Of a stretch of DNA of 64,000 nt, positions 1 to 64,000 are shown piece after piece. The stretch spans positions 1 to 64,000 of the forward strand of contig JAGFIT010000050.1 in the NCBI GenBank assembly GCA_024103385.1, read 5' to 3'. Both the position numbers and the translations under genes were made by a program. The notes beneath the pieces were generated by a model. It saw only the letters and a program-made list of their open reading frames with translations, made no database searches and was not told the DNA's origin. Position 1 is the stretch's first letter; every line of letters starts with the position of its first letter. The DNA is from Vicingus serpentipes (lineage in GTDB: Bacteria > Bacteroidota > Bacteroidia > Flavobacteriales_E > Vicingaceae).

Positions 1-1
1 T

Positions 2-3000
2 GTAAACGCCTTAAATGCGGTATATACCCCAACAGCAGGAGAAATAGCATTAGGAAGTTTAACATTGACCTTAACCACAACCCCAACAGCAGGGCCAGGA
101 GTATGTACCTCTGAGTCAGATAATGTGGCGATCACCTTTACCCCATCCCCAACAGTAGATGCAGGAGCACCACAAAGCGTGTGTGCGAATGATGCAGCGA
201 TAACTTTAAATGGATCGATGACAGTAGCCACAGGTGGAGTATGGACAGGAGGAGCAGGAACGTATGTTCCTAATGCCAATGCATTAAATGCAGTATATAC
301 CCCAAGTGCAGCAGAGATAACAGCAGGAACGGTAACCTTAACATTGACAACAACAACAGGATTAGGGAACTGTACAGCAGTATCAGACAATGTAACAATG
401 ACGATTACACCAGCCCCAGTAGTGGAGGCAGGGTCAGCCTTAACCTCCTGTGCGAACAATGCAGATGTTACCCTTGCAGGTTCAGTTACCTTAGCCTCAG
501 GAGGAACGTGGAGTGGAGGAGCGGGAACGTACAATCCAGACGCAGCAACTTTAAACGCAGTATATACTCCAAGTGCATCAGAGATAACAGCAGGGACAGC
601 AAAACTGTATTTAACATCAGACCCATACTTAAATTGTACCGCAGAAAAAGACAGTGTTGTAATTACTATACAAACTATTCCTGTTGTAAATGCAGGATTG
701 GATCAGACAATATGCGTTAATAATTTAACAGTAAACTTAGCGGGTTCTGTATCAGGTAATACCAATACAGGTAAATGGTCTACAAGTGGTTCAGGGTTTT
801 TTGTTCCAAATGATACCACTTTAAATGCTACTTACAAGGTAAGTAGTGCTGATTCACTTGTTGGATCAGTAACGTTAACTCTAACATCAACTAATAGTGT
901 TTATTGCTTACCAGTATCAGACGATATGGTTATTACTATTTTACCTGCAGGGGTAGCTGACGCTGGAAATGATCAAACAGTATGTGCTAATAATGCTAAT
1001 GTTACTTTAAATGGAGTAATTTCTGGAGGAGCAACAAAAGGCACATGGACAACTACTGGTACAGGGGCGTTTACTCCGAATGATACTACGTTAAACGCAA
1101 CATATCTTCCTAGTGCATTTGATAAGTCAAATGGCTCTGTTACTTTAAGATTAACGGCTAATAGTTGCAATACAGCGGTTAGTGAAATAGATGTTACGAT
1201 TACACCAGCACCGCTCGTAAACGCAGGTGCTGACAAAACAATATGTGCTTCTAATTTGAATGTTTCATTGGTAGGATCAGTAACAGGAGCTTCTATTACA
1301 GGAAAATGGACTACTTTAGGCAGTGGCACATTTGATGATGATGAAAGTATGACTCCAGTTTATACAGCAAGTTTAGGAGATTCTTTATTGCAAGGAGTTA
1401 ATTTGGTATTGACAGCTACGAATATTGGTAATTGTGCAACGGTTACTGATACAGTACATATTAACATTTATCCAACAGGAGGAGTAATAGCTGGAAATGA
1501 TCAAACTTTATGTGCTAATAATGGAAATGTTAGTTTGAATGGAGTAATTACGGGAGGAGCTACAAGTGGAAAATGGACTACATCAGGGTCTGGTGTTTTT
1601 ACACCAAATGATACTACTTTAAATGCTGTTTATATTCCTAGCTCTTCTGATACAGCTAATGGTATAGTTAATTTAACACTTACAGCTACGAATAGTTGCA
1701 ATGTCGCTGCCGATTTTTTAATCGTTACTTATACTTCTGCTCCAATAGCATTAGCAGGAAATGATGATGTGATTTGTGTTACTAATCCAAATTATACTTT
1801 AAATGGTTCATTTATTGGGTCGGGAGGAGCTGTATGGACTACTTCAGGAACAGGAACTTTTTCTCCTAATAATACCACTTTAAATGCAACATACATACCA
1901 ACAGCTGCTGACATATCAGCAGGTAGTGTAATTCTAAAATTAACAACTACTGGTAATGGAACTTGTAATGCAGAGGCTGATTCATTAGAGTTAACTTATT
2001 CTCCAGGAGTTACTGTAGATGCAGGACAGGATCAATTGGTTTGTTCTACCTCACTTTTCACTATTCTTCAAGGGAATGTATCAAATGGATCTACAACGGG
2101 TGTTTGGACTACTTTAGGAACAGGTACTTTTGCTCCTGATAGTGCTAATTTAGGTGCCGAATATCATTTTAGCGCAGGAGATTTAACAGCAGGTTCTGTG
2201 CGGTTAGTTCTTACCTCTACTAACAATGGGTCTTGTCTTGCGGAAACAGATACAATGGAAATAGTTTTTGGATCTACTGTTTATACTGATGCAGGTGCTG
2301 ATCAAACGGTATGTGAAAGTAATATGGATGTTACCCTGAATGGGTTTGTATCAGGAGGATCAACAACTGGAAAATGGTTTACTAACGGTTCAGGTACTTT
2401 CTCTCCAAATGATACTACATTAAATGCAATTTATACACCTAGCGCTACAGATTCAATTAATGGAACTGTAGAGTTAAGATTAGTGTCAACAAATAATGGA
2501 GGGTGTGCTCAAGGAACTGACACAATGGAAGTAACTATTGAAGCTAATCCAATTGTTGATGCAGGTACTGATATAAGTGTATGTGCAAGTGTTGATTCTA
2601 TTAATTTGTTAGGAGTGGTTTCTACATCACAAGGTAAATGGTCTACAAGTGGTTCAGGATTTTTTGTACCAAATGATACAACGTTAAGTGCTATTTATGT
2701 GCCTAGTTTATCTGATATAGCAGTAGGAAGTTGGAAATTGGTATTAACTTCAGCTGGAAATACAATTTGTAATACGCGTACAGATACTTTAAACGTAACT
2801 GTTGTTGATGCATTAGATGCAGCGTTTACATATGTGGAATCATGTATAGGAAAACCAATGAGTTTTACAGATTCTACAATTGTTTATCAAGGAACAATTT
2901 CGGGTTGGGAGTGGGATTTTGGTGATGGAAATACATCAACATCTCAAAACCCATTTAATACATTTACAACTGTTGGTCCATATGATGTTAAATTGATTGT

Positions 3001-3577
3001 AACCTCTAGTTTAGGGTGTAAAGATTCATTAGTTACCTCTGTTTTAGTGAATACACCACCAGTTGCTAATTTTACTTTTGATGGCACATTGAGCGTAAAT
3101 GACCCAGTTCAATTTACAGATGGGTCTTCTATAGATGTGGTAAATTGGGAATGGGATTTTAATGATGGAAGCACATCTGTGGACAAAAATCCATTACATA
3201 CTTATTTGTTGGAGAACACCTATGAGGTAGAATTGATAGTGTCTAATCAATATGGATGTAGTGATACGATTCTTAAATCACTTGAAATTACGAATGAGAT
3301 TATTTACCGACCAGTTACACCAACAGCATTCTCTCCTAATGGAGATGGTGAAAATGATGTATTGTATATTAGAGGAGGTCCATTTTTAGAATTGTATTGG
3401 GCAGTGTATAATCAGTGGGGTAACTTAATTTATGAAGGATTTACTGACCAGGATGGTTGGGATGGGAAATGGAAAGGAAAAATTCAGCCAAATACAGATT
3501 ATGTTGTGGTGATAAAAGCAACAACAGTTGATGGTGTGAGCTATAATGAATCTAACAGTATTTCATTGATAAGATAG
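2..3577 (+). CDS. Giant repeat surface protein with PKD domains and T9SS type B sorting domain (5' partial)
   Basis: The reading frame is open from base 2, so the gene begins left of the window and 1191 residues are visible. It holds ten complete modules of about 88 residues (nt 154-2814), each opening with a V-DAG-DQTVCANN-like strand and containing W-TTSGTGTF-PNDTTLNATY-PS-like and TNxGxC-like parts, so two Cys per module. Two PKD domains follow (about nt 2815-3295, WEWDFGDGN and WEWDFNDGS). The end (about nt 3301-3577, TAFSPNGDGENDV then YNQWGNLIYEG and GWDGKWKG) matches the gliding-motility-associated type B sorting domain. By family knowledge it is exported by T9SS and held at or released from the cell surface, probably as an adhesin (inference). 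The porP/sprF-like gene starts 27 bases downstream, a usual pairing for type B cargo. Confidence 0.9.
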   Translation, partial: VNALNAVYTPTAGEIALGSLTLTLTTTPTAGPGVCTSESDNVAITFTPSPTVDAGAPQSVCANDAAITLNGSMTVATGGVWTGGAGTYVPNANALNAVYTPSAAEITAGTVTLTLTTTTGLGNCTAVSDNVTMTITPAPVVEAGSALTSCANNADVTLAGSVTLASGGTWSGGAGTYNPDAATLNAVYTPSASEITAGTAKLYLTSDPYLNCTAEKDSVVITIQTIPVVNAGLDQTICVNNLTVNLAGSVSGNTNTGKWSTSGSGFFVPNDTTLNATYKVSSADSLVGSVTLTLTSTNSVYCLPVSDDMVITILPAGVADAGNDQTVCANNANVTLNGVISGGATKGTWTTTGTGAFTPNDTTLNATYLPSAFDKSNGSVTLRLTANSCNTAVSEIDVTITPAPLVNAGADKTICASNLNVSLVGSVTGASITGKWTTLGSGTFDDDESMTPVYTASLGDSLLQGVNLVLTATNIGNCATVTDTVHINIYPTGGVIAGNDQTLCANNGNVSLNGVITGGATSGKWTTSGSGVFTPNDTTLNAVYIPSSSDTANGIVNLTLTATNSCNVAADFLIVTYTSAPIALAGNDDVICVTNPNYTLNGSFIGSGGAVWTTSGTGTFSPNNTTLNATYIPTAADISAGSVILKLTTTGNGTCNAEADSLELTYSPGVTVDAGQDQLVCSTSLFTILQGNVSNGSTTGVWTTLGTGTFAPDSANLGAEYHFSAGDLTAGSVRLVLTSTNNGSCLAETDTMEIVFGSTVYTDAGADQTVCESNMDVTLNGFVSGGSTTGKWFTNGSGTFSPNDTTLNAIYTPSATDSINGTVELRLVSTNNGGCAQGTDTMEVTIEANPIVDAGTDISVCASVDSINLLGVVSTSQGKWSTSGSGFFVPNDTTLSAIYVPSLSDIAVGSWKLVLTSAGNTICNTRTDTLNVTVVDALDAAFTYVESCIGKPMSFTDSTIVYQGTISGWEWDFGDGNTSTSQNPFNTFTTVGPYDVKLIVTSSLGCKDSLVTSVLVNTPPVANFTFDGTLSVNDPVQFTDGSSIDVVNWEWDFNDGSTSVDKNPLHTYLLENTYEVELIVSNQYGCSDTILKSLEITNEIIYRPVTPTAFSPNGDGENDVLYIRGGPFLELYWAVYNQWGNLIYEGFTDQDGWDGKWKGKIQPNTDYVVVIKATTVDGVSYNESNSISLIR
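154..2814 (+). repeat. Ten tandem ~265-bp (88-residue) coding modules
   Basis: Ten in-frame modules of about 264-270 bases lie head to tail inside the giant surface protein, with part of another before base 154. The motif PNDTTLNA recurs in most modules. The first modules (up to about base 650) use a C/A/G-rich codon set (acc, cca, gca, agc) and are close to each other at DNA level. The later ones use T-rich codons (act, gct) and have diverged. Confidence 0.85.
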
Positions 3578-3604
3578 AAAGTGGAACTTAATACTCAGAA
3601 TGTT

Positions 3605-4588
3605 ATGAAAAAATTAATCAATATATTATTCGGAATCTTGCTCACAATAACCGTGAGTGCACAAGATTATCATTTGTCTCAGTTCGATGTAATTCCTATG
3701 GCGATGAATCCTGCTTATACAGGTATGAATCCAGGAAAACTATATCGTGCAGCTACTGTGTATAGAAGTCAATGGAAACAATTGTCATCAAGAGCATTTT
3801 CAACTTTTGGGCTATCTTATGATATGAAAGTTCATGACCGTTGGGGAGCTGGTGTTCATATTGTAAATAATGATCAGGCTAGAGCGTTTAACTCTTTATT
3901 ATTCATAGCTTCAGGATCGTATGAAATTACTGCCCCTACGCAGCGTAAACATAGATTAACAACTGGATTACAGTTGGGGCTTATATATAATACCATTAAT
4001 CAATCAGATTTAACTTTTGATAATCAGTACGGAGAAGGAGATTTTAACGGAAACTTACCGAGTTTAGAGACATTTCAAAGAGGAAGTAAAACAATGCCTG
4101 AAATCAATTGGGGGATAGCGTATAAATGGACAGACCCTGAAAGAAAATACCATCCTTATGTTGGGATGTCTGCTAATCACCTTTTATCACCTAAAAATTC
4201 ATTTTTTGAAACAGGAGATGAAGCCCCTCGATTACCAAGAAAATTTACTTTTAATGGAGGTTCTGAATATGAATTAGATGAAAAATTTAGTTTTGATGGA
4301 AAAGTATTGGCAATGTTTCAAGGACAAGCGTCAGAAATATTGTTTGGGGTGAATTCATTTTATGATATTAAAGAAAATGAAAATACCATTGTTCAATTAG
4401 GATTATACTATAGGAATAAAGATGCATTTATTGTCTCTGCTGGTATTGATTATCAAGGGTTAATTTATGTGATGAGTTTTGATTTTACCACTTCTGGCTT
4501 AAATGAATATGGGGGAGGAACAGGTGCTTTAGAGTTTTCACTAGTGTTTACACCAGGAAGCAATGTAAGTGCACCAAGAATGAAATAA
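3605..4588 (+). CDS. PorP/SprF-family type IX secretion outer-membrane protein
   Basis: The protein has 327 residues if started at the ATG at 3605; a GTG at 3581 would only add eight residues in front of a clear signal peptide (MKKLINILFGILL...SAQ). After the signal comes DYHLSQFDVIPMAMNPAYTG, the typical N-terminal signature of the PorP/SprF family, followed by beta-strand-rich sequence that fits an outer-membrane barrel. Members act with the T9SS and are often paired with one large type B cargo protein; here the partner ends 27 bases upstream on the same strand. Its dedicated role for that partner is an inference. It ends at a bidirectional terminator. Confidence 0.9.
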   Translation: MKKLINILFGILLTITVSAQDYHLSQFDVIPMAMNPAYTGMNPGKLYRAATVYRSQWKQLSSRAFSTFGLSYDMKVHDRWGAGVHIVNNDQARAFNSLLFIASGSYEITAPTQRKHRLTTGLQLGLIYNTINQSDLTFDNQYGEGDFNGNLPSLETFQRGSKTMPEINWGIAYKWTDPERKYHPYVGMSANHLLSPKNSFFETGDEAPRLPRKFTFNGGSEYELDEKFSFDGKVLAMFQGQASEILFGVNSFYDIKENENTIVQLGLYYRNKDAFIVSAGIDYQGLIYVMSFDFTTSGLNEYGGGTGALEFSLVFTPGSNVSAPRMK

Positions 4589-4611
4589 TCTGATTCAAAA
4601 TAGATCAAAAT

Positions 4612-4646
4612 AAAAAAGGCTTGATATAAAAAATCAAGCCTTTTTT
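4612..4646. terminator. Bidirectional intrinsic terminator
   Basis: A perfect 14-bp inverted repeat (4612-4625 and 4633-4646) has a 7-base loop. The stem core GGCTTGAT/ATCAAGCC is flanked by an A-run and a T-run, so it can stop transcription from both the porP-like gene and the convergent gene that ends at 4663. Confidence 0.9.
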
Positions 4647-4662
4647 GGTTAAACAGGTTAAA

Positions 4663-6036
4663 TTATTTAACTACAAATCGGTTAACTATTTTTTCATTAC
4701 CTAATGTAAATTCAATAAAATAAACACCAGTAGTAAATTCAGATGTGTTAAAAGACTCTCTGTACTCTCCTGCTGCTAAATTACCTAAATTACGATTAGT
4801 TAACTCTTTTCCTACAACATCAACTAATCGAATAGAAACGTTATTTTCGTTGATTAGATTAAATTTAATTTTTAGCACGTCCGTTGTAGGATTAGGATAG
4901 GACACTAATTTTTCTACTTTTAGTTGTTCTGTAATTCCTACAGGGAATACAAAATCAAGATTATCAATTATAAATTGACTACCTATTTTATTGCCACCTC
5001 CTATATAAATTAATACTGAATCAGGTGTAATTGCTGAAATAGATTGGCTCCAAGGAGTGTATGTACTTGCAGCACTGTTAAAATAGTTGCCGTAATTTCC
5101 AACAACACTACCACCTTGTCTAAATTCGATACTTAAACTTGCGCCATCACCAGCTCCTCCAGGAGTAAATTTATAATAACATTCAACACTTGTTGGAGAA
5201 CCTGAAAAAGGTTGTCCACCCATAGCTCCATTGTTTGTAAAGTACCCATTAGTTGCTTGTGCCCATAATGTATCACCTTTAGACCCTAATAATAGGTTCA
5301 AACCTAAAGCATAGTTACCGGCATACTTATCAGTAGATTTTTGAACCGGTAACGTTGGTTCGCCAAAAGCCCATTGGTTACTTGTTTCCCAATAGTCAGG
5401 AGTATCCCAAGTCACTAAACTCCAATTTTCAAAATCACCATTTACTACAGGGGCAGATGCTGTAGCGTTTTTTAATTGAATATCATCATATTGAATCCAT
5501 GTTCCAGCAATTCCATTGAAGTTATTCAAAGGATCTCCAGTAGCTGCTGCTAATAGGATTGAATCTACAGAAGTTTCACCAATATAGTATGCAAATCTTT
5601 TCCATGTTGATTGGGTTCCTGTTATATAAAAACCATAATCAGTACCAACACCACTTTTAAAGGTTGAACAAAGTAGTACAGCTGAATCACCTGCTTGAAT
5701 GTCATATTTGTAATATCCTACGATACTATCCACGTTACCAATTGTTACTTGTTGGCCAGGAGTCCAGTTATCACCATCACCACTAATAAAATATCCAAAT
5801 AAGGTATCCCCATTAGAAGCAATAACTGTTTCTAAACGAATTGATTTGGTGTTTTTAAAGGCGTCAGTTGAAGGAAAGGCTGCATTTGCTCCATCAACCC
5901 CCCGGTCACTGGCAGTTGTCTCGTAATTGTCTAATACTTGAACAGTATTTGATGTCCAATTTTCAAATCCTTCATACTGCGCATATGAAGACGTTCCAAT
6001 GACAATGGTAGAAATAAAAAGTAAAGTTTTTTTCAT
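4663..6036 (-). CDS. Secreted protein with two jelly-roll-like domains and T9SS type A sorting domain
   Basis: This 457-residue protein starts with a signal peptide (MKKTLLFISTIVIGTSSYAQ). Two related halves follow, each beginning with an F-ENW motif (YEGFENW near residue 20, GDFENW near 195) and ending with a D-I-or-LDF strand. They resemble the carbohydrate-binding-like jelly-roll modules common in Bacteroidota surface proteins. The last ~80 residues (YPNPTTDVLKI ... GVYFIEF ... NRFVVK) are a standard T9SS type A sorting domain, predicted to be cleaved after export. Substrate and role are unknown. It is convergent with the porP-like gene and shares its terminator. Confidence 0.85.
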   Translation of the reverse strand: MKKTLLFISTIVIGTSSYAQYEGFENWTSNTVQVLDNYETTASDRGVDGANAAFPSTDAFKNTKSIRLETVIASNGDTLFGYFISGDGDNWTPGQQVTIGNVDSIVGYYKYDIQAGDSAVLLCSTFKSGVGTDYGFYITGTQSTWKRFAYYIGETSVDSILLAAATGDPLNNFNGIAGTWIQYDDIQLKNATASAPVVNGDFENWSLVTWDTPDYWETSNQWAFGEPTLPVQKSTDKYAGNYALGLNLLLGSKGDTLWAQATNGYFTNNGAMGGQPFSGSPTSVECYYKFTPGGAGDGASLSIEFRQGGSVVGNYGNYFNSAASTYTPWSQSISAITPDSVLIYIGGGNKIGSQFIIDNLDFVFPVGITEQLKVEKLVSYPNPTTDVLKIKFNLINENNVSIRLVDVVGKELTNRNLGNLAAGEYRESFNTSEFTTGVYFIEFTLGNEKIVNRFVVK

Positions 6037-6131
6037 AAGTCAAAATCTTTGGTTAATAAAAATAAATAACAATTATAAACTAAAAATCAATATGAGTCAA
6101 TGATTTTACTCATATTTTAGAAGGTAAAAGA

Positions 6132-6749
6132 TTAGAAAAGATAAAGTTGGCCAATGCCTTCTCGGATTATAATAGGTTCGTTAGATGTGCAATCAACTAC
6201 AGTTGATGCTTCATTTTTCCCATAGCCTCCATTAATTACCATATCTACTCTGTTTTGGTACTTTTCGTAAATTAATTCTGGGTCTGTAATGTATTCTAAT
6301 ATTTCATCGTCATCATGTACTGATGTTGAAATAAGAGGGTTTCCTAATTCTTCCACCAACAATCTAGCAATATTATTGTCAGGAATTCTTATCCCTATCG
6401 TTTTCTTTTTAGCCTGAAAAAGTTTTGGAACACTGTTGTTGGCATTTAAAATAAAAGTAAACGGTCCAGGTAAGGCTCTTTTCATTAATTTATAAATGGC
6501 ATTACTAAACTGAACAGTATAGTCGGATATGTGACTTAAATCGTGACAGATAAGAGAAAAGTTGGCTTTTTCAACTTTAACTCCTTTAATTTGAGCCATA
6601 CGTTCAACTGCTTTTCGATTCATTAGATCACACGCCATACTGTAAACAGTATCTGTAGGGTAAATAATAACCCCTCCTTTTTTTAAAACTTTAACTACTT
6701 CGTCAAGCTTCTTTTTTTCAGGATTGTCAGGGTGAATGGTGATTAGCAT
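6132..6749 (-). CDS. L-threonylcarbamoyladenylate synthase family protein (TsaC/YciO/YrdC)
   Basis: This 205-residue protein is a single YrdC-like domain. Visible family features are GGVIIYPTDTVYSMACD near residue 25, a K-X-R-like ATP/threonine-binding region, LPGPFTFIL near 95, IGIRIPDN near 118 and PLISTSVH near 137. TsaC/Sua5 makes threonylcarbamoyl-AMP for t6A37 in ANN-decoding tRNAs. The length and the SVHDDDE segment fit the YciO subgroup, whose role is less clear, so the exact assignment is open. The gene starts three bases after the stop of the transaldolase gene, so the two are very likely co-transcribed. Confidence 0.8.
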   Translation of the reverse strand: MLITIHPDNPEKKKLDEVVKVLKKGGVIIYPTDTVYSMACDLMNRKAVERMAQIKGVKVEKANFSLICHDLSHISDYTVQFSNAIYKLMKRALPGPFTFILNANNSVPKLFQAKKKTIGIRIPDNNIARLLVEELGNPLISTSVHDDDEILEYITDPELIYEKYQNRVDMVINGGYGKNEASTVVDCTSNEPIIIREGIGQLYLF

Positions 6750-6752
6750 TGG

Positions 6753-7409
6753 TTAAGCATTTACCTTGGCATGGTCGGCTAAAAACTGAGCTAATCCACT
6801 ATCCGTTAAAGGATGTTTTAATAACCCTAAAATTGCACTTAAAGGGCCAGTCATTACATCAGCACCAATATGAGCACACTGCAAGATGTGCATGGTATGT
6901 CTTACAGATGCAGCTAATATTTCTGTGTTGTAAGCATAGTTGTCAAAAATTAATCGAATCTCTTCAATTAAGTTCATACCATCAGTTGAGATATCATCTA
7001 AACGACCAATAAAAGGAGATACATAAGTAGCTCCAGCTTTAGCAGCTAATAACGCTTGTCCAGCAGAAAAAATTAAGGTACAATTGGTTTTAATTCCTTT
7101 TGATGAGAAATATTTTATGGCTTTAATACCATCTTTAATCATAGGGATTTTAACTACTATTTGAGGATGTAAAGACGCTAAGTATTCGCCTTCTTTAATC
7201 ATTCCTTCATAATCAGTAGCAATCACCTCGGCACTCACATCGCCATCAACTATTTCGCAAATTGTTTTGTAATGATTAAATACATTTTCATCGCCACTTA
7301 TACCTTCTTTCGCCATTAATGAAGGGTTAGTAGTTACTCCATCTAAAATACCTAAATCTTGTGCCTCTCTGATTTGATCTAGGTTTGCTGTATCTATAAA
7401 AAATTTCAT
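6753..7409 (-). CDS. Transaldolase / fructose-6-phosphate aldolase family enzyme
   Basis: This 218-residue protein belongs to the short transaldolase family (TalC/FSA type). It opens with [16 protein letters not shown] and has [13 protein letters not shown] at 24-36. The Schiff-base lysine is in VVKIPM (Lys87). By family knowledge it transfers a dihydroxyacetone unit in the non-oxidative pentose phosphate pathway or acts as an F6P aldolase; sequence alone does not separate these. It is the first gene of a two-gene unit with the YrdC-family gene and has its own promoter upstream at 7429-7460. Confidence 0.92.
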
Positions 7410-7428
7410 CTGTTCAATTTTATTTTAA

Positions 7429-7460
7429 CAAATGTAGAAACCCTTTTAGGTTTGGTCAAA
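7429..7460 (-). promoter_or_regulatory. Bacteroidota-type promoter of the transaldolase gene
   Basis: On the minus strand, TTTG (7457-7460) and TACATTTG (7429-7436) are 20 bases apart, matching the -33 TTTG and -7 TAnnTTTG consensus of Bacteroidota housekeeping promoters. The -7 element lies 19 bases ahead of the start codon. Confidence 0.6.
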
Positions 7461-7494
7461 TAAAGATGTGAACAGGTGTTAATATCAAAAGGAC

Positions 7495-8178
7495 TTATTT
7501 GATTTTGATATTTTGGCTGTATATCTGATTTTCAGAAGTAGCAGTAATTAAATAATCGCCACTTGGAATTTCTTTTTCTATAGGAGTAGCAACAATGGCT
7601 TCATTTTCCAAGTTTAAAAGAGCTTTAGAATAAAATTCATCTCCCTTATTATCACGGATTACTAATAAAATTTCCTTTTCAAAAACTTCTTCATAAGCGA
7701 TATTAGGGGTGGTATTGTTTTCAGAAGTAGAAGGGTATAAATTAATTCCTGCTATGTTATTTTTGGTTTTAATGTACTTTACAGGGAATACATTAGAGAA
7801 TATTTCGACTTGTTTTAATCGATAGTAAGAGATGTTTTCGCTAAGGTTATAATCACTATGAAGAAATTCTGTTGACCGATTAATATGAGAAGAGCCAAAA
7901 ACAGTAGCAACGGTTTCCCATGTATTTTTGTCTGCGCTTTTCTCAATAATAAATTGATTAGATTTTGTTAAAGGAGTGCTTGTCCAAGTTAGTTGTACAC
8001 ATTTTTGAGCATAATCAATATTAGCTTCTAGGCTCGTAATAGCTATTGGTGTGGATGAAATTTCTTTTGCTAAAAATTCTTCTAGTGAGACATCTTCACT
8101 TAGAAGTAATGTTGTTTCGTTTTGAGCAGATAGATTAAATAAAGAAAAAAGAAGGGATAAGGTAATAAAGATTTTCAT
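7495..8178 (-). CDS. Secreted protein with fibronectin-like domain, probable T9SS cargo
   Basis: The product has 227 residues with a signal peptide (MKIFITLSLLFSLFNLSAQ). Residues ~45-135 (VQLTWTS ... FIIEKSADKNTWETVA ... ISYYRLKQVE) match the fibronectin-III-like module that commonly precedes the T9SS sorting domain in Bacteroidota. The C-terminal ~85 residues (NLYPSTSENN ... PSGDYLITATSENQIYSQNIKIK) look like a diverged type A sorting domain. The expected strong YPNP start is weak (YPST), so T9SS export is likely rather than certain. No catalytic domain is seen. Confidence 0.7.
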   Translation of the reverse strand: MKIFITLSLLFSLFNLSAQNETTLLLSEDVSLEEFLAKEISSTPIAITSLEANIDYAQKCVQLTWTSTPLTKSNQFIIEKSADKNTWETVATVFGSSHINRSTEFLHSDYNLSENISYYRLKQVEIFSNVFPVKYIKTKNNIAGINLYPSTSENNTTPNIAYEEVFEKEILLVIRDNKGDEFYSKALLNLENEAIVATPIEKEIPSGDYLITATSENQIYSQNIKIK

Positions 8179-8334
8179 TTCTCTAAATAATTAACAAAGT
8201 ATATATACGTAATAAAAACAGAGTAAATATACGTACAAAAATAATTCGAAGCAAATATAAGTTATTAGCAATTAGTTGTTTATTGTTAATAACTCAGAAT
8301 TTCATTATTTTAAAATAATAAAATAGAGGAAGTA

Positions 8335-9579
8335 TTATCTATATATCTTTTTGCTTAGATTTAAATTATTACCATTCACGTTGACAATGTAAATTCCTGA
8401 TGAATAATCTTTTACTGATAAATAATAATTTTTTTGAGAAGTAGAAGCAGTATGAAGTAAACGGCCATTAACATCATACAAGTCGATATTTTTTTCTAAG
8501 TAGTCATTAAAATTGAGTTGATACAATCCGTTTCCGTGGTTCAAAATATGTAGTTGATCTTTTTTGTTAGTGTGGATAGAGGTAAGTATAGGAGATAACA
8601 ATACATAAATATTTTTACTTTTTTGACTCGTACAGTTGTTATTGTGAGCAGTTAATGTAATATTATATGTGCCAGAAAAATCATATTGATGAGTAGGTGC
8701 AGGCGTATTGTAATACGGAGTTCCATCATTAAAATCCCATGTGTAGTTTTGTGCATTTTGACTATTATTTACTGTCGTGACAATACCTCCATCACTTAAA
8801 TAAATAGTATCGTGACTAACAGAGAAATCTACAGTAAATAAATCTGCAGCGTTTATTGTAAAGTTTATTTCATCAATAATACCCATACTATTAATATGGG
8901 CAATATAGTTACCAGGAGATAAATTATTTATAGATGTACTTGTCTCTGTAGAAGTAATACTTTTTACTTTTTTGTTTGGGGAATCATATAAATCAATACT
9001 CCAATTATAGTTGCCTGGATTCTCTATTGTTATACTTCCATCATTCTTATTAAAACAAGTTTGATGTTTAGGATTATAATTTAATGGTACTGAAATATTA
9101 AACATAAAAGTGGGGCTTTTCTGCTGATTTTCTAAAGTAAAAATAATAGCCGTATCTCCTAATAGCTGATAGTGTGTGTTGTTAGAAATATCAGTTAAAC
9201 TTATTTTGTAATTGGGAGTAATACTGAATATTTCTGTGAAATGAATAGTGTATGTTCCATTTATAGGTATGCTAGTATATACTGTTATCGATTTATCTAG
9301 GGTATATTCAGGGAGACTATTAATGGATAATGCTTGATTACTTGAAGATTGTGTGTATATAGAAGGAGCGTTTGGATTCAGGCTAAAAAGCTTTACAGCA
9401 TCATACATTCCATCATATTCAGAAGTAGCTCCGTCAAGTAACCTTATAATTGTTTCGTCAGCATAATTATTTCCTTCAATTTTAAACCGAAAAGCATTGT
9501 TGTATGAAAATCCATTTAAAACAATGATACTTAATAATAGTGTGGAGATAAACTGGGAAAAAATAGTCGTATTTTTCAT
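8335..9579 (-). CDS. PKD-domain secreted protein with T9SS type A sorting domain
   Basis: This 414-residue protein has an N-terminal hydrophobic signal (residues 1-28). A PKD domain lies near residues 248-330 (YTWDFNDGTPYY ... GTYNITLTAHNNNC). The C-terminal part (LYDVNGRLLHTA ... YSSGIYIVNVNGNNLNLSKKIYR) is a type A sorting domain. Residues ~30-240 are beta-rich, with cadherin-like or immunoglobulin-like character, and are not assigned to a family. It is probably exported by the T9SS and anchored at the cell surface; the ligand is unknown. The 155-base gap to the next gene contains a perfect 16-bp AT palindrome (8304-8319). Confidence 0.82.
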   Translation of the reverse strand: MKNTTIFSQFISTLLLSIIVLNGFSYNNAFRFKIEGNNYADETIIRLLDGATSEYDGMYDAVKLFSLNPNAPSIYTQSSSNQALSINSLPEYTLDKSITVYTSIPINGTYTIHFTEIFSITPNYKISLTDISNNTHYQLLGDTAIIFTLENQQKSPTFMFNISVPLNYNPKHQTCFNKNDGSITIENPGNYNWSIDLYDSPNKKVKSITSTETSTSINNLSPGNYIAHINSMGIIDEINFTINAADLFTVDFSVSHDTIYLSDGGIVTTVNNSQNAQNYTWDFNDGTPYYNTPAPTHQYDFSGTYNITLTAHNNNCTSQKSKNIYVLLSPILTSIHTNKKDQLHILNHGNGLYQLNFNDYLEKNIDLYDVNGRLLHTASTSQKNYYLSVKDYSSGIYIVNVNGNNLNLSKKIYR

Positions 9580-9746
9580 GGCTTTACTTTTTAAGGTATA
9601 TAATAAAGCTACACTACTAATAAAGAACTTACAAGAGTTAAAGTTGCGATTTTACGACTAGTAAAAAATGAATAGAAAATTCATATATTCCCTACTTTAA
9701 ATAAGGGATATCCGGAGTGTTAATCAGTAATTATACGGTAGTATTT

Positions 9747-10139
9747 TTACTCTGAAAAAGGAACAAGTGTTAGTGTTGCTTGAATTAAATCTCCGTCCTG
9801 ATAGGTGAAAACTAGTTTTTCTACCTCAACAGTTTTCACTTTAATCCAATTGATAGTTGTTTTAGATGTTTTTTTATTTGTAGAAATGGAAACTTTAGTT
9901 TCTGTAGCATTCCAAGTTCCTTCAACATGTCCATTGTAAATCAAACCTGTAAATGTACCATCTGAATTAAATTCCATCCAATCGTCCTTACGATTATCGT
10001 CTAATTCATATTTGCTTCCAAACTCTTCTAATTCTGTTACCTTCCATTTTTTGGTGAGCATTTCTTTCTTTGAACTTTGTGAGAATGCAGCAGTACTAAT
10101 TGTAATTAATAAGATGATGAGTGGGAATATTTTTTTCAT
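9747..10139 (-). CDS. Small secreted lipocalin-like protein
   Basis: The product has 130 residues with a signal peptide (MKKIFPLIILLITISTAAFSQ). The mature part (KKWKVTELEEFG ... WMEFNSDGTFTG ... VEGTWNATETKVSIST) has the W-F-DGTF-GTW pattern of short lipocalin-like domains widespread in Bacteroidota. Such proteins are periplasmic or exported and their ligands are mostly unknown. It sits alone between the PKD protein and the SRP RNA gene. Confidence 0.7.
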   Translation of the reverse strand: MKKIFPLIILLITISTAAFSQSSKKEMLTKKWKVTELEEFGSKYELDDNRKDDWMEFNSDGTFTGLIYNGHVEGTWNATETKVSISTNKKTSKTTINWIKVKTVEVEKLVFTYQDGDLIQATLTLVPFSE

Positions 10140-10230
10140 AGTTATTTGTTTTAGTGGAATAAATATAAGAATAAACCTGAAAATGGAAATAGGTTTAACT
10201 AAGTTTTTAACGAAATAGGGGGTAAAAAGT

Positions 10231-10330
10231 GGGCAAGCTACTTACATCGCACCGCTACAACCGCTTATCCTTGCTCCGTTCCCGGCCTGGGGAAGTTCAG
10301 CAGGAGCTGGTCGTATAAGACTTGCCCGGT
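10231..10330 (-). ncRNA. ffs: Small signal recognition particle RNA (4.5S-like)
   Basis: On the minus strand the ~100-base region folds as one long hairpin whose ends pair (GGGCAAG at 10231-10237 with CTTGCCC at 10321-10327). The apical part reads GAACTTCCCCAGGCCGGGA followed by ACGGAGCAAGG, matching the conserved SRP domain IV that binds Ffh (the CAGG-CCGGAAGG-AGCA core). It is GC-rich in an AT-rich background. A -7 element (TACTTTTG) precedes its 5' end. The exact ends are estimates. Confidence 0.88.
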
Positions 10331-10331
10331 G

Positions 10332-10365
10332 CAAAAGTAGAAATATCTTTTAATTTTCAGTCAAA
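10332..10365 (-). promoter_or_regulatory. Promoter of the SRP RNA gene
   Basis: On the minus strand TACTTTTG (10332-10339) matches the -7 TAnnTTTG element and TTTG (10362-10365) lies 22 bases upstream. The expected start falls at the 5' end of the GC-rich SRP RNA hairpin. Confidence 0.5.
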
Positions 10366-10368
10366 GTC

Positions 10369-10397
10369 TTGTGAAAATTATTCTTTTGTTACTTTTG
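10369..10397 (+). promoter_or_regulatory. Promoter of the DUF4199-glycosyltransferase unit
   Basis: TACTTTTG (10390-10397) matches the -7 element, with TTG (10369-10371) 18 bases upstream. The ATG at 10404 is only six bases beyond the -7 motif, so the transcript would be almost leaderless. The promoter is back to back with that of the SRP RNA. Confidence 0.5.
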
Positions 10398-10403
10398 TTG
10401 GGT

Positions 10404-10931
10404 ATGGAAAAGTTTATTACAAAATATAAAATACCAATTAAGTACGGTCTTTATGGAGCAATCTTAGGTTTTGTATTTTATTTAATGCTTCTTTTTTCAG
10501 GGAACAGCCCGTGGAGCTCTGCAAGTTGGATGGGCTGTTGGATTCCTGGGGTTACGGCATTATTTTCTATTAAACAATATACAAAGGATAATAGTTTGGA
10601 TGCCTCCTTTTCAACACTTTTTATGGTAAGTCTTATCGCTATTTTTTTACAAGCTTTTTGTTTTAATTTAATTGCTTTTTTGTTTGGGTTACTTTTTGAA
10701 ACCAATGCAATTGAGATGTATAAAGCGGAAGTATTTCAATATGCAGAACAGATAGCTACAATATTAGGAGAGGAATTTTATGATAAAATGGCAGAAGAGA
10801 TGGAAAAGATTACTCTGTTCAGTTTGACTTTTGGAGATTTTACCAATAAATTAATAGGCGGAATTATAGTTTCTTTAATTTTAGCTGGGTTTTTAAAGAA
10901 AAACAAACCATCTTTGGAAAGTAATGAGTGA
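10404..10931 (+). CDS. DUF4199-family membrane protein
   Basis: The protein has 175 residues with about four hydrophobic segments (near 15-35, 40-52, 70-100 and 150-165). Its pattern (KYGLYGAILGFVFYLML at the start, a central amphipathic stretch, then a C-terminal helix) fits DUF4199. I chose the ATG at 10404 because a GTG at 10371 lies upstream of the -7 promoter element at 10390-10397. Its end overlaps the next gene by eight bases. In Bacteroidota this family often precedes a DPM1-like glycosyltransferase, as here; its function is unknown. Confidence 0.75.
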   Translation: MEKFITKYKIPIKYGLYGAILGFVFYLMLLFSGNSPWSSASWMGCWIPGVTALFSIKQYTKDNSLDASFSTLFMVSLIAIFLQAFCFNLIAFLFGLLFETNAIEMYKAEVFQYAEQIATILGEEFYDKMAEEMEKITLFSLTFGDFTNKLIGGIIVSLILAGFLKKNKPSLESNE

Positions 10932-11877
10932 TTCGTTAGACATATCAATAGTTATTCCTTTATTAAATGAGGAAGAGTCTCTTAAAGAGCTGACCGATTG
11001 GATAGGAAAGGTGATGCATGATAAGGGGTTTTCTTATGAAGTTATTTATGTGGATGATGGAAGTACAGATAGTTCATGGAAAGTTATTGAGGAATTAAAA
11101 GCTCAAAATCCAAATATCAGAGGTATAAAATTTAGAAGAAACTACGGAAAATCGGCAGGATTGAATGTTGGTTTTGAAGCTGCACAAGGAAATGTTGTTT
11201 TTACGATGGATGCAGATTTACAAGATAGCCCGGATGAACTTCCTGAATTGTATAGGATGATCACTGAAGAGGGTTGGGATTTAGTATCTGGGTGGAAAAA
11301 GAAGCGTTATGACCCATTAACCAAAACAATTCCTACTAAATTATTTAATGCCGCTACACGAAAAATGTCGGGCATTTATAATTTACATGATTTTAATTGT
11401 GGATTAAAAGCTTATCGAAAAGAAGTGATTAAAACGGTTGAAGTGTATGGAGAAATGCACCGCTATATCCCTGTGTTAGCTAAATGGGCTGGGTTTACTA
11501 AAATAACTGAAAAGGTAGTTCAACATCAAGAAAGAAAATACGGAGTAACCAAATTTGGACTAGAACGTTTTATTAATGGATTTTTAGATTTATTGTCGAT
11601 TACATTTATTTCCAAATTTGGAAAACGACCAATGCACTTATTTGGATCGTTAGGAACATTAATGTTTGCTGTGGGGTTTCTAATTTCATTATGGCTAGGG
11701 GTCAACAAATTATTTATTGATACTGATGCCCGATTGATAGCTGACAGGGCAGAGTTTTATTTAGCATTAACAGCAATGATTATCGGTTCTTTATTGTTTA
11801 TTGCTGGGTTCTTGGGAGAATTGATTTCTCGTAGCTCTCCTAATCGAAATGTTTATCTTATCGAAAAAGAAATTTAG
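10924..11877 (+). CDS. Family 2 glycosyltransferase (polyprenyl-phosphate sugar transferase type)
   Basis: This 317-residue protein has a GT-A domain (SIVIPLLNEEESL at the start, YVDDGSTDSS near 43-51, the DXD motif in MDADLQDSPDELPEL at 95-109) and two C-terminal membrane segments (about 238-262 and 280-303). This layout is that of GtrB/ArnC-like enzymes, which load a sugar onto undecaprenyl phosphate at the inner face of the cytoplasmic membrane. The sugar cannot be read from sequence. It overlaps DUF4199 upstream and is two bases from the next glycosyltransferase, so the three form one operon. Confidence 0.88.
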   Translation: MSDSLDISIVIPLLNEEESLKELTDWIGKVMHDKGFSYEVIYVDDGSTDSSWKVIEELKAQNPNIRGIKFRRNYGKSAGLNVGFEAAQGNVVFTMDADLQDSPDELPELYRMITEEGWDLVSGWKKKRYDPLTKTIPTKLFNAATRKMSGIYNLHDFNCGLKAYRKEVIKTVEVYGEMHRYIPVLAKWAGFTKITEKVVQHQERKYGVTKFGLERFINGFLDLLSITFISKFGKRPMHLFGSLGTLMFAVGFLISLWLGVNKLFIDTDARLIADRAEFYLALTAMIIGSLLFIAGFLGELISRSSPNRNVYLIEKEI

Positions 11878-11879
11878 TA

Positions 11880-13028
11880 ATGAAAATTACGATAATAGGT
11901 ACAGCTCATCCTTTTCGTGGGGGAATAGCCGTTTTTATTGAGCGTTTAGCTAAAGCTTTTAAAACAAACGGAGATGATGTAGAAATTAGCACATTTACCT
12001 TGCAATACCCTAGCATCTTATTTCCTGGAGAAACTCAACTGTCAAGTAGTTCCAAACCAACAAATTTGACAATTATTGAAGAAGTCAACTCTATTAATCC
12101 CTTCAATTGGTTAAAGGTTGGTCGTAGAATAAAAAAAACCAATCCAGACATTGTTATCTTCAAATACTGGATTCCTTTTATGGCACCATGTTTTGGAACG
12201 ATATCAAGAATTATTAGAAAAAATAAACATTCTAAGACGGTTGTTGTGGTAGATAACATTATTCCGCATGAAAAACGCATTGGAGATAATTTGTTGAATA
12301 ATTATTTTGTAAATAGTGTTGATGGCTTTATAGCAATGTCTCAAAGTGTGTTGGATGATTTAAATACCTTCGATAGCAAAAAACCGAAAATCCTTTCACC
12401 CCATCCTTTGTACGATAATTTTGGAGAAGCAAAGGATAGGGTAGCCGCATTAAAGGCTTTAAATCTTGATCCTTCTTATAGGTACATGCTATTTTTCGGA
12501 ATTATACGTCAATATAAAGGATTGGATATTTTGCTAAAGGCTTTTGCTGATAAAAGGTTAAATGATGGAAAAAAGAAACTCATTATTGCTGGAGAATTTT
12601 ACGAGAACGATACAGAATATATGGCCTTAATTGAACAGCATAATTTAAAAGATGCTGTTGTTTTAGCTACCAAATTTATTCCTGATGAGAAAGTGGTGAA
12701 TTATTTTTGTGCTGCAGATATTATAGTTCAGCCATACAAACATGCTACACAAAGTGGTGTGACTCAAATTGCCTACCATTTTGAGAAACCAATGTTAGTA
12801 ACAGATGTGGGAGGATTGAGAGAAATTGTTCCTCATCATAAAGTAGGATATGTTACTCAACCTAATGAAAAAGAAGTGGCGGAAGCCCTAATTGATTTTT
12901 ATGAAAATAATCGTTTAGAAGAATTTACTACAGGCACTAAGGAAGAAAAACAAAAATATACTTGGCAAAAGATGGTGGATAATATTTATGAGGTTTATTC
13001 CGAAACAAAAGAGGGAAACACAGTTTAG
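11880..13028 (+). CDS. Family 4 (group 1) glycosyltransferase
   Basis: The 382-residue protein has a GT-B fold. The N-terminal domain opens with TIIGTAHPFRGGIAVF, and the C-terminal nucleotide-sugar domain shows LFFGIIRQYKGLDILLKAF near residue 205 and PYKHATQSGVTQIAYHFEKP near 285. Such enzymes act on lipid-linked glycans in the cytoplasm. It starts two bases after the preceding glycosyltransferase. A palindromic intergenic element follows its stop codon. The acceptor and the sugar are not deducible. Confidence 0.85.
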   Translation: MKITIIGTAHPFRGGIAVFIERLAKAFKTNGDDVEISTFTLQYPSILFPGETQLSSSSKPTNLTIIEEVNSINPFNWLKVGRRIKKTNPDIVIFKYWIPFMAPCFGTISRIIRKNKHSKTVVVVDNIIPHEKRIGDNLLNNYFVNSVDGFIAMSQSVLDDLNTFDSKKPKILSPHPLYDNFGEAKDRVAALKALNLDPSYRYMLFFGIIRQYKGLDILLKAFADKRLNDGKKKLIIAGEFYENDTEYMALIEQHNLKDAVVLATKFIPDEKVVNYFCAADIIVQPYKHATQSGVTQIAYHFEKPMLVTDVGGLREIVPHHKVGYVTQPNEKEVAEALIDFYENNRLEEFTTGTKEEKQKYTWQKMVDNIYEVYSETKEGNTV

Positions 13029-13039
13029 AATTAGTTTAA

Positions 13040-13126
13040 ACACCTCTCTAGCCCTCCTTTTTAGGAGGGAACCTCCCCTCTATAAGCTTGTGCCGTACTT
13101 GGTACGGTAAAGGGATTAAGGGGTGT
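13040..13126. repeat. Composite palindromic intergenic element
   Basis: An 87-base segment has imperfect outer arms (ACACCTCTCTAGCCCT at 13040-13055 against AGGGATTAAGGGGTGT at 13111-13126). Two perfect inner hairpins lie between them: CCCTCC/GGAGGG (13052-13057, 13064-13069) and CCGTAC/GTACGG (13093-13098, 13102-13107). It is GC-rich compared with its surroundings and looks like a mobile palindromic repeat of REP/MITE type. It may also help to end the upstream operon. Confidence 0.65.
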
Positions 13127-13209
13127 GTAAATAAAAAATACAATTTTTAGAACTCCCTTTAAGTAAAACAATAGAATAGTTATATTTACCATCCAATCAA
13201 ATAATTAAA

Positions 13210-14238
13210 ATGTTTAGAAGTAGAGCTCCATTAAGAATAGGTTTAGCAGGAGGAGGAACAGATGTAAGTCCTTACGCTGATGATTTTGGTGGAGCAATTT
13301 TAAATGCAACCATCAATCTATATTCTTATGCGGCAATCAAAATAAGAACAGACAATAAGATTGTATTTAAAGCAGAAGATAGAGGAGAAGTGTTTGAGTG
13401 TGATTCGACAGAGCAAATAGCAATTGATGGGTTGTTGGATTTGCATAAGGGTGTTTACAACCGAATTGTAAAAGAGTTTCATCAACTACCACTTTCATTT
13501 GAATTAACTACCTACTCTGATGCACCAGCAGGTTCTGGACTTGGGACTTCATCCACTATGGTAGTAACCATTATTGGTGCTTTTGTGGAGTGGTTAAAAT
13601 TACCGTTGGGAGAGTATGACATTGCCAAATTAGCTTACGAAATTGAGCGGGAAGATTTAGCAATGGCAGGAGGAAGACAAGATCAATATGCAGCAACTTT
13701 TGGAGGCGTAAATTTCATGGAATTTTCAGCTAAAAACAAAGTAATCGTTAATCCACTAAGAATCAGAAAAGAAGTTTTATACGAGTTGGAAAATAACTTA
13801 GTACTCTACAATACTGCAACCAGCCGTGTTTCTGCAAAAATAATCGAAGATCAAACGAACAATATTAAAAACAATAAATCTTCTTCTATTGATGCGTTTC
13901 ACCAATTAAAAAAACAGGCTTTTATGATGAAAGAAGTTTTATTAAAAGGCAACATCGATGAAATAGGAAGTATTTTAGATTTTGGGTGGAAATTCAAAAA
14001 ACAATTGGCAACAGCTATCACCAACCCACAAATAGATGAAATTTATAATGCAGCCATCAATGCTGGAGCTGTTGGTGGGAAAATTTCTGGTGCTGGTGGG
14101 GGTGGTTTTTTCTTTTTTTATTGCCCAGAAAACACGCGTTATCAGGTAATTAACGAACTAAATAATTTTGGAGGGAAAGTAAGAAAATTTCATTTTACGG
14201 ATGAAGGATTAGTTACATGGACTTCCAATAATTTGTAA
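13210..14238 (+). CDS. hddA: GHMP kinase, probable D-glycero-D-manno-heptose 7-phosphate kinase
   Basis: The 342-residue protein has all three GHMP motifs: SRAPLRIGLAGGGTDVSPY at 4-22, the ATP-binding PAGSGLGTSS at 106-115, and KISGAGGGGFFFFYC near 290-304. The opening matches HddA-type sugar kinases, which phosphorylate heptose 7-phosphate at C1 for GDP-heptose synthesis. The next gene, overlapping by three bases, is a sugar-1-phosphate nucleotidyltransferase, which is the following step (HddC), and this supports the call. GmhA and GmhB are not in the window. A different GHMP sugar kinase remains possible. Confidence 0.78.
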   Translation: MFRSRAPLRIGLAGGGTDVSPYADDFGGAILNATINLYSYAAIKIRTDNKIVFKAEDRGEVFECDSTEQIAIDGLLDLHKGVYNRIVKEFHQLPLSFELTTYSDAPAGSGLGTSSTMVVTIIGAFVEWLKLPLGEYDIAKLAYEIEREDLAMAGGRQDQYAATFGGVNFMEFSAKNKVIVNPLRIRKEVLYELENNLVLYNTATSRVSAKIIEDQTNNIKNNKSSSIDAFHQLKKQAFMMKEVLLKGNIDEIGSILDFGWKFKKQLATAITNPQIDEIYNAAINAGAVGGKISGAGGGGFFFFYCPENTRYQVINELNNFGGKVRKFHFTDEGLVTWTSNNL

Positions 14239-14939
14239 TGATAAATGAAGCAATAATATTAGCCGGTGGTTTTGGTACCCGATTAACCAATGTTACAGAT
14301 GTACCTAAACCAATGGCTCCTATAAATGATATTCCCTTTTTAGAATACCTCTTAAATTATTTGTCTTCTTTTAAAATCACAACGATTCATTTGGCAGTAG
14401 GTTATAAGCATGAGGTAATTCAAGCTTATTTTGGAAATCAATTTAAAGATTGTCAACTAAACTATGTAGTTGAAGATACTCCTTTAGGAACAGGAGGAGC
14501 AATTAAAAAAGCATTGGCTGGTGTAAAATCAGAAGAAGTACTCGTTTTAAATGGAGATACTTTTTTTCAAGTTGATTTTAATCAAATAGAAAAATTTCAT
14601 CATTCTCATAGTGCTGATGCAACATTAGCGTTGAAGCCCATGGAGAATTTTGATCGATATGGAACAGTTCGGTTAGATAATGATGGTAGGATTAGTGATT
14701 TTTTGGAGAAAAAATTCTGTAACAAAGGTATAATTAATGGAGGGGTTTACTTAATTAAATCGAAGCTATTTGAAAACATGGATTTACCTAAACAGTTTTC
14801 TATTGAATCTGACTTTTTTGAACAACAGTACATGGAAAAGCAAATTATGGGATATATTAGTACAGCTTATTTTGTTGATATAGGTATTCCTGCCGATTAT
14901 GCAAAAGCACAAGTAGAGTTGCCTGGGTTACTCTCTTAG
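14238..14939 (+). CDS. hddC: Sugar-1-phosphate nucleotidyltransferase, probable heptose 1-phosphate guanylyltransferase
   Basis: The 233-residue protein has the NTP_transferase signature (ILAGGFGTRL at 7-16, PKPMAPI at 23-29), EDTPLGTGGAI near 80 and LNGDTFFQVD near 98. Its ATG overlaps the stop codon of the kinase gene (TAATG), so translation is probably coupled. With HddA it would make GDP-D-glycero-alpha-D-manno-heptose, a donor for surface glycans. The nucleotide preference (GTP against UTP or CTP) is inferred only from the pairing. Two glycosyltransferases lie just upstream on the same strand. Confidence 0.75.
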   Translation: MINEAIILAGGFGTRLTNVTDVPKPMAPINDIPFLEYLLNYLSSFKITTIHLAVGYKHEVIQAYFGNQFKDCQLNYVVEDTPLGTGGAIKKALAGVKSEEVLVLNGDTFFQVDFNQIEKFHHSHSADATLALKPMENFDRYGTVRLDNDGRISDFLEKKFCNKGIINGGVYLIKSKLFENMDLPKQFSIESDFFEQQYMEKQIMGYISTAYFVDIGIPADYAKAQVELPGLLS

Positions 14940-15016
14940 TTGACAACTAAATCAATAATTTAAGTCAGTTTTTCGTTGAATAACAATATCTACTTGTTTC
15001 ATAGGCATAATATTTG

Positions 15017-15050
15017 TTTGGGAAGAAGAAGCTTTTATTTCTTAATTTTG
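15017..15050 (+). promoter_or_regulatory. Promoter of the MORN-repeat gene
   Basis: TAATTTTG (15043-15050) matches the -7 consensus, with TTTG at 15017-15020 22 bases upstream. The -7 element ends five bases before the ATG at 15056, again predicting a nearly leaderless transcript. Confidence 0.45.
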
Positions 15051-15055
15051 TAACC

Positions 15056-15817
15056 ATGATAAAACAATTATTTACAATCGTTTTTATTTTTTCACTATTA
15101 AATTGCTTTTCTCAAGAGGAGAATCGCACAGATGCTCAAGGGAAAAAACAAGGTGTGTGGAAAAAGTATCATAAAAATGAGAAGCTGAGGTATGTTGGTC
15201 AGTTTAAGGACGATAAACCAATAGGTACGTTTAAATATTTTAATGATGCAGAGAAATTACAGACAGAAATTACTCATCAAGGAGAGTTTTCTTACGCCAA
15301 ATTTTATTATCCTGATGGAAAAATAAAAGCAACGGGTAAATATGAAAACCAGGAAAAAGATAGTGTTTGGACTTATTTTGATCCCCAAGGGAATAAACAA
15401 TCTACCGAATTTTATTTAAGTGGGAAGAGAGAAGGAGTATGGATGGTTTATTACCCTAATGGGAAAGTTGCTGAGGAAAAAGAGTACACAGCAGATATAG
15501 AAGACGGAAAATGGAAACAGTATTTTGAGAATGGACAGCTAAAAATGGAGTCTACTTATAAAAGTGGTGCATTAGAAGGGAAAACATTTTATTATACGGC
15601 TAACGGGAAAAAAAGAATAGAAGGTAATTTTTATCATGGAGCACGTAATGGTGAATGGATCTTTTACAACCCAGATGAAACAGTAAAAAAGGTAGAAGTA
15701 TATAAAAATGGACATAGAATAGATGAGAATAGGGATGATGATGTCATTAATCCTGACTCTACTCAATATGAGAAAAAAGATTACCTTGAATTTGAAGATT
15801 TATTCCCACCTAGATAA
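15056..15817 (+). CDS. Secreted MORN-repeat (YwqK-like) protein
   Basis: From the ATG at 15056 the product has 253 residues with a signal peptide (MIKQLFTIVFIFSLLNCFSQ). A TTG at 15014 would start upstream of the -7 promoter element and is rejected. Seven or so MORN/YwqK-type repeats of ~23 residues follow (GVWKKYHKNEKLRYVGQF, GVWMVYYPNGKVAEEKEY, GKWKQYFENGQLKMES, GEWIFYNPDETVKKVEVY). Such repeats form flat beta-sheet surfaces. Databases may label it as a YwqK-family antitoxin, but no toxin gene is adjacent and it is exported, so that label should not be taken as function. mnmA begins nine bases downstream. Confidence 0.8.
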   Translation: MIKQLFTIVFIFSLLNCFSQEENRTDAQGKKQGVWKKYHKNEKLRYVGQFKDDKPIGTFKYFNDAEKLQTEITHQGEFSYAKFYYPDGKIKATGKYENQEKDSVWTYFDPQGNKQSTEFYLSGKREGVWMVYYPNGKVAEEKEYTADIEDGKWKQYFENGQLKMESTYKSGALEGKTFYYTANGKKRIEGNFYHGARNGEWIFYNPDETVKKVEVYKNGHRIDENRDDDVINPDSTQYEKKDYLEFEDLFPPR

Positions 15818-15826
15818 AATCAAACA

Positions 15827-16921
15827 GTGAGCAAAAAAGGAAAAGTGTTGGTAGCCATGAGTGGCGGAATTGATAGTTCTGTTGCAGCTATGTTGTTGCA
15901 TGAACAAGGTTATGAAGTTATTGGAATCACTATGAAAACATGGGACTATTCCTCTTCTGGTGGAACAAGAAAAACGACAGGATGTTGCAGTTTGGATGAT
16001 ATTAATGATGCCCGAATTTTGGCAGTGAATATGGGGTTTCATCATATTATACTGGATATTAGAGAAGAGTTTGGAGATTTTATTATCGACAATTTTGTAG
16101 ATGAATATTTAGCAGGAAGAACACCCAATCCTTGTGTTTTGTGTAATACCCACATTAAATGGGATGCGCTTTTACGAAGGGCAGATCAATTGGGGTGTGA
16201 TTTTATTGCCACAGGACATTATGCTCAATTGCGCAATGAAAATGGAAGGTATGTGATATCTAAAGGAAAAGATGAAAATAAAGACCAATCGTATGTATTA
16301 TGGGGATTAAGTCAAGAAAGTTTAGCTCGTACTTTATTTCCTTTAGGAGGTTTTGATAAGCCGACTATTCGTAAAATGGCTGAAGAAAGGGGCTATGAAG
16401 AGCTATCCAAAAAAGGAGAGAGTTTTGAAATTTGTTTTGTTCCTGATAATGACTACAGAGGTTTCTTAAAAAGAAGAGTAGAAGGGCTAGAAGAAAAAGT
16501 AGATGGAGGTGATTTTGTTGATGTAGAGGGTAATGTGATAGGAAAACATAAAGGCTATCCGTTTTATACTATTGGTCAGCGAAAAGGATTGGAAGTAGCG
16601 TTTGGAGATCCTCGTTATGTAGTCGAAATAAATGCCAAAGAAAACAAAGTGGTGCTGGGGGTGAAGGAAGATTTAAATAAGAAAGATGTTTTTGTTAGAA
16701 ACCCTAATATTATAAAATACCCTGAATTGCCAGCTGAGATGGAAGTGGTGAGCAAAATTCGTTACAAGGATAAAGGAGCAAACAGTACTATCACAGCATT
16801 ACCTGATAATAGAATAAAAATTCAATTCTATGACGATGTTCAAGGAGTTGCTCCTGGTCAGTCTGCTGTATTTTATGATGGTAATGATTTGATAGGAGGA
16901 GGGTTTATTGATAATCCATAA
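15827..16921 (+). CDS. mnmA: tRNA-specific 2-thiouridylase
   Basis: The 364-residue protein shows the PP-loop SGGIDSS at 12-18, NPCVLCN at 101-107 with the likely catalytic Cys106, GHYA near 130-133, and the second redox Cys203 in FEICFVPD. MnmA activates U34 of Lys, Glu and Gln tRNAs with ATP and inserts sulfur delivered by a sulfur relay. The start is GTG at 15827; the first in-frame ATG (residue 11) would cut the first beta strand before the PP-loop. It lies nine bases after the MORN gene. Confidence 0.95.
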   Translation: MSKKGKVLVAMSGGIDSSVAAMLLHEQGYEVIGITMKTWDYSSSGGTRKTTGCCSLDDINDARILAVNMGFHHIILDIREEFGDFIIDNFVDEYLAGRTPNPCVLCNTHIKWDALLRRADQLGCDFIATGHYAQLRNENGRYVISKGKDENKDQSYVLWGLSQESLARTLFPLGGFDKPTIRKMAEERGYEELSKKGESFEICFVPDNDYRGFLKRRVEGLEEKVDGGDFVDVEGNVIGKHKGYPFYTIGQRKGLEVAFGDPRYVVEINAKENKVVLGVKEDLNKKDVFVRNPNIIKYPELPAEMEVVSKIRYKDKGANSTITALPDNRIKIQFYDDVQGVAPGQSAVFYDGNDLIGGGFIDNP

Positions 16922-16977
16922 GAGACCTTTGTGAGCAAGTAAATAACCTTTTTGATAAAAAACCGTATTTTTATTGT

Positions 16978-17664
16978 ATGAGAAAACCCCTAATCATATT
17001 CTTGTTTATATTGATATTTTTCTCTTCATGTAAGAAAAATAGAGATAATGTTTCCCCTAATATGGGATATAGTTATGCGGGGTTAGATTTAGGGAGTTAC
17101 ATAGTTTATGATGTAGATTCGTACCATTACAATAAACCTTTTAATGTAGACACCATTGTTCAGTTTCAAATTAAAGAGGTAGTGGATGCTAGATATATGG
17201 ATTTAGAGGGAGAAGAGGCTTTTAAAATAATTCGTTATAGAAAAGAGAAAGATAGTACGCAATGGGTGTTACAAGATGTTTGGAACGCTAAAAGAACAAT
17301 TACCAATTACCAAAAAGATGAAGAGAATATAAGATACATAAAATTGATTTTTCCTGTAAGAGATAATAAAAATTGGAACGGAAATGCGATGAATAATAAC
17401 GGTGCTGAAGAGTACGAATATGTTTCAGTAAACCAAAGAGAAATTGTTGGGTCATACACGTTGGATTCCGTGTTAACAGTTTTACAGTTTGAAGATGTTA
17501 ATTTGGTGCAGGAAAGATTTTTTGAAGAAAAATACGCAGCTGGGATAGGATTGATTTCTAAAAAAAGTGTGGATATCGATAAAGCTTTTAATAACTCTAC
17601 TGGTTTATGGGAAAGAGATACTGGAAATGAGGTAGTGATGACAATTGCGGGTTATGGTAATTAG
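16978..17664 (+). CDS. Uncharacterised lipoprotein
   Basis: The 228-residue protein has a lipoprotein signal (MRKPLIIFLFILIFFSSCKKN) with Cys19 in a lipobox. The mature part is hydrophilic and beta-rich (LGSYIVYDVDSYHYN, QFQIKEVVDARYMD). I do not recognise a family. Small lipoproteins of this kind are common in Bacteroidota and are usually anchored to the periplasmic or outer leaflet. Its stop codon overlaps that of the convergent DUF3817 gene, so there is no room for a terminator between them. Confidence 0.75.
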   Translation: MRKPLIIFLFILIFFSSCKKNRDNVSPNMGYSYAGLDLGSYIVYDVDSYHYNKPFNVDTIVQFQIKEVVDARYMDLEGEEAFKIIRYRKEKDSTQWVLQDVWNAKRTITNYQKDEENIRYIKLIFPVRDNKNWNGNAMNNNGAEEYEYVSVNQREIVGSYTLDSVLTVLQFEDVNLVQERFFEEKYAAGIGLISKKSVDIDKAFNNSTGLWERDTGNEVVMTIAGYGN

Positions 17665-17957
17665 TTAGTGGTTTTTTCTCTAAATAATTTATAATCGGCA
17701 TAAAATGTTCCAAAAGGAAGAAGGGCAGCAACAAATGCAAGTAGTGTTTTTTTAATTTCCCATTTTAATTTTAAATGAATCATTAATAAAAAAACTAGAT
17801 AAAGGACAAACAATACTCCATGAGCCATGCCAACAACCTTTACAGCTTCGGGCTTGTCTAAGTAATATTTTAAGGGCATTGCTATTCCTAAAAGAACTAT
17901 AAATGACATTCCTTCTAGTAGGGCAATTAGTCTAAAAGCAGCAACTGTAGTTTTCAT
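17661..17957 (-). CDS. DUF3817-family membrane protein
   Basis: The 98-residue protein has three membrane segments (about 8-28, 40-60 and 68-88) and matches DUF3817 (FRLIALLEGMSFIVLLGIAMPLKY at the start, MAHGVLFVLYLVFL in the middle, FGTFYADYKLF at the end). Its function is unknown. It overlaps the convergent lipoprotein gene by four bases at the shared stop region. Confidence 0.82.
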   Translation of the reverse strand: MKTTVAAFRLIALLEGMSFIVLLGIAMPLKYYLDKPEAVKVVGMAHGVLFVLYLVFLLMIHLKLKWEIKKTLLAFVAALLPFGTFYADYKLFREKTTN

Positions 17958-17985
17958 GCTATTAATTTTATAAAGATAAAAATAA

Positions 17986-18627
17986 TTATTTTTTTCTTGC
18001 TATCATTAGTCCATCCCTAATTGGGAATAATACGTTTTGTACTCTTTTGTCATTTTGTATTTTTTTAGAGTAATTAATTAATGCTAAAGTGTCTTCATCA
18101 AGATTTTCTTTTGGTTGAATTACTTTTCCACTCCACAAAACATTGTCTGCAATAATGTACCCTCCGCTATTTACTTTTTCAAAAACCAAATCATAATAAT
18201 TAGCATAATTTGTTTTGTCAGCATCAATAAACACGATATCAAATTTCTCTGATAACGTGGGTATGATATTTATAGCATTCCCTACATGGTTGATAATAGT
18301 GTTTTCTAGTCCCGATTTTTTAATATAACGATTGACTATAGGTTGGAGCTCTTCATTGATGTCGATAGTATGTAACACCCCGTTAGGTTGTATTCCTTCA
18401 GCTAAACATATAGCAGAATATCCTGTATAAGTTCCAATCTCCAATATGTTTTTTGGTTGAATCATGTGGGAAAACATACTCAATACTCTTCCCTGTAAAT
18501 GTCCAGATAACATTCGTGGGATAAGTACCTTTTCCCATGTTTCTCTATTAAGTTCGTTTAAGAAATCAGGTTCTTTTTCTGTATAGTAAAGGACGTAATC
18601 TTCAATTTCTGGAGGTAAAAAATCCAT
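17986..18627 (-). CDS. SAM-dependent O-methyltransferase (class I, catechol/caffeoyl-CoA OMT family)
   Basis: The 213-residue protein shows ILEIGTYTGYSAICLAEGI near 66-84 (SAM motif I), GVLHTIDINEEL near 90, FDIVFIDADKTNYANYYD near 130-147 (metal-binding Asp region) and GGYIIADNVLWSGKV near 155-169. These are the marks of the metal-dependent O-methyltransferase family. The substrate is unknown, as for most bacterial members. It starts five bases after the M16 peptidase gene ends and is probably co-transcribed. Confidence 0.88.
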   Translation of the reverse strand: MDFLPPEIEDYVLYYTEKEPDFLNELNRETWEKVLIPRMLSGHLQGRVLSMFSHMIQPKNILEIGTYTGYSAICLAEGIQPNGVLHTIDINEELQPIVNRYIKKSGLENTIINHVGNAINIIPTLSEKFDIVFIDADKTNYANYYDLVFEKVNSGGYIIADNVLWSGKVIQPKENLDEDTLALINYSKKIQNDKRVQNVLFPIRDGLMIARKK

Positions 18628-18632
18628 AAGAA

Positions 18633-19862
18633 TTATTTAATAGGTTGATAAATTAATGAGCTTAAGTTTTCTTTATTAAAAATTTCATTAGCTACATCTT
18701 GTAATTGTGTTGCTGTTATTGCATTAATTTTTTTGTGAACAGCTTCCAAATCATCAATTTTATTATAAAGTAACATGCTTTTCCCCATACCCAACATGAG
18801 GTTACAATTGTTTTCTTCAGACAAAGTAATTTGTCCAATGAGTTGTTGTTTTGATTTACTTAATTGTGTGGGTGATAGTTTTTGTTCTCTAAGTTTTTTC
18901 AGTTCTTTATACACTAAATCAATGCTTTTGTTAATGTGTTTGCTATCTGTTCCGAGGTAAAGATTGAATAACCCAATATCTGAATAGGTGGTATAGCTTG
19001 ATTCTATATTGTAAGTAAACCCGTATTTTTCTCTTATACCCATGTTTAACCGACTATTCATGGCTGGTCCGCCTAAGATGTTGTTTAATAAAATAAAAGC
19101 GCTCTTATTTTTGTGGTGATCTCCGTAGGCAATATTTCCAATCATACAATGTGTTTGTTGAACATCTTTTTCAACCAGCTGATTTTTAGTTTTATATGAA
19201 GTGAATTTTTTTCGTTTTATTTTTAGGTTTTTAGGGGGAACTTGTTCTAGGTATTTAGTTGTGATTTTTTTAACTGTGGCTAATGAAAAATCACCTACAA
19301 TACTAAAAATGATTTCATTTGTTGCATAGTTGTTAGCAATAAAGGAGAGAATATTTTCTCGAGTTATTTTTTTTACGCTCTCCACATTTCCTAAGATATT
19401 CATTTCCAAGGGATGGTTTTTGAAGACTAATTCTTCAAAATCATCATAAATTTGCTCGAAAGGAGTATCTTGGTAGGAGTGAATCTCGTCAATAATGACA
19501 TCTTTCTCTTTTTCTAATTCTTTTTCGGGGTATACGGAATGAAAGAGGATGTCAGTTAGTAATTCAGTAGCTCTATCCAGATAGTTTTTGGTGAAAGAAG
19601 CATAAATACTGGTGTTTTCTTTAGTTGTGTAAGCATTAATTTCACCACCAACATTGTCAATTCTATTTAGGATATGGTAAGCTTTTCTTTTTTTTGTCCC
19701 TTTAAATAGTGCATGTTCAATGAAATGGGTAATACCACTTTCGCTGATTTTTTCATCTCGAGATCCGGTATTAATAATAAAACCGCAATGTGCAACATTA
19801 CTTTTTGTAGCTTTATGAATAACGCGGATTCCGTTTTGTAACTCAAAATAATTCAGCTCCAT
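18633..19862 (-). CDS. M16-family zinc peptidase
   Basis: The 409-residue protein has the inverted zinc motif HFIEH (His46, Glu49, His50) and the distal metal-binding Glu in KEKDVIIDEIHSY, so it should be the catalytic rather than the inactive partner. The C-terminal half contains the second M16 lobe (GGPAMNSRLNMGIREKYGFTYNIESSY). It is of processing-peptidase-like length. No signal peptide is seen, so a cytoplasmic or peripheral location is likely. A -7 promoter element lies upstream and the O-methyltransferase gene follows. Confidence 0.9.
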   Translation of the reverse strand: MELNYFELQNGIRVIHKATKSNVAHCGFIINTGSRDEKISESGITHFIEHALFKGTKKRKAYHILNRIDNVGGEINAYTTKENTSIYASFTKNYLDRATELLTDILFHSVYPEKELEKEKDVIIDEIHSYQDTPFEQIYDDFEELVFKNHPLEMNILGNVESVKKITRENILSFIANNYATNEIIFSIVGDFSLATVKKITTKYLEQVPPKNLKIKRKKFTSYKTKNQLVEKDVQQTHCMIGNIAYGDHHKNKSAFILLNNILGGPAMNSRLNMGIREKYGFTYNIESSYTTYSDIGLFNLYLGTDSKHINKSIDLVYKELKKLREQKLSPTQLSKSKQQLIGQITLSEENNCNLMLGMGKSMLLYNKIDDLEAVHKKINAITATQLQDVANEIFNKENLSSLIYQPIK

Positions 19863-19885
19863 CTATTGATATTGTTAAAGTTGAG

Positions 19886-19893
19886 CAAATATA
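19886..19893 (-). promoter_or_regulatory. -7 element upstream of the M16 peptidase gene
   Basis: TATATTTG on the minus strand matches TAnnTTTG and lies 23 bases before the start codon. No well-spaced -33 TTTG is visible, so the support is moderate. Confidence 0.4.
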
Positions 19894-20013
19894 AACTTTC
19901 AAACCTCAACAGAGTGTTAATAACTACGTTGATAAGTGAAATAAATGTTAATAACTTAATACCTTAAATTACTATATTTTAGCTCATATTTCATGTATTA
20001 ATCTGATTTTAAA

Positions 20014-22815
20014 ATGGTTCTATTTAGATATTTTTCAACATTTGTGTTAACAATTTTTTTTACTGGTTTTGTTTTTTCTCAAGAAAAACTATCTGCTAAA
20101 GATGAAAAACAAATGCTTGAAAAAGCTGAATTTTATTATGAGGACGAAAGTAGTAGAAATATCCTTAAAGCATTAAAATTATTTGAAAAACTGTCTGAAA
20201 ATAATCCTGATGATCCTTATTATAAATTAATGATAGGGATTTGCGATACTTATTTTCAAAATAAAAAAAACGAGGCCATAAATAAGCTCTTGGATGTAAA
20301 AGAATCTAACCCAGACTTTAATGAAGTTAATTTTTATTTAGGACGAGCATATGCTGTAAATCATCAATTTGATGAGGGGATTGAATATTATCAGGAATAT
20401 TTATCGGAAGAAGGGTTAACAGATGAACAAAAATCAATTACCCGTCAAAATATTATTTACTGTCAAAATGCCAAGCAATACATAAAAGATAGTTTGGCTG
20501 TTAATATTAGAAATATAGGGACGCCTATCAATACGGAGTATTCAGAGTATGTGCCTGTAATTACTCCAGATGAATCTATGTTGATATACACGTATAGAGG
20601 AAAAAGGAGTAAAGGTGGATTGTTAGATGCTGCGGGGAAACCCGATTCTGATGGACACTATTATGAGGATATTATGATTTCTTACAAGTTGGGTGATGAT
20701 TGGTTAGAACCAGAAAGTATAGATGATAATATTAATACCGTGGGGCATGATGCGAGTATAGCTTTATCAGTTGATGGGCAACAGTTGTTTATTTATAAGC
20801 AGGATAAAAAAAATAATGGAGACATCTATATAAGTAATTTAAATGGTGAAAATTGGACTAAGCCAGAGCCATTGCAGGGTGGTGTAAATACCGAAGCGTG
20901 GGAAGGAAGTGCTTCACTTTCAAGTAATGGAGAAACGTTGTATTTTGCTAGTGATAGGGCAGGAGGTTTTGGGGGGAGAGATTTGTATTCAGCAATTTTA
21001 CAACCAGATAACTCTTGGGGTGATATAAAAAACCTGGGACCAACTATCAACACTAAATTTGATGATGATGCTCCATTTATTCATCCCGATAGAAAAACGA
21101 TGTACTTTAGTTCTAAGGGACACAATAGTATGGGTGGATATGATATCTTTTATACTTATTTAAGTGATGAAGGTTGGGATGAGCCTAAGAATATCGGTTA
21201 CCCTATTAATACTATTGATGATGACCGATACTATGTATTATCAGCAGATGCTAAAACGGGTTATTATTCTTCTGCAGGAAGAAGTGAAAAAGGGACTCAT
21301 GATATTTATATGGTTGGTCCAGGGCATTTTGGAAAAAGACCTGTATTAGCTTTAGTAATAGGTGTTGTAAAGGCAGATGATAAACCATTAGATGCTGATA
21401 TTACGGTTACCAATAATGAAACAGGAGAGGTTGAGGGAAAATTTAAATCCAATTCTACATCGGGTAAATACATGTTGGCATTAACGCCTGGAAATAAGTA
21501 TAAAATTGCAATTGAAGTGGAAGGTTATCAAACAAGGATAGACTATTTAGATGTAGAATCTTTAGAGAGTTATGTTCAAGTAGAACATGACTTTAATTTA
21601 CACTCAAAAGAAAATATTGTAGGAGAAGAACCGCTTGGGGAAATAGATCCTTTACAAGGAAAAATTGATAAGCAAATAGAACAATATCGTTATGAGAATA
21701 CTAAAAAAGGTTATGAGGAAAAGGTTTATAATGAAATATTGAAAGAAGAAGGAGGCAAAGAAGAGGAAGCTATAGGTTATTTTGTGGAATTAAATACAGA
21801 AAATGTTAAAGAAATAGATATAACAGATCAACCTCATCAAACAAGAACTTACCCTGATGGCACAAAGAAAGAAGTTTTAGGTCCTTTTAAAACATTATTA
21901 GCTGCTGAGGTTGCTAGACAACAAATAATTAAAAAAGATCCAGCATTAGCTGCTTCTGAGGTGAAAGTAGATAATAAAGGAAAGGAAGAGACAATTAAGG
22001 AATACTACGCAGAGCGTTATACTAAAAAAGATTTTGATGGTGATACTGATATACACGAGCATTTAACGAAAGATAAATCCAAAGAAGAAAGCTTAAAGAC
22101 AAAATTAATCGATGAATCAGGTGACGATGCTTTGACAGACGCAAAAGATAAATTAATAACAGGACTAAAATTTAAAGTAGAAATAGGTGCTGTTGAAGAA
22201 GGAGAAGAATTTAAATTAGGTTACCTAGAAAAATACGGTAAGATAACAGCTAAAACTTATCCTGACGGAAAAACACGATATACTTTTGGGCCATTTGAAA
22301 CTCTGGTAGAAGCAGAAAATTTCAGAAAAAATCTCTTGGAAAAAGAAAAAGCAAGTGAAGATGCTTTTGTAACAGTATTTGTATTTGGACAAAGAAAAAC
22401 AATAACTGAATACGAGAAAGGACCGTGTGAGAATGATGGATTTGTTGATTTTTCTTGGTTTATAGGTAAAGATTTGAATGATAAAAAAGTCTACAACCAA
22501 TTAATTAAGATAGGAGGAAATTCTTGTGCTGAAGGCTTGGAGTTTAAAGTGCAAATTGCAGCATATCGTCATCCAGAAAATTATGTTTGGAACCACCTAA
22601 AAGAATATGGAGAGCCTTTAGTATTAAATTATCCTGATGAAATAACAAGATTTACGCAAGGATCTTATCATACATTGGCTGAGGCAGAAGTCTTAAGGCA
22701 GAAAATAATTAAGTCAGGACAGAAAGATGCTTGGATAACTCCTTTTTATAAAGGCAAAAGGATGTTGTTAGAGGATTTGTTTAAGGTTAATTTCTACGGA
22801 AAAAGCATCAATTAA
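20014..22815 (+). CDS. TPR / PD40 propeller / SPOR-like repeat envelope protein
   Basis: The 933-residue protein has a signal peptide (residues 1-23), a TPR-like helical region (~30-150), a PD40 beta-propeller (~180-440; LYFASDRAGGFGGRDLYSA, MYFSSKGHNSMGGYDIFY), a carboxypeptidase-regulatory-like domain (~455-530), and three C-terminal SPOR-like repeats (about 590-680, 715-790, 840-915). The repeats share YPDG-TR-T-GPF-TL-EAE-RQ-I. It resembles T9SS- and gliding-associated OmpA/PorE-type proteins but lacks the OmpA domain. The SPOR-like repeats could take over peptidoglycan binding (inference). The next gene starts 109 bases later with its own promoter. Confidence 0.8.
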   Translation: MVLFRYFSTFVLTIFFTGFVFSQEKLSAKDEKQMLEKAEFYYEDESSRNILKALKLFEKLSENNPDDPYYKLMIGICDTYFQNKKNEAINKLLDVKESNPDFNEVNFYLGRAYAVNHQFDEGIEYYQEYLSEEGLTDEQKSITRQNIIYCQNAKQYIKDSLAVNIRNIGTPINTEYSEYVPVITPDESMLIYTYRGKRSKGGLLDAAGKPDSDGHYYEDIMISYKLGDDWLEPESIDDNINTVGHDASIALSVDGQQLFIYKQDKKNNGDIYISNLNGENWTKPEPLQGGVNTEAWEGSASLSSNGETLYFASDRAGGFGGRDLYSAILQPDNSWGDIKNLGPTINTKFDDDAPFIHPDRKTMYFSSKGHNSMGGYDIFYTYLSDEGWDEPKNIGYPINTIDDDRYYVLSADAKTGYYSSAGRSEKGTHDIYMVGPGHFGKRPVLALVIGVVKADDKPLDADITVTNNETGEVEGKFKSNSTSGKYMLALTPGNKYKIAIEVEGYQTRIDYLDVESLESYVQVEHDFNLHSKENIVGEEPLGEIDPLQGKIDKQIEQYRYENTKKGYEEKVYNEILKEEGGKEEEAIGYFVELNTENVKEIDITDQPHQTRTYPDGTKKEVLGPFKTLLAAEVARQQIIKKDPALAASEVKVDNKGKEETIKEYYAERYTKKDFDGDTDIHEHLTKDKSKEESLKTKLIDESGDDALTDAKDKLITGLKFKVEIGAVEEGEEFKLGYLEKYGKITAKTYPDGKTRYTFGPFETLVEAENFRKNLLEKEKASEDAFVTVFVFGQRKTITEYEKGPCENDGFVDFSWFIGKDLNDKKVYNQLIKIGGNSCAEGLEFKVQIAAYRHPENYVWNHLKEYGEPLVLNYPDEITRFTQGSYHTLAEAEVLRQKIIKSGQKDAWITPFYKGKRMLLEDLFKVNFYGKSIN

Positions 22816-22864
22816 AAAAGCTTTATTCGTTTTCTTTTTTTTAAGAAAGTTTGTGAGAGTAATG

Positions 22865-22893
22865 TTGAATAATTAATTTCGGCATTAACTTTG
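22865..22893 (+). promoter_or_regulatory. Promoter of the OmpA-like gene at 22925
   Basis: TAACTTTG (22886-22893) matches the -7 consensus, and TTG (22865-22867) lies 18 bases upstream. The leader would be about 29 bases. Confidence 0.5.
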
Positions 22894-22924
22894 TTTAATC
22901 TAAACCATTATTAATTAACGTATA

Positions 22925-24163
22925 ATGATGAAAAAAGCATTACTAATCACTTCTATAGCGTTGTTATCGTTTGCGGGGTATACCCAAGATAACTTAGTAC
23001 CTAATCATGATTTTCAAATTATAGAAAAAAAAGTAAAAGACAAAGGGGCAATTGAGTCCGCTTTGCCTTGGACTTCACCTACACTTGCAAAAGCAGATTT
23101 ATATATTGAAAAAACAAAAAATTATTCAATATCTGTTCCTGAAAATGCGTACGGTGAGGAAAAACCAATGGAAGGAGATAATTATGCTGGAATTATAGCA
23201 TATAGCTACAAAGGAAAAGTTCCGAGAAGTTATTTGCAAGTTAAACTGACAGAAAAATTAAAAGCAGGACAAGAATATTGTGTTACAATGAATGTAAGTT
23301 TAGCAGATTTATCAAAATACGCATGTAATTATATCGGGGTGGCAGTTTCTGATAAAGAAATTACAGCTAACAATAGTGAGGTGCTTCAGTTTGATGCTCA
23401 GATTTTAAGTCGAAAATTAGTGGTGTATGAACAACAATATTATTGGACGCCTATTTGTGGGGTATATAAAGCAAAAGGAGGAGAAGAATTTATTACTATA
23501 GGAAACTTTACGCCAGATGATAAACTTACCACTAAAAAAGTAAAGAGACCAACAGGTTTTAATAAGCCTCAATTGAATGATGCATATTATTTTATTGATA
23601 ATATCTCAGTTGTTCTAAAAGATGAAGACCTTAAGTGCAATTGTGATGCTATAGAAGGTATGGAGAATGCGGAAACGGTTAACCGAAATTTTAGTAGTGA
23701 TAAAACTGCTAAGCAAAAAGAGATTAAAATAATTAATTCCGATGGATCAGTTGGCCCAGGAAATGAAAATACATCTGGTGTCGCTGCTCAGGGATCGACT
23801 GGAGGTAGTATTGATGGAATGGTAATTAGTTTTAAGCCTAAAGCCAATTCTATAGTAGGAAATTCAACTGCAATAATGGATAAGATTGTGGCTTATATGA
23901 AAGCCAATCCAAACGATAAAATAATGATTTCTGGCTATATTGATGAGTCTGAGAAAGATGTAGATAAGTTGGACGGAAAAAGAGTTGGTACAGTATATAA
24001 ATATTTGCTTTCTAAAGGAATATCTAAAGATCGTATAGAAAGAGAAGTAGGTGGAGCTGATGCTCCTGTTGATGAAAGTAATGCGGTAAAAAATATGAGA
24101 GTAGAAATTGCATTAATTCAAGAACAGGAGGGAGAAGATGAAGAAGGAAATGAAGAAGAGTAA
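22925..24163 (+). CDS. Envelope protein with N-terminal jelly-roll-like domain and degenerate OmpA domain
   Basis: The 412-residue protein has a signal peptide (MMKKALLITSIALLSFAGYTQ). An N-terminal domain (NLVPNHDFQII, then DNYAGIIAYSYKGKVPRSYLQVKL, then YYFIDNISVVL) resembles the jelly-roll module seen in front of OmpA domains in Bacteroidota. Residues ~300-400 resemble an OmpA-like peptidoglycan-binding domain (MISGYIDESEKD, GKRVGTVYKYLLSKGISKDRIE, MRVEIAL). The usual NRRVEI is NMRVEI here and the HTD-type peptide-binding motif reads GYIDE, so peptidoglycan binding is uncertain. The tail is very acidic (EDEEGNEEE). No terminator other than the hairpin at 24278 follows. Confidence 0.72.
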   Translation: MMKKALLITSIALLSFAGYTQDNLVPNHDFQIIEKKVKDKGAIESALPWTSPTLAKADLYIEKTKNYSISVPENAYGEEKPMEGDNYAGIIAYSYKGKVPRSYLQVKLTEKLKAGQEYCVTMNVSLADLSKYACNYIGVAVSDKEITANNSEVLQFDAQILSRKLVVYEQQYYWTPICGVYKAKGGEEFITIGNFTPDDKLTTKKVKRPTGFNKPQLNDAYYFIDNISVVLKDEDLKCNCDAIEGMENAETVNRNFSSDKTAKQKEIKIINSDGSVGPGNENTSGVAAQGSTGGSIDGMVISFKPKANSIVGNSTAIMDKIVAYMKANPNDKIMISGYIDESEKDVDKLDGKRVGTVYKYLLSKGISKDRIEREVGGADAPVDESNAVKNMRVEIALIQEQEGEDEEGNEEE

Positions 24164-24277
24164 TATTTTTTAATTAAAAAAAACTAAAAAGTATGTAAAA
24201 TAGTTATACAGGCTTTTTTTATGTTAAAAAATCTATAAAATCGAATATTAATATAATATAAATTAATTTAGGGGGGG

Positions 24278-24337
24278 TAAAAAAAGGGGGTGTTAATAAA
24301 AATAGTTATGTATTTTTATTATTTACCCCTTTTTTTA
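24278..24337 (+). other. Large hairpin directly upstream of the glnN promoter
   Basis: Two nested perfect inverted repeats form one interrupted stem: TAAAAAAAGGGG (24278-24289) pairs with CCCCTTTTTTTA (24326-24337), and AATAAAAATA (24295-24304) pairs with TATTTTTATT (24311-24320) around a 6-base loop. A run of seven G precedes the left arm. The 3' arm ends in seven T, so it may terminate transcription of the upstream OmpA-like gene. It also occupies the place of the glnN -33 element, so a control role is possible. Confidence 0.7.
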
Positions 24338-24340
24338 GAA

Positions 24341-24348
24341 TACCTTTG
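24341..24348 (+). promoter_or_regulatory. -7 element of glnN
   Basis: TACCTTTG matches TAnnTTTG and lies 38 bases before the glnN start codon. The expected -33 TTTG is absent; the right arm of a hairpin lies there instead, which hints at activator dependence. Confidence 0.5.
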
Positions 24349-24386
24349 TTTTCGAAATTATTTTTTAATCCTTAAAATTATTAAAA

Positions 24387-26576
24387 ATGCCATTATTTAG
24401 ATTTAAAGCACTTGAAGACGTGTTGGCTAGAGAGCCTAAAGAGGTTAAGTTTCCATCAGATAAAGTTTCTGATTATTATGCAACTAATGTGTTTACGCAA
24501 GAAACAATGAGAGCTTTTCTTCCTGATGAAGCTTATAAAAGTGTTATTTCTTCTATCAATAAAGGAACTCGTTTAGAAAGAAGTATGGCTAGTCAGGTAG
24601 CATCTTCTATGAAGGATTGGGCATTAACAAAGGGAGCAACACATTATACGCATTGGTTTCAGCCTTTGACAGGATCTACTGCAGAAAAACACGATTCTTT
24701 TTTCACTCCAATTAGCGGAGGAAGAGCTATAGAAAAATTTGATGGAGAGAATTTAGTTCAGCAAGAACCAGATGCGTCAAGTTTTCCAAATGGAGGGATT
24801 AGAAACACTTTTGAAGCAAGAGGCTATACCGCTTGGGATCCGACTTCTCCTGCTTTTGTTATTGGAAAAACATTGTGTATTCCTACTGTTTTTATTGCAT
24901 ATACAGGCGAATCATTAGATTATAAAATGCCCTTGTTAAAAGCTTTACACGCAATAGATAAGGCGGCAACTGAAGTTTGTCAATATTTTGATAAGGATAT
25001 TACAAAAGTAAACGCAAGTTTGGGTTGGGAGCAAGAATATTTTTTAATTGATAAAGCATTGTATAATGCACGTCCAGATATTATGATGACGGGAAGAGCG
25101 TTGGTTGGGCATAATCCTGCTAAAGGGCAACAATTGGATGATCACTATTTTGGTTCTATACCAGAAAGAGTAGTTTCTTTTATGAAAGAATATGAAATTG
25201 AGGCACTTAAATTAGGAATACCTGTAACTACTAGACATAATGAGGTAGCACCAAATCAATTTGAATGTGCGCCAATGTTTGAAGAAACGAACTTGGCTAA
25301 TGACCATAACTTGTTGCTAATGGACGTGATGGAAAAAGTAGCTAGGAAACATGACTTTAGAATCCTTTTTCATGAGAAACCATATGGAGGATTAAATGGT
25401 TCAGGGAAACACAATAACTGGTCGTTAGGTACAAATACAGGAGTTAATTTGTTGGCTCCTGGGAAAAACCCAAAAACCAATTTATGTTTTTTGACTTTCT
25501 TTATAAATACAATCAAAGCTATCTATGATAACGCAGATATTTTAAGAGCAAGTATTGCGTCAGCTAGTAATGATCATAGATTAGGTGCTAATGAAGCTCC
25601 TCCAGCTATCATATCCGTATTTATTGGCTCTCAATTAACTCAAATGTTGGATAATATTGAGGATAATGTGAAGGCAGGAAAAATGACACCAGAAAATAAA
25701 ACAGAGTTAAAGTTGAGTATTGGTAAAATCCCTCAGATATTATTAGATAATACGGATAGAAATAGGACATCTCCATTCGCATTTACAGGCAATAAATTTG
25801 AATTTAGAGCTGTTGGTTCGGCCGCAAACTGTGCTAATTCTATGATTGCGTTAAATGTAATGGTAGCTGATCAATTGAACAAATTCAAAAAGGATGTGGA
25901 TGCTAGAATTGCTAAAGGGGTTAAAAAAGATGAGGCTTTATTACAAGAACTTCAAAAATTAATAAAAGAATCGAAAGCAATTCGTTTTGAGGGAAATGGT
26001 TATGGAGAAGAATGGGCGAAGGAAGCAAAAAAAAGAGGGCTTTCTAACCTTAAAGATACCCCTCGAGCATTAGAAGTAATGATTAAAAAAGAAACTAAGG
26101 AATTGTTTGGAAGATTAAATGTTCTTTCGGAAATAGAATTAGAAGCGAGATATGAAATAGAGTTAGAAAATTATATTATGAAGTTGCAAATTGAATCTCG
26201 AAGTTTAGGGGATTTGGTTCAAAACCATATTATTCCAACAGCGATTAAATATCAAAACACGTTAATAGAAAATGTTAGAGGAATGAATTCTATTTTCAGT
26301 AAAAAGGAAGCGAACGATTTGTCTTTAACTCAGACCCAGTTGTTAAAAGAAATTTCAACACACATCCATGAGATTAAAGTTAAGTCAGGTCAAATGTTAG
26401 ATGAGCGAAAAAAAGCAAATAAAATTGATGAGACAAAGAAAAAAGCATTGGCTTATTGTGATAACGTTAAACCTTATTTTGATCAGATTAAGTACCATTC
26501 GGATAAATTAGAATTATTAATAGATGATGAAATATGGCCTCTACCAAAATTGAGAGAGTTATTGTTTACTCGTTAA
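24387..26576 (+). CDS. glnN: Type III glutamine synthetase
   Basis: The 729-residue protein has the length typical of GSIII and much more than GSI. Visible marks are the GSIII N-terminal region (ALTKGATHYTHWFQPLTGSTAEKHDSF is typical in content), LGWEQEYFLID near 212-222 (metal-binding Glu), VTTRHNEVAPNQFE near 283-296, and GLNGSGKHNNWS near 338-349. It makes glutamine from glutamate and ammonia in the cytoplasm using ATP. It stands as a single gene with its own -7 element and a large upstream hairpin, which fits separate nitrogen control. Confidence 0.96.
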   Translation: MPLFRFKALEDVLAREPKEVKFPSDKVSDYYATNVFTQETMRAFLPDEAYKSVISSINKGTRLERSMASQVASSMKDWALTKGATHYTHWFQPLTGSTAEKHDSFFTPISGGRAIEKFDGENLVQQEPDASSFPNGGIRNTFEARGYTAWDPTSPAFVIGKTLCIPTVFIAYTGESLDYKMPLLKALHAIDKAATEVCQYFDKDITKVNASLGWEQEYFLIDKALYNARPDIMMTGRALVGHNPAKGQQLDDHYFGSIPERVVSFMKEYEIEALKLGIPVTTRHNEVAPNQFECAPMFEETNLANDHNLLLMDVMEKVARKHDFRILFHEKPYGGLNGSGKHNNWSLGTNTGVNLLAPGKNPKTNLCFLTFFINTIKAIYDNADILRASIASASNDHRLGANEAPPAIISVFIGSQLTQMLDNIEDNVKAGKMTPENKTELKLSIGKIPQILLDNTDRNRTSPFAFTGNKFEFRAVGSAANCANSMIALNVMVADQLNKFKKDVDARIAKGVKKDEALLQELQKLIKESKAIRFEGNGYGEEWAKEAKKRGLSNLKDTPRALEVMIKKETKELFGRLNVLSEIELEARYEIELENYIMKLQIESRSLGDLVQNHIIPTAIKYQNTLIENVRGMNSIFSKKEANDLSLTQTQLLKEISTHIHEIKVKSGQMLDERKKANKIDETKKKALAYCDNVKPYFDQIKYHSDKLELLIDDEIWPLPKLRELLFTR

Positions 26577-26697
26577 ACTAAATTTTAACCTTAGTTTTGA
26601 CACATAATATTTGGTAGATGTTTTTCTATAATTATTTTGATAATTTGAAAAGAATTATCTACTTTAGCCGCTGTTCGAAAAAAAATTAACTTTTGTT

Positions 26698-28701
26698 ATG
26701 GAAAAAAATAAAATTTTTGGAGCCCTAGTTCTCTTTATGGCAATGACTTTGACAGTTAATGCTCAGAAGAATTTTAAGCAAGAAGCTGATGTTGCTTTTG
26801 AAGGGTATAAATACTATCAAGCGATAGATATGTATAAGAAAGCATATACAAAAGAATCTAAGTCAGATGTAAAAGCAGAAATTTTGTTTAAGATAGCAGA
26901 ATGTTATCGTTTAAAAGAAGATGGAAAGCAAGCAGCTGTATGGTACGATAAGGCAATAAAAGCAAAATATGATGACCCTATAGCAATACTACATATTGCT
27001 AATATATATAAAACTCAAGGGAATTATGAAGAGGCTATTGTCCACTACAACAAGTACAAGGCAGCTAATCCAGGAGATAAAAGAGTGGATAGAGGAATAA
27101 AATCTTCTGAGTTAGCTAAAGAATGGAAAGATAACCCTACAAGAATAATAGTTAACCCTATGCCATTGCTAAATTCTGAGGCATATGATTTTTCGCCTGT
27201 TTTTGCAGATAAGAAAAATGATGAATTATATTTTACTTCAACTAGACAAGGTTCTGCAGGAACTGAAGTTTCAGATGTTACAGGAATGAATTTTTCTGAT
27301 GTTTATCAGACTAAAAGAGATAAGAAAGGAAAATGGAGTGAACCTGCTGTTTTAAATGAAACAATCAACTCTCCAGCAAGTGAAGGAGCTGCTTGTTTGA
27401 ACGAAAAGAGAAGTATTATGTATTTCACGAGATGTGGAGTTGAGAAGAAAGGGGTTATGGGATGTAGTATTTTTTGGGCAAAAAGATCAGGACAAAAATG
27501 GGGAGAACCAGAATTAATTGCTGTAGCTGCTGATACATTTACTGTTGGTCACCCTGCTATTTCTGCTGATGATAACACATTAGTTTTTTCTTCGAATATG
27601 CCTGGAGGTAAAGGAGGAAAAGATTTATGGTACATTACTTACGATTCAAAAGCAAAGACTTGGTCAGAACCAACAAACTTAGGTTCAGAAATAAACACTG
27701 CTGAAGATGAAATGTTTCCTTACATTAGAGAAAATGGAGAATTGTATTTTTCTTCTAATGGTCATGACGGCATGGGAGGGTTAGATTTATTTAAAGCTGC
27801 TAGCACTGGAGTGAATCAGTGGAGTGGAGTCGAGAACTTGCAATATCCTATGAATTCAGAAGCCAATGATTTTGGAATTGTTTTTGAAGGAATGAAAGAT
27901 AGAGGATATTTTACAACAAGTAGAGAAGGAGGAAAAGGTGGTGATGATATTTGGGAGTTTTATTTACCCCCAATGTTATTTTCTTTAGAAGGTACAGTTA
28001 AAGATATTGAAACAAAAGAATTGTTGGCTAATGCAAAAGTGAAAATAATAGGTACTGATGGATCTTCTGCTGAGGTGACAACAGATGATAAAGGGTATTT
28101 TTCTTTCATTGAAAATGGAGCGGATAGGTACATTAATCCAGAAACTTCATACTCTTTGGTGGTAGAGAAAGAAAAATATTTAGCTGCAAAAGGAAAAGAG
28201 ACAACGGTTGGATTGAATACATCTAAAAAGTTTGTTCATGAGTATGAGTTGCAGCCGTTTAAAGACGCAGTTATTAAATTACCTTTAATTGAATACGAAT
28301 ATAATAAAGCTGATTTAAGAGCGAACTCTAAAGATTCTTTAAATTTTCTTTATAATACTATGATTGATAATCCAACTATTGTAATTCAATTGCGTTCTCA
28401 TACGGATTTTAGGGGTTCTGCTAGATATAATCAGAGTTTATCTCAAAGAAGAGCCCAGTCTTGTGTAGATTACTTAGTTAAAGAAAAAGGAATTGATCCT
28501 GAAAGAATTGTTGCTAAAGGGATGGGAGAAAATGAACCTATTAAAATGGCTGATGGTACATTGTTAGATGAGAAATACATTAATACTTTAAAATCAGAAG
28601 AAGAAAAAGAAGCTGCACATCAACGAAACAGACGTACAGATTTTAAAGTACTTAGAGATGACTACGTACCTAAAACTGCTTCTTCTACAGAAGAAAAGTA
28701 G
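26698..28701 (+). CDS. TPR / PD40 / CRD / OmpA envelope protein (PorE-like architecture)
   Basis: The 667-residue protein has a signal peptide (ends near VNAQ), TPR-like helices (~25-135), a PD40 propeller (~150-420; ELYFTSTRQGSAG, LVFSSNMPGGKGGKDLWY, LYFSSNGHDGMGGLDLF, GYFTTSREGGKGGDDIW), a carboxypeptidase-regulatory-like domain (~430-515) and a full C-terminal OmpA domain (IQLRSHTDFRGSARYN ... SLSQRRAQSCVDYLV ... QRNRRTDF). The order is the same as in PorE-type T9SS proteins that link the machinery to peptidoglycan. Many paralogues share it, and there is no lipobox here, so a T9SS role is only suggested. A strong terminator follows. Confidence 0.82.
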   Translation: MEKNKIFGALVLFMAMTLTVNAQKNFKQEADVAFEGYKYYQAIDMYKKAYTKESKSDVKAEILFKIAECYRLKEDGKQAAVWYDKAIKAKYDDPIAILHIANIYKTQGNYEEAIVHYNKYKAANPGDKRVDRGIKSSELAKEWKDNPTRIIVNPMPLLNSEAYDFSPVFADKKNDELYFTSTRQGSAGTEVSDVTGMNFSDVYQTKRDKKGKWSEPAVLNETINSPASEGAACLNEKRSIMYFTRCGVEKKGVMGCSIFWAKRSGQKWGEPELIAVAADTFTVGHPAISADDNTLVFSSNMPGGKGGKDLWYITYDSKAKTWSEPTNLGSEINTAEDEMFPYIRENGELYFSSNGHDGMGGLDLFKAASTGVNQWSGVENLQYPMNSEANDFGIVFEGMKDRGYFTTSREGGKGGDDIWEFYLPPMLFSLEGTVKDIETKELLANAKVKIIGTDGSSAEVTTDDKGYFSFIENGADRYINPETSYSLVVEKEKYLAAKGKETTVGLNTSKKFVHEYELQPFKDAVIKLPLIEYEYNKADLRANSKDSLNFLYNTMIDNPTIVIQLRSHTDFRGSARYNQSLSQRRAQSCVDYLVKEKGIDPERIVAKGMGENEPIKMADGTLLDEKYINTLKSEEEKEAAHQRNRRTDFKVLRDDYVPKTASSTEEK

Positions 28702-28710
28702 ATTGATATT

Positions 28711-28755
28711 GATATAAAAAAACATCCACCAATTTGGTGGATGTTTTTTTATATC
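28711..28755 (+). terminator. Intrinsic terminator
   Basis: A perfect 20-bp inverted repeat (28711-28730 and 28736-28755) has a 5-base loop. The core is ACATCCACC/GGTGGATGT, followed by seven T. It ends the TPR/PD40/OmpA gene ahead of purM. Confidence 0.92.
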
Positions 28756-28787
28756 TCAACTTTCTTTAATATCAGACATGGGAATCT

Positions 28788-28795
28788 TAACTTTG
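28788..28795 (+). promoter_or_regulatory. -7 element of purM
   Basis: TAACTTTG matches TAnnTTTG and lies 15 bases ahead of the purM ATG and just after the terminator of the preceding gene. The -33 region is weak. Confidence 0.45.
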
Positions 28796-28810
28796 TAAAA
28801 AAATAATTAG

Positions 28811-29983
28811 ATGGATAAATCAGAGAGATATATGCAAAGAGGAGTTTCTGCTTCTAAAGAGGACGTACATAATGCTATTTCTGCTATTGATAAAGGTTTG
28901 TATCCAAAAGCATTTTGTAAAATAATACCTGATTACCTTACAGGAGATGATAATTATTGTGTTGTGATGCATGCAGATGGAGCAGGGACAAAATCATCAC
29001 TAGCTTATGCATATTGGAAAGAAACAGGAGATGTTTCTGTGTGGAAAGGAATTGCTCAAGACGCGTTGATTATGAATATTGATGATTTGTTGTGTGTAGG
29101 AGCTGTAGATCGTATTTTATTATCGTCAACTATTGGGAGAAATAAAAACTTAATTCCAGGAGAAGTAATTGCTGCAATTATAAACGGGACAGAAGAACTT
29201 TTAGAACAATTAAGAAATCAAGGGATAGGTATTTATTCAACAGGTGGAGAAACAGCAGATGTAGGTGATTTAGTAAGAACTATTATTGTAGATTCCACAG
29301 TAACTTGTAGAATGAGGAGAGATCAAGTAATTGATAATAAAAATATTACTGTTGGAGATGTAATTGTTGGATTAGCTTCTTTCGGACAAGCAACTTATGA
29401 AACAGAGTATAATGGAGGCATGGGGAGTAATGGATTAACTTCTGCTAGACATGATGTTTTTTCAAAATCAGTTGCAGAGAAATACCCTCAAACATATGAT
29501 ACTGCGGTTCCTCAAGATTTAGTGTATTGTGGAAATTATAAGTTGACCGATGCAGTAGATGGTGTAGATATTGATGCAGGGAAACTAGTTTTATCACCTA
29601 CAAGAACTTATGCCCCAATTATTAAAAGGATGTTGGATAAATATTCTAATCAAATACATGGGATGGTTCATTGTAGTGGTGGAGCACAAACTAAGATTTT
29701 ACATTTTGTAGATGATTTACAAATAGTAAAAGACAATTTGTTTGATTTACCACCATTATTTAAAATGATACAAGAACAATCTGGTACTGACTGGAAAGAG
29801 ATGTACAAAGTATTTAATATGGGCCATAGAATGGAACTGTATGTTCCCGAAGAAATTGCAGCAGATTTGATTGCAATATCAAAAACCTTTAATGTAGATG
29901 CTCAAATTGTTGGTAGAGTTGAGAAAAGAGGACAAAAGCAATTAACCATTAAAAGTCAATACGGAGAATTTGTCTATAATTAA
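28811..29983 (+). CDS. purM: Phosphoribosylformylglycinamidine cyclo-ligase (AIR synthetase)
   Basis: The 390-residue protein begins MDKSERYMQRGVSASKEDVHNA and has HADGAGTKSSLAY near 55-67, IAQDALIMNIDDLLCVGA near 82-99 and a glycine-rich segment YSTGGETADVGD near 146. These match the PurM ATP and substrate regions, in the longer Bacteroidota version (about 390 against 345 residues in E. coli). It closes the imidazole ring (FGAM + ATP to AIR) in purine synthesis. prfA starts three bases after its stop codon, so the two are co-transcribed. Confidence 0.92.
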   Translation: MDKSERYMQRGVSASKEDVHNAISAIDKGLYPKAFCKIIPDYLTGDDNYCVVMHADGAGTKSSLAYAYWKETGDVSVWKGIAQDALIMNIDDLLCVGAVDRILLSSTIGRNKNLIPGEVIAAIINGTEELLEQLRNQGIGIYSTGGETADVGDLVRTIIVDSTVTCRMRRDQVIDNKNITVGDVIVGLASFGQATYETEYNGGMGSNGLTSARHDVFSKSVAEKYPQTYDTAVPQDLVYCGNYKLTDAVDGVDIDAGKLVLSPTRTYAPIIKRMLDKYSNQIHGMVHCSGGAQTKILHFVDDLQIVKDNLFDLPPLFKMIQEQSGTDWKEMYKVFNMGHRMELYVPEEIAADLIAISKTFNVDAQIVGRVEKRGQKQLTIKSQYGEFVYN

Positions 29984-29986
29984 TTT

Positions 29987-31063
29987 ATGAGCCTACTTCA
30001 AAAATTAGAAGGAATAAGTATTCGTTACGATCAGGTTAGTGAACAGATAGTTGATCCTGAGGTAATTTCAGATATGAAACGCTATGTTCAGCTGAATAAA
30101 GAATATAAAGAGTTGGGAGAAATAGTGGTGGTTTATAAAAAATACAAGGATGTAGTTGATAATATAGCTTCTTCTAAAGAAATTATTAAAAGTGAAACAG
30201 ACAAAGAGTTTGTCGAAATGGCAAAGGCAGAATTGGATGAGTTAATTGCTACTAAAGAGGAGATGGAGGAGGAAATTAAGTTGATGTTGATTCCTAAAGA
30301 TGAAGAAGACTCCAAAAATGTGATTATTGAAATTCGTGCAGGAACAGGAGGGGATGAAGCTAGTATATTTGTAGGAGATTTGTATAAAATGTACACGAGG
30401 TATTTAGAGAAGAAAGGATGGAAAATAGAAGTATTAACGATGAATGAAGGAACTGCAGGAGGGTTTAAAGAAATATCTTTTAGTGTAGAAGGAGAAGATG
30501 TATATAGTGTATTGAAATTTGAATCAGGTGTTCATCGTGTGCAGCGGGTTCCTCAAACAGAATCACAGGGTAGAGTACATACCTCTGCTGTTACTGTTGC
30601 AGTTTTACCAGAAGCAGAAGATGTTGATATTGAATTGAAGAAAGATGATATCAAAAAAGATACTTATCGGTCTTCAGGAGCTGGAGGACAGCATGTAAAC
30701 AAAACGGAATCGGCAGTTCGTTTAACGCATATTCCTTCAGGCATAGTTGTAGAGTGTCAAGAAGGAAGGTCTCAGATTAAGAATAATGAAATAGCAATGA
30801 AGGTGTTGAGAACACGACTTTATGAGGCGGAGGTAATTAAAAGAGAGCAAGAACGGGCAGCAGAACGAAAGTCTCAAGTGTCAACAGGAGATCGGTCGGC
30901 AAAAATTAGAACTTATAATTACCCACAAGGAAGAGTCACAGATCATAGAATAGGATTAACATTATATAATTTAGACGGTGTTATGGGAGGCGATATTGAT
31001 GAGATTATTAACTCATTGAAAATTGCAGAAAATACGGAGAAATTACAAGCAGGGATAGAATAA
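29987..31063 (+). CDS. prfA: Peptide chain release factor 1
   Basis: The 358-residue protein has the GGQ loop (SSGAGGQHVNKTESAVR), whose Gln is the usual methylation target, and the RF1 anticodon-like tripeptide PQT in RVPQTESQGRVHTSAV. The C-terminal TGDRSAKIRTYNYPQGRVTDHR is also RF1-like, so it reads UAA and UAG. It follows purM by three bases. RF1 in front of an outer-membrane-type gene is probably only positional. Confidence 0.96.
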   Translation: MSLLQKLEGISIRYDQVSEQIVDPEVISDMKRYVQLNKEYKELGEIVVVYKKYKDVVDNIASSKEIIKSETDKEFVEMAKAELDELIATKEEMEEEIKLMLIPKDEEDSKNVIIEIRAGTGGDEASIFVGDLYKMYTRYLEKKGWKIEVLTMNEGTAGGFKEISFSVEGEDVYSVLKFESGVHRVQRVPQTESQGRVHTSAVTVAVLPEAEDVDIELKKDDIKKDTYRSSGAGGQHVNKTESAVRLTHIPSGIVVECQEGRSQIKNNEIAMKVLRTRLYEAEVIKREQERAAERKSQVSTGDRSAKIRTYNYPQGRVTDHRIGLTLYNLDGVMGGDIDEIINSLKIAENTEKLQAGIE

Positions 31064-31089
31064 ACAGATCATGTAAAGAGGAGAAGCTA

Positions 31090-32595
31090 ATGTCAAATAA
31101 AAAACTTTATACTTCTCTTTTTTGTTTATCCTTTATTTTTACTAGCCTAGCTCAATCAAACAATACGGACTCTACCCTAATTAAGACTATTACAGGGGTA
31201 CTGCTTGATGAAAATACGTTGGCCCCATTGCCTTACGCTAATGTAGCTGTGTTAGCTAAAAATAAAGGTGCAACTACCAACGAGAAAGGCTTTTTCGTAA
31301 TAAAAGAAGTAGACAAATCAGACACATTAAGTTTTCATTATATCGGCTATGAGCTAAAGAAAATAGCAGTAAACGATATTCAAAAAGGATTACCTATTTA
31401 TTTAAAAGAAGAGATATTTAGCTTAAACGAATTTTTCGTTTTTGCAAACAATCACAATGCCGAAAATATTGTGAAAAATGTGATAAAATATAAAGAAAGA
31501 AATTACAAAAGTACAGCAGCAAAGAAGCAGTTGTTTATCCGTAAGCGATACATTTCTAATGTTGATAAAATAAACATTAACTTCAAAAAAAGTTCCTTTA
31601 CCCATCTTGATGAAAAGATGACAAAACTTCTAGAGAAAAAAATTCCCAAACAATCGATTTCATATACCGATTTTTTAGGAGATGTTTATACTTCTAACAA
31701 TAAAGAAGACACATTGAAGTTGAACCCAATAAAAGTTGTTAGTCTTAAAGAGAAGGATGTGGCAGATTTAGAACAACTAGAAAAACGTTTTATAGAGCTA
31801 TTTTCAAATACAAAGGAAAATGAATATTGGAAGATTAAAAGTGGAATTATAGGAGGTAAACTGGATGTTAAGGGTTCTGGATCAGTTTCCGATATAGATT
31901 CGCTGAGTGAGTTTTATAAAAATCATCTTAATGTAAAAGTTTATGCAAAAAGATTACATACTCGTTTTAATAATTTATTGGAAGACAAAAAAAAGTGGGA
32001 TTTTTTATACCATACTGGTAATTATGAATATACTCTTGTTGGTGGAACAAAAGTGAATGGGGAAGATGTTTATATTATCGATTTTAAACCTAAAAAGGGG
32101 GGTAAAGTAATAGGTAGAGTTTACATAGCAATAGATACTTACGCATTAGTAAAAGCAGATTTTAAATATGATGTTGGTAAAACGGGTACAGATATTCATC
32201 TATTTGGCGTGGGATATACTTCAAATCAATTGAACATTTCGATTTATTTTGAGAAAAAAGAAGGGAACTATCAATTAAAGTACTATGCTCAAAAAATAGG
32301 AAATAAAGTTAGTTTTGATAGAAATGTATCATTAATAAAAAAAAGGAAACGTTTTTTAATAGATAAAGAGCTTAATGAAATTAAAGTAAGGTTAAATATA
32401 CTTTCGCGTGAAGAAAGCTCTTTTGAAGTATTGATTCTTGATGATAAAAAAATCAGTAATCAAACCTATGCTAACTTTAAGCAAAAGAGTACTTTTAAAA
32501 TTATTTATGTAGATCAATTTAATGATAATGTTTGGAATGGGTATGATATTATTGAGCCTACCAAACAAATGCGCGATTATAAAAAAATAGAATAG
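31090..32595 (+). CDS. Carboxypeptidase-regulatory-like domain protein, probable cell-envelope protein
   Basis: The 501-residue protein has a signal peptide (residues 1-22) and a CarboxypepD_reg-like domain ([20 protein letters not shown] near 37, [24 protein letters not shown]) of the kind found at the start of TonB-dependent or related outer-membrane proteins. The rest ([38 protein letters not shown]) resembles the DUF5686-type group but is shorter and no clear barrel is seen. A purine-rich AAGAGGAGAAG lies just before the ATG, which is unusual in this phylum. pyrF starts four bases downstream. Confidence 0.65.
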
Positions 32596-32599
32596 GATT

Positions 32600-33403
32600 A
32601 TGAACAAACAGGAATTGATTCATCAAATCAAACAAAAAAAATCATTTTTATGTATTGGTTTAGATACAGATCTTACTAAGATTCCAAAACATTTGTTGGA
32701 TGAAGAAGATCCTATTTTTGAATTTAATAAACAGATTATAGATGCTACAAAGGATTTGTGTGTAGCATATAAGCCAAACACTGCATTTTATGAATCGTTA
32801 GGTGTTAATGGATGGAAAAGTTTGCAGAAAACAATTGATTATATCCCAAAAGATATTTTTACGATTGCTGATGCTAAAAGAGGAGATATAGGAAATACTT
32901 CTGCCATGTATGCAAAAGCTTTTTTTGATACATTAAAATTTGATTCCGTTACTGTAGCTCCATATATGGGAAGTGATTCTGTAGTTCCTTTTTTACAACA
33001 TAAAGATAAATGGGTAATTCTGTTAGCGCTTACATCGAATCAAGGTGCGGATGATTTTCAATTTTTTAATGATGGAAATCAACCACTTTTTGAAAAGGTT
33101 TTGGAGCAATCTAAAAAATGGGGGAATGAGGAAAATCTAATGTATGTTGTAGGTGCTACTCGACCAGAAATGTTTGCAGAGATTAGAAAAATTGTTCCTA
33201 ATCATTTTTTGTTAGTTCCAGGAGTTGGGGCACAAGGAGGTTCTTTGTCAGAAGTTTGTAAGTACGGAATGAATAATGAAGTCGGACTGTTGATTAATTC
33301 GTCACGAGGAATAATTTATGCAGGAAAGGATAAAAATTTTGCAGAAACAGCAAGAAAAGAAGCGATGATTATTCAAAAAGAAATGAGTACCTTGTTACAG
33401 TAA
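32600..33403 (+). CDS. pyrF: Orotidine 5'-phosphate decarboxylase (type 2)
   Basis: The 267-residue protein has [13 protein letters not shown] at 17-29, [11 protein letters not shown] at 58-68 and the catalytic [10 protein letters not shown] at 91-100 (Lys93). The arrangement and length are those of the PyrF type 2 subfamily. It decarboxylates OMP to UMP in pyrimidine synthesis. It lies four bases after the preceding gene and 23 before the SPFH gene, within one long plus-strand run. Confidence 0.95.
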
Positions 33404-33426
33404 ATTAATTTTAAAAATAAATAGTT

Positions 33427-34416
33427 ATGGAACCAGGATTAGTACTAAAATTGATATTTGGAGTATTTGTGTTTTTATTCACATTTGGTATTTTTTTCAT
33501 TGTAAAACAGAAAACAGCAGTAATAATAGAAAGATTAGGAAAATTTAATCGAGTAGCACGGTCGGGTTTTAATTTAAAAATTCCTTTTTTAGATAAAAAA
33601 GCAGGAGTAGTAAATTTAAAGGTAATGGAACTTCCTGTTGAGGTAGAAACAAAAACAAAGGATGATGTTTTTGTTAGATTAATAGTTTCTGTGCAATATT
33701 ATGTTGTTGAAACAGAGGAAGGAATTTCTACTTCATTCTATAAATTTGATAATCCAGCTCGTCAAATACAATCTTATGTCTTTGATTCTATTCGTTCGGA
33801 AGTACCTAATATGCTGTTGGATGATGTTTTTAGCGAAAAAGATAAAATTGCTAAAGCAGTACAAATAGAGTTAGCCGATACAATGGAAGAATATGGGTTT
33901 GCTATTATTAAGGCATTGATTACTGATATTGATCCAGACTCTAAGGTAAAGCACGCGATGAATGAAATTAATGCTGCCAAACGACTAAAAGAAGCTGCCA
34001 AAGAATATGCCGAAGCGGAAAAAATTAAAGTTGTTGCAGCAGCAGAGGCAGAAGCAGAAAGTAAAAAATTACAAGGGATAGGTATTGCTGACCAGCGAAT
34101 AGCAATTGCAAACGGAATGAAACAATCTGTAGAACAAGTAAAAGGAGCTATGGAGGCAGATGTTACCGGACAACAAGTAATGAATATGTTGTTTATGACT
34201 CAGCATTATGATACCATTAGTAGATTGGCAGATCAAGGAGTAAATACTATTTTTGTTCCTTATTCTCCAGGAACAGTAGGAGACTTACAGACTCAAATAC
34301 AAGCCAGTTTAATAGCTGCTGATACCATTACTAAACCAGTATCTAAACCTTTTAAAAATGAACCTTCAAGAGGTTCTCAATCTCAAGAGGAAGTAAATCC
34401 TGATGATTTTGAATAA
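33427..34416 (+). CDS. SPFH/Band 7 membrane protein (QmcA/stomatin-like)
   Basis: The 329-residue protein has one N-terminal membrane segment (~8-27), an SPFH domain (TAVIIERLGKFNRVARSGFNLKIPFLDK, then VFVRLIVSVQYYVV, then LDDVFSEKDKIAKAVQ) and an Ala/Glu-rich coiled coil (~185-225; KEAAKEYAEAEKIKVVAAA). Proteins of this family form large rings on the inner membrane and help membrane proteases or microdomains. No NfeD partner is adjacent. The tail is hydrophilic and unstructured in appearance. Confidence 0.88.
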   Translation: MEPGLVLKLIFGVFVFLFTFGIFFIVKQKTAVIIERLGKFNRVARSGFNLKIPFLDKKAGVVNLKVMELPVEVETKTKDDVFVRLIVSVQYYVVETEEGISTSFYKFDNPARQIQSYVFDSIRSEVPNMLLDDVFSEKDKIAKAVQIELADTMEEYGFAIIKALITDIDPDSKVKHAMNEINAAKRLKEAAKEYAEAEKIKVVAAAEAEAESKKLQGIGIADQRIAIANGMKQSVEQVKGAMEADVTGQQVMNMLFMTQHYDTISRLADQGVNTIFVPYSPGTVGDLQTQIQASLIAADTITKPVSKPFKNEPSRGSQSQEEVNPDDFE

Positions 34417-34418
34417 GT

Positions 34419-35693
34419 GTGAAAGAAGATTTTTTACATTATCTGTGGAAGTATAAACTATACAACACTTCTCAACTAAAAACAATTGAAGGGCAAAACC
34501 TAGAGGTTTTAAATGTAGGAATTGTTAATTCGGATGCTGGACCTGACTTTTTTAATGGAAAAATTAAAATTGAAGATACCATTTGGGCGGGAAATATAGA
34601 AATTCATGTTAAATCGTCTGATTGGTTAAAGCACCAACATCAAACAGATAAGGCATACGATAATGTGATATTGCATGTGGTTTATGAAGATGATAAACCT
34701 GTAATAGATAAAAATGGAAGTAGTGTTCCAACACTAGAATTAAAAAATATTATTAATACTACCCTACTAGAAAACTACACCAATTTATTGAATTCAAAAG
34801 ATTGGATTCCGTGCGGAAATCAAATTAAAGATGTTAACAGGTTTACCATTAATAGTTTCCTAGATAGATTAGCAATAGAAAGGTTAGAGCGTAAATCAGG
34901 AGAAATATTACAGACCTTATCGTTAAATAAAAATGATTGGGAGGAAACATTTTACCAATACCTTTTTAAATATTTTGGGTTAAATGTAAATGCGGTTCCT
35001 TTTCAATTAGTTGCAAAAAATACGCCTTTAAAAATTATTGATAAGCACCATTCTATAGAAAGTATTGAGGCACTTTTATACGGACAAGCAGGTATGCTGG
35101 AAGAAGACTTAAAAGATGTTTATCACGAACGTTTAAAAAATGAATACCAGTTTTTAAGAGCTAAATTTAAGTTGAAAGGCATAGATAGTGGCTTATGGAA
35201 ATTATTAAGACTGAGGCCATCTAATTTTCCGACAATTAGAATTTCTCAATTGGCCAATTTATTATTAAAAAAACCTAGAACATTCTCTAATATAATTGCA
35301 GCTAAATCGATAAAAGAAATTCAAGAATTATTCAAAGTTAGCGCTTCTCAATATTGGGATAACCATTATCAGTTTGGGAAGGTTAGCGACATTAAAAAGC
35401 AGAAAAAAATAGGAGAAGCAACAGTCAATAATATAATAATCAATGTTGTAGTACCTTTTATTTTTGTTTATTCTCAACACAATGGAATAGATGAATTAAA
35501 ACAAAAAGCATTTTCTTATTTAGAAATATTGCCAGCAGAGAAAAACACCATTATAAAAAAATGGAAAGAGTTGAGTGTTGTTTCAACCAGTGCGATGCAG
35601 ACTCAATCCTTATTGGAGTTAAGGAACAATTATTGTTTTCAAAAAAAATGTTTAAATTGCAGTGTTGGTAATAATATATTAAGAAATGATTAA
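34419..35693 (+). CDS. DUF2851-family protein
   Basis: The 424-residue protein opens MKEDFLHYLWKYKLYNT and has LNVGIVNSDAGPDFFNGKIKI and GNIEIHVKSSDWLKHQHQTD, the signature of DUF2851, a family nearly confined to Bacteroidota. Its end holds several Cys (CFQKKCLNCS) that may bind metal. The start is GTG at 34419, two bases after the SPFH stop codon. The function is unknown. It overlaps the PspC-domain gene by eight bases, so the two are translationally linked. Confidence 0.88.
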   Translation: MKEDFLHYLWKYKLYNTSQLKTIEGQNLEVLNVGIVNSDAGPDFFNGKIKIEDTIWAGNIEIHVKSSDWLKHQHQTDKAYDNVILHVVYEDDKPVIDKNGSSVPTLELKNIINTTLLENYTNLLNSKDWIPCGNQIKDVNRFTINSFLDRLAIERLERKSGEILQTLSLNKNDWEETFYQYLFKYFGLNVNAVPFQLVAKNTPLKIIDKHHSIESIEALLYGQAGMLEEDLKDVYHERLKNEYQFLRAKFKLKGIDSGLWKLLRLRPSNFPTIRISQLANLLLKKPRTFSNIIAAKSIKEIQELFKVSASQYWDNHYQFGKVSDIKKQKKIGEATVNNIIINVVVPFIFVYSQHNGIDELKQKAFSYLEILPAEKNTIIKKWKELSVVSTSAMQTQSLLELRNNYCFQKKCLNCSVGNNILRND

Positions 35694-35910
35694 TAAGGTT
35701 CAATCTTTTTTTGAGAAACAAATTTTTGGAGTGTGTGCTTGGTGGGGTGAAAAACTTCAGTTAAAATCAAGTAGGATTAGAATGTTTTTTATCTATTTGT
35801 CATTTTTAACCTTTGGTTCACCTATTTTTATTTACCTCATTATGGCTTTTATATTGGAACATAAAGAATATTTTAAGTTGCAAAAAAAGAAATCTGTCTG
35901 GGATATATAA
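35686..35910 (+). CDS. Small PspC-domain membrane protein
   Basis: The 74-residue protein has the PspC layout: a basic/amphipathic N-terminus (FEKQIFGVCAWWGEKLQLKSSRIRM) followed by a hydrophobic segment (~33-58) and a charged end. PspC proteins act in envelope stress or as membrane anchors. It overlaps DUF2851 by eight bases and precedes the K+ channel gene by eight bases. Confidence 0.82.
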   Translation: MINKVQSFFEKQIFGVCAWWGEKLQLKSSRIRMFFIYLSFLTFGSPIFIYLIMAFILEHKEYFKLQKKKSVWDI

Positions 35911-35918
35911 AATACCTT

Positions 35919-36947
35919 ATGCTCAATTTCAAATATTTCCGAAAAATATATGTAGCGATATCTTTATTGTTGACAATAATTATTATCGGAGTTTCAGGGT
36001 TTAGTATAATAGAAGGTTATACATTGTCGGAAGCCATATATATGACAATAATAACTGTTTCTACAGTTGGGTTTAATGAAGTTAGACCTTTATCTTCAGA
36101 AGGGAGATTATTTACCGCTTTTTTAATTATCTTTAGCTTTGGTACATTTGCATATGCAATTTCATCTATTACTATGTATGTATTAGATGGTGAGTATAAA
36201 AGGTATTTTAAAGATTTAAGAGTTAAGAAAAAAGTGGATAAATTTTCAAGGCATACAATTATTTGTGGTTATGGTAGAAATGGTAAGCAAGCTGTTTCTG
36301 AATTAGAAGCACATCATCAAAAATATGTAGTTATTGAAAATGACAAAGATTTAATAGATGTATTAAGAGAAACACATACCATTCCATTTGTAGAAGGTGA
36401 TGCTACTTTTGAAAAAATATTAGAAGGAGCTGGAATAGGTCAGGCACGAGCACTGATAACAACATTGCCTAAAGATGCAGATAATTTATTTGTTGTATTG
36501 ACTGCAAGGGAAATGAACCCTGATTTATTAATTATTAGTAGAGCTTCTAATGACAATTCTGATAAGAAATTAAGAAGAGCAGGTGCTAATAATGTAATTA
36601 TGCCAGATAAAATTGGAGGAGCACATATGGCTTCTTTGGTAATTAAGCCAGATGTTATAGAGTTTATGGATTATGTTATGGGACAAGGAACAAGTTCTGT
36701 TAACCTAGAAGAAATTACATTTGAGAACTTGCCTGAAAATCTTCAGAATAAATCAATTAAAGAACTAGGTATAAGAGATAAATCAGGTGCTAATATTGTT
36801 GGTTTTAGAACTCCTGAAGGGGAGTACATTATTAATCCTTCACCAGAAACGATTATTATGCCTAGGGCTAAAATATTTGTGCTAGGAACTATAGAGCAAA
36901 TTGATGCTTTTAGAGATTTTACATCACAACAAAAAGTATTAAGATAA
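35919..36947 (+). CDS. Two-helix potassium channel with RCK (TrkA-N) domain
   Basis: The 342-residue protein has two membrane helices (~10-30 and 64-89) around a pore loop whose filter reads TVSTVGF (46-52). An RCK domain follows with the nucleotide-binding GYGRNG at 117-122 and a TrkA-C-like part at the end. Phe replaces the usual Tyr in the TVGYG filter; this GF variant is known in some K+ channels. It should let K+ pass under ligand control in the cytoplasmic membrane. It is the middle gene of a dense plus-strand run. Confidence 0.88.
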   Translation: MLNFKYFRKIYVAISLLLTIIIIGVSGFSIIEGYTLSEAIYMTIITVSTVGFNEVRPLSSEGRLFTAFLIIFSFGTFAYAISSITMYVLDGEYKRYFKDLRVKKKVDKFSRHTIICGYGRNGKQAVSELEAHHQKYVVIENDKDLIDVLRETHTIPFVEGDATFEKILEGAGIGQARALITTLPKDADNLFVVLTAREMNPDLLIISRASNDNSDKKLRRAGANNVIMPDKIGGAHMASLVIKPDVIEFMDYVMGQGTSSVNLEEITFENLPENLQNKSIKELGIRDKSGANIVGFRTPEGEYIINPSPETIIMPRAKIFVLGTIEQIDAFRDFTSQQKVLR

Positions 36948-36960
36948 AACTAAGCTTTTC

Positions 36961-37866
36961 ATGAGAATTTTATTAACAGGAAGCAATGGCCTGCTCGGAC
37001 AAAAATTAGTTAAACTATTGTCCGCTATGAAAGGCGTTGAATTATTGGCAACATCAAAAGGATCGAATAGAATTACCAACCAATTATCGTACGAATATCA
37101 AAATTTAGACATTACCAATAGGAAAGAAATTCTAAGTTTATTTAATCAATTCAAGCCAACAGTAGTAATTAATACTGCTGCAATGACGGATGTGGATGCA
37201 TGTGAATCAAATAAAGAGCTGTGTTGGGATTTAAATGTTAATGCTGTTAAGTATCTAATAGAAGCATCAGAGAAACAAAATACACACTTAATACACCTTT
37301 CAACTGATTTTGTATTTGATGGAGAAAGTGGTCCCTACAAAGAGGAGGATGAACCTAATCCGTTGAGTTATTATGGAAAATCAAAATATGAAGCAGAAAA
37401 GCTATTACAAAAGAGTTCAATTAAATGGAGTATTGTAAGAACGATAATTGTTTATGGTGTTGCAGAAGAGATGAGTCGTTCTAATATTGTTTTATGGGCA
37501 AAAGAAGCGTTAGAAAAAGGAAATCCTCTAACCATTGTTAATGATCAATTTCGGTCACCAACATTAGCTGAAGATTTGGCAATGGGATGCTGGTTAATTG
37601 CAGAGAAAGGAGCAAAAGGAATTTACCATATTTCAGGAAAAGACATCATGAGTATTATTGAATTAGTTTATCGTGTTGCTGATTTTTACGGATATGATAA
37701 ATCTATTGTTTCTCCGATAACTACATTATCTTTAAATCAGGCAGCAAAACGCCCGCCTAAGACAGGCTTTGTATTGGATAAATCAATAAATGATTTGGGT
37801 TATTCTCCACGTTCTTTTAAAGAAGGGTTGGCTATTGTTGAACATCAGTTAAGTCAAAATAATTGA
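36961..37866 (+). CDS. RmlD-like dTDP-4-dehydrorhamnose reductase family protein
   Basis: The 301-residue protein is an extended SDR of RmlD type: TGSNGLLGQKLV at 6-17 (NAD(P)-binding), DVDACESNKELCWDLNVNA near 78-95, STDFVFDGESGPYKEED near 114-130 and the YxxxK catalytic pair Tyr138-Lys142. RmlD makes dTDP-rhamnose, but no rmlA, rmlB or rmlC gene is next to it, so it may serve another NDP-sugar or be a free-standing relative. pabB starts right after its stop. Confidence 0.8.
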   Translation: MRILLTGSNGLLGQKLVKLLSAMKGVELLATSKGSNRITNQLSYEYQNLDITNRKEILSLFNQFKPTVVINTAAMTDVDACESNKELCWDLNVNAVKYLIEASEKQNTHLIHLSTDFVFDGESGPYKEEDEPNPLSYYGKSKYEAEKLLQKSSIKWSIVRTIIVYGVAEEMSRSNIVLWAKEALEKGNPLTIVNDQFRSPTLAEDLAMGCWLIAEKGAKGIYHISGKDIMSIIELVYRVADFYGYDKSIVSPITTLSLNQAAKRPPKTGFVLDKSINDLGYSPRSFKEGLAIVEHQLSQNN

Positions 37867-39093
37867 ATGGAAGTATTTGATTATATGATTTCAGATAAAA
37901 CTTTATTTGAGCAACAGATTTTATCTTATTATCAAAGTAAAAAAAATGTTGTTTTTTTAAATAGCAATTCCAATGAAAAATCAAATTGGTTGGCTGTTTC
38001 CGATGATGATGAAAAATATGAAAATCAATGGCAATTTGGATTTATTTCTTATGATTATAAAAATCAGATAGAAGAGCTTTCTTCTAATCATTTTGATGGA
38101 GTAAAGTTTCCTGAACAACATTTTTTTACGCCTCAATTATTAATAGAAATTTTACCTCAAAAGGTGATTTTTAATTACAACGCTGAATTATACCATATAG
38201 AGGATATAAAAAGTCAAATAAAAGCTATTGAGAAAATTGAACTAAAAAATGTGCATCACCAAAAAGTATCAGTCAAGCCTAGATTAAATAAAGAAAAATA
38301 TCTCCAAAACGTAGCACAATTGCAACATCATATTCAAATAGGAGATATTTATGAAGTGAATTATTGCCAAGAATTTTACGAAGAAAACGTACAGATTAAT
38401 CCGTTGGAAATTTATCTAAAACTCAATCAAAAATCTCCAACGCCATTTTCATGCTTTGTGAAGCATAATGATAAATATTTACTTTCTGCTTCACCTGAAC
38501 GGTTTATTCAAAAAGCTGGTAGAAAAATTATATCACAACCTATAAAAGGGACAATAAAAAGGGGAAATACAGAAAAAGAAGATAGAGATCTGGTAAAACA
38601 ATTGTACAACGATAAAAAAGAACGGAATGAAAATATTATGATTGTAGATTTAGTAAGAAATGACATCTCTAAAATTGTAAAAAAGAATACGGTAAATGTA
38701 GATGAATTGTGTGCTGTTTATACTTATCCACAAGTTCACCAAATGGTTTCGACTGTTAGTGCGGAGTTAAAAAATGATATTTCATTTAAGGAAGTTATTC
38801 ATGCAACATTTCCAATGGGCTCTATGACGGGAGCGCCTAAAATTAGAGCAATGGAATTGATTGAACAATATGAAACGAATAAAAGAGGATTGTATTCAGG
38901 TACTGTAGGTTATATTAACCCTGGTGGAGATTTTGATTTTAATGTGGTTATTCGGAGTATTTTGTATAATGCATCAGATAATTATTTGTCATTCACAGTT
39001 GGTGGAGCTATAACCAATCAATCTATTCCTGAAAAAGAATACGAAGAATGTATGTTAAAGGCAAAAGCTATTTTTGAAGTATTATCAGAATAA
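37867..39093 (+). CDS. pabB: Aminodeoxychorismate synthase component I family protein
   Basis: The 408-residue protein is a chorismate-binding enzyme: IGDIYEVNYCQEF, FSCFVKHNDKYLLSASPERF, QPIKGTIKRG, ENIMIVDLVRNDI, PMGSMTGAPKIRAMELIEQYE and GLYSGTVGYI are all family landmarks. The PIKGT segment is the PabB type (Lys rather than the PIAGT-type of anthranilate synthase), so it probably makes aminodeoxychorismate for folate. The glutaminase partner PabA is not in the window. It directly abuts the RmlD-like gene. Confidence 0.88.
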   Translation: MEVFDYMISDKTLFEQQILSYYQSKKNVVFLNSNSNEKSNWLAVSDDDEKYENQWQFGFISYDYKNQIEELSSNHFDGVKFPEQHFFTPQLLIEILPQKVIFNYNAELYHIEDIKSQIKAIEKIELKNVHHQKVSVKPRLNKEKYLQNVAQLQHHIQIGDIYEVNYCQEFYEENVQINPLEIYLKLNQKSPTPFSCFVKHNDKYLLSASPERFIQKAGRKIISQPIKGTIKRGNTEKEDRDLVKQLYNDKKERNENIMIVDLVRNDISKIVKKNTVNVDELCAVYTYPQVHQMVSTVSAELKNDISFKEVIHATFPMGSMTGAPKIRAMELIEQYETNKRGLYSGTVGYINPGGDFDFNVVIRSILYNASDNYLSFTVGGAITNQSIPEKEYEECMLKAKAIFEVLSE

Positions 39094-39111
39094 TGAATAG
39101 TTTGTTTTCTT

Positions 39112-39196
39112 TGTCACACTGAGCTTGTCGAAGTGTAGCCAAAGAAAAAATGGATTATAATTAATTTTGTTTTCCTTCGACAGGCTCAGGATGACA
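39112..39196. repeat. Interspersed palindromic repeat (TGTCA-CTGAGC-TGTCGAAG type)
   Basis: Two 22-base arms lie at 39112-39133 and 39175-39196, facing each other around 41 bases. They share TGTCA, CTGAGC and TGTCGAAG and differ at three positions. This palindromic sequence family is seen between genes in many bacterial genomes. It fills the space between pabB and tilS and is GC-rich against its neighbours. Confidence 0.7.
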
Positions 39197-39222
39197 CAAA
39201 ATAGGAAGAGAGTAAACTATAA

Positions 39223-40548
39223 ATGCTGCAAAAATTTAAAACATATTATCAAAAAAACGATTTATTTAGTTCTTCTGATAAGATTTTATTAGCCGTAAGT
39301 GGAGGTAAAGACTCTATGGCAATGATACATTTATTTAGGGATTGTAACTTAACTTTTGGTGTAGCTCACTGTAATTTTAGTTTAAGAGGGGCTGAATCTG
39401 ATGCTGATGAAGAATTAGTAAAATCAGTTTGTGAGAAACATAATATTCCTTTTCATCAAACTACATTTAACACTAATAACTATGCAGAGCAAAATGGAAT
39501 TTCCATTCAAATGGCAGCGAGAGAGTTGAGGTATGATTGGTTTGAAAAAATAAGAGAAGAGAATGGGTATGATTATGTTGCTACTGCTCATCATAAAAAT
39601 GATGTTGCTGAAACAATGCTCATTAACCTTATTAAAGGGACAGGATTATCGGGGTTACATGGTATAAGGAATAAAAAAGATAAGATTGTTCGTCCAATAT
39701 TGTGTTTTACAAGGCAAGAGATTAATCAATTTATTTTGGAAGAACAGATTGATTTTAGGGAGGATAAATCGAACAGTGAGGTTAAATACACAAGAAATAG
39801 GATAAGGCATTCTGTTATCCCAGAAATGGAAGCCATTAATCCCTCTGTTGTGGAAACATTAAATGTTGAAGCTGAACAGTTTTTGGAACTGGAAAAAATA
39901 CTTCATGATAAAATTGAGGATGAGAAAAAAAGGTTGTTTCGTGATGAAAGAGGAATGATTTCCATATCTATTTATGAACTCAAAAAATTAAATCCGTTGA
40001 CTTCTTACCTCTACTTGTTACTGAAAGATTATGGATTTAATAAAAGCGATATAACTGACGTCATTCATTCAATGGATGGTGAGTCAGGAAAAAGATTTTA
40101 TTCCTCTACTCACGAGTTGACTAAAGATAGAGATGTTTTTTTATTACAAGACAGGCAGAATGTTGAGTCTGAAAAGTTTATTATTAATGAGTTAGCTGAT
40201 ATAGAAAAACTACCTATTTCATTTAGTTATAGCTTGAAGAACTATGATTCCGATATAGAAATTCAAAAGTCAAAAGACTTTGCTTATCTAGATATTGAAA
40301 AGATTCAATTCCCACTTATTATGAGAAAGTGGAGAAAGGGAGATACATTTCAACCTTACGGGATGAAAGGCAGAAAAAAATTAAGTGATTATTGGATAGA
40401 CAATAAAGTGCCTTTACCCGAAAAAAAGGAGAAATGGGTATTAGAAGCTAATGGGAAAATTATTTGGTTGGTAGGCGAAAGAATTGATGATAATTATAAA
40501 TTAACCAACCAATCGAACAAAGTATTGCTTTTGCAGTTACTTTCTTAA
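39223..40548 (+). CDS. tilS: tRNA(Ile)-lysidine synthase
   Basis: The 441-residue protein has the PP-loop SGGKDS at 26-31, CNFSLRGAESDADEE near 51-65, the ATAHHKNDVAETMLINLIKGTGLSGLHGI landmark near 124-152 in content, and RNRIRH near 187. A C-terminal TilS domain follows (RKWRKGDTFQPYGMKGRKKLSDY). It converts C34 to lysidine in the CAU-anticodon tRNA-Ile so that it reads AUA. It is essential in bacteria that use AUA. Confidence 0.95.
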   Translation: MLQKFKTYYQKNDLFSSSDKILLAVSGGKDSMAMIHLFRDCNLTFGVAHCNFSLRGAESDADEELVKSVCEKHNIPFHQTTFNTNNYAEQNGISIQMAARELRYDWFEKIREENGYDYVATAHHKNDVAETMLINLIKGTGLSGLHGIRNKKDKIVRPILCFTRQEINQFILEEQIDFREDKSNSEVKYTRNRIRHSVIPEMEAINPSVVETLNVEAEQFLELEKILHDKIEDEKKRLFRDERGMISISIYELKKLNPLTSYLYLLLKDYGFNKSDITDVIHSMDGESGKRFYSSTHELTKDRDVFLLQDRQNVESEKFIINELADIEKLPISFSYSLKNYDSDIEIQKSKDFAYLDIEKIQFPLIMRKWRKGDTFQPYGMKGRKKLSDYWIDNKVPLPEKKEKWVLEANGKIIWLVGERIDDNYKLTNQSNKVLLLQLLS

Positions 40549-40677
40549 ATTCAATAAATTTTATAGTTAGAATGGGTTTAAAGTAATACGTCTCCATACT
40601 TTAATTGATTTGATGAATAAAATGGCTTAATTTTCACTCCAGAAATTAGTATTAATAATAATTATATTTTCTAGTTT

Positions 40678-42966
40678 ATTAAACAGATAGTCAACATATT
40701 AATTGTACTGCTTGTATTCATTTATTCTAAGAATAATTTTGCGCAAAAAGTAGGGGTTGTCCTAAGTGGAGGAGGTTCTAATGGTGTCAGTCATATTGGG
40801 GTGTTAAAGGCATTAGAAGAATATAATATTCCGATAGATTACATCACAGGAACTTCGATGGGAGCATTAGTTGGTGGTTTATATGCTGCAGGTTATTCAC
40901 CAGAAGAAATAGAAGAAATATTTTTATCCAATGAATTTAAACAATGGGCAGATGGAGAACTGGATGAGAAATATGTTTATTACTTGAGGGAAAAAGAAAT
41001 AACACCATCACTCATCACTTTTAAAGTATCTACAGATACTGTTTGGGAAACAAGTTTACCTACGAACTTAATAAATCCGGCAGCCATTGATTATGGTTTA
41101 ATGCGTTACTTCTCTCCAGCTACAGCATTAGCTAACAATAATTTTGACAGTTTATTTGTGCCTTTTCGTTGTGTAGCTTCAGATATTATATCTAAGCAGT
41201 CTTTTGTTTTTGATAATGGTAAATTAGCTACGGCTATCAGATCATCAATGGCCTATCCGTTTTACTTATCCCCAATACCTTACGAAGATAAACTATTGTT
41301 TGATGGAGGTTTGTATAATAATTTTCCTTCAGATATTATGTATGATGATTTTATGCCTGATTATATAATAGGGAGCAATGTTTCTTCTAATTTCTCTCCT
41401 CCAAATGAAGATAATATTATTTCTCAAATAAAAACAATTATATCTGATGATACGGAATATGCGGTGCAATGTAATAATTCCATTATCATAACACCAGAAA
41501 CAAGTGAGTTTGCTTTATTCAATTTTGAACAAAATCATCAATTAATTCAGATAGGGTACGAGGCAACGATAAAACAAATTCCTAACCTATTAAAAGACAT
41601 TGAAAAAAGAGCCATCAAGAATGATTTGTTAGAAAAACGGAAAGTATATAAAAGTAAGTTACCACGATTGGTTTTTGATGAGATCAAAATATCGGGGTTG
41701 AGTAAAGCTCAAAATAAGTATATAGAGCAATCATTAAGACAAAGAAAAGATACCATTGGAGTGGATAAGTTACAATCCGAGTATATTAAAGTTTCTTCGG
41801 ATGATAAAATTAAATCTATTTATCCGGAAGCTACTTATGATACAGCAACAAGTTATTATACTCTAAATTTAAAAGCTAAAAAAGAAAAAGATTTATTTAT
41901 TTCATTTGGAGGAGTGTTCTCTTCCAGACCTATTAATGAAGGTTTTATAAGTTTGCAATACAATCTTTTAGATAGAATAGCATTGTCGTTACTTGCTAAT
42001 TCATACTTTGGAAAATTACACAATTCAGCCACATTAGGATTTCGATTAGATCTTCCATTTAGAATTCCATTTTATTGGAAAAATACATTCGCAATGGATG
42101 GTTGGGATTATTTTAAAAGTAAAACCACTTTTTTTGAAGATACAAAACCAGCATTTTTAGTAATTAATGATAGGTATTTTAAATCAGAAATAGGACTTCC
42201 TATTGCTTATAAAGGAAAAATAGAAATAGAAGGTACAGCTGGAGAGCTAGTTAATAATTATTATCAGACAAAACAATTTTTATCAATTGATACAACAGAC
42301 AAAACAAGATTTAGAAATTTTTCTACAGCAGTTTCGTTTAAAAGGCATTTATTGGATAAAAAACAATACCCTACAAAAGGAGGTTATTTTTCAATAGGAG
42401 GAAGATTTATTAGAGGTAAGGAACATACTTTACCTGGATCAACTGCTATTATTGAAAATAAATTTGATACAGTGTTAGATTGGCTACAATTTAAAATTAC
42501 TTATGACCAATATTTAAACACTCACGAAAAATTTAGTGTAGGTGTTTTATTGGAAGGCGTTTACAGTAATCAGCCATTTTTCAATAATTATACAGCATCT
42601 ATTTTATCTAGTCCAGCGTTCCAACCTGTTGCGGAAAGCAAAACTTTGTTTCAAGAAAACTTTCGTTCTCATTCTTATTTTGCATCTGGCTTAAAGGGAG
42701 TGTATATGCCATTTAAAAATTTTCAGGTGCGTGTAGAAGGTTATATTTTTCAACCTTTTAAGGAAATTTTACAAGATAAAAATCATAAGGCTTATTATGG
42801 AAAAGAGTGGGAAAGCAGAGATTTTTTAGCTTCATTAGCTACGGTTTATTATACTCCTATAGGACCTATTGCACTTAACTTAAATTATTACGAAAGATAC
42901 GATGAGCATTGGAGTTTTTTATTTCATTTCGGTTATTTAATATTCAATAAGAAAAGCTTAGAGTAA
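40678..42966 (+). CDS. Patatin-like phospholipase with C-terminal outer-membrane barrel, apparent ATT start
   Basis: The frame holds a signal-like leader (KQIVNILIVLLVFIYSKNNFAQ), then the oxyanion-hole motif SGGGSNG (30-36), the nucleophile motif GTSMG (Ser60) and the dyad Asp in LLFDGG (Asp209). A hinge region (~290-380) leads to a BamA/TamA-like 16-strand-type barrel to residue 762. No ATG, GTG or TTG lies in frame between the stop at 40672-40674 and the motif; ATT at 40678 stands exactly where ATG would be expected. The GTG at 40801 would delete the oxyanion hole. It resembles PlpD-type (type Vd) secreted lipases by architecture. The substrate is unknown. Confidence 0.8.
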   Translation: MKQIVNILIVLLVFIYSKNNFAQKVGVVLSGGGSNGVSHIGVLKALEEYNIPIDYITGTSMGALVGGLYAAGYSPEEIEEIFLSNEFKQWADGELDEKYVYYLREKEITPSLITFKVSTDTVWETSLPTNLINPAAIDYGLMRYFSPATALANNNFDSLFVPFRCVASDIISKQSFVFDNGKLATAIRSSMAYPFYLSPIPYEDKLLFDGGLYNNFPSDIMYDDFMPDYIIGSNVSSNFSPPNEDNIISQIKTIISDDTEYAVQCNNSIIITPETSEFALFNFEQNHQLIQIGYEATIKQIPNLLKDIEKRAIKNDLLEKRKVYKSKLPRLVFDEIKISGLSKAQNKYIEQSLRQRKDTIGVDKLQSEYIKVSSDDKIKSIYPEATYDTATSYYTLNLKAKKEKDLFISFGGVFSSRPINEGFISLQYNLLDRIALSLLANSYFGKLHNSATLGFRLDLPFRIPFYWKNTFAMDGWDYFKSKTTFFEDTKPAFLVINDRYFKSEIGLPIAYKGKIEIEGTAGELVNNYYQTKQFLSIDTTDKTRFRNFSTAVSFKRHLLDKKQYPTKGGYFSIGGRFIRGKEHTLPGSTAIIENKFDTVLDWLQFKITYDQYLNTHEKFSVGVLLEGVYSNQPFFNNYTASILSSPAFQPVAESKTLFQENFRSHSYFASGLKGVYMPFKNFQVRVEGYIFQPFKEILQDKNHKAYYGKEWESRDFLASLATVYYTPIGPIALNLNYYERYDEHWSFLFHFGYLIFNKKSLE

Positions 42967-42972
42967 TTGTTA

Positions 42973-43443
42973 TTAATTTCCATAGGAAGGGAAGGAGTTA
43001 GCAATTAGACTTAGAATTAATGAATTAATAAGCACCAAAAGGTAAATAATAAATAGGGTAGATTTTTTGTGTCGATAAAATTTAACACAAATAACAGAAC
43101 CGATAGGAATAGAGAGTATCGTTGCAGTCAAAAATGCCAATCCCCAAACACCAAATAAATGTTTTGTTTTTACAATTATTTTATTAGTTCGAGTCATGAT
43201 TTTTGGAAGAGGCTTTCCTGCAGCTTTTAACTTATTAAGTTTAGCTAATCTTCTTTTTTGACTGAACACTATCAGCGAATTTCCTAAAAAATAGAATAGG
43301 GTAACTCCAAACAAACCACCCAAAGAAACGGTTATAAATGTTTCAAAAATACTTAAACCTAAGCCATTAACGCTCAGAAAAGGGGAAAGTAAAAACTTGG
43401 TAGATGCGGTTAAAAAAACTATAATATATGACTCCCAATTCAT
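42973..43443 (-). CDS. Small integral membrane protein of unknown function
   Basis: The 156-residue protein has about four hydrophobic segments (~5-25, 32-56, 95-120 and 128-150) with a basic loop between (KRRLAKLNKLKAAGKPLPK). The segment GVWGLAFLTATILSIPIGSVICVKFYRH resembles the second half of small multidrug-export-type proteins, but I cannot confirm the family. It is convergent with the patatin gene with only six bases between stops. Confidence 0.6.
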   Translation of the reverse strand: MNWESYIIVFLTASTKFLLSPFLSVNGLGLSIFETFITVSLGGLFGVTLFYFLGNSLIVFSQKRRLAKLNKLKAAGKPLPKIMTRTNKIIVKTKHLFGVWGLAFLTATILSIPIGSVICVKFYRHKKSTLFIIYLLVLINSLILSLIANSFPSYGN

Positions 43444-43482
43444 GCAGCTTATTTCTGATAAATATACATACTCATTAATTAT

Positions 43483-44781
43483 TTAACTATTTAAAGCTAC
43501 TTTTAACATTTTTTCATAAACAATTTTCCATCCTTTCCATATTCCTTCTTCTGAAAAAGATTCGTTGTGCCAAACACTAATAAAAGTGCCGTTAACTTCT
43601 TTTACAGCTTGCATTAATTTGGTTATTTGCTGGATAGTTTTTTCGGGAGTACATTTTTCATAATACATGTAAGTAGCTTCCATTACAGCGAAAGGATGAA
43701 TTTTTAATTTAGTAGTGGATTCTGTATCTAAGTTATAAAAATAAAAAGGGCTACAAATACTGGCTCTGAATCCAGACTTGTCAACATACCCCATTGTGTA
43801 ATCAGCAGTGATATCATTATCAATTAAATTCTGGTAGGTCTCAGGCAAATGTAATTTCAAAAAGTGTTGCCTACTTATCGTAATACTTTTGTGCGTAATT
43901 TCTTGTAGTCGTTTTATTTCTTTAATTAAAATTTTAATATCACTATTTGATGCATATGAAGGGTGTATTCCTATGTCATAATAATCAGCTATTCCTTTTA
44001 TTAAAGATTGAAATTCTTTGTTTTTTACAGGGGTATTTTTATCATTTAAACTATAATCCCCCAACAGAAAAAAATAAAGAGGTTTAATATTATGTTTTTT
44101 GTGTAGTTGAAATTGATATTTAAAAGTATCATAAGGGTCTTTTTTCCCTTTAAACAAAACATGAATTCTATTTTTAAAATCTCCTTCTTTAAGGGATTTA
44201 ATAAAACCTCCAATAGTTCTAATTAATCCTTTGTTCTTATAACTATAAGCATTGTCTACATCTATTGTAGAAATGTATTTAAAATGTTGATTAGGACACT
44301 TAAATTCAGGAAACTCTTTACTGATTATTGAAGCTATTTCGTTTGCCCAAATGTTGACTAAAGGTGTTGTTAAAAATTGGTGCTGAAAAGCAATACTTTC
44401 TGAAGAAGTAAATCGATCATGTTCATCCCTAATGTGAGGTAAATATTCTTCATATCGACTTATCAAATAGAAACTGGCTGCAAAAGGATCAAAAGGCAAG
44501 CAGGAGTCCTTTCCAACTTTATAAAAGCATTTATTCCCATTATTTTCAAAAACATTAATGTTTTGTTCTTTTATACCTATTTCGTATAAAAGAGCGGAAG
44601 ATTGAAAAAAAAGTTCATCAGTTATTTTGTGGTTGGAGTAATTAATTTTAGGAGAGTTAGACTTTTTAAAATACTCGACATCACAAGTAAATTCTATCGG
44701 GACATTAAGTATGTCTACAAATAAAGTCGTAAATATATACCTTAATCGATTTGTAAGTTTATGTGAGTATATTAATAGCAT
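43483..44781 (-). CDS. Polysaccharide deacetylase-like protein (DUF7033 type)
   Basis: The 432-residue protein has an N-terminal region (DELFFQSSALLYEIGI, DPFAASFYLISRYEEYLPH, DEHDRFTSSES) and a deacetylase-like core with the metal Asp in STIDVDNAYSYKNKG near 191-205, IGIHPSYASNS near 275-285 (His) and ISRQHFLKL. The last part (ISVWHNESFSEEG) fits the same fold. It lies in the group that often follows Bacteroidota glycan loci. Whether it still removes acetyl groups is not certain. No signal peptide is seen, so it may act in the cytoplasm. Confidence 0.7.
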   Translation of the reverse strand: MLLIYSHKLTNRLRYIFTTLFVDILNVPIEFTCDVEYFKKSNSPKINYSNHKITDELFFQSSALLYEIGIKEQNINVFENNGNKCFYKVGKDSCLPFDPFAASFYLISRYEEYLPHIRDEHDRFTSSESIAFQHQFLTTPLVNIWANEIASIISKEFPEFKCPNQHFKYISTIDVDNAYSYKNKGLIRTIGGFIKSLKEGDFKNRIHVLFKGKKDPYDTFKYQFQLHKKHNIKPLYFFLLGDYSLNDKNTPVKNKEFQSLIKGIADYYDIGIHPSYASNSDIKILIKEIKRLQEITHKSITISRQHFLKLHLPETYQNLIDNDITADYTMGYVDKSGFRASICSPFYFYNLDTESTTKLKIHPFAVMEATYMYYEKCTPEKTIQQITKLMQAVKEVNGTFISVWHNESFSEEGIWKGWKIVYEKMLKVALNS

Positions 44782-44823
44782 ACATAGGTTATTATTGGAA
44801 CATATAGGTTTTAAAAGTAATCA

Positions 44824-45516
44824 TCATATTAAACCTTCATCGGCAAAACTTAAATACTTTTTTTCACCAACAATAAGATGGTCAAGTACAGGGGTTTCCA
44901 TCAACTGTCCTATTTCTTTTAATCCTTTCGTTAATTCAAGGTCAGCGTTACTGGGTTTAAGATTTCCTGATGGGTGATTATGACACAATATTACAGCCGA
45001 AGCAAGTAGTTCAATAGCATGTTTAAATATGATTTTGGTATCTGCAATTGTTCCGCTAACACCTCCTTTGCTAATGTGTTCTTTTTTAAGAACTTCATTT
45101 TTACGATTAAGATAAATAACCCAAAATTCTTCATGGGGTAAATCACTCAACACACTTGATATTTCATTATAGGCATCATTACTAGATACGATGATTGATT
45201 TATTTTCATCAGCACTTTCTTTTCTACGTCTTCCTAACTCCATTGCGGCAATAATACTGATGGCTTTTGCTTCACCAATTCCAGGAAATTTGATGAGATC
45301 ATTTAGTGAAAGTTTACCTAAATAATTTAAATCATTATTTATTGTAGAAAGAATTTTTTTTGAAAGTTCAACGGCAGTTTCTTTTTTGTTTCCAGACCCT
45401 ATCAATATTGCAATTAATTCTGCATCTGACAAGGCATTACGACCTTTTAGAATTAACTTTTCTCGAGGTCTGTCTTCTTCTGCCCAAGATTTTATTTTCA
45501 AGTTTCCATCATACAT
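44824..45516 (-). CDS. radC: RadC-family JAB/MPN-domain protein
   Basis: The 230-residue protein has the helix-hairpin-helix N-terminal part (FPGIGEAKAISIIAAMELGRR near 78-97) and the JAMM metal site HNHPSGNLKPSNAD (His179, His181, Asp192) with Glu129/130 upstream. RadC proteins were once linked to DNA repair, but their real role is not settled. It is the 3'-proximal gene of the DUF3467 region and is separated from it by a terminator. Confidence 0.93.
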   Translation of the reverse strand: MYDGNLKIKSWAEEDRPREKLILKGRNALSDAELIAILIGSGNKKETAVELSKKILSTINNDLNYLGKLSLNDLIKFPGIGEAKAISIIAAMELGRRRKESADENKSIIVSSNDAYNEISSVLSDLPHEEFWVIYLNRKNEVLKKEHISKGGVSGTIADTKIIFKHAIELLASAVILCHNHPSGNLKPSNADLELTKGLKEIGQLMETPVLDHLIVGEKKYLSFADEGLI

Positions 45517-45533
45517 AATAAAGATAAAATTAC

Positions 45534-45565
45534 AAAAAAGGGAAGCTAAATTTTAGCTTCCCTTT
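45534..45565 (-). terminator. Intrinsic terminator of the DUF3467 gene
   Basis: Arms AAAGGGAAGCTAAA (45537-45550) and TTTAGCTTCCCTTT (45552-45565) form a 14-bp stem. On the minus strand it is followed by a T-run (complement of 45534-45539). It lies between DUF3467 and radC. Confidence 0.8.
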
Positions 45566-45584
45566 AAGAATAATTCAGTTATTA

Positions 45585-45905
45585 TTAAGCCTCTGCAGTT
45601 GGTCCTCCAAAATTCATTGGAATTCCACCTTGAGGACCTGGTCCAAGGTCTTTTATTTTACCATTTGTTGCTTCAAACTTTTGAATGTTATCTTCCAATG
45701 CATTCATTAATCGTTTAGCATGTTCAGGGGTCATTAAAACTCTTGATTTTACCTTAGCTTTTGGCATACCAGGCATAACTTTAATAAAATCAATAACAAA
45801 TTCAGAAGAGGAATGACTTATAATTGCAAGATTGGAATAAATTCCTTCTGCAGTTTCTTCATTTAATTCAATGTTTAATTGGTTCTCTTTGTGCTCTTCA
45901 CCCAT
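45585..45905 (-). CDS. DUF3467-family protein
   Basis: The 106-residue protein matches DUF3467 (GIYSNLAIISHSSSEFVIDF, then MPKAKVKSRVLMTPEHAKRLMNALEDNI, then a Gly/Pro-rich tail). This small family is often found next to rpoC in Bacteroidota, which is the case here, but its function is unknown. It has a -7 element of its own (45927-45934) behind the rpoC terminator, and is bounded by terminators on both sides. Confidence 0.88.
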   Translation of the reverse strand: MGEEHKENQLNIELNEETAEGIYSNLAIISHSSSEFVIDFIKVMPGMPKAKVKSRVLMTPEHAKRLMNALEDNIQKFEATNGKIKDLGPGPQGGIPMNFGGPTAEA

Positions 45906-45926
45906 ATAATTTTAAATTTTAAATTT

Positions 45927-45934
45927 CAAAAGTA
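45927..45934 (-). promoter_or_regulatory. -7 element of the DUF3467 gene
   Basis: TACTTTTG on the minus strand matches TAnnTTTG and ends 21 bases ahead of the start codon. It lies in the tail of the rpoC terminator. No clear -33 TTTG is seen. Confidence 0.4.
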
Positions 45935-45940
45935 TAAAGA

Positions 45941-45974
45941 AAGAAAGTCTAAAATATAAACTTTAGACTTTCTT
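45941..45974 (-). terminator. Terminator after rpoC
   Basis: A perfect 13-bp inverted repeat AAGAAAGTCTAAA (45941-45953) / TTTAGACTTTCTT (45962-45974) has an 8-base loop. It is followed on the minus strand by a T-rich tail. It closes the rpoB-rpoC unit. Confidence 0.8.
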
Positions 45975-45996
45975 CTTTTTTAACTTTCAACTCAAG

Positions 45997-48900
45997 TTAT
46001 TCTTCAATAACAGCTTCATTTTTTGCAGCTATTAATCGCTCGTATTCTTCTTTAGAACCAACAATAATGTCTTTAAATTCTCTAAGACCTGTACCTGCAG
46101 GTATTAATTTACCTACAATTACATTTTCTTTCAATCCTTCTAAAGCATCAACTTTTCCTTTAACAGCAGCTTCGTTTAACACTTTTGTTGTTTCTTGGAA
46201 AGAAGCTGCAGAGATGAAACTATCAGTTTGTAAAGAAGCTCTTGTAATTCCTTGAATAATTGGACTTGATGTTGCAGGAATTGCTTCACGAGTAGCAACA
46301 ATTTTTTTGTCCATTCTTTTTAGTTTAGAGTTTTCGTCTCTTAACAGTCTTGGAGAAACAATTTGACCTGCTTTTAATACTTCAGATTCCCCAGCATCTT
46401 CAACAATTAATTTGTCAAAAATCCAGTCATTCTCTTCCATAAAATCTTGTTTATTAACAATAGATTTTTCTAAGAAAGAGGTATCACCAGCATCTTCAAT
46501 ATAAACTTTACGCATCATTTGCCTAACGATTACCTCAAAGTGTTTATCATTGATTTTTACTCCTTGTAAACGATAAACTTCTTGAACTTCATTAACAATA
46601 TATTCTTGAACCATTGTTGGCCCTTTAATTGCCAAAATATCTGCAGGGGTAATAGAACCTTCCGATAGAGGAGTACCAGCTTTAACAAAATCATTTTCTT
46701 GTACTAAGATATGTTTTGACAAGTTTACTAGGTATTTTTTTACTTCACCACTTCTTGATTCTACAATTACCTCTCGGTTACCTCTTTTAATTTTTCCAAA
46801 AGAAACAATACCGTCTATTTCAGACACTACTGCAGGATTAGAAGGATTTCTTGCTTCAAATAATTCTGTTACTCTTGGTAAACCACCTGTAATATCGGCA
46901 GTACCACCAGCAACTCTAGGAATCTTAACTAAGATATCTCCTCCATTAACTTTATCACCTTCGTTTACAATGATATGAGCACCAACTGGTAAGTTGTATG
47001 TTCTTAATACATTTTTCTTACCATCAACAATAGTTAAAACAGGAATTTTTTTCTTGTCTTTGATTTCAGATATTACTTTTTCTGTAAATCCAGTTTGCTC
47101 ATCGGATTCTTCTTTATAAGTAAGCCCTAATTCGAAGTTTTCAAAAGCAACTTTTCCATCCACCTCAGTTAAAATCACAGCGTTATAAGGATCCCAATCA
47201 CAAATTAAATCGCCTTTTTTAACTATACTGTTTTCCTTAATGTAAATTTGAGACCCGTAAGGAATATTTCCTGTAGTTAGAACAATATCCGTTTTTGGGT
47301 CAACTATTTTCATTTCAGCAGAACGACCAATAACAACTTCTATTTTTTTACCGTTATCTCCAGTTTTCTGAATAGTTCTTAGCTCATCAATTTCAACTCG
47401 CCCTTCATATTTAGCCTCAACTTTAGATACTCCAGTAATTTTAGAAGCAGTACCTCCAATATGGAAGGTTCTTAAAGTAAGTTGAGTACCTGGCTCTCCA
47501 ATAGATTGTGCAGCTATTACTCCAACAGCTTCTCCTTTTTGAACCATTCTTCCAGAAGCTAGATTTCTACCGTAACATTTAGCACAAACTCCTCTCTTTT
47601 GTTCACAGGTTAATACAGATCTGATTTCAACTTCTTCAATTTCAGCATTTTCGATTGCTGTAGCAATATCTTCAGTGATTTGATCTCCAGATGAAACAAT
47701 TAAATCTTCAGTGCCTGGATAGTATATATCATGAAGAGAAGTTCTTCCTAATATTCTATCATATAATGGCTCAACAACATCTTCATTGTTTTTAAGTGCT
47801 GAAGCAATCAAACCTCTCAGGGTACCACAATCCTCATCAGTAATCACTACATCTTGTGCTACATCAACTAATCTTCTTGTTAAATAACCAGCATCGGCAG
47901 TTTTTAATGCAGTATCGGCCAAACCTTTACGAGCACCGTGAGTAGAAATAAAGTACTCCAATACTGATAACCCTTCTTTAAAGTTAGCCAAAATTGGATT
48001 TTCAATAATTTCCTGACCTGTAGAACCAGATTTTTGTGGTTTAGCCATCAATCCTCTCATACCTGATAACTGACGAATTTGTTCTTTAGAACCCCTTGCG
48101 CCAGAATCAAACATCATATAGATAGAATTGAATCCTTGTTGATCATTTTTCAAGTTCTCCATTAACGTATTTGTTAATCGAGTATTGGTGTGTGTCCAGA
48201 TATCAATGATTTGGTTATAACGCTCGTTGTTGGTGATGAATCCCATATTATAATTATTCATAACTTCTTCAACTTCAGCATTAGCATCTGCTACCATTTT
48301 TTCCTTTTGCTCAGGAATCATGATGTCATCTAAGTTAAAGGAAAGACCTCCTTTAAATGCCATGTCATAACCTAGTGTTTTAATATTATCTAAAAACTCT
48401 ACTGTTCTAGCCGTTCCTGCGTATTTAAGAACTTTACCGATAATATCTCGTAAAGATTTTTTAGTTAATAATTCATTCACATACCCCACTTCTTCAGGAA
48501 CCAATTCATTAAAAATTACTTTACCAGTAGTGGTTTCTATAATTTTTTCTACAGGTTTACCTTTTTCAATATCTTTAACCTTCACTTTAATGCATGCGTG
48601 AATATCTAAGGCACCTTCATTGTTAGCAATAATAACCTCTTCTGCAGAATAGAAAGTTTTTCCTTCACCTTTTACGATTAAATCTTTGGTAGATCTTTTT
48701 TCTTTGGTAATGTAATATAACCCAAGTACCATATCCTGAGAAGGAAGAGTTACTGGAGTACCATTAGCAGGGTTAAGAATGTTATGAGAAGCCAACATTA
48801 ATAATTGAGCTTCTAAAATTGCAGCATTACCTAAAGGTAAATGAACTGCCATTTGATCACCATCGAAATCTGCGTTAAAAGCAGTACATACTAAAGGGTG

Positions 48901-50298
48901 TAATCGAATTGCTTTTCCTTCAATCAATTTTGGTTGAAACGCTTGAATACCTAAACGGTGTAGGGTAGGAGCTCTGTTTAATAATACAGGATGACCTCTC
49001 AATACATTTTCTAAAATATCCCAAACGATAGGTTCTTTTTTGTCTACTATTTTCTTAGCTGATTTTACCGTTTTTACAACCCCTCTTTCAATTAATTTTC
49101 TGATAATAAAAGGCTTGTATAACTCTGCAGCCATGTCCTTAGGAATACCACATTCGTGTAGTTTAAGATCTGGACCAACAACAATTACAGAACGTGCAGA
49201 ATAATCAACACGCTTTCCTAGTAAGTTCTGACGGAAACGACCAGATTTACCTTTTAAACTATCTGATAATGATTTTAAAGCTCTGTTTGCGTCAGTTTTA
49301 ACAGCACTAGATTTTCTAGAGTTATCAAATAATGCATCAACAGACTCTTGTAACATACGTTTTTCGTTACGTAAAATTACATCTGGAGCTTTTATTTCAA
49401 TTAGTCTTTTTAGTCGATTATTTCTGATAATTACCCTTCTATATAAATCATTCAAATCTGAAGTAGCAAATCTTCCACCATCAAGAGGCACTAAAGGACG
49501 TAGTTCAGGTGGAATAACAGGAACAACTTTAACAATCATCCATTCAGGTCTATTCTCAATTCTCTCTTGAGAGGATCTGAATGATTCAACAACTTGAAGT
49601 CTTTTTAAAGCTTCATTTTTTCTTTGTTGTGAAGTTTCAATGTTGGCACTATGTCTTAAATCGTAAGATAAAGTATCTAAATCCAACCTTTTCAATAAGT
49701 CAAATAATGCTTCAGCCCCCATTTTAGCAATAAACTTGTTAGGGTCTGAATCATCTAGATATTGGTTTTCTTTAGGAAGAGTGTCTAATATATCTAAATA
49801 TTCTTCTTCAGTTAAAAAGTCCAAATACTCAATTGCTTCACCTTCAGCATTGGTTGTTCCAGCAGCATTAATTACTACATATCTTTCATAATAAATAATG
49901 GTATCTAATTTTTTGGTTGGTAAACCAAGTAAGTAACCAATTTTATTAGGAAGAGATTTAAAGTACCAAATATGTGCAACAGGAACAACTAATGAGATAT
50001 GTCCCATTCGCTCTCTTCTAACTTTCTTTTCTGTTACTTCAACACCACATCTATCACAGATGATTCCTTTATATCTTATTCTTTTATATTTCCCACAGTG
50101 ACATTCCCAATCTTTTACTGGACCAAAAATTCTTTCACAAAACAAACCATCTCTTTCTGGTTTATAAGTTCTATAGTTAATTGTCTCAGGTTTTAATACT
50201 TCTCCGTTAGATCTTTCTAGAATCATTTCAGGAGATGATAAACTGATTGTAATTTTCGAGAAATTACTGTTGGTATTATTATCGCGTTTAAAAGCCAT
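45997..50298 (-). CDS. rpoC: RNA polymerase subunit beta'
   Basis: The 1433-residue protein has the zinc-ribbon Cys near the start ([20 protein letters not shown]), the catalytic [12 protein letters not shown], the second zinc-binding cluster [19 protein letters not shown], and the bridge/trigger-helix region. Together with beta it forms the active site of RNA polymerase. It starts 34 bases after the end of rpoB with no terminator between. The length is normal for Bacteroidota. Confidence 0.98.
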
Positions 50299-50332
50299 AT
50301 TATAAGGTTATTTGAATGTTCAAATTATATTA

Positions 50333-53300
50333 TTAATCCATTGTGATATTAAGAGATAAACCTCTTAGTTCATGTAACAATACGTTAAATGATTCCGGTA
50401 TACCTGGTTCAGGCATTGGTTCCCCTTTAACAATTGCTTCATAAGCTTTAGCTCTACCTTTCACATCATCTGATTTTATGGTTAAGATTTCTTGTAGAAT
50501 GTTTGCGGCACCAAATGCTTCTAATGCCCAAACTTCCATTTCTCCAAATCTTTGTCCACCAAACTGTGCTTTACCACCTAATGGTTGTTGTGTAATTAAA
50601 GAGTATGGTCCGATAGAACGCGCATGCATTTTATCATCTACCATGTGTCCTAGTTTTAACATGTAAATTACACCTACTGTTGCTGGTTGGTCAAATTTTT
50701 CTCCTGTACCACCATCATATAAGTATGTTTTACCATATTGAGGAACACCTGCTTTTATACAGTATTCATTAATTTCTTCAACTGAAGCACCATCAAAAAT
50801 TGGAGTAGCGAATTTTTTACCCAGTTTTTGTCCAGCCCATCCTAATACAGTTTCGTACACTTGCCCAAGGTTCATCCTTGATGGTACACCTAGTGGATTA
50901 AGTACAATATCAACAGGAGTTCCGTCTTCTAAGTAAGGCATGTCTTCTTCACGAACAATATTGGCTACAATACCTTTATTACCATGTCGACCAGCCATTT
51001 TATCACCAACCTTCAGTTTTCTCTTTTTAGCCAAGTAAACTTTAGCTAATTTGATAATTCCTTGAGGCAATTCATCTCCAACAGAGATAGCGTATTTTTT
51101 ACGCTTAAATTCACCTAGAATTTCATTGGCTTTAATGTTGTGGTTATTAAATAATTGTTTAATTAATGTGTTAAGCTCATCGCTAGTCGTCCAATTTTTA
51201 GAATCAACAAAAGTAAAATCATCAATTTTTTCTAATACTTTAACGGTAAACTTTGTCCCTTTTGGAATTATCTCTTCATTGTAATAATTAACTACTCCTT
51301 GAGAAGTTTTTCCATTTACAACAGAAAAAAGTTTGTTGATTAACTCCTTTTTTAAAGCAGCTATTTCTTTGTTGTATTCGTTATCTATTTGAGCAATTAA
51401 ATTTTTCTCTTCAGCTCTTGTTTTTCTATCTTTTACTGCTCTTTGGAATAGCTTTTTATCAATAACAACTCCTTTAACAGAAGGTCTTATTTTTAAAGAA
51501 GCATCTTTAACATCTCCAGCTTTATCACCAAAAATTGCTCTTAACAATTTCTCTTCTGGCGTAGGATCAGTTTCTCCCTTAGGAGTAATTTTACCAATAA
51601 GGATATCTCCTTCTTGTACTTCAGCTCCAATTCTAATTATTCCGTTTTCATCAAGGTCTTTAGTAGCTTCTTCACTAACATTAGGAATATCAGCAGTTAA
51701 TTCTTCCAAACCTCTTTTTGTATCTCTTACTTCTAATGAGAATTCTTCAACATGAACAGAAGTAAATATATCGTCTTTAACTACTTTTTCAGAAATAACA
51801 ATCGCATCCTCAAAATTATATCCTTTCCATGGCATAAAAGCTACCTTAAGGTTTCTACCTAAAGCCAGCTCTCCATTTTCAGTTGCGTATCCTTCACATA
51901 AAACTTCTCCTTTTTCAACACGTTGTCCTTTAACTACAATAGGGCTAAGGTTAACACATGTGTTTTGGTTAGTTTTTTTGAATTTAGCTAAATCATATGA
52001 TTTTGAATCTCCTTCGAAACTAACTAATTTTTCGTCTTTCGTTCTATCATATTTAATAGTAATGGTATTCGAATCAACATATTCTACAACTCCATTACCT
52101 TCTGCATTAATTAATATTCGAGAATCTTGAGCAACTCTTCCTTCTAATCCTGTACCCACAATTGGAGATTCAGGATGTAATAAAGGTACCGCTTGACGCA
52201 TCATGTTAGATCCCATCAAAGCACGGTTGGCATCATCATTCTCTAAGAAAGGAATTAACGAAGCAGCAATCGATGCAATTTGGTTAGGAGCAACATCCAT
52301 TAAAACCAAATTACTTGGTTCAGTTACTGGAAAGTCACCTTCTAATCTTGATTTTACTTTCTCAGTAAGGAAATTACCTTTTTCATCTATTTGTGCGTTA
52401 GCTTGTGCAATAATTTTATTATCTTCTTCCTCGGCACTTAAATAAATAACATCTTTACTCAAATCTACCTTACCGTCTTTTACATGACGGTATGGAGTTT
52501 CAATAAATCCTAATTTATTTATTTTGGCATATACACAAAGTGAAGAGATCAAACCAATATTAGGACCTTCTGGTGTCTCAATTGGACAAAGTCTTCCATA
52601 ATGTGTATAGTGAACATCTCGAACCTCAAAACCAGCTCTTTCTCTAGAAAGACCTCCAGGCCCTAAAGCAGACATTCTTCGTTTGTGAGTGATCTCAGAT
52701 AATGGATTGGTTTGATCCATAAATTGAGATAGTTGGTTAGTTCCAAAAAACGAATTAATTACTGATGATAACGTTTTAGCGTTAATCAAATCAGAAGGAG
52801 TAAATACTTCATTGTCTCTTACGTTCATTCTTTCTCTAATGGTTCTTGCCATTCTAGAAAGTCCAACTCCAAATTGATTGTGTAACTGCTCTCCAACTGT
52901 TCTAACTCTTCTATTACTTAAGTGATCAATATCATCCACTAAAGTTTTAGAGTTAATTAACTCAATTAAATATTTAATAATGGAAATGATATCTACTTTA
53001 GAAAGTGTTCTTACATCTTCAGAAATATCTAATCCTAATTTTTTATTAATTCTAAATCGACCAACTTCTCCTAAATCATATCTTGTTTCAGAGAAGAATA
53101 ATTTATCAATTACGCCTCTCGCTGTTTCTACATCTGGTGGTTCAGCGTTTCTAAGTTGACGATAAATGTGTTCTACTGCCTCTTTTTCTGAGTTAGAAGG
53201 ATCTTTTTGTAAAGTGTTGTAAATAATAGCATAATCAGCAGAATTTACATCTTCTTTATGTAATATAATTGTTTTTGATCCTGATTCAATAATCTGATCA

Positions 53301-54157
53301 ATGTGATCTTTATCTAAAATCGTTTCACGATCAATAATTACTTCATTTCTTTCAATAGAAACAACTTCACCAGTATCTTCATCAACAAAATCTTCTACCC
53401 AAGTTTTCAATACACGGGCAGCTAATTTTCGTCCTAATATTTTTTTAAGTCCAGCTTTGCTAACCTTTACTTCGTCAGCTAAATCAAATAACTCTAAAAT
53501 TTCTTTATCAGTTTCGTATCCTATGGCTCTAAAAAGAGTAGTTACAGGCAACTTTTTCTTTCTATCAATATAAGCATACATTACACTGTTAATGTCTGTA
53601 GCAAATTCTATCCAAGAACCTCTGAAAGGAATTACTCTTGCAGAATAAAGCTTGGTTCCGTTAGCATGTCGGCTTTGTCCAAAAAATACTCCAGGAGATC
53701 TGTGCAATTGAGAAACAATTACCCTTTCTGCTCCGTTGATAACGAAGGTTCCTTTTGGAGTCATGTAAGGTATAGTACCTAAATATACGTCTTGAACGAT
53801 GGTTTCAAAATCTTCGTGCTCTGGGTCAGTACAGTACAATTTTAATTTTGCCTTTAGTGGCACACTGTACGTTAAGCCTCTATCAATACATTCATCAATT
53901 GAGTATCTTGGAGGATCTACAAAGTAATCTTGAAATTCTAAAACAAATTGATTACGAGCATCTGTGATAGGAAAATTTTCACTAAATACTCTAAATAGAC
54001 CTTCCTCTTCTCTGTTTTCAGGAGTAGTATCTAATTGAAAATAAGATTGGAATGACTTTAATTGGATATCTAAAAAATCAGGGTAAGGTAACTGATTTTT
54101 CATTGAGGCGAAACTTATTCTTTCAGCCTTCTGTTTTTTAACCAACGGTTTGTTCAT
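50333..54157 (-). CDS. rpoB: RNA polymerase subunit beta
   Basis: The 1274-residue protein has the rifampicin-binding region [20 protein letters not shown] followed by [20 protein letters not shown], with residues that match a rifampicin-sensitive form. The C-terminal [20 protein letters not shown] and [19 protein letters not shown] are typical. It forms the catalytic core with beta'. The 207-base space before it holds two hairpins, one looking like a terminator or attenuator, so its level may be set apart from the ribosomal protein genes upstream. Confidence 0.98.
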
Positions 54158-54242
54158 TAGTATGTTTGAGTTTAGTTATTAATAAAACTACCTTTAATAA
54201 GGTATTAACTATTAAAAATTTACTGTAACTCTTTGCAAATCA

Positions 54243-54260
54243 GTCCGAAGTAGTTCGGAC
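54243..54260 (-). other. Hairpin in the rpoB leader
   Basis: A perfect 7-bp stem GTCCGAA (54243-54249) / TTCGGAC (54254-54260) has a 4-base loop. It lies 86 bases upstream of rpoB, after the larger terminator-like stem. It has no U-run and may be a processing or pausing site. Confidence 0.55.
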
Positions 54261-54299
54261 CTCAGTTTTCCATTTACGAGGAGTATATAATCAAAAAAT

Positions 54300-54344
54300 G
54301 GTTTAGGTTCAATTCACTAATAATATAGGAATTGAACCTAAACC
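54300..54344 (-). terminator. Terminator-like stem between rplL and rpoB (attenuator candidate)
   Basis: A perfect 16-bp inverted repeat (GGTTTAGGTTCAATTC, 54300-54315; GAATTGAACCTAAACC, 54329-54344) has a 13-base loop. On the minus strand ATTTTTTG follows the stem, giving a run of six U. It begins just after the rplL stop codon. The function as a partial terminator is inferred. Confidence 0.75.
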
Positions 54345-54364
54345 TAAAGAGGATAAGTAAGAAA

Positions 54365-54748
54365 TTATTTAATTTCTACTTCAGCTCCAGCTTCTTCTAA
54401 TTGAGTTTTTAAAGCTTCTGCTTCGTCTTTAGCAACACCTTCTTTTAATGGTTTTGGTGCACCATCAACTAATTCTTTAGCTTCTTTAAGACCTAAACCA
54501 GTTAGTTCTTTTACTAATTTTACAACTGCTAGTTTAGAACCACCAGCAGCTTTAAGAATTACATCAAACTCTGATTTTTCATCTCCACCAGCAGCATCTC
54601 CACCACCACCGGCAGCAGGTCCAGCAACAGCTACTGCAGCAGCAGCAGGTTCGATACCATATTCGTCTTTAAGTATTGTAGCTAATTCATTTACGTCTTT
54701 TACAGTTAAGTTTACTAGCTCGTCTGCAAGTTTTTTTAAATCTGCCAT
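54365..54748 (-). CDS. rplL: 50S ribosomal protein L7/L12
   Basis: The 127-residue protein has the N-terminal dimer domain ([22 protein letters not shown]), an Ala/Gly-rich hinge (~35-56; [21 protein letters not shown]) and the factor-binding C-terminal domain ([22 protein letters not shown] ... [21 protein letters not shown]). It forms the stalk that recruits EF-Tu and EF-G. A terminator-like stem lies 20 bases beyond its stop codon, ahead of rpoB. Confidence 0.97.
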
Positions 54749-54800
54749 TTTATTTTATTTTAATTTTGAAACAATTTAATTTATTAATTTTTGAATTTTA

Positions 54801-55322
54801 TTATTCTGCTTTCTCAGAAAGCGTTTTTACAATACCAGCTAATTTTCCTCCACTTGATTGAAGTGCAGAAACAACATTTTTAGCAGGAGATTGTAATAAA
54901 GCAATAAGATCACCAATAAGTTCTTCTTTAGACTTGATAGATGTTAAGAAGTCTAAGTTCTCATCTCCGATATATATTGCCTCTTCAATGAAAGCTCCTT
55001 TTAATAAAGGGGTCTTGCTGTTTTTACGGAAATCCTTAATGATTTTTGCAGGTCCATTGCCTACATTAGAAAACATTATAGAGGTATTACCCACTAAGGT
55101 GTCATATAATTCATCGTAGTTACCATCAGCTTTTTCTAAAGCTTTTTTTAATAAGGTATTTTTTACTACTTCTAATTGAATGTCACCATTAAAGCAAGTT
55201 CTTCTTAATTTAGAAGAGTTTTCAGCATCTAAACCAGCAATATCCGCTAAATAAAATATATTAGCGTTATTTAACTTTACAGTTAAATTTTCGATAGCCT
55301 GATTTTTTTCTTCTCTTGTCAT
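54801..55322 (-). CDS. rplJ: 50S ribosomal protein L10
   Basis: The 173-residue protein has the L10 opening (MTREEKNQAIENLTVKLNNANIFYLADIAGLDA), LRRTCFNGDIQLEVVKNTLLKKAL and a C-terminal helical part that carries L7/L12 dimers (LLQSPAKNVVSALQSSGGKLAGIVKTL). It sits on the ribosome base of the stalk. In many bacteria it also controls its own mRNA; no clear site is seen in the short 27-base space before it. Confidence 0.96.
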   Translation of the reverse strand: MTREEKNQAIENLTVKLNNANIFYLADIAGLDAENSSKLRRTCFNGDIQLEVVKNTLLKKALEKADGNYDELYDTLVGNTSIMFSNVGNGPAKIIKDFRKNSKTPLLKGAFIEEAIYIGDENLDFLTSIKSKEELIGDLIALLQSPAKNVVSALQSSGGKLAGIVKTLSEKAE

Positions 55323-55349
55323 AATTAATCTATTAGATTAGAAAATTTA

Positions 55350-56045
55350 TTAAACCATCATCGATTTTGGTTCAACTTTAATTCCAGGGCTCATAGTACT
55401 AGATAAACAAACACTTTGTACATAAGTCCCCTTTGCTGATGTAGGCTTTAATTTTACAATAGTTTGGATTAATTCTATCACATTTTCGGCTATTTTATTT
55501 GCCTCAAATGATGCTCTACCAACGGTAGTATGAATAATACCAAATTTATCTACTTTAAAATCAATTTTACCCGCTTTAACTTCTGTTACAGCTTTTCCGA
55601 TATCCATTGTAACTGTACCCGATTTTGGATTAGGCATTAAACTTCTTGGTCCTAAAACACGACCTAAAGCTCCTACTTTACCCATAACACTTGGCATAGT
55701 TATAATAACATCAATGTCAGTCCATCCGCCTTTTATTTTTTCAATATATTCGTCTAAACCAACGTAATCTGCACCAGCTTCTTTAGCTTCAGCTTCTTTG
55801 TCAGGAGTACACAATACTAAAACCTTAACATCTTTACCTACACCGTTTGGTAAGGCAACAGTTCCTCTAACCATTTGATTTGCTTTTCTAGGATCTACTC
55901 CTAAACGTACGCTTAAATCAACAGAGGCGTCAAATTTTGTATAAGTTATGTCCTTAACAATTTTAGCCGCTTCATCAATGCTGTATAAACTTTCAACATC
56001 AAACTTTGATAAAGCTTCTTTTTTGTTTTTAGTCAACCTTGCCAT
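55350..56045 (-). CDS. rplA: 50S ribosomal protein L1
   Basis: The 231-residue protein has the L1 landmarks [37 protein letters not shown] and [17 protein letters not shown]. It binds 23S rRNA at the L1 stalk that helps E-site tRNA leave. It is encoded 18 bases after rplK. L1 often represses the rplK-rplA mRNA; a binding site is not evident here. Confidence 0.97.
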
Positions 56046-56063
56046 TGTTAAAATTTTAATTTA

Positions 56064-56507
56064 TTAAACTTCTGCTGGGAAATTTCCTTTTACGTTAATT
56101 CCCATACTCCTTGCTGTACCAGCAACCATTTTCATCGCAGATTCAATTTTAAAGCAATTTAAATCAGGCATTTTATCCTCAGCAATTGCTTTTACTTGAT
56201 CCCATGATACAGAACCTACTTTTATTCGATTAGATTCCGCAGAACCTGATTTTAATTTAGCAGCTTCTAATAGTTGAACAGCAGCAGGAGGAGTTTTAAT
56301 CACAAAATCAAAAGACTTGTCAGCATAAACAGTAATAACAACAGGTAAAACTTTACCAGCTTTATCTTGCGTTCTACCATTAAACTGCTTGCAAAACTCC
56401 ATAATATTAACACCTTTCGCACCTAATGCAGGTCCTACTGGTGGCGATGGGTTTGCAGCTCCGCCTCGGATTTGTAATTTAATTAATCCACTTACTTCTT
56501 TAGCCAT
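56064..56507 (-). CDS. rplK: 50S ribosomal protein L11
   Basis: The 147-residue protein has the standard L11 sequence ([37 protein letters not shown] in content, later [12 protein letters not shown]). The Pro-rich N-terminal domain and the rRNA-binding C-terminal domain are complete. It works at the GTPase-associated centre. It is preceded by a 77-base space after nusG in which no clear promoter is seen. Confidence 0.97.
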
Positions 56508-56584
56508 TTCACTTACTATTTAGATTGTATTTGTCTCAATTGGAAGCTTTATAGGCATGAGACTCCTACGATTAATTACACTTT

Positions 56585-57136
56585 TTAACTTTCTTTTTCT
56601 ACTTGTAAGAAACTCAATTCTAAAGGTTGTTTTCTTCCGAAAATTTTAACCATTACTTCAAGTTTTCTCTTTTCTTCATTAATATTTTCAATTGTTCCCA
56701 CAAAACCATTAAATGGTCCATCAATCACTTTTATACTTTCTCCAACAATATATGGAATAGTCATTTCTTCTTCTGTCTCCGCTAATTCATCTACTTTACC
56801 TAAAATACGGTTTACTTCTGCCATCCTAATCGGTAGAGGGGTACCTCCTTTTTCAGCACCCAAAAAGCCAATTACTCCGTTTACACCTCTAATTACATGA
56901 GGCACTTCACCAGATAGATCAGCTTCAACAAGGATATAACCAGGAAAGAAGCTTCTTTCTTTACTCATTTTTTTTCCATTACGGATTTGAAATACTTTTT
57001 CCGTTGGAATTAAAATTTGAGTAACATAGTCTTTTAATCCATTTCTAAGAATTTCATCCTCAATGTATTTCTTAATTTTCTTCTCCTTGCCACTAATTGC
57101 TCTAACGACATACCATTTTTTTGTATTTTCTGCCAT
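56585..57136 (-). CDS. nusG: Transcription termination/antitermination factor NusG
   Basis: From the ATG at 57136 the product has 183 residues (MAENTKKWYVVRAISGKEKK). A TTG three codons upstream overlaps the secE stop codon and is less likely. It has the NGN domain (SFFPGYILVEADLSGEVPHVIRGVNGVIGFLG) and the KOW domain (GESIKVIDGPFNGFVGTIENI). It binds RNA polymerase and couples it to the ribosome. The gene follows secE by five bases. Confidence 0.96.
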   Translation of the reverse strand: MAENTKKWYVVRAISGKEKKIKKYIEDEILRNGLKDYVTQILIPTEKVFQIRNGKKMSKERSFFPGYILVEADLSGEVPHVIRGVNGVIGFLGAEKGGTPLPIRMAEVNRILGKVDELAETEEEMTIPYIVGESIKVIDGPFNGFVGTIENINEEKRKLEVMVKIFGRKQPLELSFLQVEKES

Positions 57137-57141
57137 AGTAA

Positions 57142-57333
57142 TCAAAATAAGCCGTAAATAAATTCCATTAAACTATTAAAAGAGCGATCCATTACAAAAA
57201 TTATTAGTGCAAAAATTACAGAAGCAATCATTACTACTATTGCACTACTTTGTAATTCTGACCATGTGGGCCAAGATACTTTGTGCAACAATTCCTCGGT
57301 TGACTCTTGTATGTATGTTCCTATTTTTGACAT
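57142..57333 (-). CDS. secE: Preprotein translocase subunit SecE
   Basis: The 63-residue protein has the short SecE form: an amphipathic helix (IQESTEELLHKVSWPTWSELQS) then one membrane segment (~31-50; AIVVMIASVIFALIIFVMDR). The WPTW motif is the mark of the family. It clamps SecY in the inner membrane. It lies between tRNA-Trp and nusG. Confidence 0.95.
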   Translation of the reverse strand: MSKIGTYIQESTEELLHKVSWPTWSELQSSAIVVMIASVIFALIIFVMDRSFNSLMEFIYGLF

Positions 57334-57396
57334 AATTTCTTTCTTCTTTGCACAGGTTAGAGAGGTTTTCTCTGTTTCTCTCCTTCATGCTGTTTG

Positions 57397-57470
57397 CACG
57401 GGTGGAGAGACTCGAACTCCCGACACCTGGTTTTGGAGACCAGTGCTCTACCAAACTGAGCTACACCCGT
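57397..57470 (-). tRNA. tRNA-Trp (anticodon CCA)
   Basis: The 74-base gene folds as a full cloverleaf with acceptor ACGGGTG/CACCCGT, the T-arm GGGAGTTCGAGTCTC-like segment, and an anticodon stem CTGGT/ACCAG-type around loop CTCCAAA (anticodon CCA). No CCA tail is encoded. It sits between tuf and secE, as usual in this phylum. Confidence 0.95.
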
Positions 57471-57487
57471 AAATTTTAAAGTCAAGA

Positions 57488-57514
57488 AAGGTACCCGCCA
57501 AAGACGGGTACCTT
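57488..57514 (-). terminator. Stem-loop after tuf
   Basis: A perfect 10-bp stem AAGGTACCCG (57488-57497) / CGGGTACCTT (57505-57514) has a 7-base loop. On the minus strand it is followed by TTTCTTGACTTT, a poor U-run. It may partly terminate or mark processing between tuf and tRNA-Trp. Confidence 0.6.
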
Positions 57515-57542
57515 CTCAGCTTAAAATATTATGAGTATTTAT

Positions 57543-58727
57543 TTATAAGATTTCAGTAATCTGACCAGCACCAACAGTTCTACCACCCTCTCTAATTGCA
57601 AATCTTAAACCTTTGTTAATCGCAACAGGAACAATTAAGTTAACAGTTACAGTTACGTTATCTCCAGGCATTACCATCTCTCTTCCTTCTTCTAAGAAAA
57701 TCTCACCAGTTACATCTGTTGTTCTGATGTAAAATTGAGGTCTATACTTATTATGGAATGGAGTGTGACGTCCACCTTCTTCTTTTTTCAACACATAAAC
57801 TTCAGCTTTAAATTTAGCATGAGGTTTAATTGAACCAGGCTTAGCGATTACCATACCTCTTCTGATATCAGATTTTTCGATACCTCTTAACAATAAACCA
57901 ACATTATCTCCAGCTTCACCTCTATCCAATATTTTTCTAAACATTTCAACTCCAGTTATGGTAGATTTTAAGTTCTCATCTCTCATACCTAAAATATCAA
58001 CTTCGTCTCCAGTATTAGCAACACCAGTTTCAATTCTTCCAGTTGCAACAGTTCCTCTACCAGTAATAGAGAATACATCTTCAACAGGCATCAAGAATGG
58101 TTTTTCAACATCTCTTGGAGGCAATTCGATATAAGTATCAACAGCATCCATTAAATCCATTACTGATTTTTCCCATTTTTCTTCACCGTTTAATGCACCT
58201 AAAGCAGAACCTGCAATAACAGGAGCATTGTCACCATCGTATTCGTAGAAAGATAATAATTCTCTTACTTCCATTTCTACTAACTCTAATAACTCTTCAT
58301 CATCAACCATATCCACTTTGTTCATGAAAACAACAATTCTTGGGATACCAACTTGTCTTCCTAATAAGATATGCTCTCTTGTTTGAGGCATTGGACCATC
58401 AGTTGCAGCAACAACTAAAATAGCACCATCCATTTGAGCAGCACCAGTTACCATGTTTTTTACGTAATCCGCGTGACCAGGACAATCCACATGAGCGTAG
58501 TGTCTGTTAGCAGTTTGGTATTCAACGTGAGAAGTATTAATTGTAATACCTCTTTCTTTTTCTTCTGGAGCGTTGTCAATAGAGGCAAAATCTCTTAATT
58601 CAGAAAGTCCAGCTTTTGCAAGTACAGTAGTAATTGCAGCTGTTAATGTAGTTTTACCGTGGTCAACGTGACCAATTGTTCCAATGTTTAAGTGTGGTTT
58701 AGAACGGTCGAAATTTTCTTTAGCCAT
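57543..58727 (-). CDS. tuf: Elongation factor Tu
   Basis: The 394-residue protein has the GTPase motifs [10 protein letters not shown] (19-28), DCPGHADYV near 80-88 and [13 protein letters not shown] near 135. The switch region [14 protein letters not shown] is complete. Domains 2 and 3 are present with [10 protein letters not shown] and the C-terminal [10 protein letters not shown]. It delivers aminoacyl-tRNA to the ribosome. It lies between tRNA-Thr(GGT) and tRNA-Trp within the tRNA-tuf-secE cluster. Confidence 0.99.
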
Positions 58728-58794
58728 GATTATAAGTTTATTTTATTTACTATTTTATTTACTTTAATTATTTTTCAATTTACAATTTTAACAG

Positions 58795-58866
<72 letters not shown>

Positions 58867-58892
58867 TTTAGCTGATGTAATACTTAAAAAAG

Positions 58893-58965
58893 AGCGAGAG
58901 ACGGGGCTCAAACCCGCGACCCTCAGCTTGGAAGGCTGACGCTCTATCAACTGAGCTACTCTCGC
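58893..58965 (-). tRNA. tRNA-Gly (anticodon TCC)
   Basis: The 73-base cloverleaf has acceptor GCGAGAG/CTCTCGC and anticodon loop CTTCCAA (anticodon TCC). The T-arm reads GCGGGTTTGAGCCCCGT. It lies 27 bases before tRNA-Thr(GGT). Confidence 0.95.
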
Positions 58966-59013
58966 TTTTTAAAGTCATCTAAATAAAGTCTCCTTTATTT
59001 ACAATTTTCTATG

Positions 59014-59095
59014 TGGGGAAGGCAGGATTCGAACCTACGAAGGCGTAGCCAACAGATTTACAGTCTGTCCTCGTTGACCGCTTGAGTACTTCCCC
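59014..59095 (-). tRNA. tRNA-Tyr (anticodon GTA)
   Basis: The 82-base gene is class II with a long variable arm (about TGGCTACGCCTTCG). The acceptor is GGGGAAG/CTTCCCC and the anticodon loop CTGTAAA (anticodon GTA). It lies between the two outer tRNAs of the cluster. Confidence 0.95.
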
Positions 59096-59122
59096 AACGT
59101 TTCAATATTTTTAAGAACCTAA

Positions 59123-59141
59123 AAGAGCCGATAGAGGGACT
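59123..59141 (-). pseudogene. Duplicated 3' tail of tRNA-Thr(TGT)
   Basis: The 19 bases AAGAGCCGATAGAGGGACT (plus strand) repeat exactly at 59235-59253, where they form the acceptor and T-arm end of tRNA-Thr(TGT). No cloverleaf can be built after this copy; the following bases only partly resemble a tRNA. It looks like a decayed tRNA or the scar of an element that used the tRNA end. Confidence 0.6.
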
Positions 59142-59237
59142 TCCCTCGACTGTTGCTCGGGATAAACTTCTCGTCCCAAACAATTTTACTCTTTTTAACC
59201 TTTTCATTCACACTTAACGTTTTAAGTATGTTTTAAG

Positions 59238-59311
59238 AGCCGATAGAGGGACTCGAACCCACGACCTGCTGATTACAAATCAGCTGCTCTAGCCAGCTGA
59301 GCTACATCGGC
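59238..59311 (-). tRNA. tRNA-Thr (anticodon TGT)
   Basis: The 74-base cloverleaf has acceptor GCCGATG/TATCGGC and anticodon loop TTTGTAA (anticodon TGT). The T-arm reads GTGGGTTCGAGTCCCT. It is the first gene behind the promoter at 59375-59405 and leads the tRNA-tuf cluster. Confidence 0.95.
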
Positions 59312-59343
59312 TTCTATTCCTGTCTTTCCTAAGAATTTCCCAT

Positions 59344-59374
59344 AAAAAAACAGACCTCTTCGTAAAAAGGTCTG
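59344..59374 (-). terminator. Terminator of the rpsU-recombinase-hpf unit
   Basis: The stem CAGACCT (59351-59357) / AGGTCTG (59368-59374) is followed on the minus strand by seven T (complement of 59344-59350). It lies 55 bases after the hpf stop codon. The next promoter's -7 element abuts its outer edge. Confidence 0.75.
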
Positions 59375-59405
59375 CAAATGTATAAAAGTTTTTATACTAA
59401 TCAAA
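59375..59405 (-). promoter_or_regulatory. Consensus promoter of the tRNA-tuf cluster
   Basis: On the minus strand TTTG (59402-59405) and TACATTTG (59375-59382) lie 19 bases apart, a full match to the Bacteroidota housekeeping promoter. The start point is predicted at about 59370-59373, inside the terminator stem of the upstream unit, so its own transcripts cannot form that full stem. Confidence 0.7.
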
Positions 59406-59429
59406 CAAATTTATGTTGATTTTTTTATC

Positions 59430-59735
59430 TTATACTTTTCTAAGCTTTTCTTTATGCTTTTTTAATTGTCTTCTTAATGCTTCAACGGCAGTATCTGTTG
59501 CTTCTTCAAAGGATTTACATTGCTTTTTTGCAAATAAATCACTACCGGGAATTAATAATTTTATTTCTGCTACTTTGTTTTCGGTATCATGTGTGTTTTC
59601 TACTTTTAAGATAACTTCACCATCAATAATCTTATCATAATAACTAGCAAGCTTATTTACTTTTTCATGAATGAATTCAACTAATTTTTTATCTGCATGA
59701 AAATGCACCGAATTGATTTTTAAATTTACTTTCAT
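59430..59735 (-). CDS. hpf: Ribosome hibernation promoting factor (short HPF/RaiA family)
   Basis: The 101-residue protein is the short HPF form: VNLKINSVHFHADKKLVEFIHEKVNKL at the start, then GEVILKVENTHDTENKVAEIKLLIPG and a basic C-terminal helix (EALRRQLKKHKEKLRKV). It binds stalled ribosomes at the tRNA channel when growth slows. It is in one unit with the recombinase gene (22 bases upstream) and rpsU. Confidence 0.9.
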   Translation of the reverse strand: MKVNLKINSVHFHADKKLVEFIHEKVNKLASYYDKIIDGEVILKVENTHDTENKVAEIKLLIPGSDLFAKKQCKSFEEATDTAVEALRRQLKKHKEKLRKV

Positions 59736-59757
59736 TTCTTATCCTCCTTATTTTATT

Positions 59758-60639
59758 TTATGCCTTTGGATGGGCTTGTTTATGTATATTTTTTAATTTC
59801 TCTATTGTGTTGTGTGTGTAAACTTGGGTAGCTGAAAGATTAGCATGCCCTAATAATTCTTTGATGGAATTTAAATCGGCACCGTTGTTTAACATATGTG
59901 TAGCAAAGGTATGCCTAAGAACATGCGGACTCTTTTTACTTGTTGTTGTAACCATACTAAGGTAATGATTTACTATTCGATACACAAGTTTAGGATATAT
60001 TTTTTCGCCTTTTTTTGTTAAAAAAATATAATTATTGCTAGGGTTTACTTCTTTACGAATTAATAAATATTGTGTAAATATAGAATTGACATTTTTAGCT
60101 AATGGAATAATTCGTTCTTTATTTCTTTTCCCGATTACCCTAATAGTGTTATTGTGTTTGTCTGATGAGTTTAATTGCAATTCAATTAATTCACTTAACC
60201 TTATTCCTGATGAATAAAATAGCTCTAGAATTAATTGATCTCTTAAACCTTCAAAATCGTTATTAAAAGAAATATTTTCAAATAAGTTGTTCATTTCATT
60301 TTCACCAACAAATACAGGAAGTCGTTTTGAAGTTTTTGGCGCAGTAACTTTTAATAGCGGGTTATTTTTAACCAATTCATTTTTTAATAAGTACTTGAAG
60401 AATGATTTTAAAGTAGATAATTTTCTGTTAATACTTCTTGTATTGATGCCACCTTCTATGAGATGAACTATCCATGAACGAATAATTAAAGAAGTTACTT
60501 GTTTGGCTTGTGTGATTTCATATTCTTTATCTAAGAATAATTGAAATTGCTCTAAATCTTTTTTATATGCAGTAATGGTATGTTTGGAGTATCTTTTTTG
60601 GTGGGATAGGTAATCACAAAAAATGGAAATATTTTGCAT
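59758..60639 (-). CDS. xerC: Tyrosine recombinase, XerC-like
   Basis: The 293-residue protein has the core-binding domain (~1-95) and a catalytic domain with Arg147 (SSGIRLSELIEL), Lys171, His239 and Arg242 (HVLRHTFATHML), His265 and the nucleophile Tyr274 (TQVYTHN). The length and lack of added domains fit Xer proteins that resolve chromosome dimers. Its place between rpsU and hpf is typical in Bacteroidota, so it is not a sign of a mobile element. XerC or XerD cannot be told apart with certainty. Confidence 0.85.
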   Translation of the reverse strand: MQNISIFCDYLSHQKRYSKHTITAYKKDLEQFQLFLDKEYEITQAKQVTSLIIRSWIVHLIEGGINTRSINRKLSTLKSFFKYLLKNELVKNNPLLKVTAPKTSKRLPVFVGENEMNNLFENISFNNDFEGLRDQLILELFYSSGIRLSELIELQLNSSDKHNNTIRVIGKRNKERIIPLAKNVNSIFTQYLLIRKEVNPSNNYIFLTKKGEKIYPKLVYRIVNHYLSMVTTTSKKSPHVLRHTFATHMLNNGADLNSIKELLGHANLSATQVYTHNTIEKLKNIHKQAHPKA

Positions 60640-60729
60640 AAAAAAAGTAGTTTGTTCTTATAACGAAATAATTAAATAAAAGTTATAAGAATAAACTACT
60701 TAAATAGTAAAGTAGAAAATTAAGTAAGC

Positions 60730-60921
60730 TTACTCTTCAGCTTTTCTTAACTTTTCAATATAAATAGCTTTTAACTTTTCCTCTCTATTAATAATAGACG
60801 GTTTGTCATATTGCTTTCTTTTTCTTAGATCTTTCAATGCTCCAGTTCTTTCAAACTTTTTCTTGTAGCGTTTAAGAGCTCTCTCAATGTTCTCTCCTTC
60901 TTTGATAGGAATAATAATCAT
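60730..60921 (-). CDS. rpsU: 30S ribosomal protein S21
   Basis: The 63-residue basic protein matches bS21 (MIIIPIKEGENIERALKRYKKKFERTGALKDLRKR in content, RKQYDKPS after). It binds near the 3' end of 16S rRNA. In Bacteroidota it helps to hide the anti-Shine-Dalgarno sequence, in line with the weak SD use seen here. It leads the unit rpsU-xerC-hpf with a promoter at 60954-60986. Confidence 0.94.
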   Translation of the reverse strand: MIIIPIKEGENIERALKRYKKKFERTGALKDLRKRKQYDKPSIINREEKLKAIYIEKLRKAEE

Positions 60922-60953
60922 CTTCTTCTTTATTTTAATTTATTAAAGGGCTG

Positions 60954-60986
60954 CAAATTTATGCAAATAATATTAGAAACAACAAA
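60954..60986 (-). promoter_or_regulatory. Promoter of the rpsU unit
   Basis: On the minus strand TAAATTTG (60954-60961) matches the -7 element and TTTG (60983-60986) lies 21 bases upstream. The -7 element is 32 bases ahead of the rpsU start. The -33 element touches the stop of the acyl-CoA dehydrogenase gene. Confidence 0.55.
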
Positions 60987-62126
60987 TTACTTTAAAATTT
61001 CTCTTGAAATAACCATTTTTTGAACTTCTGAAGTTCCTTCCCCAATGGTACAAAGTTTGGAATCTCTATAATATTTCTCTGCGGGAAATTCTTTAGTGTA
61101 ACCGTATCCACCAAATATTTGTACTGCCTCAGTAGAAACTCGTACAGCAACTTCTGATGAGTAATATTTTGCCATGGCAGAAACTTTTGTAACATCTTGA
61201 TGTCTATCTTTTAAATCGGCAGCTTCATAAATTAGTAATTCAGCGGCATCGATTTCTGTAGCCATGTCAGCCAATTTGAATGCAATGGCTTGAAAAGAGG
61301 AAATGGGTTTGTTAAATTGTTCCCTTTCTTTAGAGTATTTTAAAGCAGCTTCATAAGCACCTTTAGCGATACCTAAACCCAATGATGCGATAGAAATTCT
61401 TCCTCCATCCAATACTTTCATTGCTTGAATAAATCCTTCACCAACTTCACCAAGCATATTATCTTTATGCACTTTGCAATCGGCAAAAATTAACTCAGCT
61501 GTTTCAGAGGCTCTCATGCCTAGTTTATCTTCTTTCTTTCCTGAGCTAAAACCTGCTGTTCCTTTTTCAATTACGAATGCAGTCATTCCATGAGAATCAC
61601 CTTTTTCTCCTGTTCGAGCAATTACTACAGCAACATCACCAGAAATAGCATGGGTAATAAAGTTTTTAGCTCCATTTAATACCCAGTAGTCACCATCTTG
61701 TTTTGCAGTAGTATTCATTCCTCCAGCATCAGATCCAGTATTATGCTCTGTTAATCCCCATGCTCCAATCCATTCTGCGGTAGCTAGTTTAGGTAGCCAT
61801 TTTTTCTTTTGTTCTTCATTACCAAACATTAAAATATGATTAGTACATAAAGAGTTGTGAGCAGCAACAGATAGACCAATAGAACCACAGACTTTTGAAA
61901 TTTCAGAAATTACAGTAACGTATTCATTATAACTCATTCCTGACCCGCCATATTCTTCAGGAACAACACATCCCATCAAACCTAGCTCTCCTAGTTTTTT
62001 AAAAACTTTGACAGGGAATTCTTGAGAATTGTCCCATTCCATCATTTGAGGACGGATTTCTTTTTCTCCAAAGTCTTTAATCATTGAAGCTATCATTTGT
62101 TGATTTTCTGTGTATCCGAAGTCCAT
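60987..62126 (-). CDS. Acyl-CoA dehydrogenase
   Basis: The 379-residue protein has the N-terminal helical domain, the FAD-binding [19 protein letters not shown] near 130-150, and the C-terminal Glu in [11 protein letters not shown], which is the catalytic base of short/medium-chain enzymes. It oxidises acyl-CoA with FAD and passes electrons to ETF. The chain length is not clear from sequence. It lies 11 bases after apt. Confidence 0.93.
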
Positions 62127-62137
62127 AGGAGTATTTT

Positions 62138-62665
62138 TTAAAATCGAGCTAAATTAAAGATTTTTTCGGAATATTTCAGAAGCTCTTCTTTTCCGTTTAA
62201 AAAGGATAAATCAACTACAAAAGAAAAACCTGCTACAGTAGCTTTTTGCATCAGTAGTAATTCTGCAGCTGCTACAGCTGTTCCTCCGGTTGCGAGTAAG
62301 TCATCATGAATTAATACATTCCATCCTTCTTCTATCACATCTTGGTGCATTTCTATTTCTGCAGACCCATATTCTAAATCATAACTGTACGACACTGTTT
62401 TATATGGTAATTTTCCTTTTTTTCGCATAGGAATAAAAGGAACATTAAGCTGGTTGGCGAGCATGATGCCAAACCAAAAACCTCTACTTTCGATACCAGC
62501 TACGGCATCTAGTTTCAAATCTTTTACATTTTCAGCTATTTCATTTACGACATCTCTAGTTAGTTGAGGGTCGAGTAGAATAGGGGTGATGTCTTTAAAA
62601 ATAATTCCTGGTTTAGGAAAATTAGGCACATCTCTAATGGCATTGATTAATCTTGTATTTATCAT
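62138..62665 (-). CDS. apt: Adenine phosphoribosyltransferase
   Basis: The 175-residue protein has FPKPGIIFKDITPIL at 16-30, AGIESRGFWFG near 56-66, MRKKGKLPYKT at 80-90 and the PRPP site VLIHDDLLATGGTA at 117-130. It makes AMP from adenine and PRPP. It is followed by the acyl-CoA dehydrogenase gene and preceded by a small orphan gene, all closely spaced. Confidence 0.95.
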   Translation of the reverse strand: MINTRLINAIRDVPNFPKPGIIFKDITPILLDPQLTRDVVNEIAENVKDLKLDAVAGIESRGFWFGIMLANQLNVPFIPMRKKGKLPYKTVSYSYDLEYGSAEIEMHQDVIEEGWNVLIHDDLLATGGTAVAAAELLLMQKATVAGFSFVVDLSFLNGKEELLKYSEKIFNLARF

Positions 62666-62678
62666 TTTTATATTGGTT

Positions 62679-62861
62679 TTAATATACTCTAGTCAATTCT
62701 TTGTATTCAATTGTTTTTCCCGTGGTAGATTTTATGGCTAATTTACTTACTTCTACTTTTTTGAGGGGAAAATAACATAAACAGTTTTTAAAATTGTTTT
62801 TGCTGTTGCCAGCATCAATTAGTTCATAATCTTTCCAATTGGATGTGTAGGTTCTTTGCAT
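62679..62861 (-). CDS. Small protein of unknown function
   Basis: The 60-residue product (MQRTYTSNWKDYELIDAGNS at the start) fits snugly between the ComEA-like gene (one base away) and apt (13 bases). The WKDYELIDAGN stretch is like the opening of some RlmI-type rRNA methyltransferases in this phylum, but the rest (CLCYFPLKKVEVSKLAIKS) is not, and there is no SAM domain. It may be a real small gene or a remnant of a truncated methyltransferase. Confidence 0.5.
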   Translation of the reverse strand: MQRTYTSNWKDYELIDAGNSKNNFKNCLCYFPLKKVEVSKLAIKSTTGKTIEYKELTRVY

Positions 62862-62862
62862 T

Positions 62863-63747
62863 TTAATGAATACTTAAATAAGGTGCAATTTTAAGGAAAG
62901 TTTCTTCGCTAAAGAGATGAATCTTTTTTAGGTCGTCTATACTTTGATAATTTCCATTCGCTTTTCTGTATTTTTCGATGGCATTGGCTAGTTTCCAATC
63001 TACATAAGGGTGTTTTTTTAATCTTTCAGCGTCACTTGAGTTAATATTTATTTTGAGAATTTTATTGGCGTTTATGGTTAGATAAGGTTGTATCGTACGA
63101 TAGGTTTCTTCTGTTAAGCCATAAACTTCTTTCAGTTGGTCTATATCAGTAAAACCTCCTAGGGCATTTCTATATTTCACAATTCGGTGAGCATATACAG
63201 TACCTATTCCTTTCAATTGTTTAAATGTTGATGTATCAGCAGTATTGATGTCAATGATTAATGTAGGAATAGCTTTATTACTTTTATATGAAGACTGATG
63301 CTGAGAGAGTGTTTTTGATGTGTAACTTATTTCTTCAGGTAACAAAATAAAAGGTTCCAACTTTTTATAATGTTCTTCTTCCAAGCTATAAATCCTTTTC
63401 ACATCAGATTTCACTTTCCAATTTCCTCCTTTTGCTTTATAATTGTTGATAGTTTTTACTTGCCATTTTTTGAATCCCAGTTTCAACCATTCCTCATCAG
63501 AAATAGTGTTGGGATTAAATTCAAATAGATCATTAGAGACGGGTTCTATATTACCATTAAATATAGAGTCACGCTCTTTTTCAAACTGAGCAATAGCTTC
63601 TTCAAATTCTGAAAAATCTATACTTTCATTTTTTTCAAATAAGCTAATTAGTGGAATGGAAATAATTAAGAGAAGAATAATAAGAAGCAAAAAGACCACT
63701 CCTCTTTTTTCTCCACGAGTAAAAGAAAAATAGTCTTTAATGTTCAT
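62863..63747 (-). CDS. ComEA-like helix-hairpin-helix membrane protein
   Basis: The 294-residue protein has a cytoplasmic start (YFSFTRGEKRG), one membrane segment (~16-35) and three HhH-type regions near 165-205 (INTADTSTFKQLKGIGTVYAHRIVKYRNALGGF in content), 225-255 and 262-290. HhH repeats bind DNA backbones. ComEA receives DNA during uptake, but other parts of a competence system are not in the window, so the role is not certain. Confidence 0.82.
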   Translation of the reverse strand: MNIKDYFSFTRGEKRGVVFLLLIILLLIISIPLISLFEKNESIDFSEFEEAIAQFEKERDSIFNGNIEPVSNDLFEFNPNTISDEEWLKLGFKKWQVKTINNYKAKGGNWKVKSDVKRIYSLEEEHYKKLEPFILLPEEISYTSKTLSQHQSSYKSNKAIPTLIIDINTADTSTFKQLKGIGTVYAHRIVKYRNALGGFTDIDQLKEVYGLTEETYRTIQPYLTINANKILKININSSDAERLKKHPYVDWKLANAIEKYRKANGNYQSIDDLKKIHLFSEETFLKIAPYLSIH

Positions 63748-63757
63748 TTAATCTTGA

Positions 63758-64000
63758 TTATTTAGCTACAGACTTGATTTTGTCTTTGTAAATTTTTAAC
63801 TCTTCTCTCACTTTAGGAGACAATATAATTAGTCCTATTACATTGGGGAATACCATGGCAAAAATCATAGCATCAGAGAAATCAATAACAGCTCCTAAAC
63901 TACTTGATGCTCCAACAATGACAAAAAGCAAGAAAATTACTTTGTAAGTAATGTCCATGGTTTTTCCTTTTCCAAATAAAAATTTCCATGATTGTAATCC
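63758..64000 (-). CDS. Alanine:cation symporter family protein (3' part only)
   Basis: The frame stays open through the right edge, so only the last 80 residues are seen. LQSWKFLFGKGKT is followed by a hydrophobic stretch (VIFLLFVIVGASSSLGAVIDF), then SDAMIFAMVFPNVIGLIILSP and a basic end. This is the C-terminal pattern of the AGCS (AlsT/DagA) family of sodium- or proton-driven amino-acid carriers. It lies 10 bases before the ComEA-like gene. Confidence 0.8.
   Translation of the reverse strand, partial: GLQSWKFLFGKGKTMDITYKVIFLLFVIVGASSSLGAVIDFSDAMIFAMVFPNVIGLIILSPKVREELKIYKDKIKSVAK

Follow-up and report, generated by a model that had tools for sequence, protein, structure and literature searches.

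The glnN locus and its promoter

The window, by which we mean the whole stretch of 64,000 nucleotides analysed, carries on its plus strand an open reading frame for a 729-residue protein (24387..26576), which we take, following the preliminary description and general knowledge of the family, to be glnN, the gene for type III glutamine synthetase (GSIII). The product is matched in 58 of 60 relatives and in 113 of 119 genomes of the class, and its NCBIfam matches are partial and under cut-off. Upstream on the same strand lies a gene for an OmpA-domain protein (22925..24163, an open reading frame with OmpA-type NCBIfam matches under cut-off), whose transcript would head toward the inverted repeat described below; judged by eye, a comparable protein end precedes glnN in the correctly oriented loci of the same genus. 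An OmpA/PD40 gene also occurs downstream of glnN in L127, L139 and L190, and the segments flanking glnN in the window (20014-22815 and 26698-28701) encode proteins that resemble CHU_0125 and PorE-type outer-membrane or type IX secretion proteins, again by matches under cut-off.

The promoter is marked by a -7 element for the primary sigma factor, TACCTTTG (24341..24348, plus strand), assigned from its sequence and from the consensus and position given in the excerpted text of PMC9723704. There, the Flavobacterium psychrophilum sigma-A box TANNTTTG occupies -12 to -5, so the glnN transcription start is predicted near 24353 (24353..24353, plus strand), which would place the inverted repeat upstream of the glnN transcript. 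In the window, TTTG is lacking at the customary -33 distance.

An inverted repeat between the two genes

The space ahead of the -7 element is filled by an inverted repeat, or double-stem hairpin (24278..24337, without strand), which we read as two inverted operator half-sites with flanking A/T tracts. Its arms (24278-24304 and 24311-24337) are 27 nt each and 85% complementary, separated by a loop of 6 nt. Read directly, the outer stem has 12 bp (24278-24289 with 24326-24337) and the inner stem 10-11 bp (24294/24295-24304 with 24311-24320/24321), with 4-5 mostly mismatched positions between the two. This agrees with the preliminary description, which gave nested repeats of 12 and 10 bp with 5-base mismatched bulges and placed the stem end three bases ahead of the -7 element at 24341-24348. 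The repeat folds at -29.9 kcal/mol, whereas shuffled versions average -17.3 (z = -4.35) and 0 of 200 fold as well (all shuffles in this work are first-order Markov resamplings), and the hairpin ends 3' in T7. Its operator-segment fold is the strongest among the 17 sequences folded. A run of seven G ahead of the left arm, also pointed out earlier, is present in the window (24271..24277, plus strand) but absent from all eight aligned same-genus relatives. An Rfam search of 23900-24700 returned seven matches up to E = 10, all far under the gathering scores, and assigned no family.

A conserved motif upstream of glnN

The glnN upstream regions of relatives share the motif AGGGGGTGTTRATAAAA, which falls within the left arm of the window hairpin; the local version is AGGGGGTGTTAATAAAA (24285..24301, plus strand), a candidate left operator half-site at predicted positions -68 to -52. 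Among the 45 sites that score at least 12 of 17, G3, T8 and A14 of the motif are constant in 98-100%, and the distance from the motif to the -7 element (TANNTTTG) is 54-56 in 36 of the 45, the search having permitted 52-58. Relative to the predicted start, the centre of the left half-site falls near -60 and that of its right counterpart, described below, near -28. Across nine aligned same-genus sequences the left arm is close to letter-perfect, with TGTT and ATAAAAA invariant and the G-run almost so.

The same signal emerges from a word count over 54 upstream regions of 35 genera, which was run after the consensus had been derived and made no use of it. GGGGGTGT occurs in 15 genera where 0.28 are expected, the top 8-letter word with at least three letter types in 100 shuffles reaching 11; for GGGGGTGTT the count is 12 genera against 0.08 expected and a shuffle maximum of 7. 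The -7 words TACTTTTG and TACATTTG are likewise among the top words of these regions.

Scored together with the -7 constraint at p <= 0.01, the motif is found in 29 of 35 regions from the window's own family (window included) and in 7 of 19 from other families, figures obtained by scoring the consensus on the very regions, the first set, from which it had been derived. With the consensus fixed beforehand, 11 of 38 later genomes reach p <= 0.01, six of them from families that had not been sampled; these 11 score 11-15 of 17 and none is perfect. The remaining 27 later genomes (p > 0.01) and 12 of the 19 other-family genomes have no recognisable motif. Left out before counting were L028 and L015, which have no usable upstream sequence, start-less glnN fragments, and L054, the second, divergent glnN of G011, which was scored and lacks the motif; L005, which has the full motif followed by TACATTTA in place of TANNTTTG, was counted as a miss. 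On these counts the motif is common across the class Bacteroidia, though far from universal.

Bases upstream of glnN are thus conserved in relatives, and their spacing to the -7 element is nearly constant, which supports the operator that the preliminary description had offered as one possible role. The DNA pattern is observed directly; we infer from it that a protein binds here, and the inverted repeat is very probably the local version of a conserved double-stranded DNA operator in the glnN promoter.

Five glnN promoters (L027, L031, L040, L043 and L037) carry a second G-run half-site or a full palindrome about 51-53 bases further upstream, a distance of about five helical turns.

The hairpin as a possible terminator

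The preliminary description had also suggested that the hairpin may be a terminator for the upstream gene. On this reading it would be an RNA stem, possibly bidirectional, closing the OmpA-type transcript. The window by itself invites this, given the very good fold, the T7 end and an ordinary terminator-like hairpin of the upstream gene (24186..24220, plus strand, a stem followed by T7) that is unusually weak at -5.5 kcal/mol, relatives being stronger there. Comparison with relatives makes it highly improbable. The operator-segment fold, -23.4 kcal/mol in the window, spans -7.9 to -21.8 kcal/mol in eleven same-genus relatives and drops to -3.0 kcal/mol, the weakest value, among the family's other genera; L002 gives -14.7. 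In each of the 16 relatives examined, a different hairpin followed by a T-run lies 36-81 bases upstream of the motif (-11.5 to -21.6 kcal/mol for the best segment, values that carry no shuffled control), and the motif stays with glnN where the upstream neighbours change between lineages.

Nor do the pairs covary clearly. In an alignment of nine same-genus sequences, a subset of those existing, stem pairing is 65.0%; shuffles give 62.9%, and 67 of 500 are equally high. Shifting the 3' side by one column again gives 65.0%, and a shift of two columns lowers the pairing to 62.9% but raises the covariation score. Pair counts in the aligned glnN upstream regions are therefore not clearly above controls, and the alignment for covariation that the preliminary description proposed gave no clear signal. 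With variable fold strength, no clear covariation and other terminator-like hairpins in relatives, we rejected a conserved intrinsic terminator. The strong hairpin might have a secondary terminator role in the window genome only, conceivable because its own upstream terminator is weak; help with termination in one genome would leave the conservation elsewhere unexplained. The inverted repeat is real, yet what is conserved is the DNA motif, not the hairpin.

The right half-site and the choice between activation and repression

The right half-site is a weaker inverted copy (24322..24329, minus strand, reading TTTACCCC on the plus strand) at predicted positions -31 to -24, within the -33/-7 spacer. 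Within the 18 bases that lie 22 to 5 positions ahead of the first T of the -7 element, CCCC occurs in 22 of the 45 sites where 1.2 are expected from other places in the same regions, and CCC in 29 where 4.1 are expected. ACCCCCT is found in 10 genera (1.0 expected), short of 16, the shuffle maximum for any 7-letter word. The inverted symmetry of the half-sites holds in about half of the 45 sites, not all; L229 and L328 come close to a perfect palindrome across the two halves, and in the nine same-genus sequences little of the right arm is kept besides the C-run. Several lineages (for example, L013, L014, L032 and L039) have the distal half-site without the proximal one, and four (L019, L022, L023 and L024) retain mainly the proximal C-run. 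In L011, L012 and L247-L249 a direct GGGGTGT/GGGGTCT-like copy seems, by eye, to replace the inverted right half.

The position of this right half-site gives weight to a repressor, in which a regulator would block the promoter when nitrogen is plentiful and the right half-site would be the blocking contact. It overlaps the core promoter spacer, its CCCC is far in excess of expectation, and the four lineages that retain mainly the right half fit the scheme. The -33 element bears on the same question: the usual TTTG, reported missing in the preliminary description, is indeed absent from 35 of the 45 sites, the window among them, but TTTG is present in the other 10, against 2.1 expected. TTTG above chance in these promoters raises the repression reading and lowers that of activation, and the lineages with mainly a proximal C-run speak against the distal half-site always being essential. 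However, the left half-site, near -60, could hardly block RNA polymerase alone and is the better conserved of the two; it occurs without the right half in several lineages; and with -33 TTTG absent from 35 of 45 sites most of the bare promoters should be weak. We therefore regard repression as rather unlikely.

A strong distal site that is retained without its proximal half, together with a -33 element that is mostly missing, favours activation over plain occlusion. An activator mechanism at the glnN operator is, by our estimate, somewhat better than an even prospect, and an activator is more likely than a repressor; promoters that have a -33 TTTG may need no activator.

Specificity for glnN

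Searching 60 genomes for the motif with an in-register -7 element gave 23 matches in 21 of them, the window's own included, against one for the reversed-pattern control. By coordinates 20 of the matches are at glnN and two are elsewhere, and one further match, at a contig end (G013:C194), is probably at glnN. The exact 16-mer GGGGGTGTTRATAAAA is present in 22 of 395 genomes of the class, one copy in each (control, 1), and stands at glnN in 20 of these 22: directly upstream in 19, and in L229 as the palindrome's right arm before a divergently oriented glnN recognised from its first residues. A scan of named genomes yielded at least 118 stretches, and among the 80 listed are 26 glnN loci, counting L148, whose stored sequence stops soon after the glnN start; a Chitinophaga MAG, a Chryseobacterium MAG, Crocinitomicaceae and Salibacter halophilus are represented among these listed glnN matches. 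The 54 other loci of the 80 are mixed, and several have a different word, GTTGATAAC.

Within the window's own genome, the motif with up to two mismatches shows no excess (39 matches against 40 in the reversed control). The pattern GGGTGTTNATAA gives three matches there, as does its control; one of the three lies inside an open reading frame, and glnN alone has TANNTTTG in register, so that the exact pattern with an in-register promoter is found at glnN only. At 13 amtB and three gltB loci the top motif score is 13 of 17 and none resembles the glnN motifs, the gltB loci having been located via the central domain, so that the true gltB promoter may fall outside the flank.

The two halves combined as GGGGTGTT-N24-34-ACCCC return 42 rows from 23 of the 60 genomes (control, 7). 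Ten of the rows are at glnN by coordinates and one more probably is; at least 9 come from one repeat array in G037. One Prevotellaceae locus (L185) carries the motif with an in-register -7 element before a CoA-transferase-like gene, named by eye, rather than glnN.

Possible nitrogen control and the candidate regulator

The target being glutamine synthetase, a nitrogen regulator is plausible as the operator's partner. We infer nitrogen as the signal from the target gene and from the reported induction of glnN in Prevotella ruminicola under ammonium limitation: excerpts of PMC5552732 give a 35-fold increase for the GSIII-2 gene, and elsewhere the same source words the correlation between ammonium and glnN the opposite way.

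Among the 25 families listed of 106 (77 of 99 glnN-neighbour proteins) there is no transcription factor, nor is there one among the 25 families listed of the 36 that 24 smaller neighbour proteins match. PII (PF00543) has no match in the window's own genome, which is 97% complete, and was detected in 13 of 14 control genomes; it is likely absent. Neither AmtB nor the GOGAT central domain was found in that 97% complete genome, and of 60 relatives 11 have AmtB and three have the GOGAT central domain. With PII, AmtB and the GOGAT central domain not found, the usual PII-based nitrogen control is unlikely here, and the organism seems to assimilate ammonium via glutamine synthetase without the classical Ntr components. 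In two loci, G011:C108 (L280) and G049:C149 (L281), amtB directly follows glnN on the same strand; in G011 the amtB-linked copy is the divergent second glnN, which lacks the motif.

Three loci (L328, L329 and L313) have arms that are altered yet symmetrical, as seen by eye (GTTCACAAATA/TATTTGTGAAT; TGTGAATA/TATTCACA). The two halves appear to have changed in concert, which would be expected of a co-evolving regulator, and the altered arms suggest a regulator of changed specificity.

A model for the probable glnN operator

In our preferred reading, the putative regulator, probably dimeric or tetrameric, would recognise AGGGGGTGTTRATAAAA as its left half-site (about -68 to -52); in many lineages it would also contact the weaker inverted C-run copy in the -33/-7 spacer. 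Because a good -7 element is present and a -33 element mostly absent, the putative activator would hold RNA polymerase at the promoter when nitrogen is short, as happens at sites centred near -61. A broader proposal, which we put forward tentatively and hold to be somewhat short of an even chance, is that a dedicated single-target regulator of glnN, encoded at an unlinked position and independent of PII, controls ammonium assimilation in a good part of the Bacteroidia by reading an unusual composite operator whose two G-run half-sites, at -60 and in the -33/-7 spacer, are separated by about 33-34 bp.

The preliminary description recognised no described regulator site, and our searches agree with it among the matches listed. 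The literature on nitrogen regulation in Bacteroidetes, Bacteroides and flavobacteria, mostly non-subscription and judged from abstracts, contains among the matches listed no described operator or regulator for a Bacteroidota glutamine synthetase, though older work on the Bacteroides glnA promoter may mention one. Papers holding the motif letters include, by title and among the matches listed, none on glutamine synthetase of Bacteroidota, and the excerpts of PMC5552732, PMC9723704, PMC7366714 and PMC12316311 do not describe the element. As far as we have found, this would be an undescribed glnN-linked operator common to many Bacteroidia. The exact operator, present once per genome that has it, can serve directly as bait in isolating the regulator and can mark the lineages that share this control of glnN.

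Comparison with known systems

In Firmicutes, glnRA is controlled through operators of the MerR-family regulators GlnR and TnrA, with the consensus TGTNAN7TNACA. These likewise control glutamine synthetase, and the left half-site includes TGTTA or TGTTG; the half-site of L003 by itself reads TGTTA-N7-TAACA. The glnN motif differs in that TNACA is rare, standing at the required offset in two of the 45 sites and one base further in two of the 45, and in an extra conserved G-run that lies outside the consensus. A GlnR/TnrA-type operator is accordingly very unlikely, and with TNACA in two of 45 sites we rejected it.

The DnaA box is TTATNCACA, and TGTTRATAA resembles its reverse, which could make the motif a DnaA-box-like site tying glnN to replication. 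Words similar to the motif, running on as GATAAC, do precede zapA-like, dnaB-like and parA-like genes, named by eye, in other Bacteroidota. A DnaA box would nevertheless leave the conserved G-run and A-tract, the near-fixed -7 distance and the link to glnN unexplained, and the tolerance of A, G or T at motif position 10 is unlike the box; we hold this reading to be extremely improbable. In six loci (L112, L114, L130, L111, L131 and L147), GGGTGTTGATAAC words lie at a similar distance from TANNTTTG ahead of such zapA-like, dnaB-like or parA-like genes, named by eye from their first residues, and they are perhaps a DnaA-box-like cell-cycle motif.

The NtcA box of cyanobacteria is GTA-N8-TAC. Cyanobacterial glnN, which encodes the same type of enzyme, is under NtcA nitrogen control according to the abstracts of PMC4923085 and PMC6316151. 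The motif described here is not an NtcA box, and a search of the window's own genome did not find PII. The glnN promoter of the window carries TANNTTTG, the flavobacterial sigma-A -7 box in the excerpted text of PMC9723704. This sets it apart from NtrC/sigma-54 control of glnA, which is also control of a glutamine synthetase promoter.

Class I and class II activator sites, as at CRP-type promoters, are centred near -61.5 or -41.5. The glnN half-site is unrelated to CRP sites in sequence and has an inverted partner about 33-34 bp away in the core spacer. The arrangement is otherwise alike, with a left half-site at about -60 from the predicted start, mostly no -33 element and narrow spacing to the core promoter.
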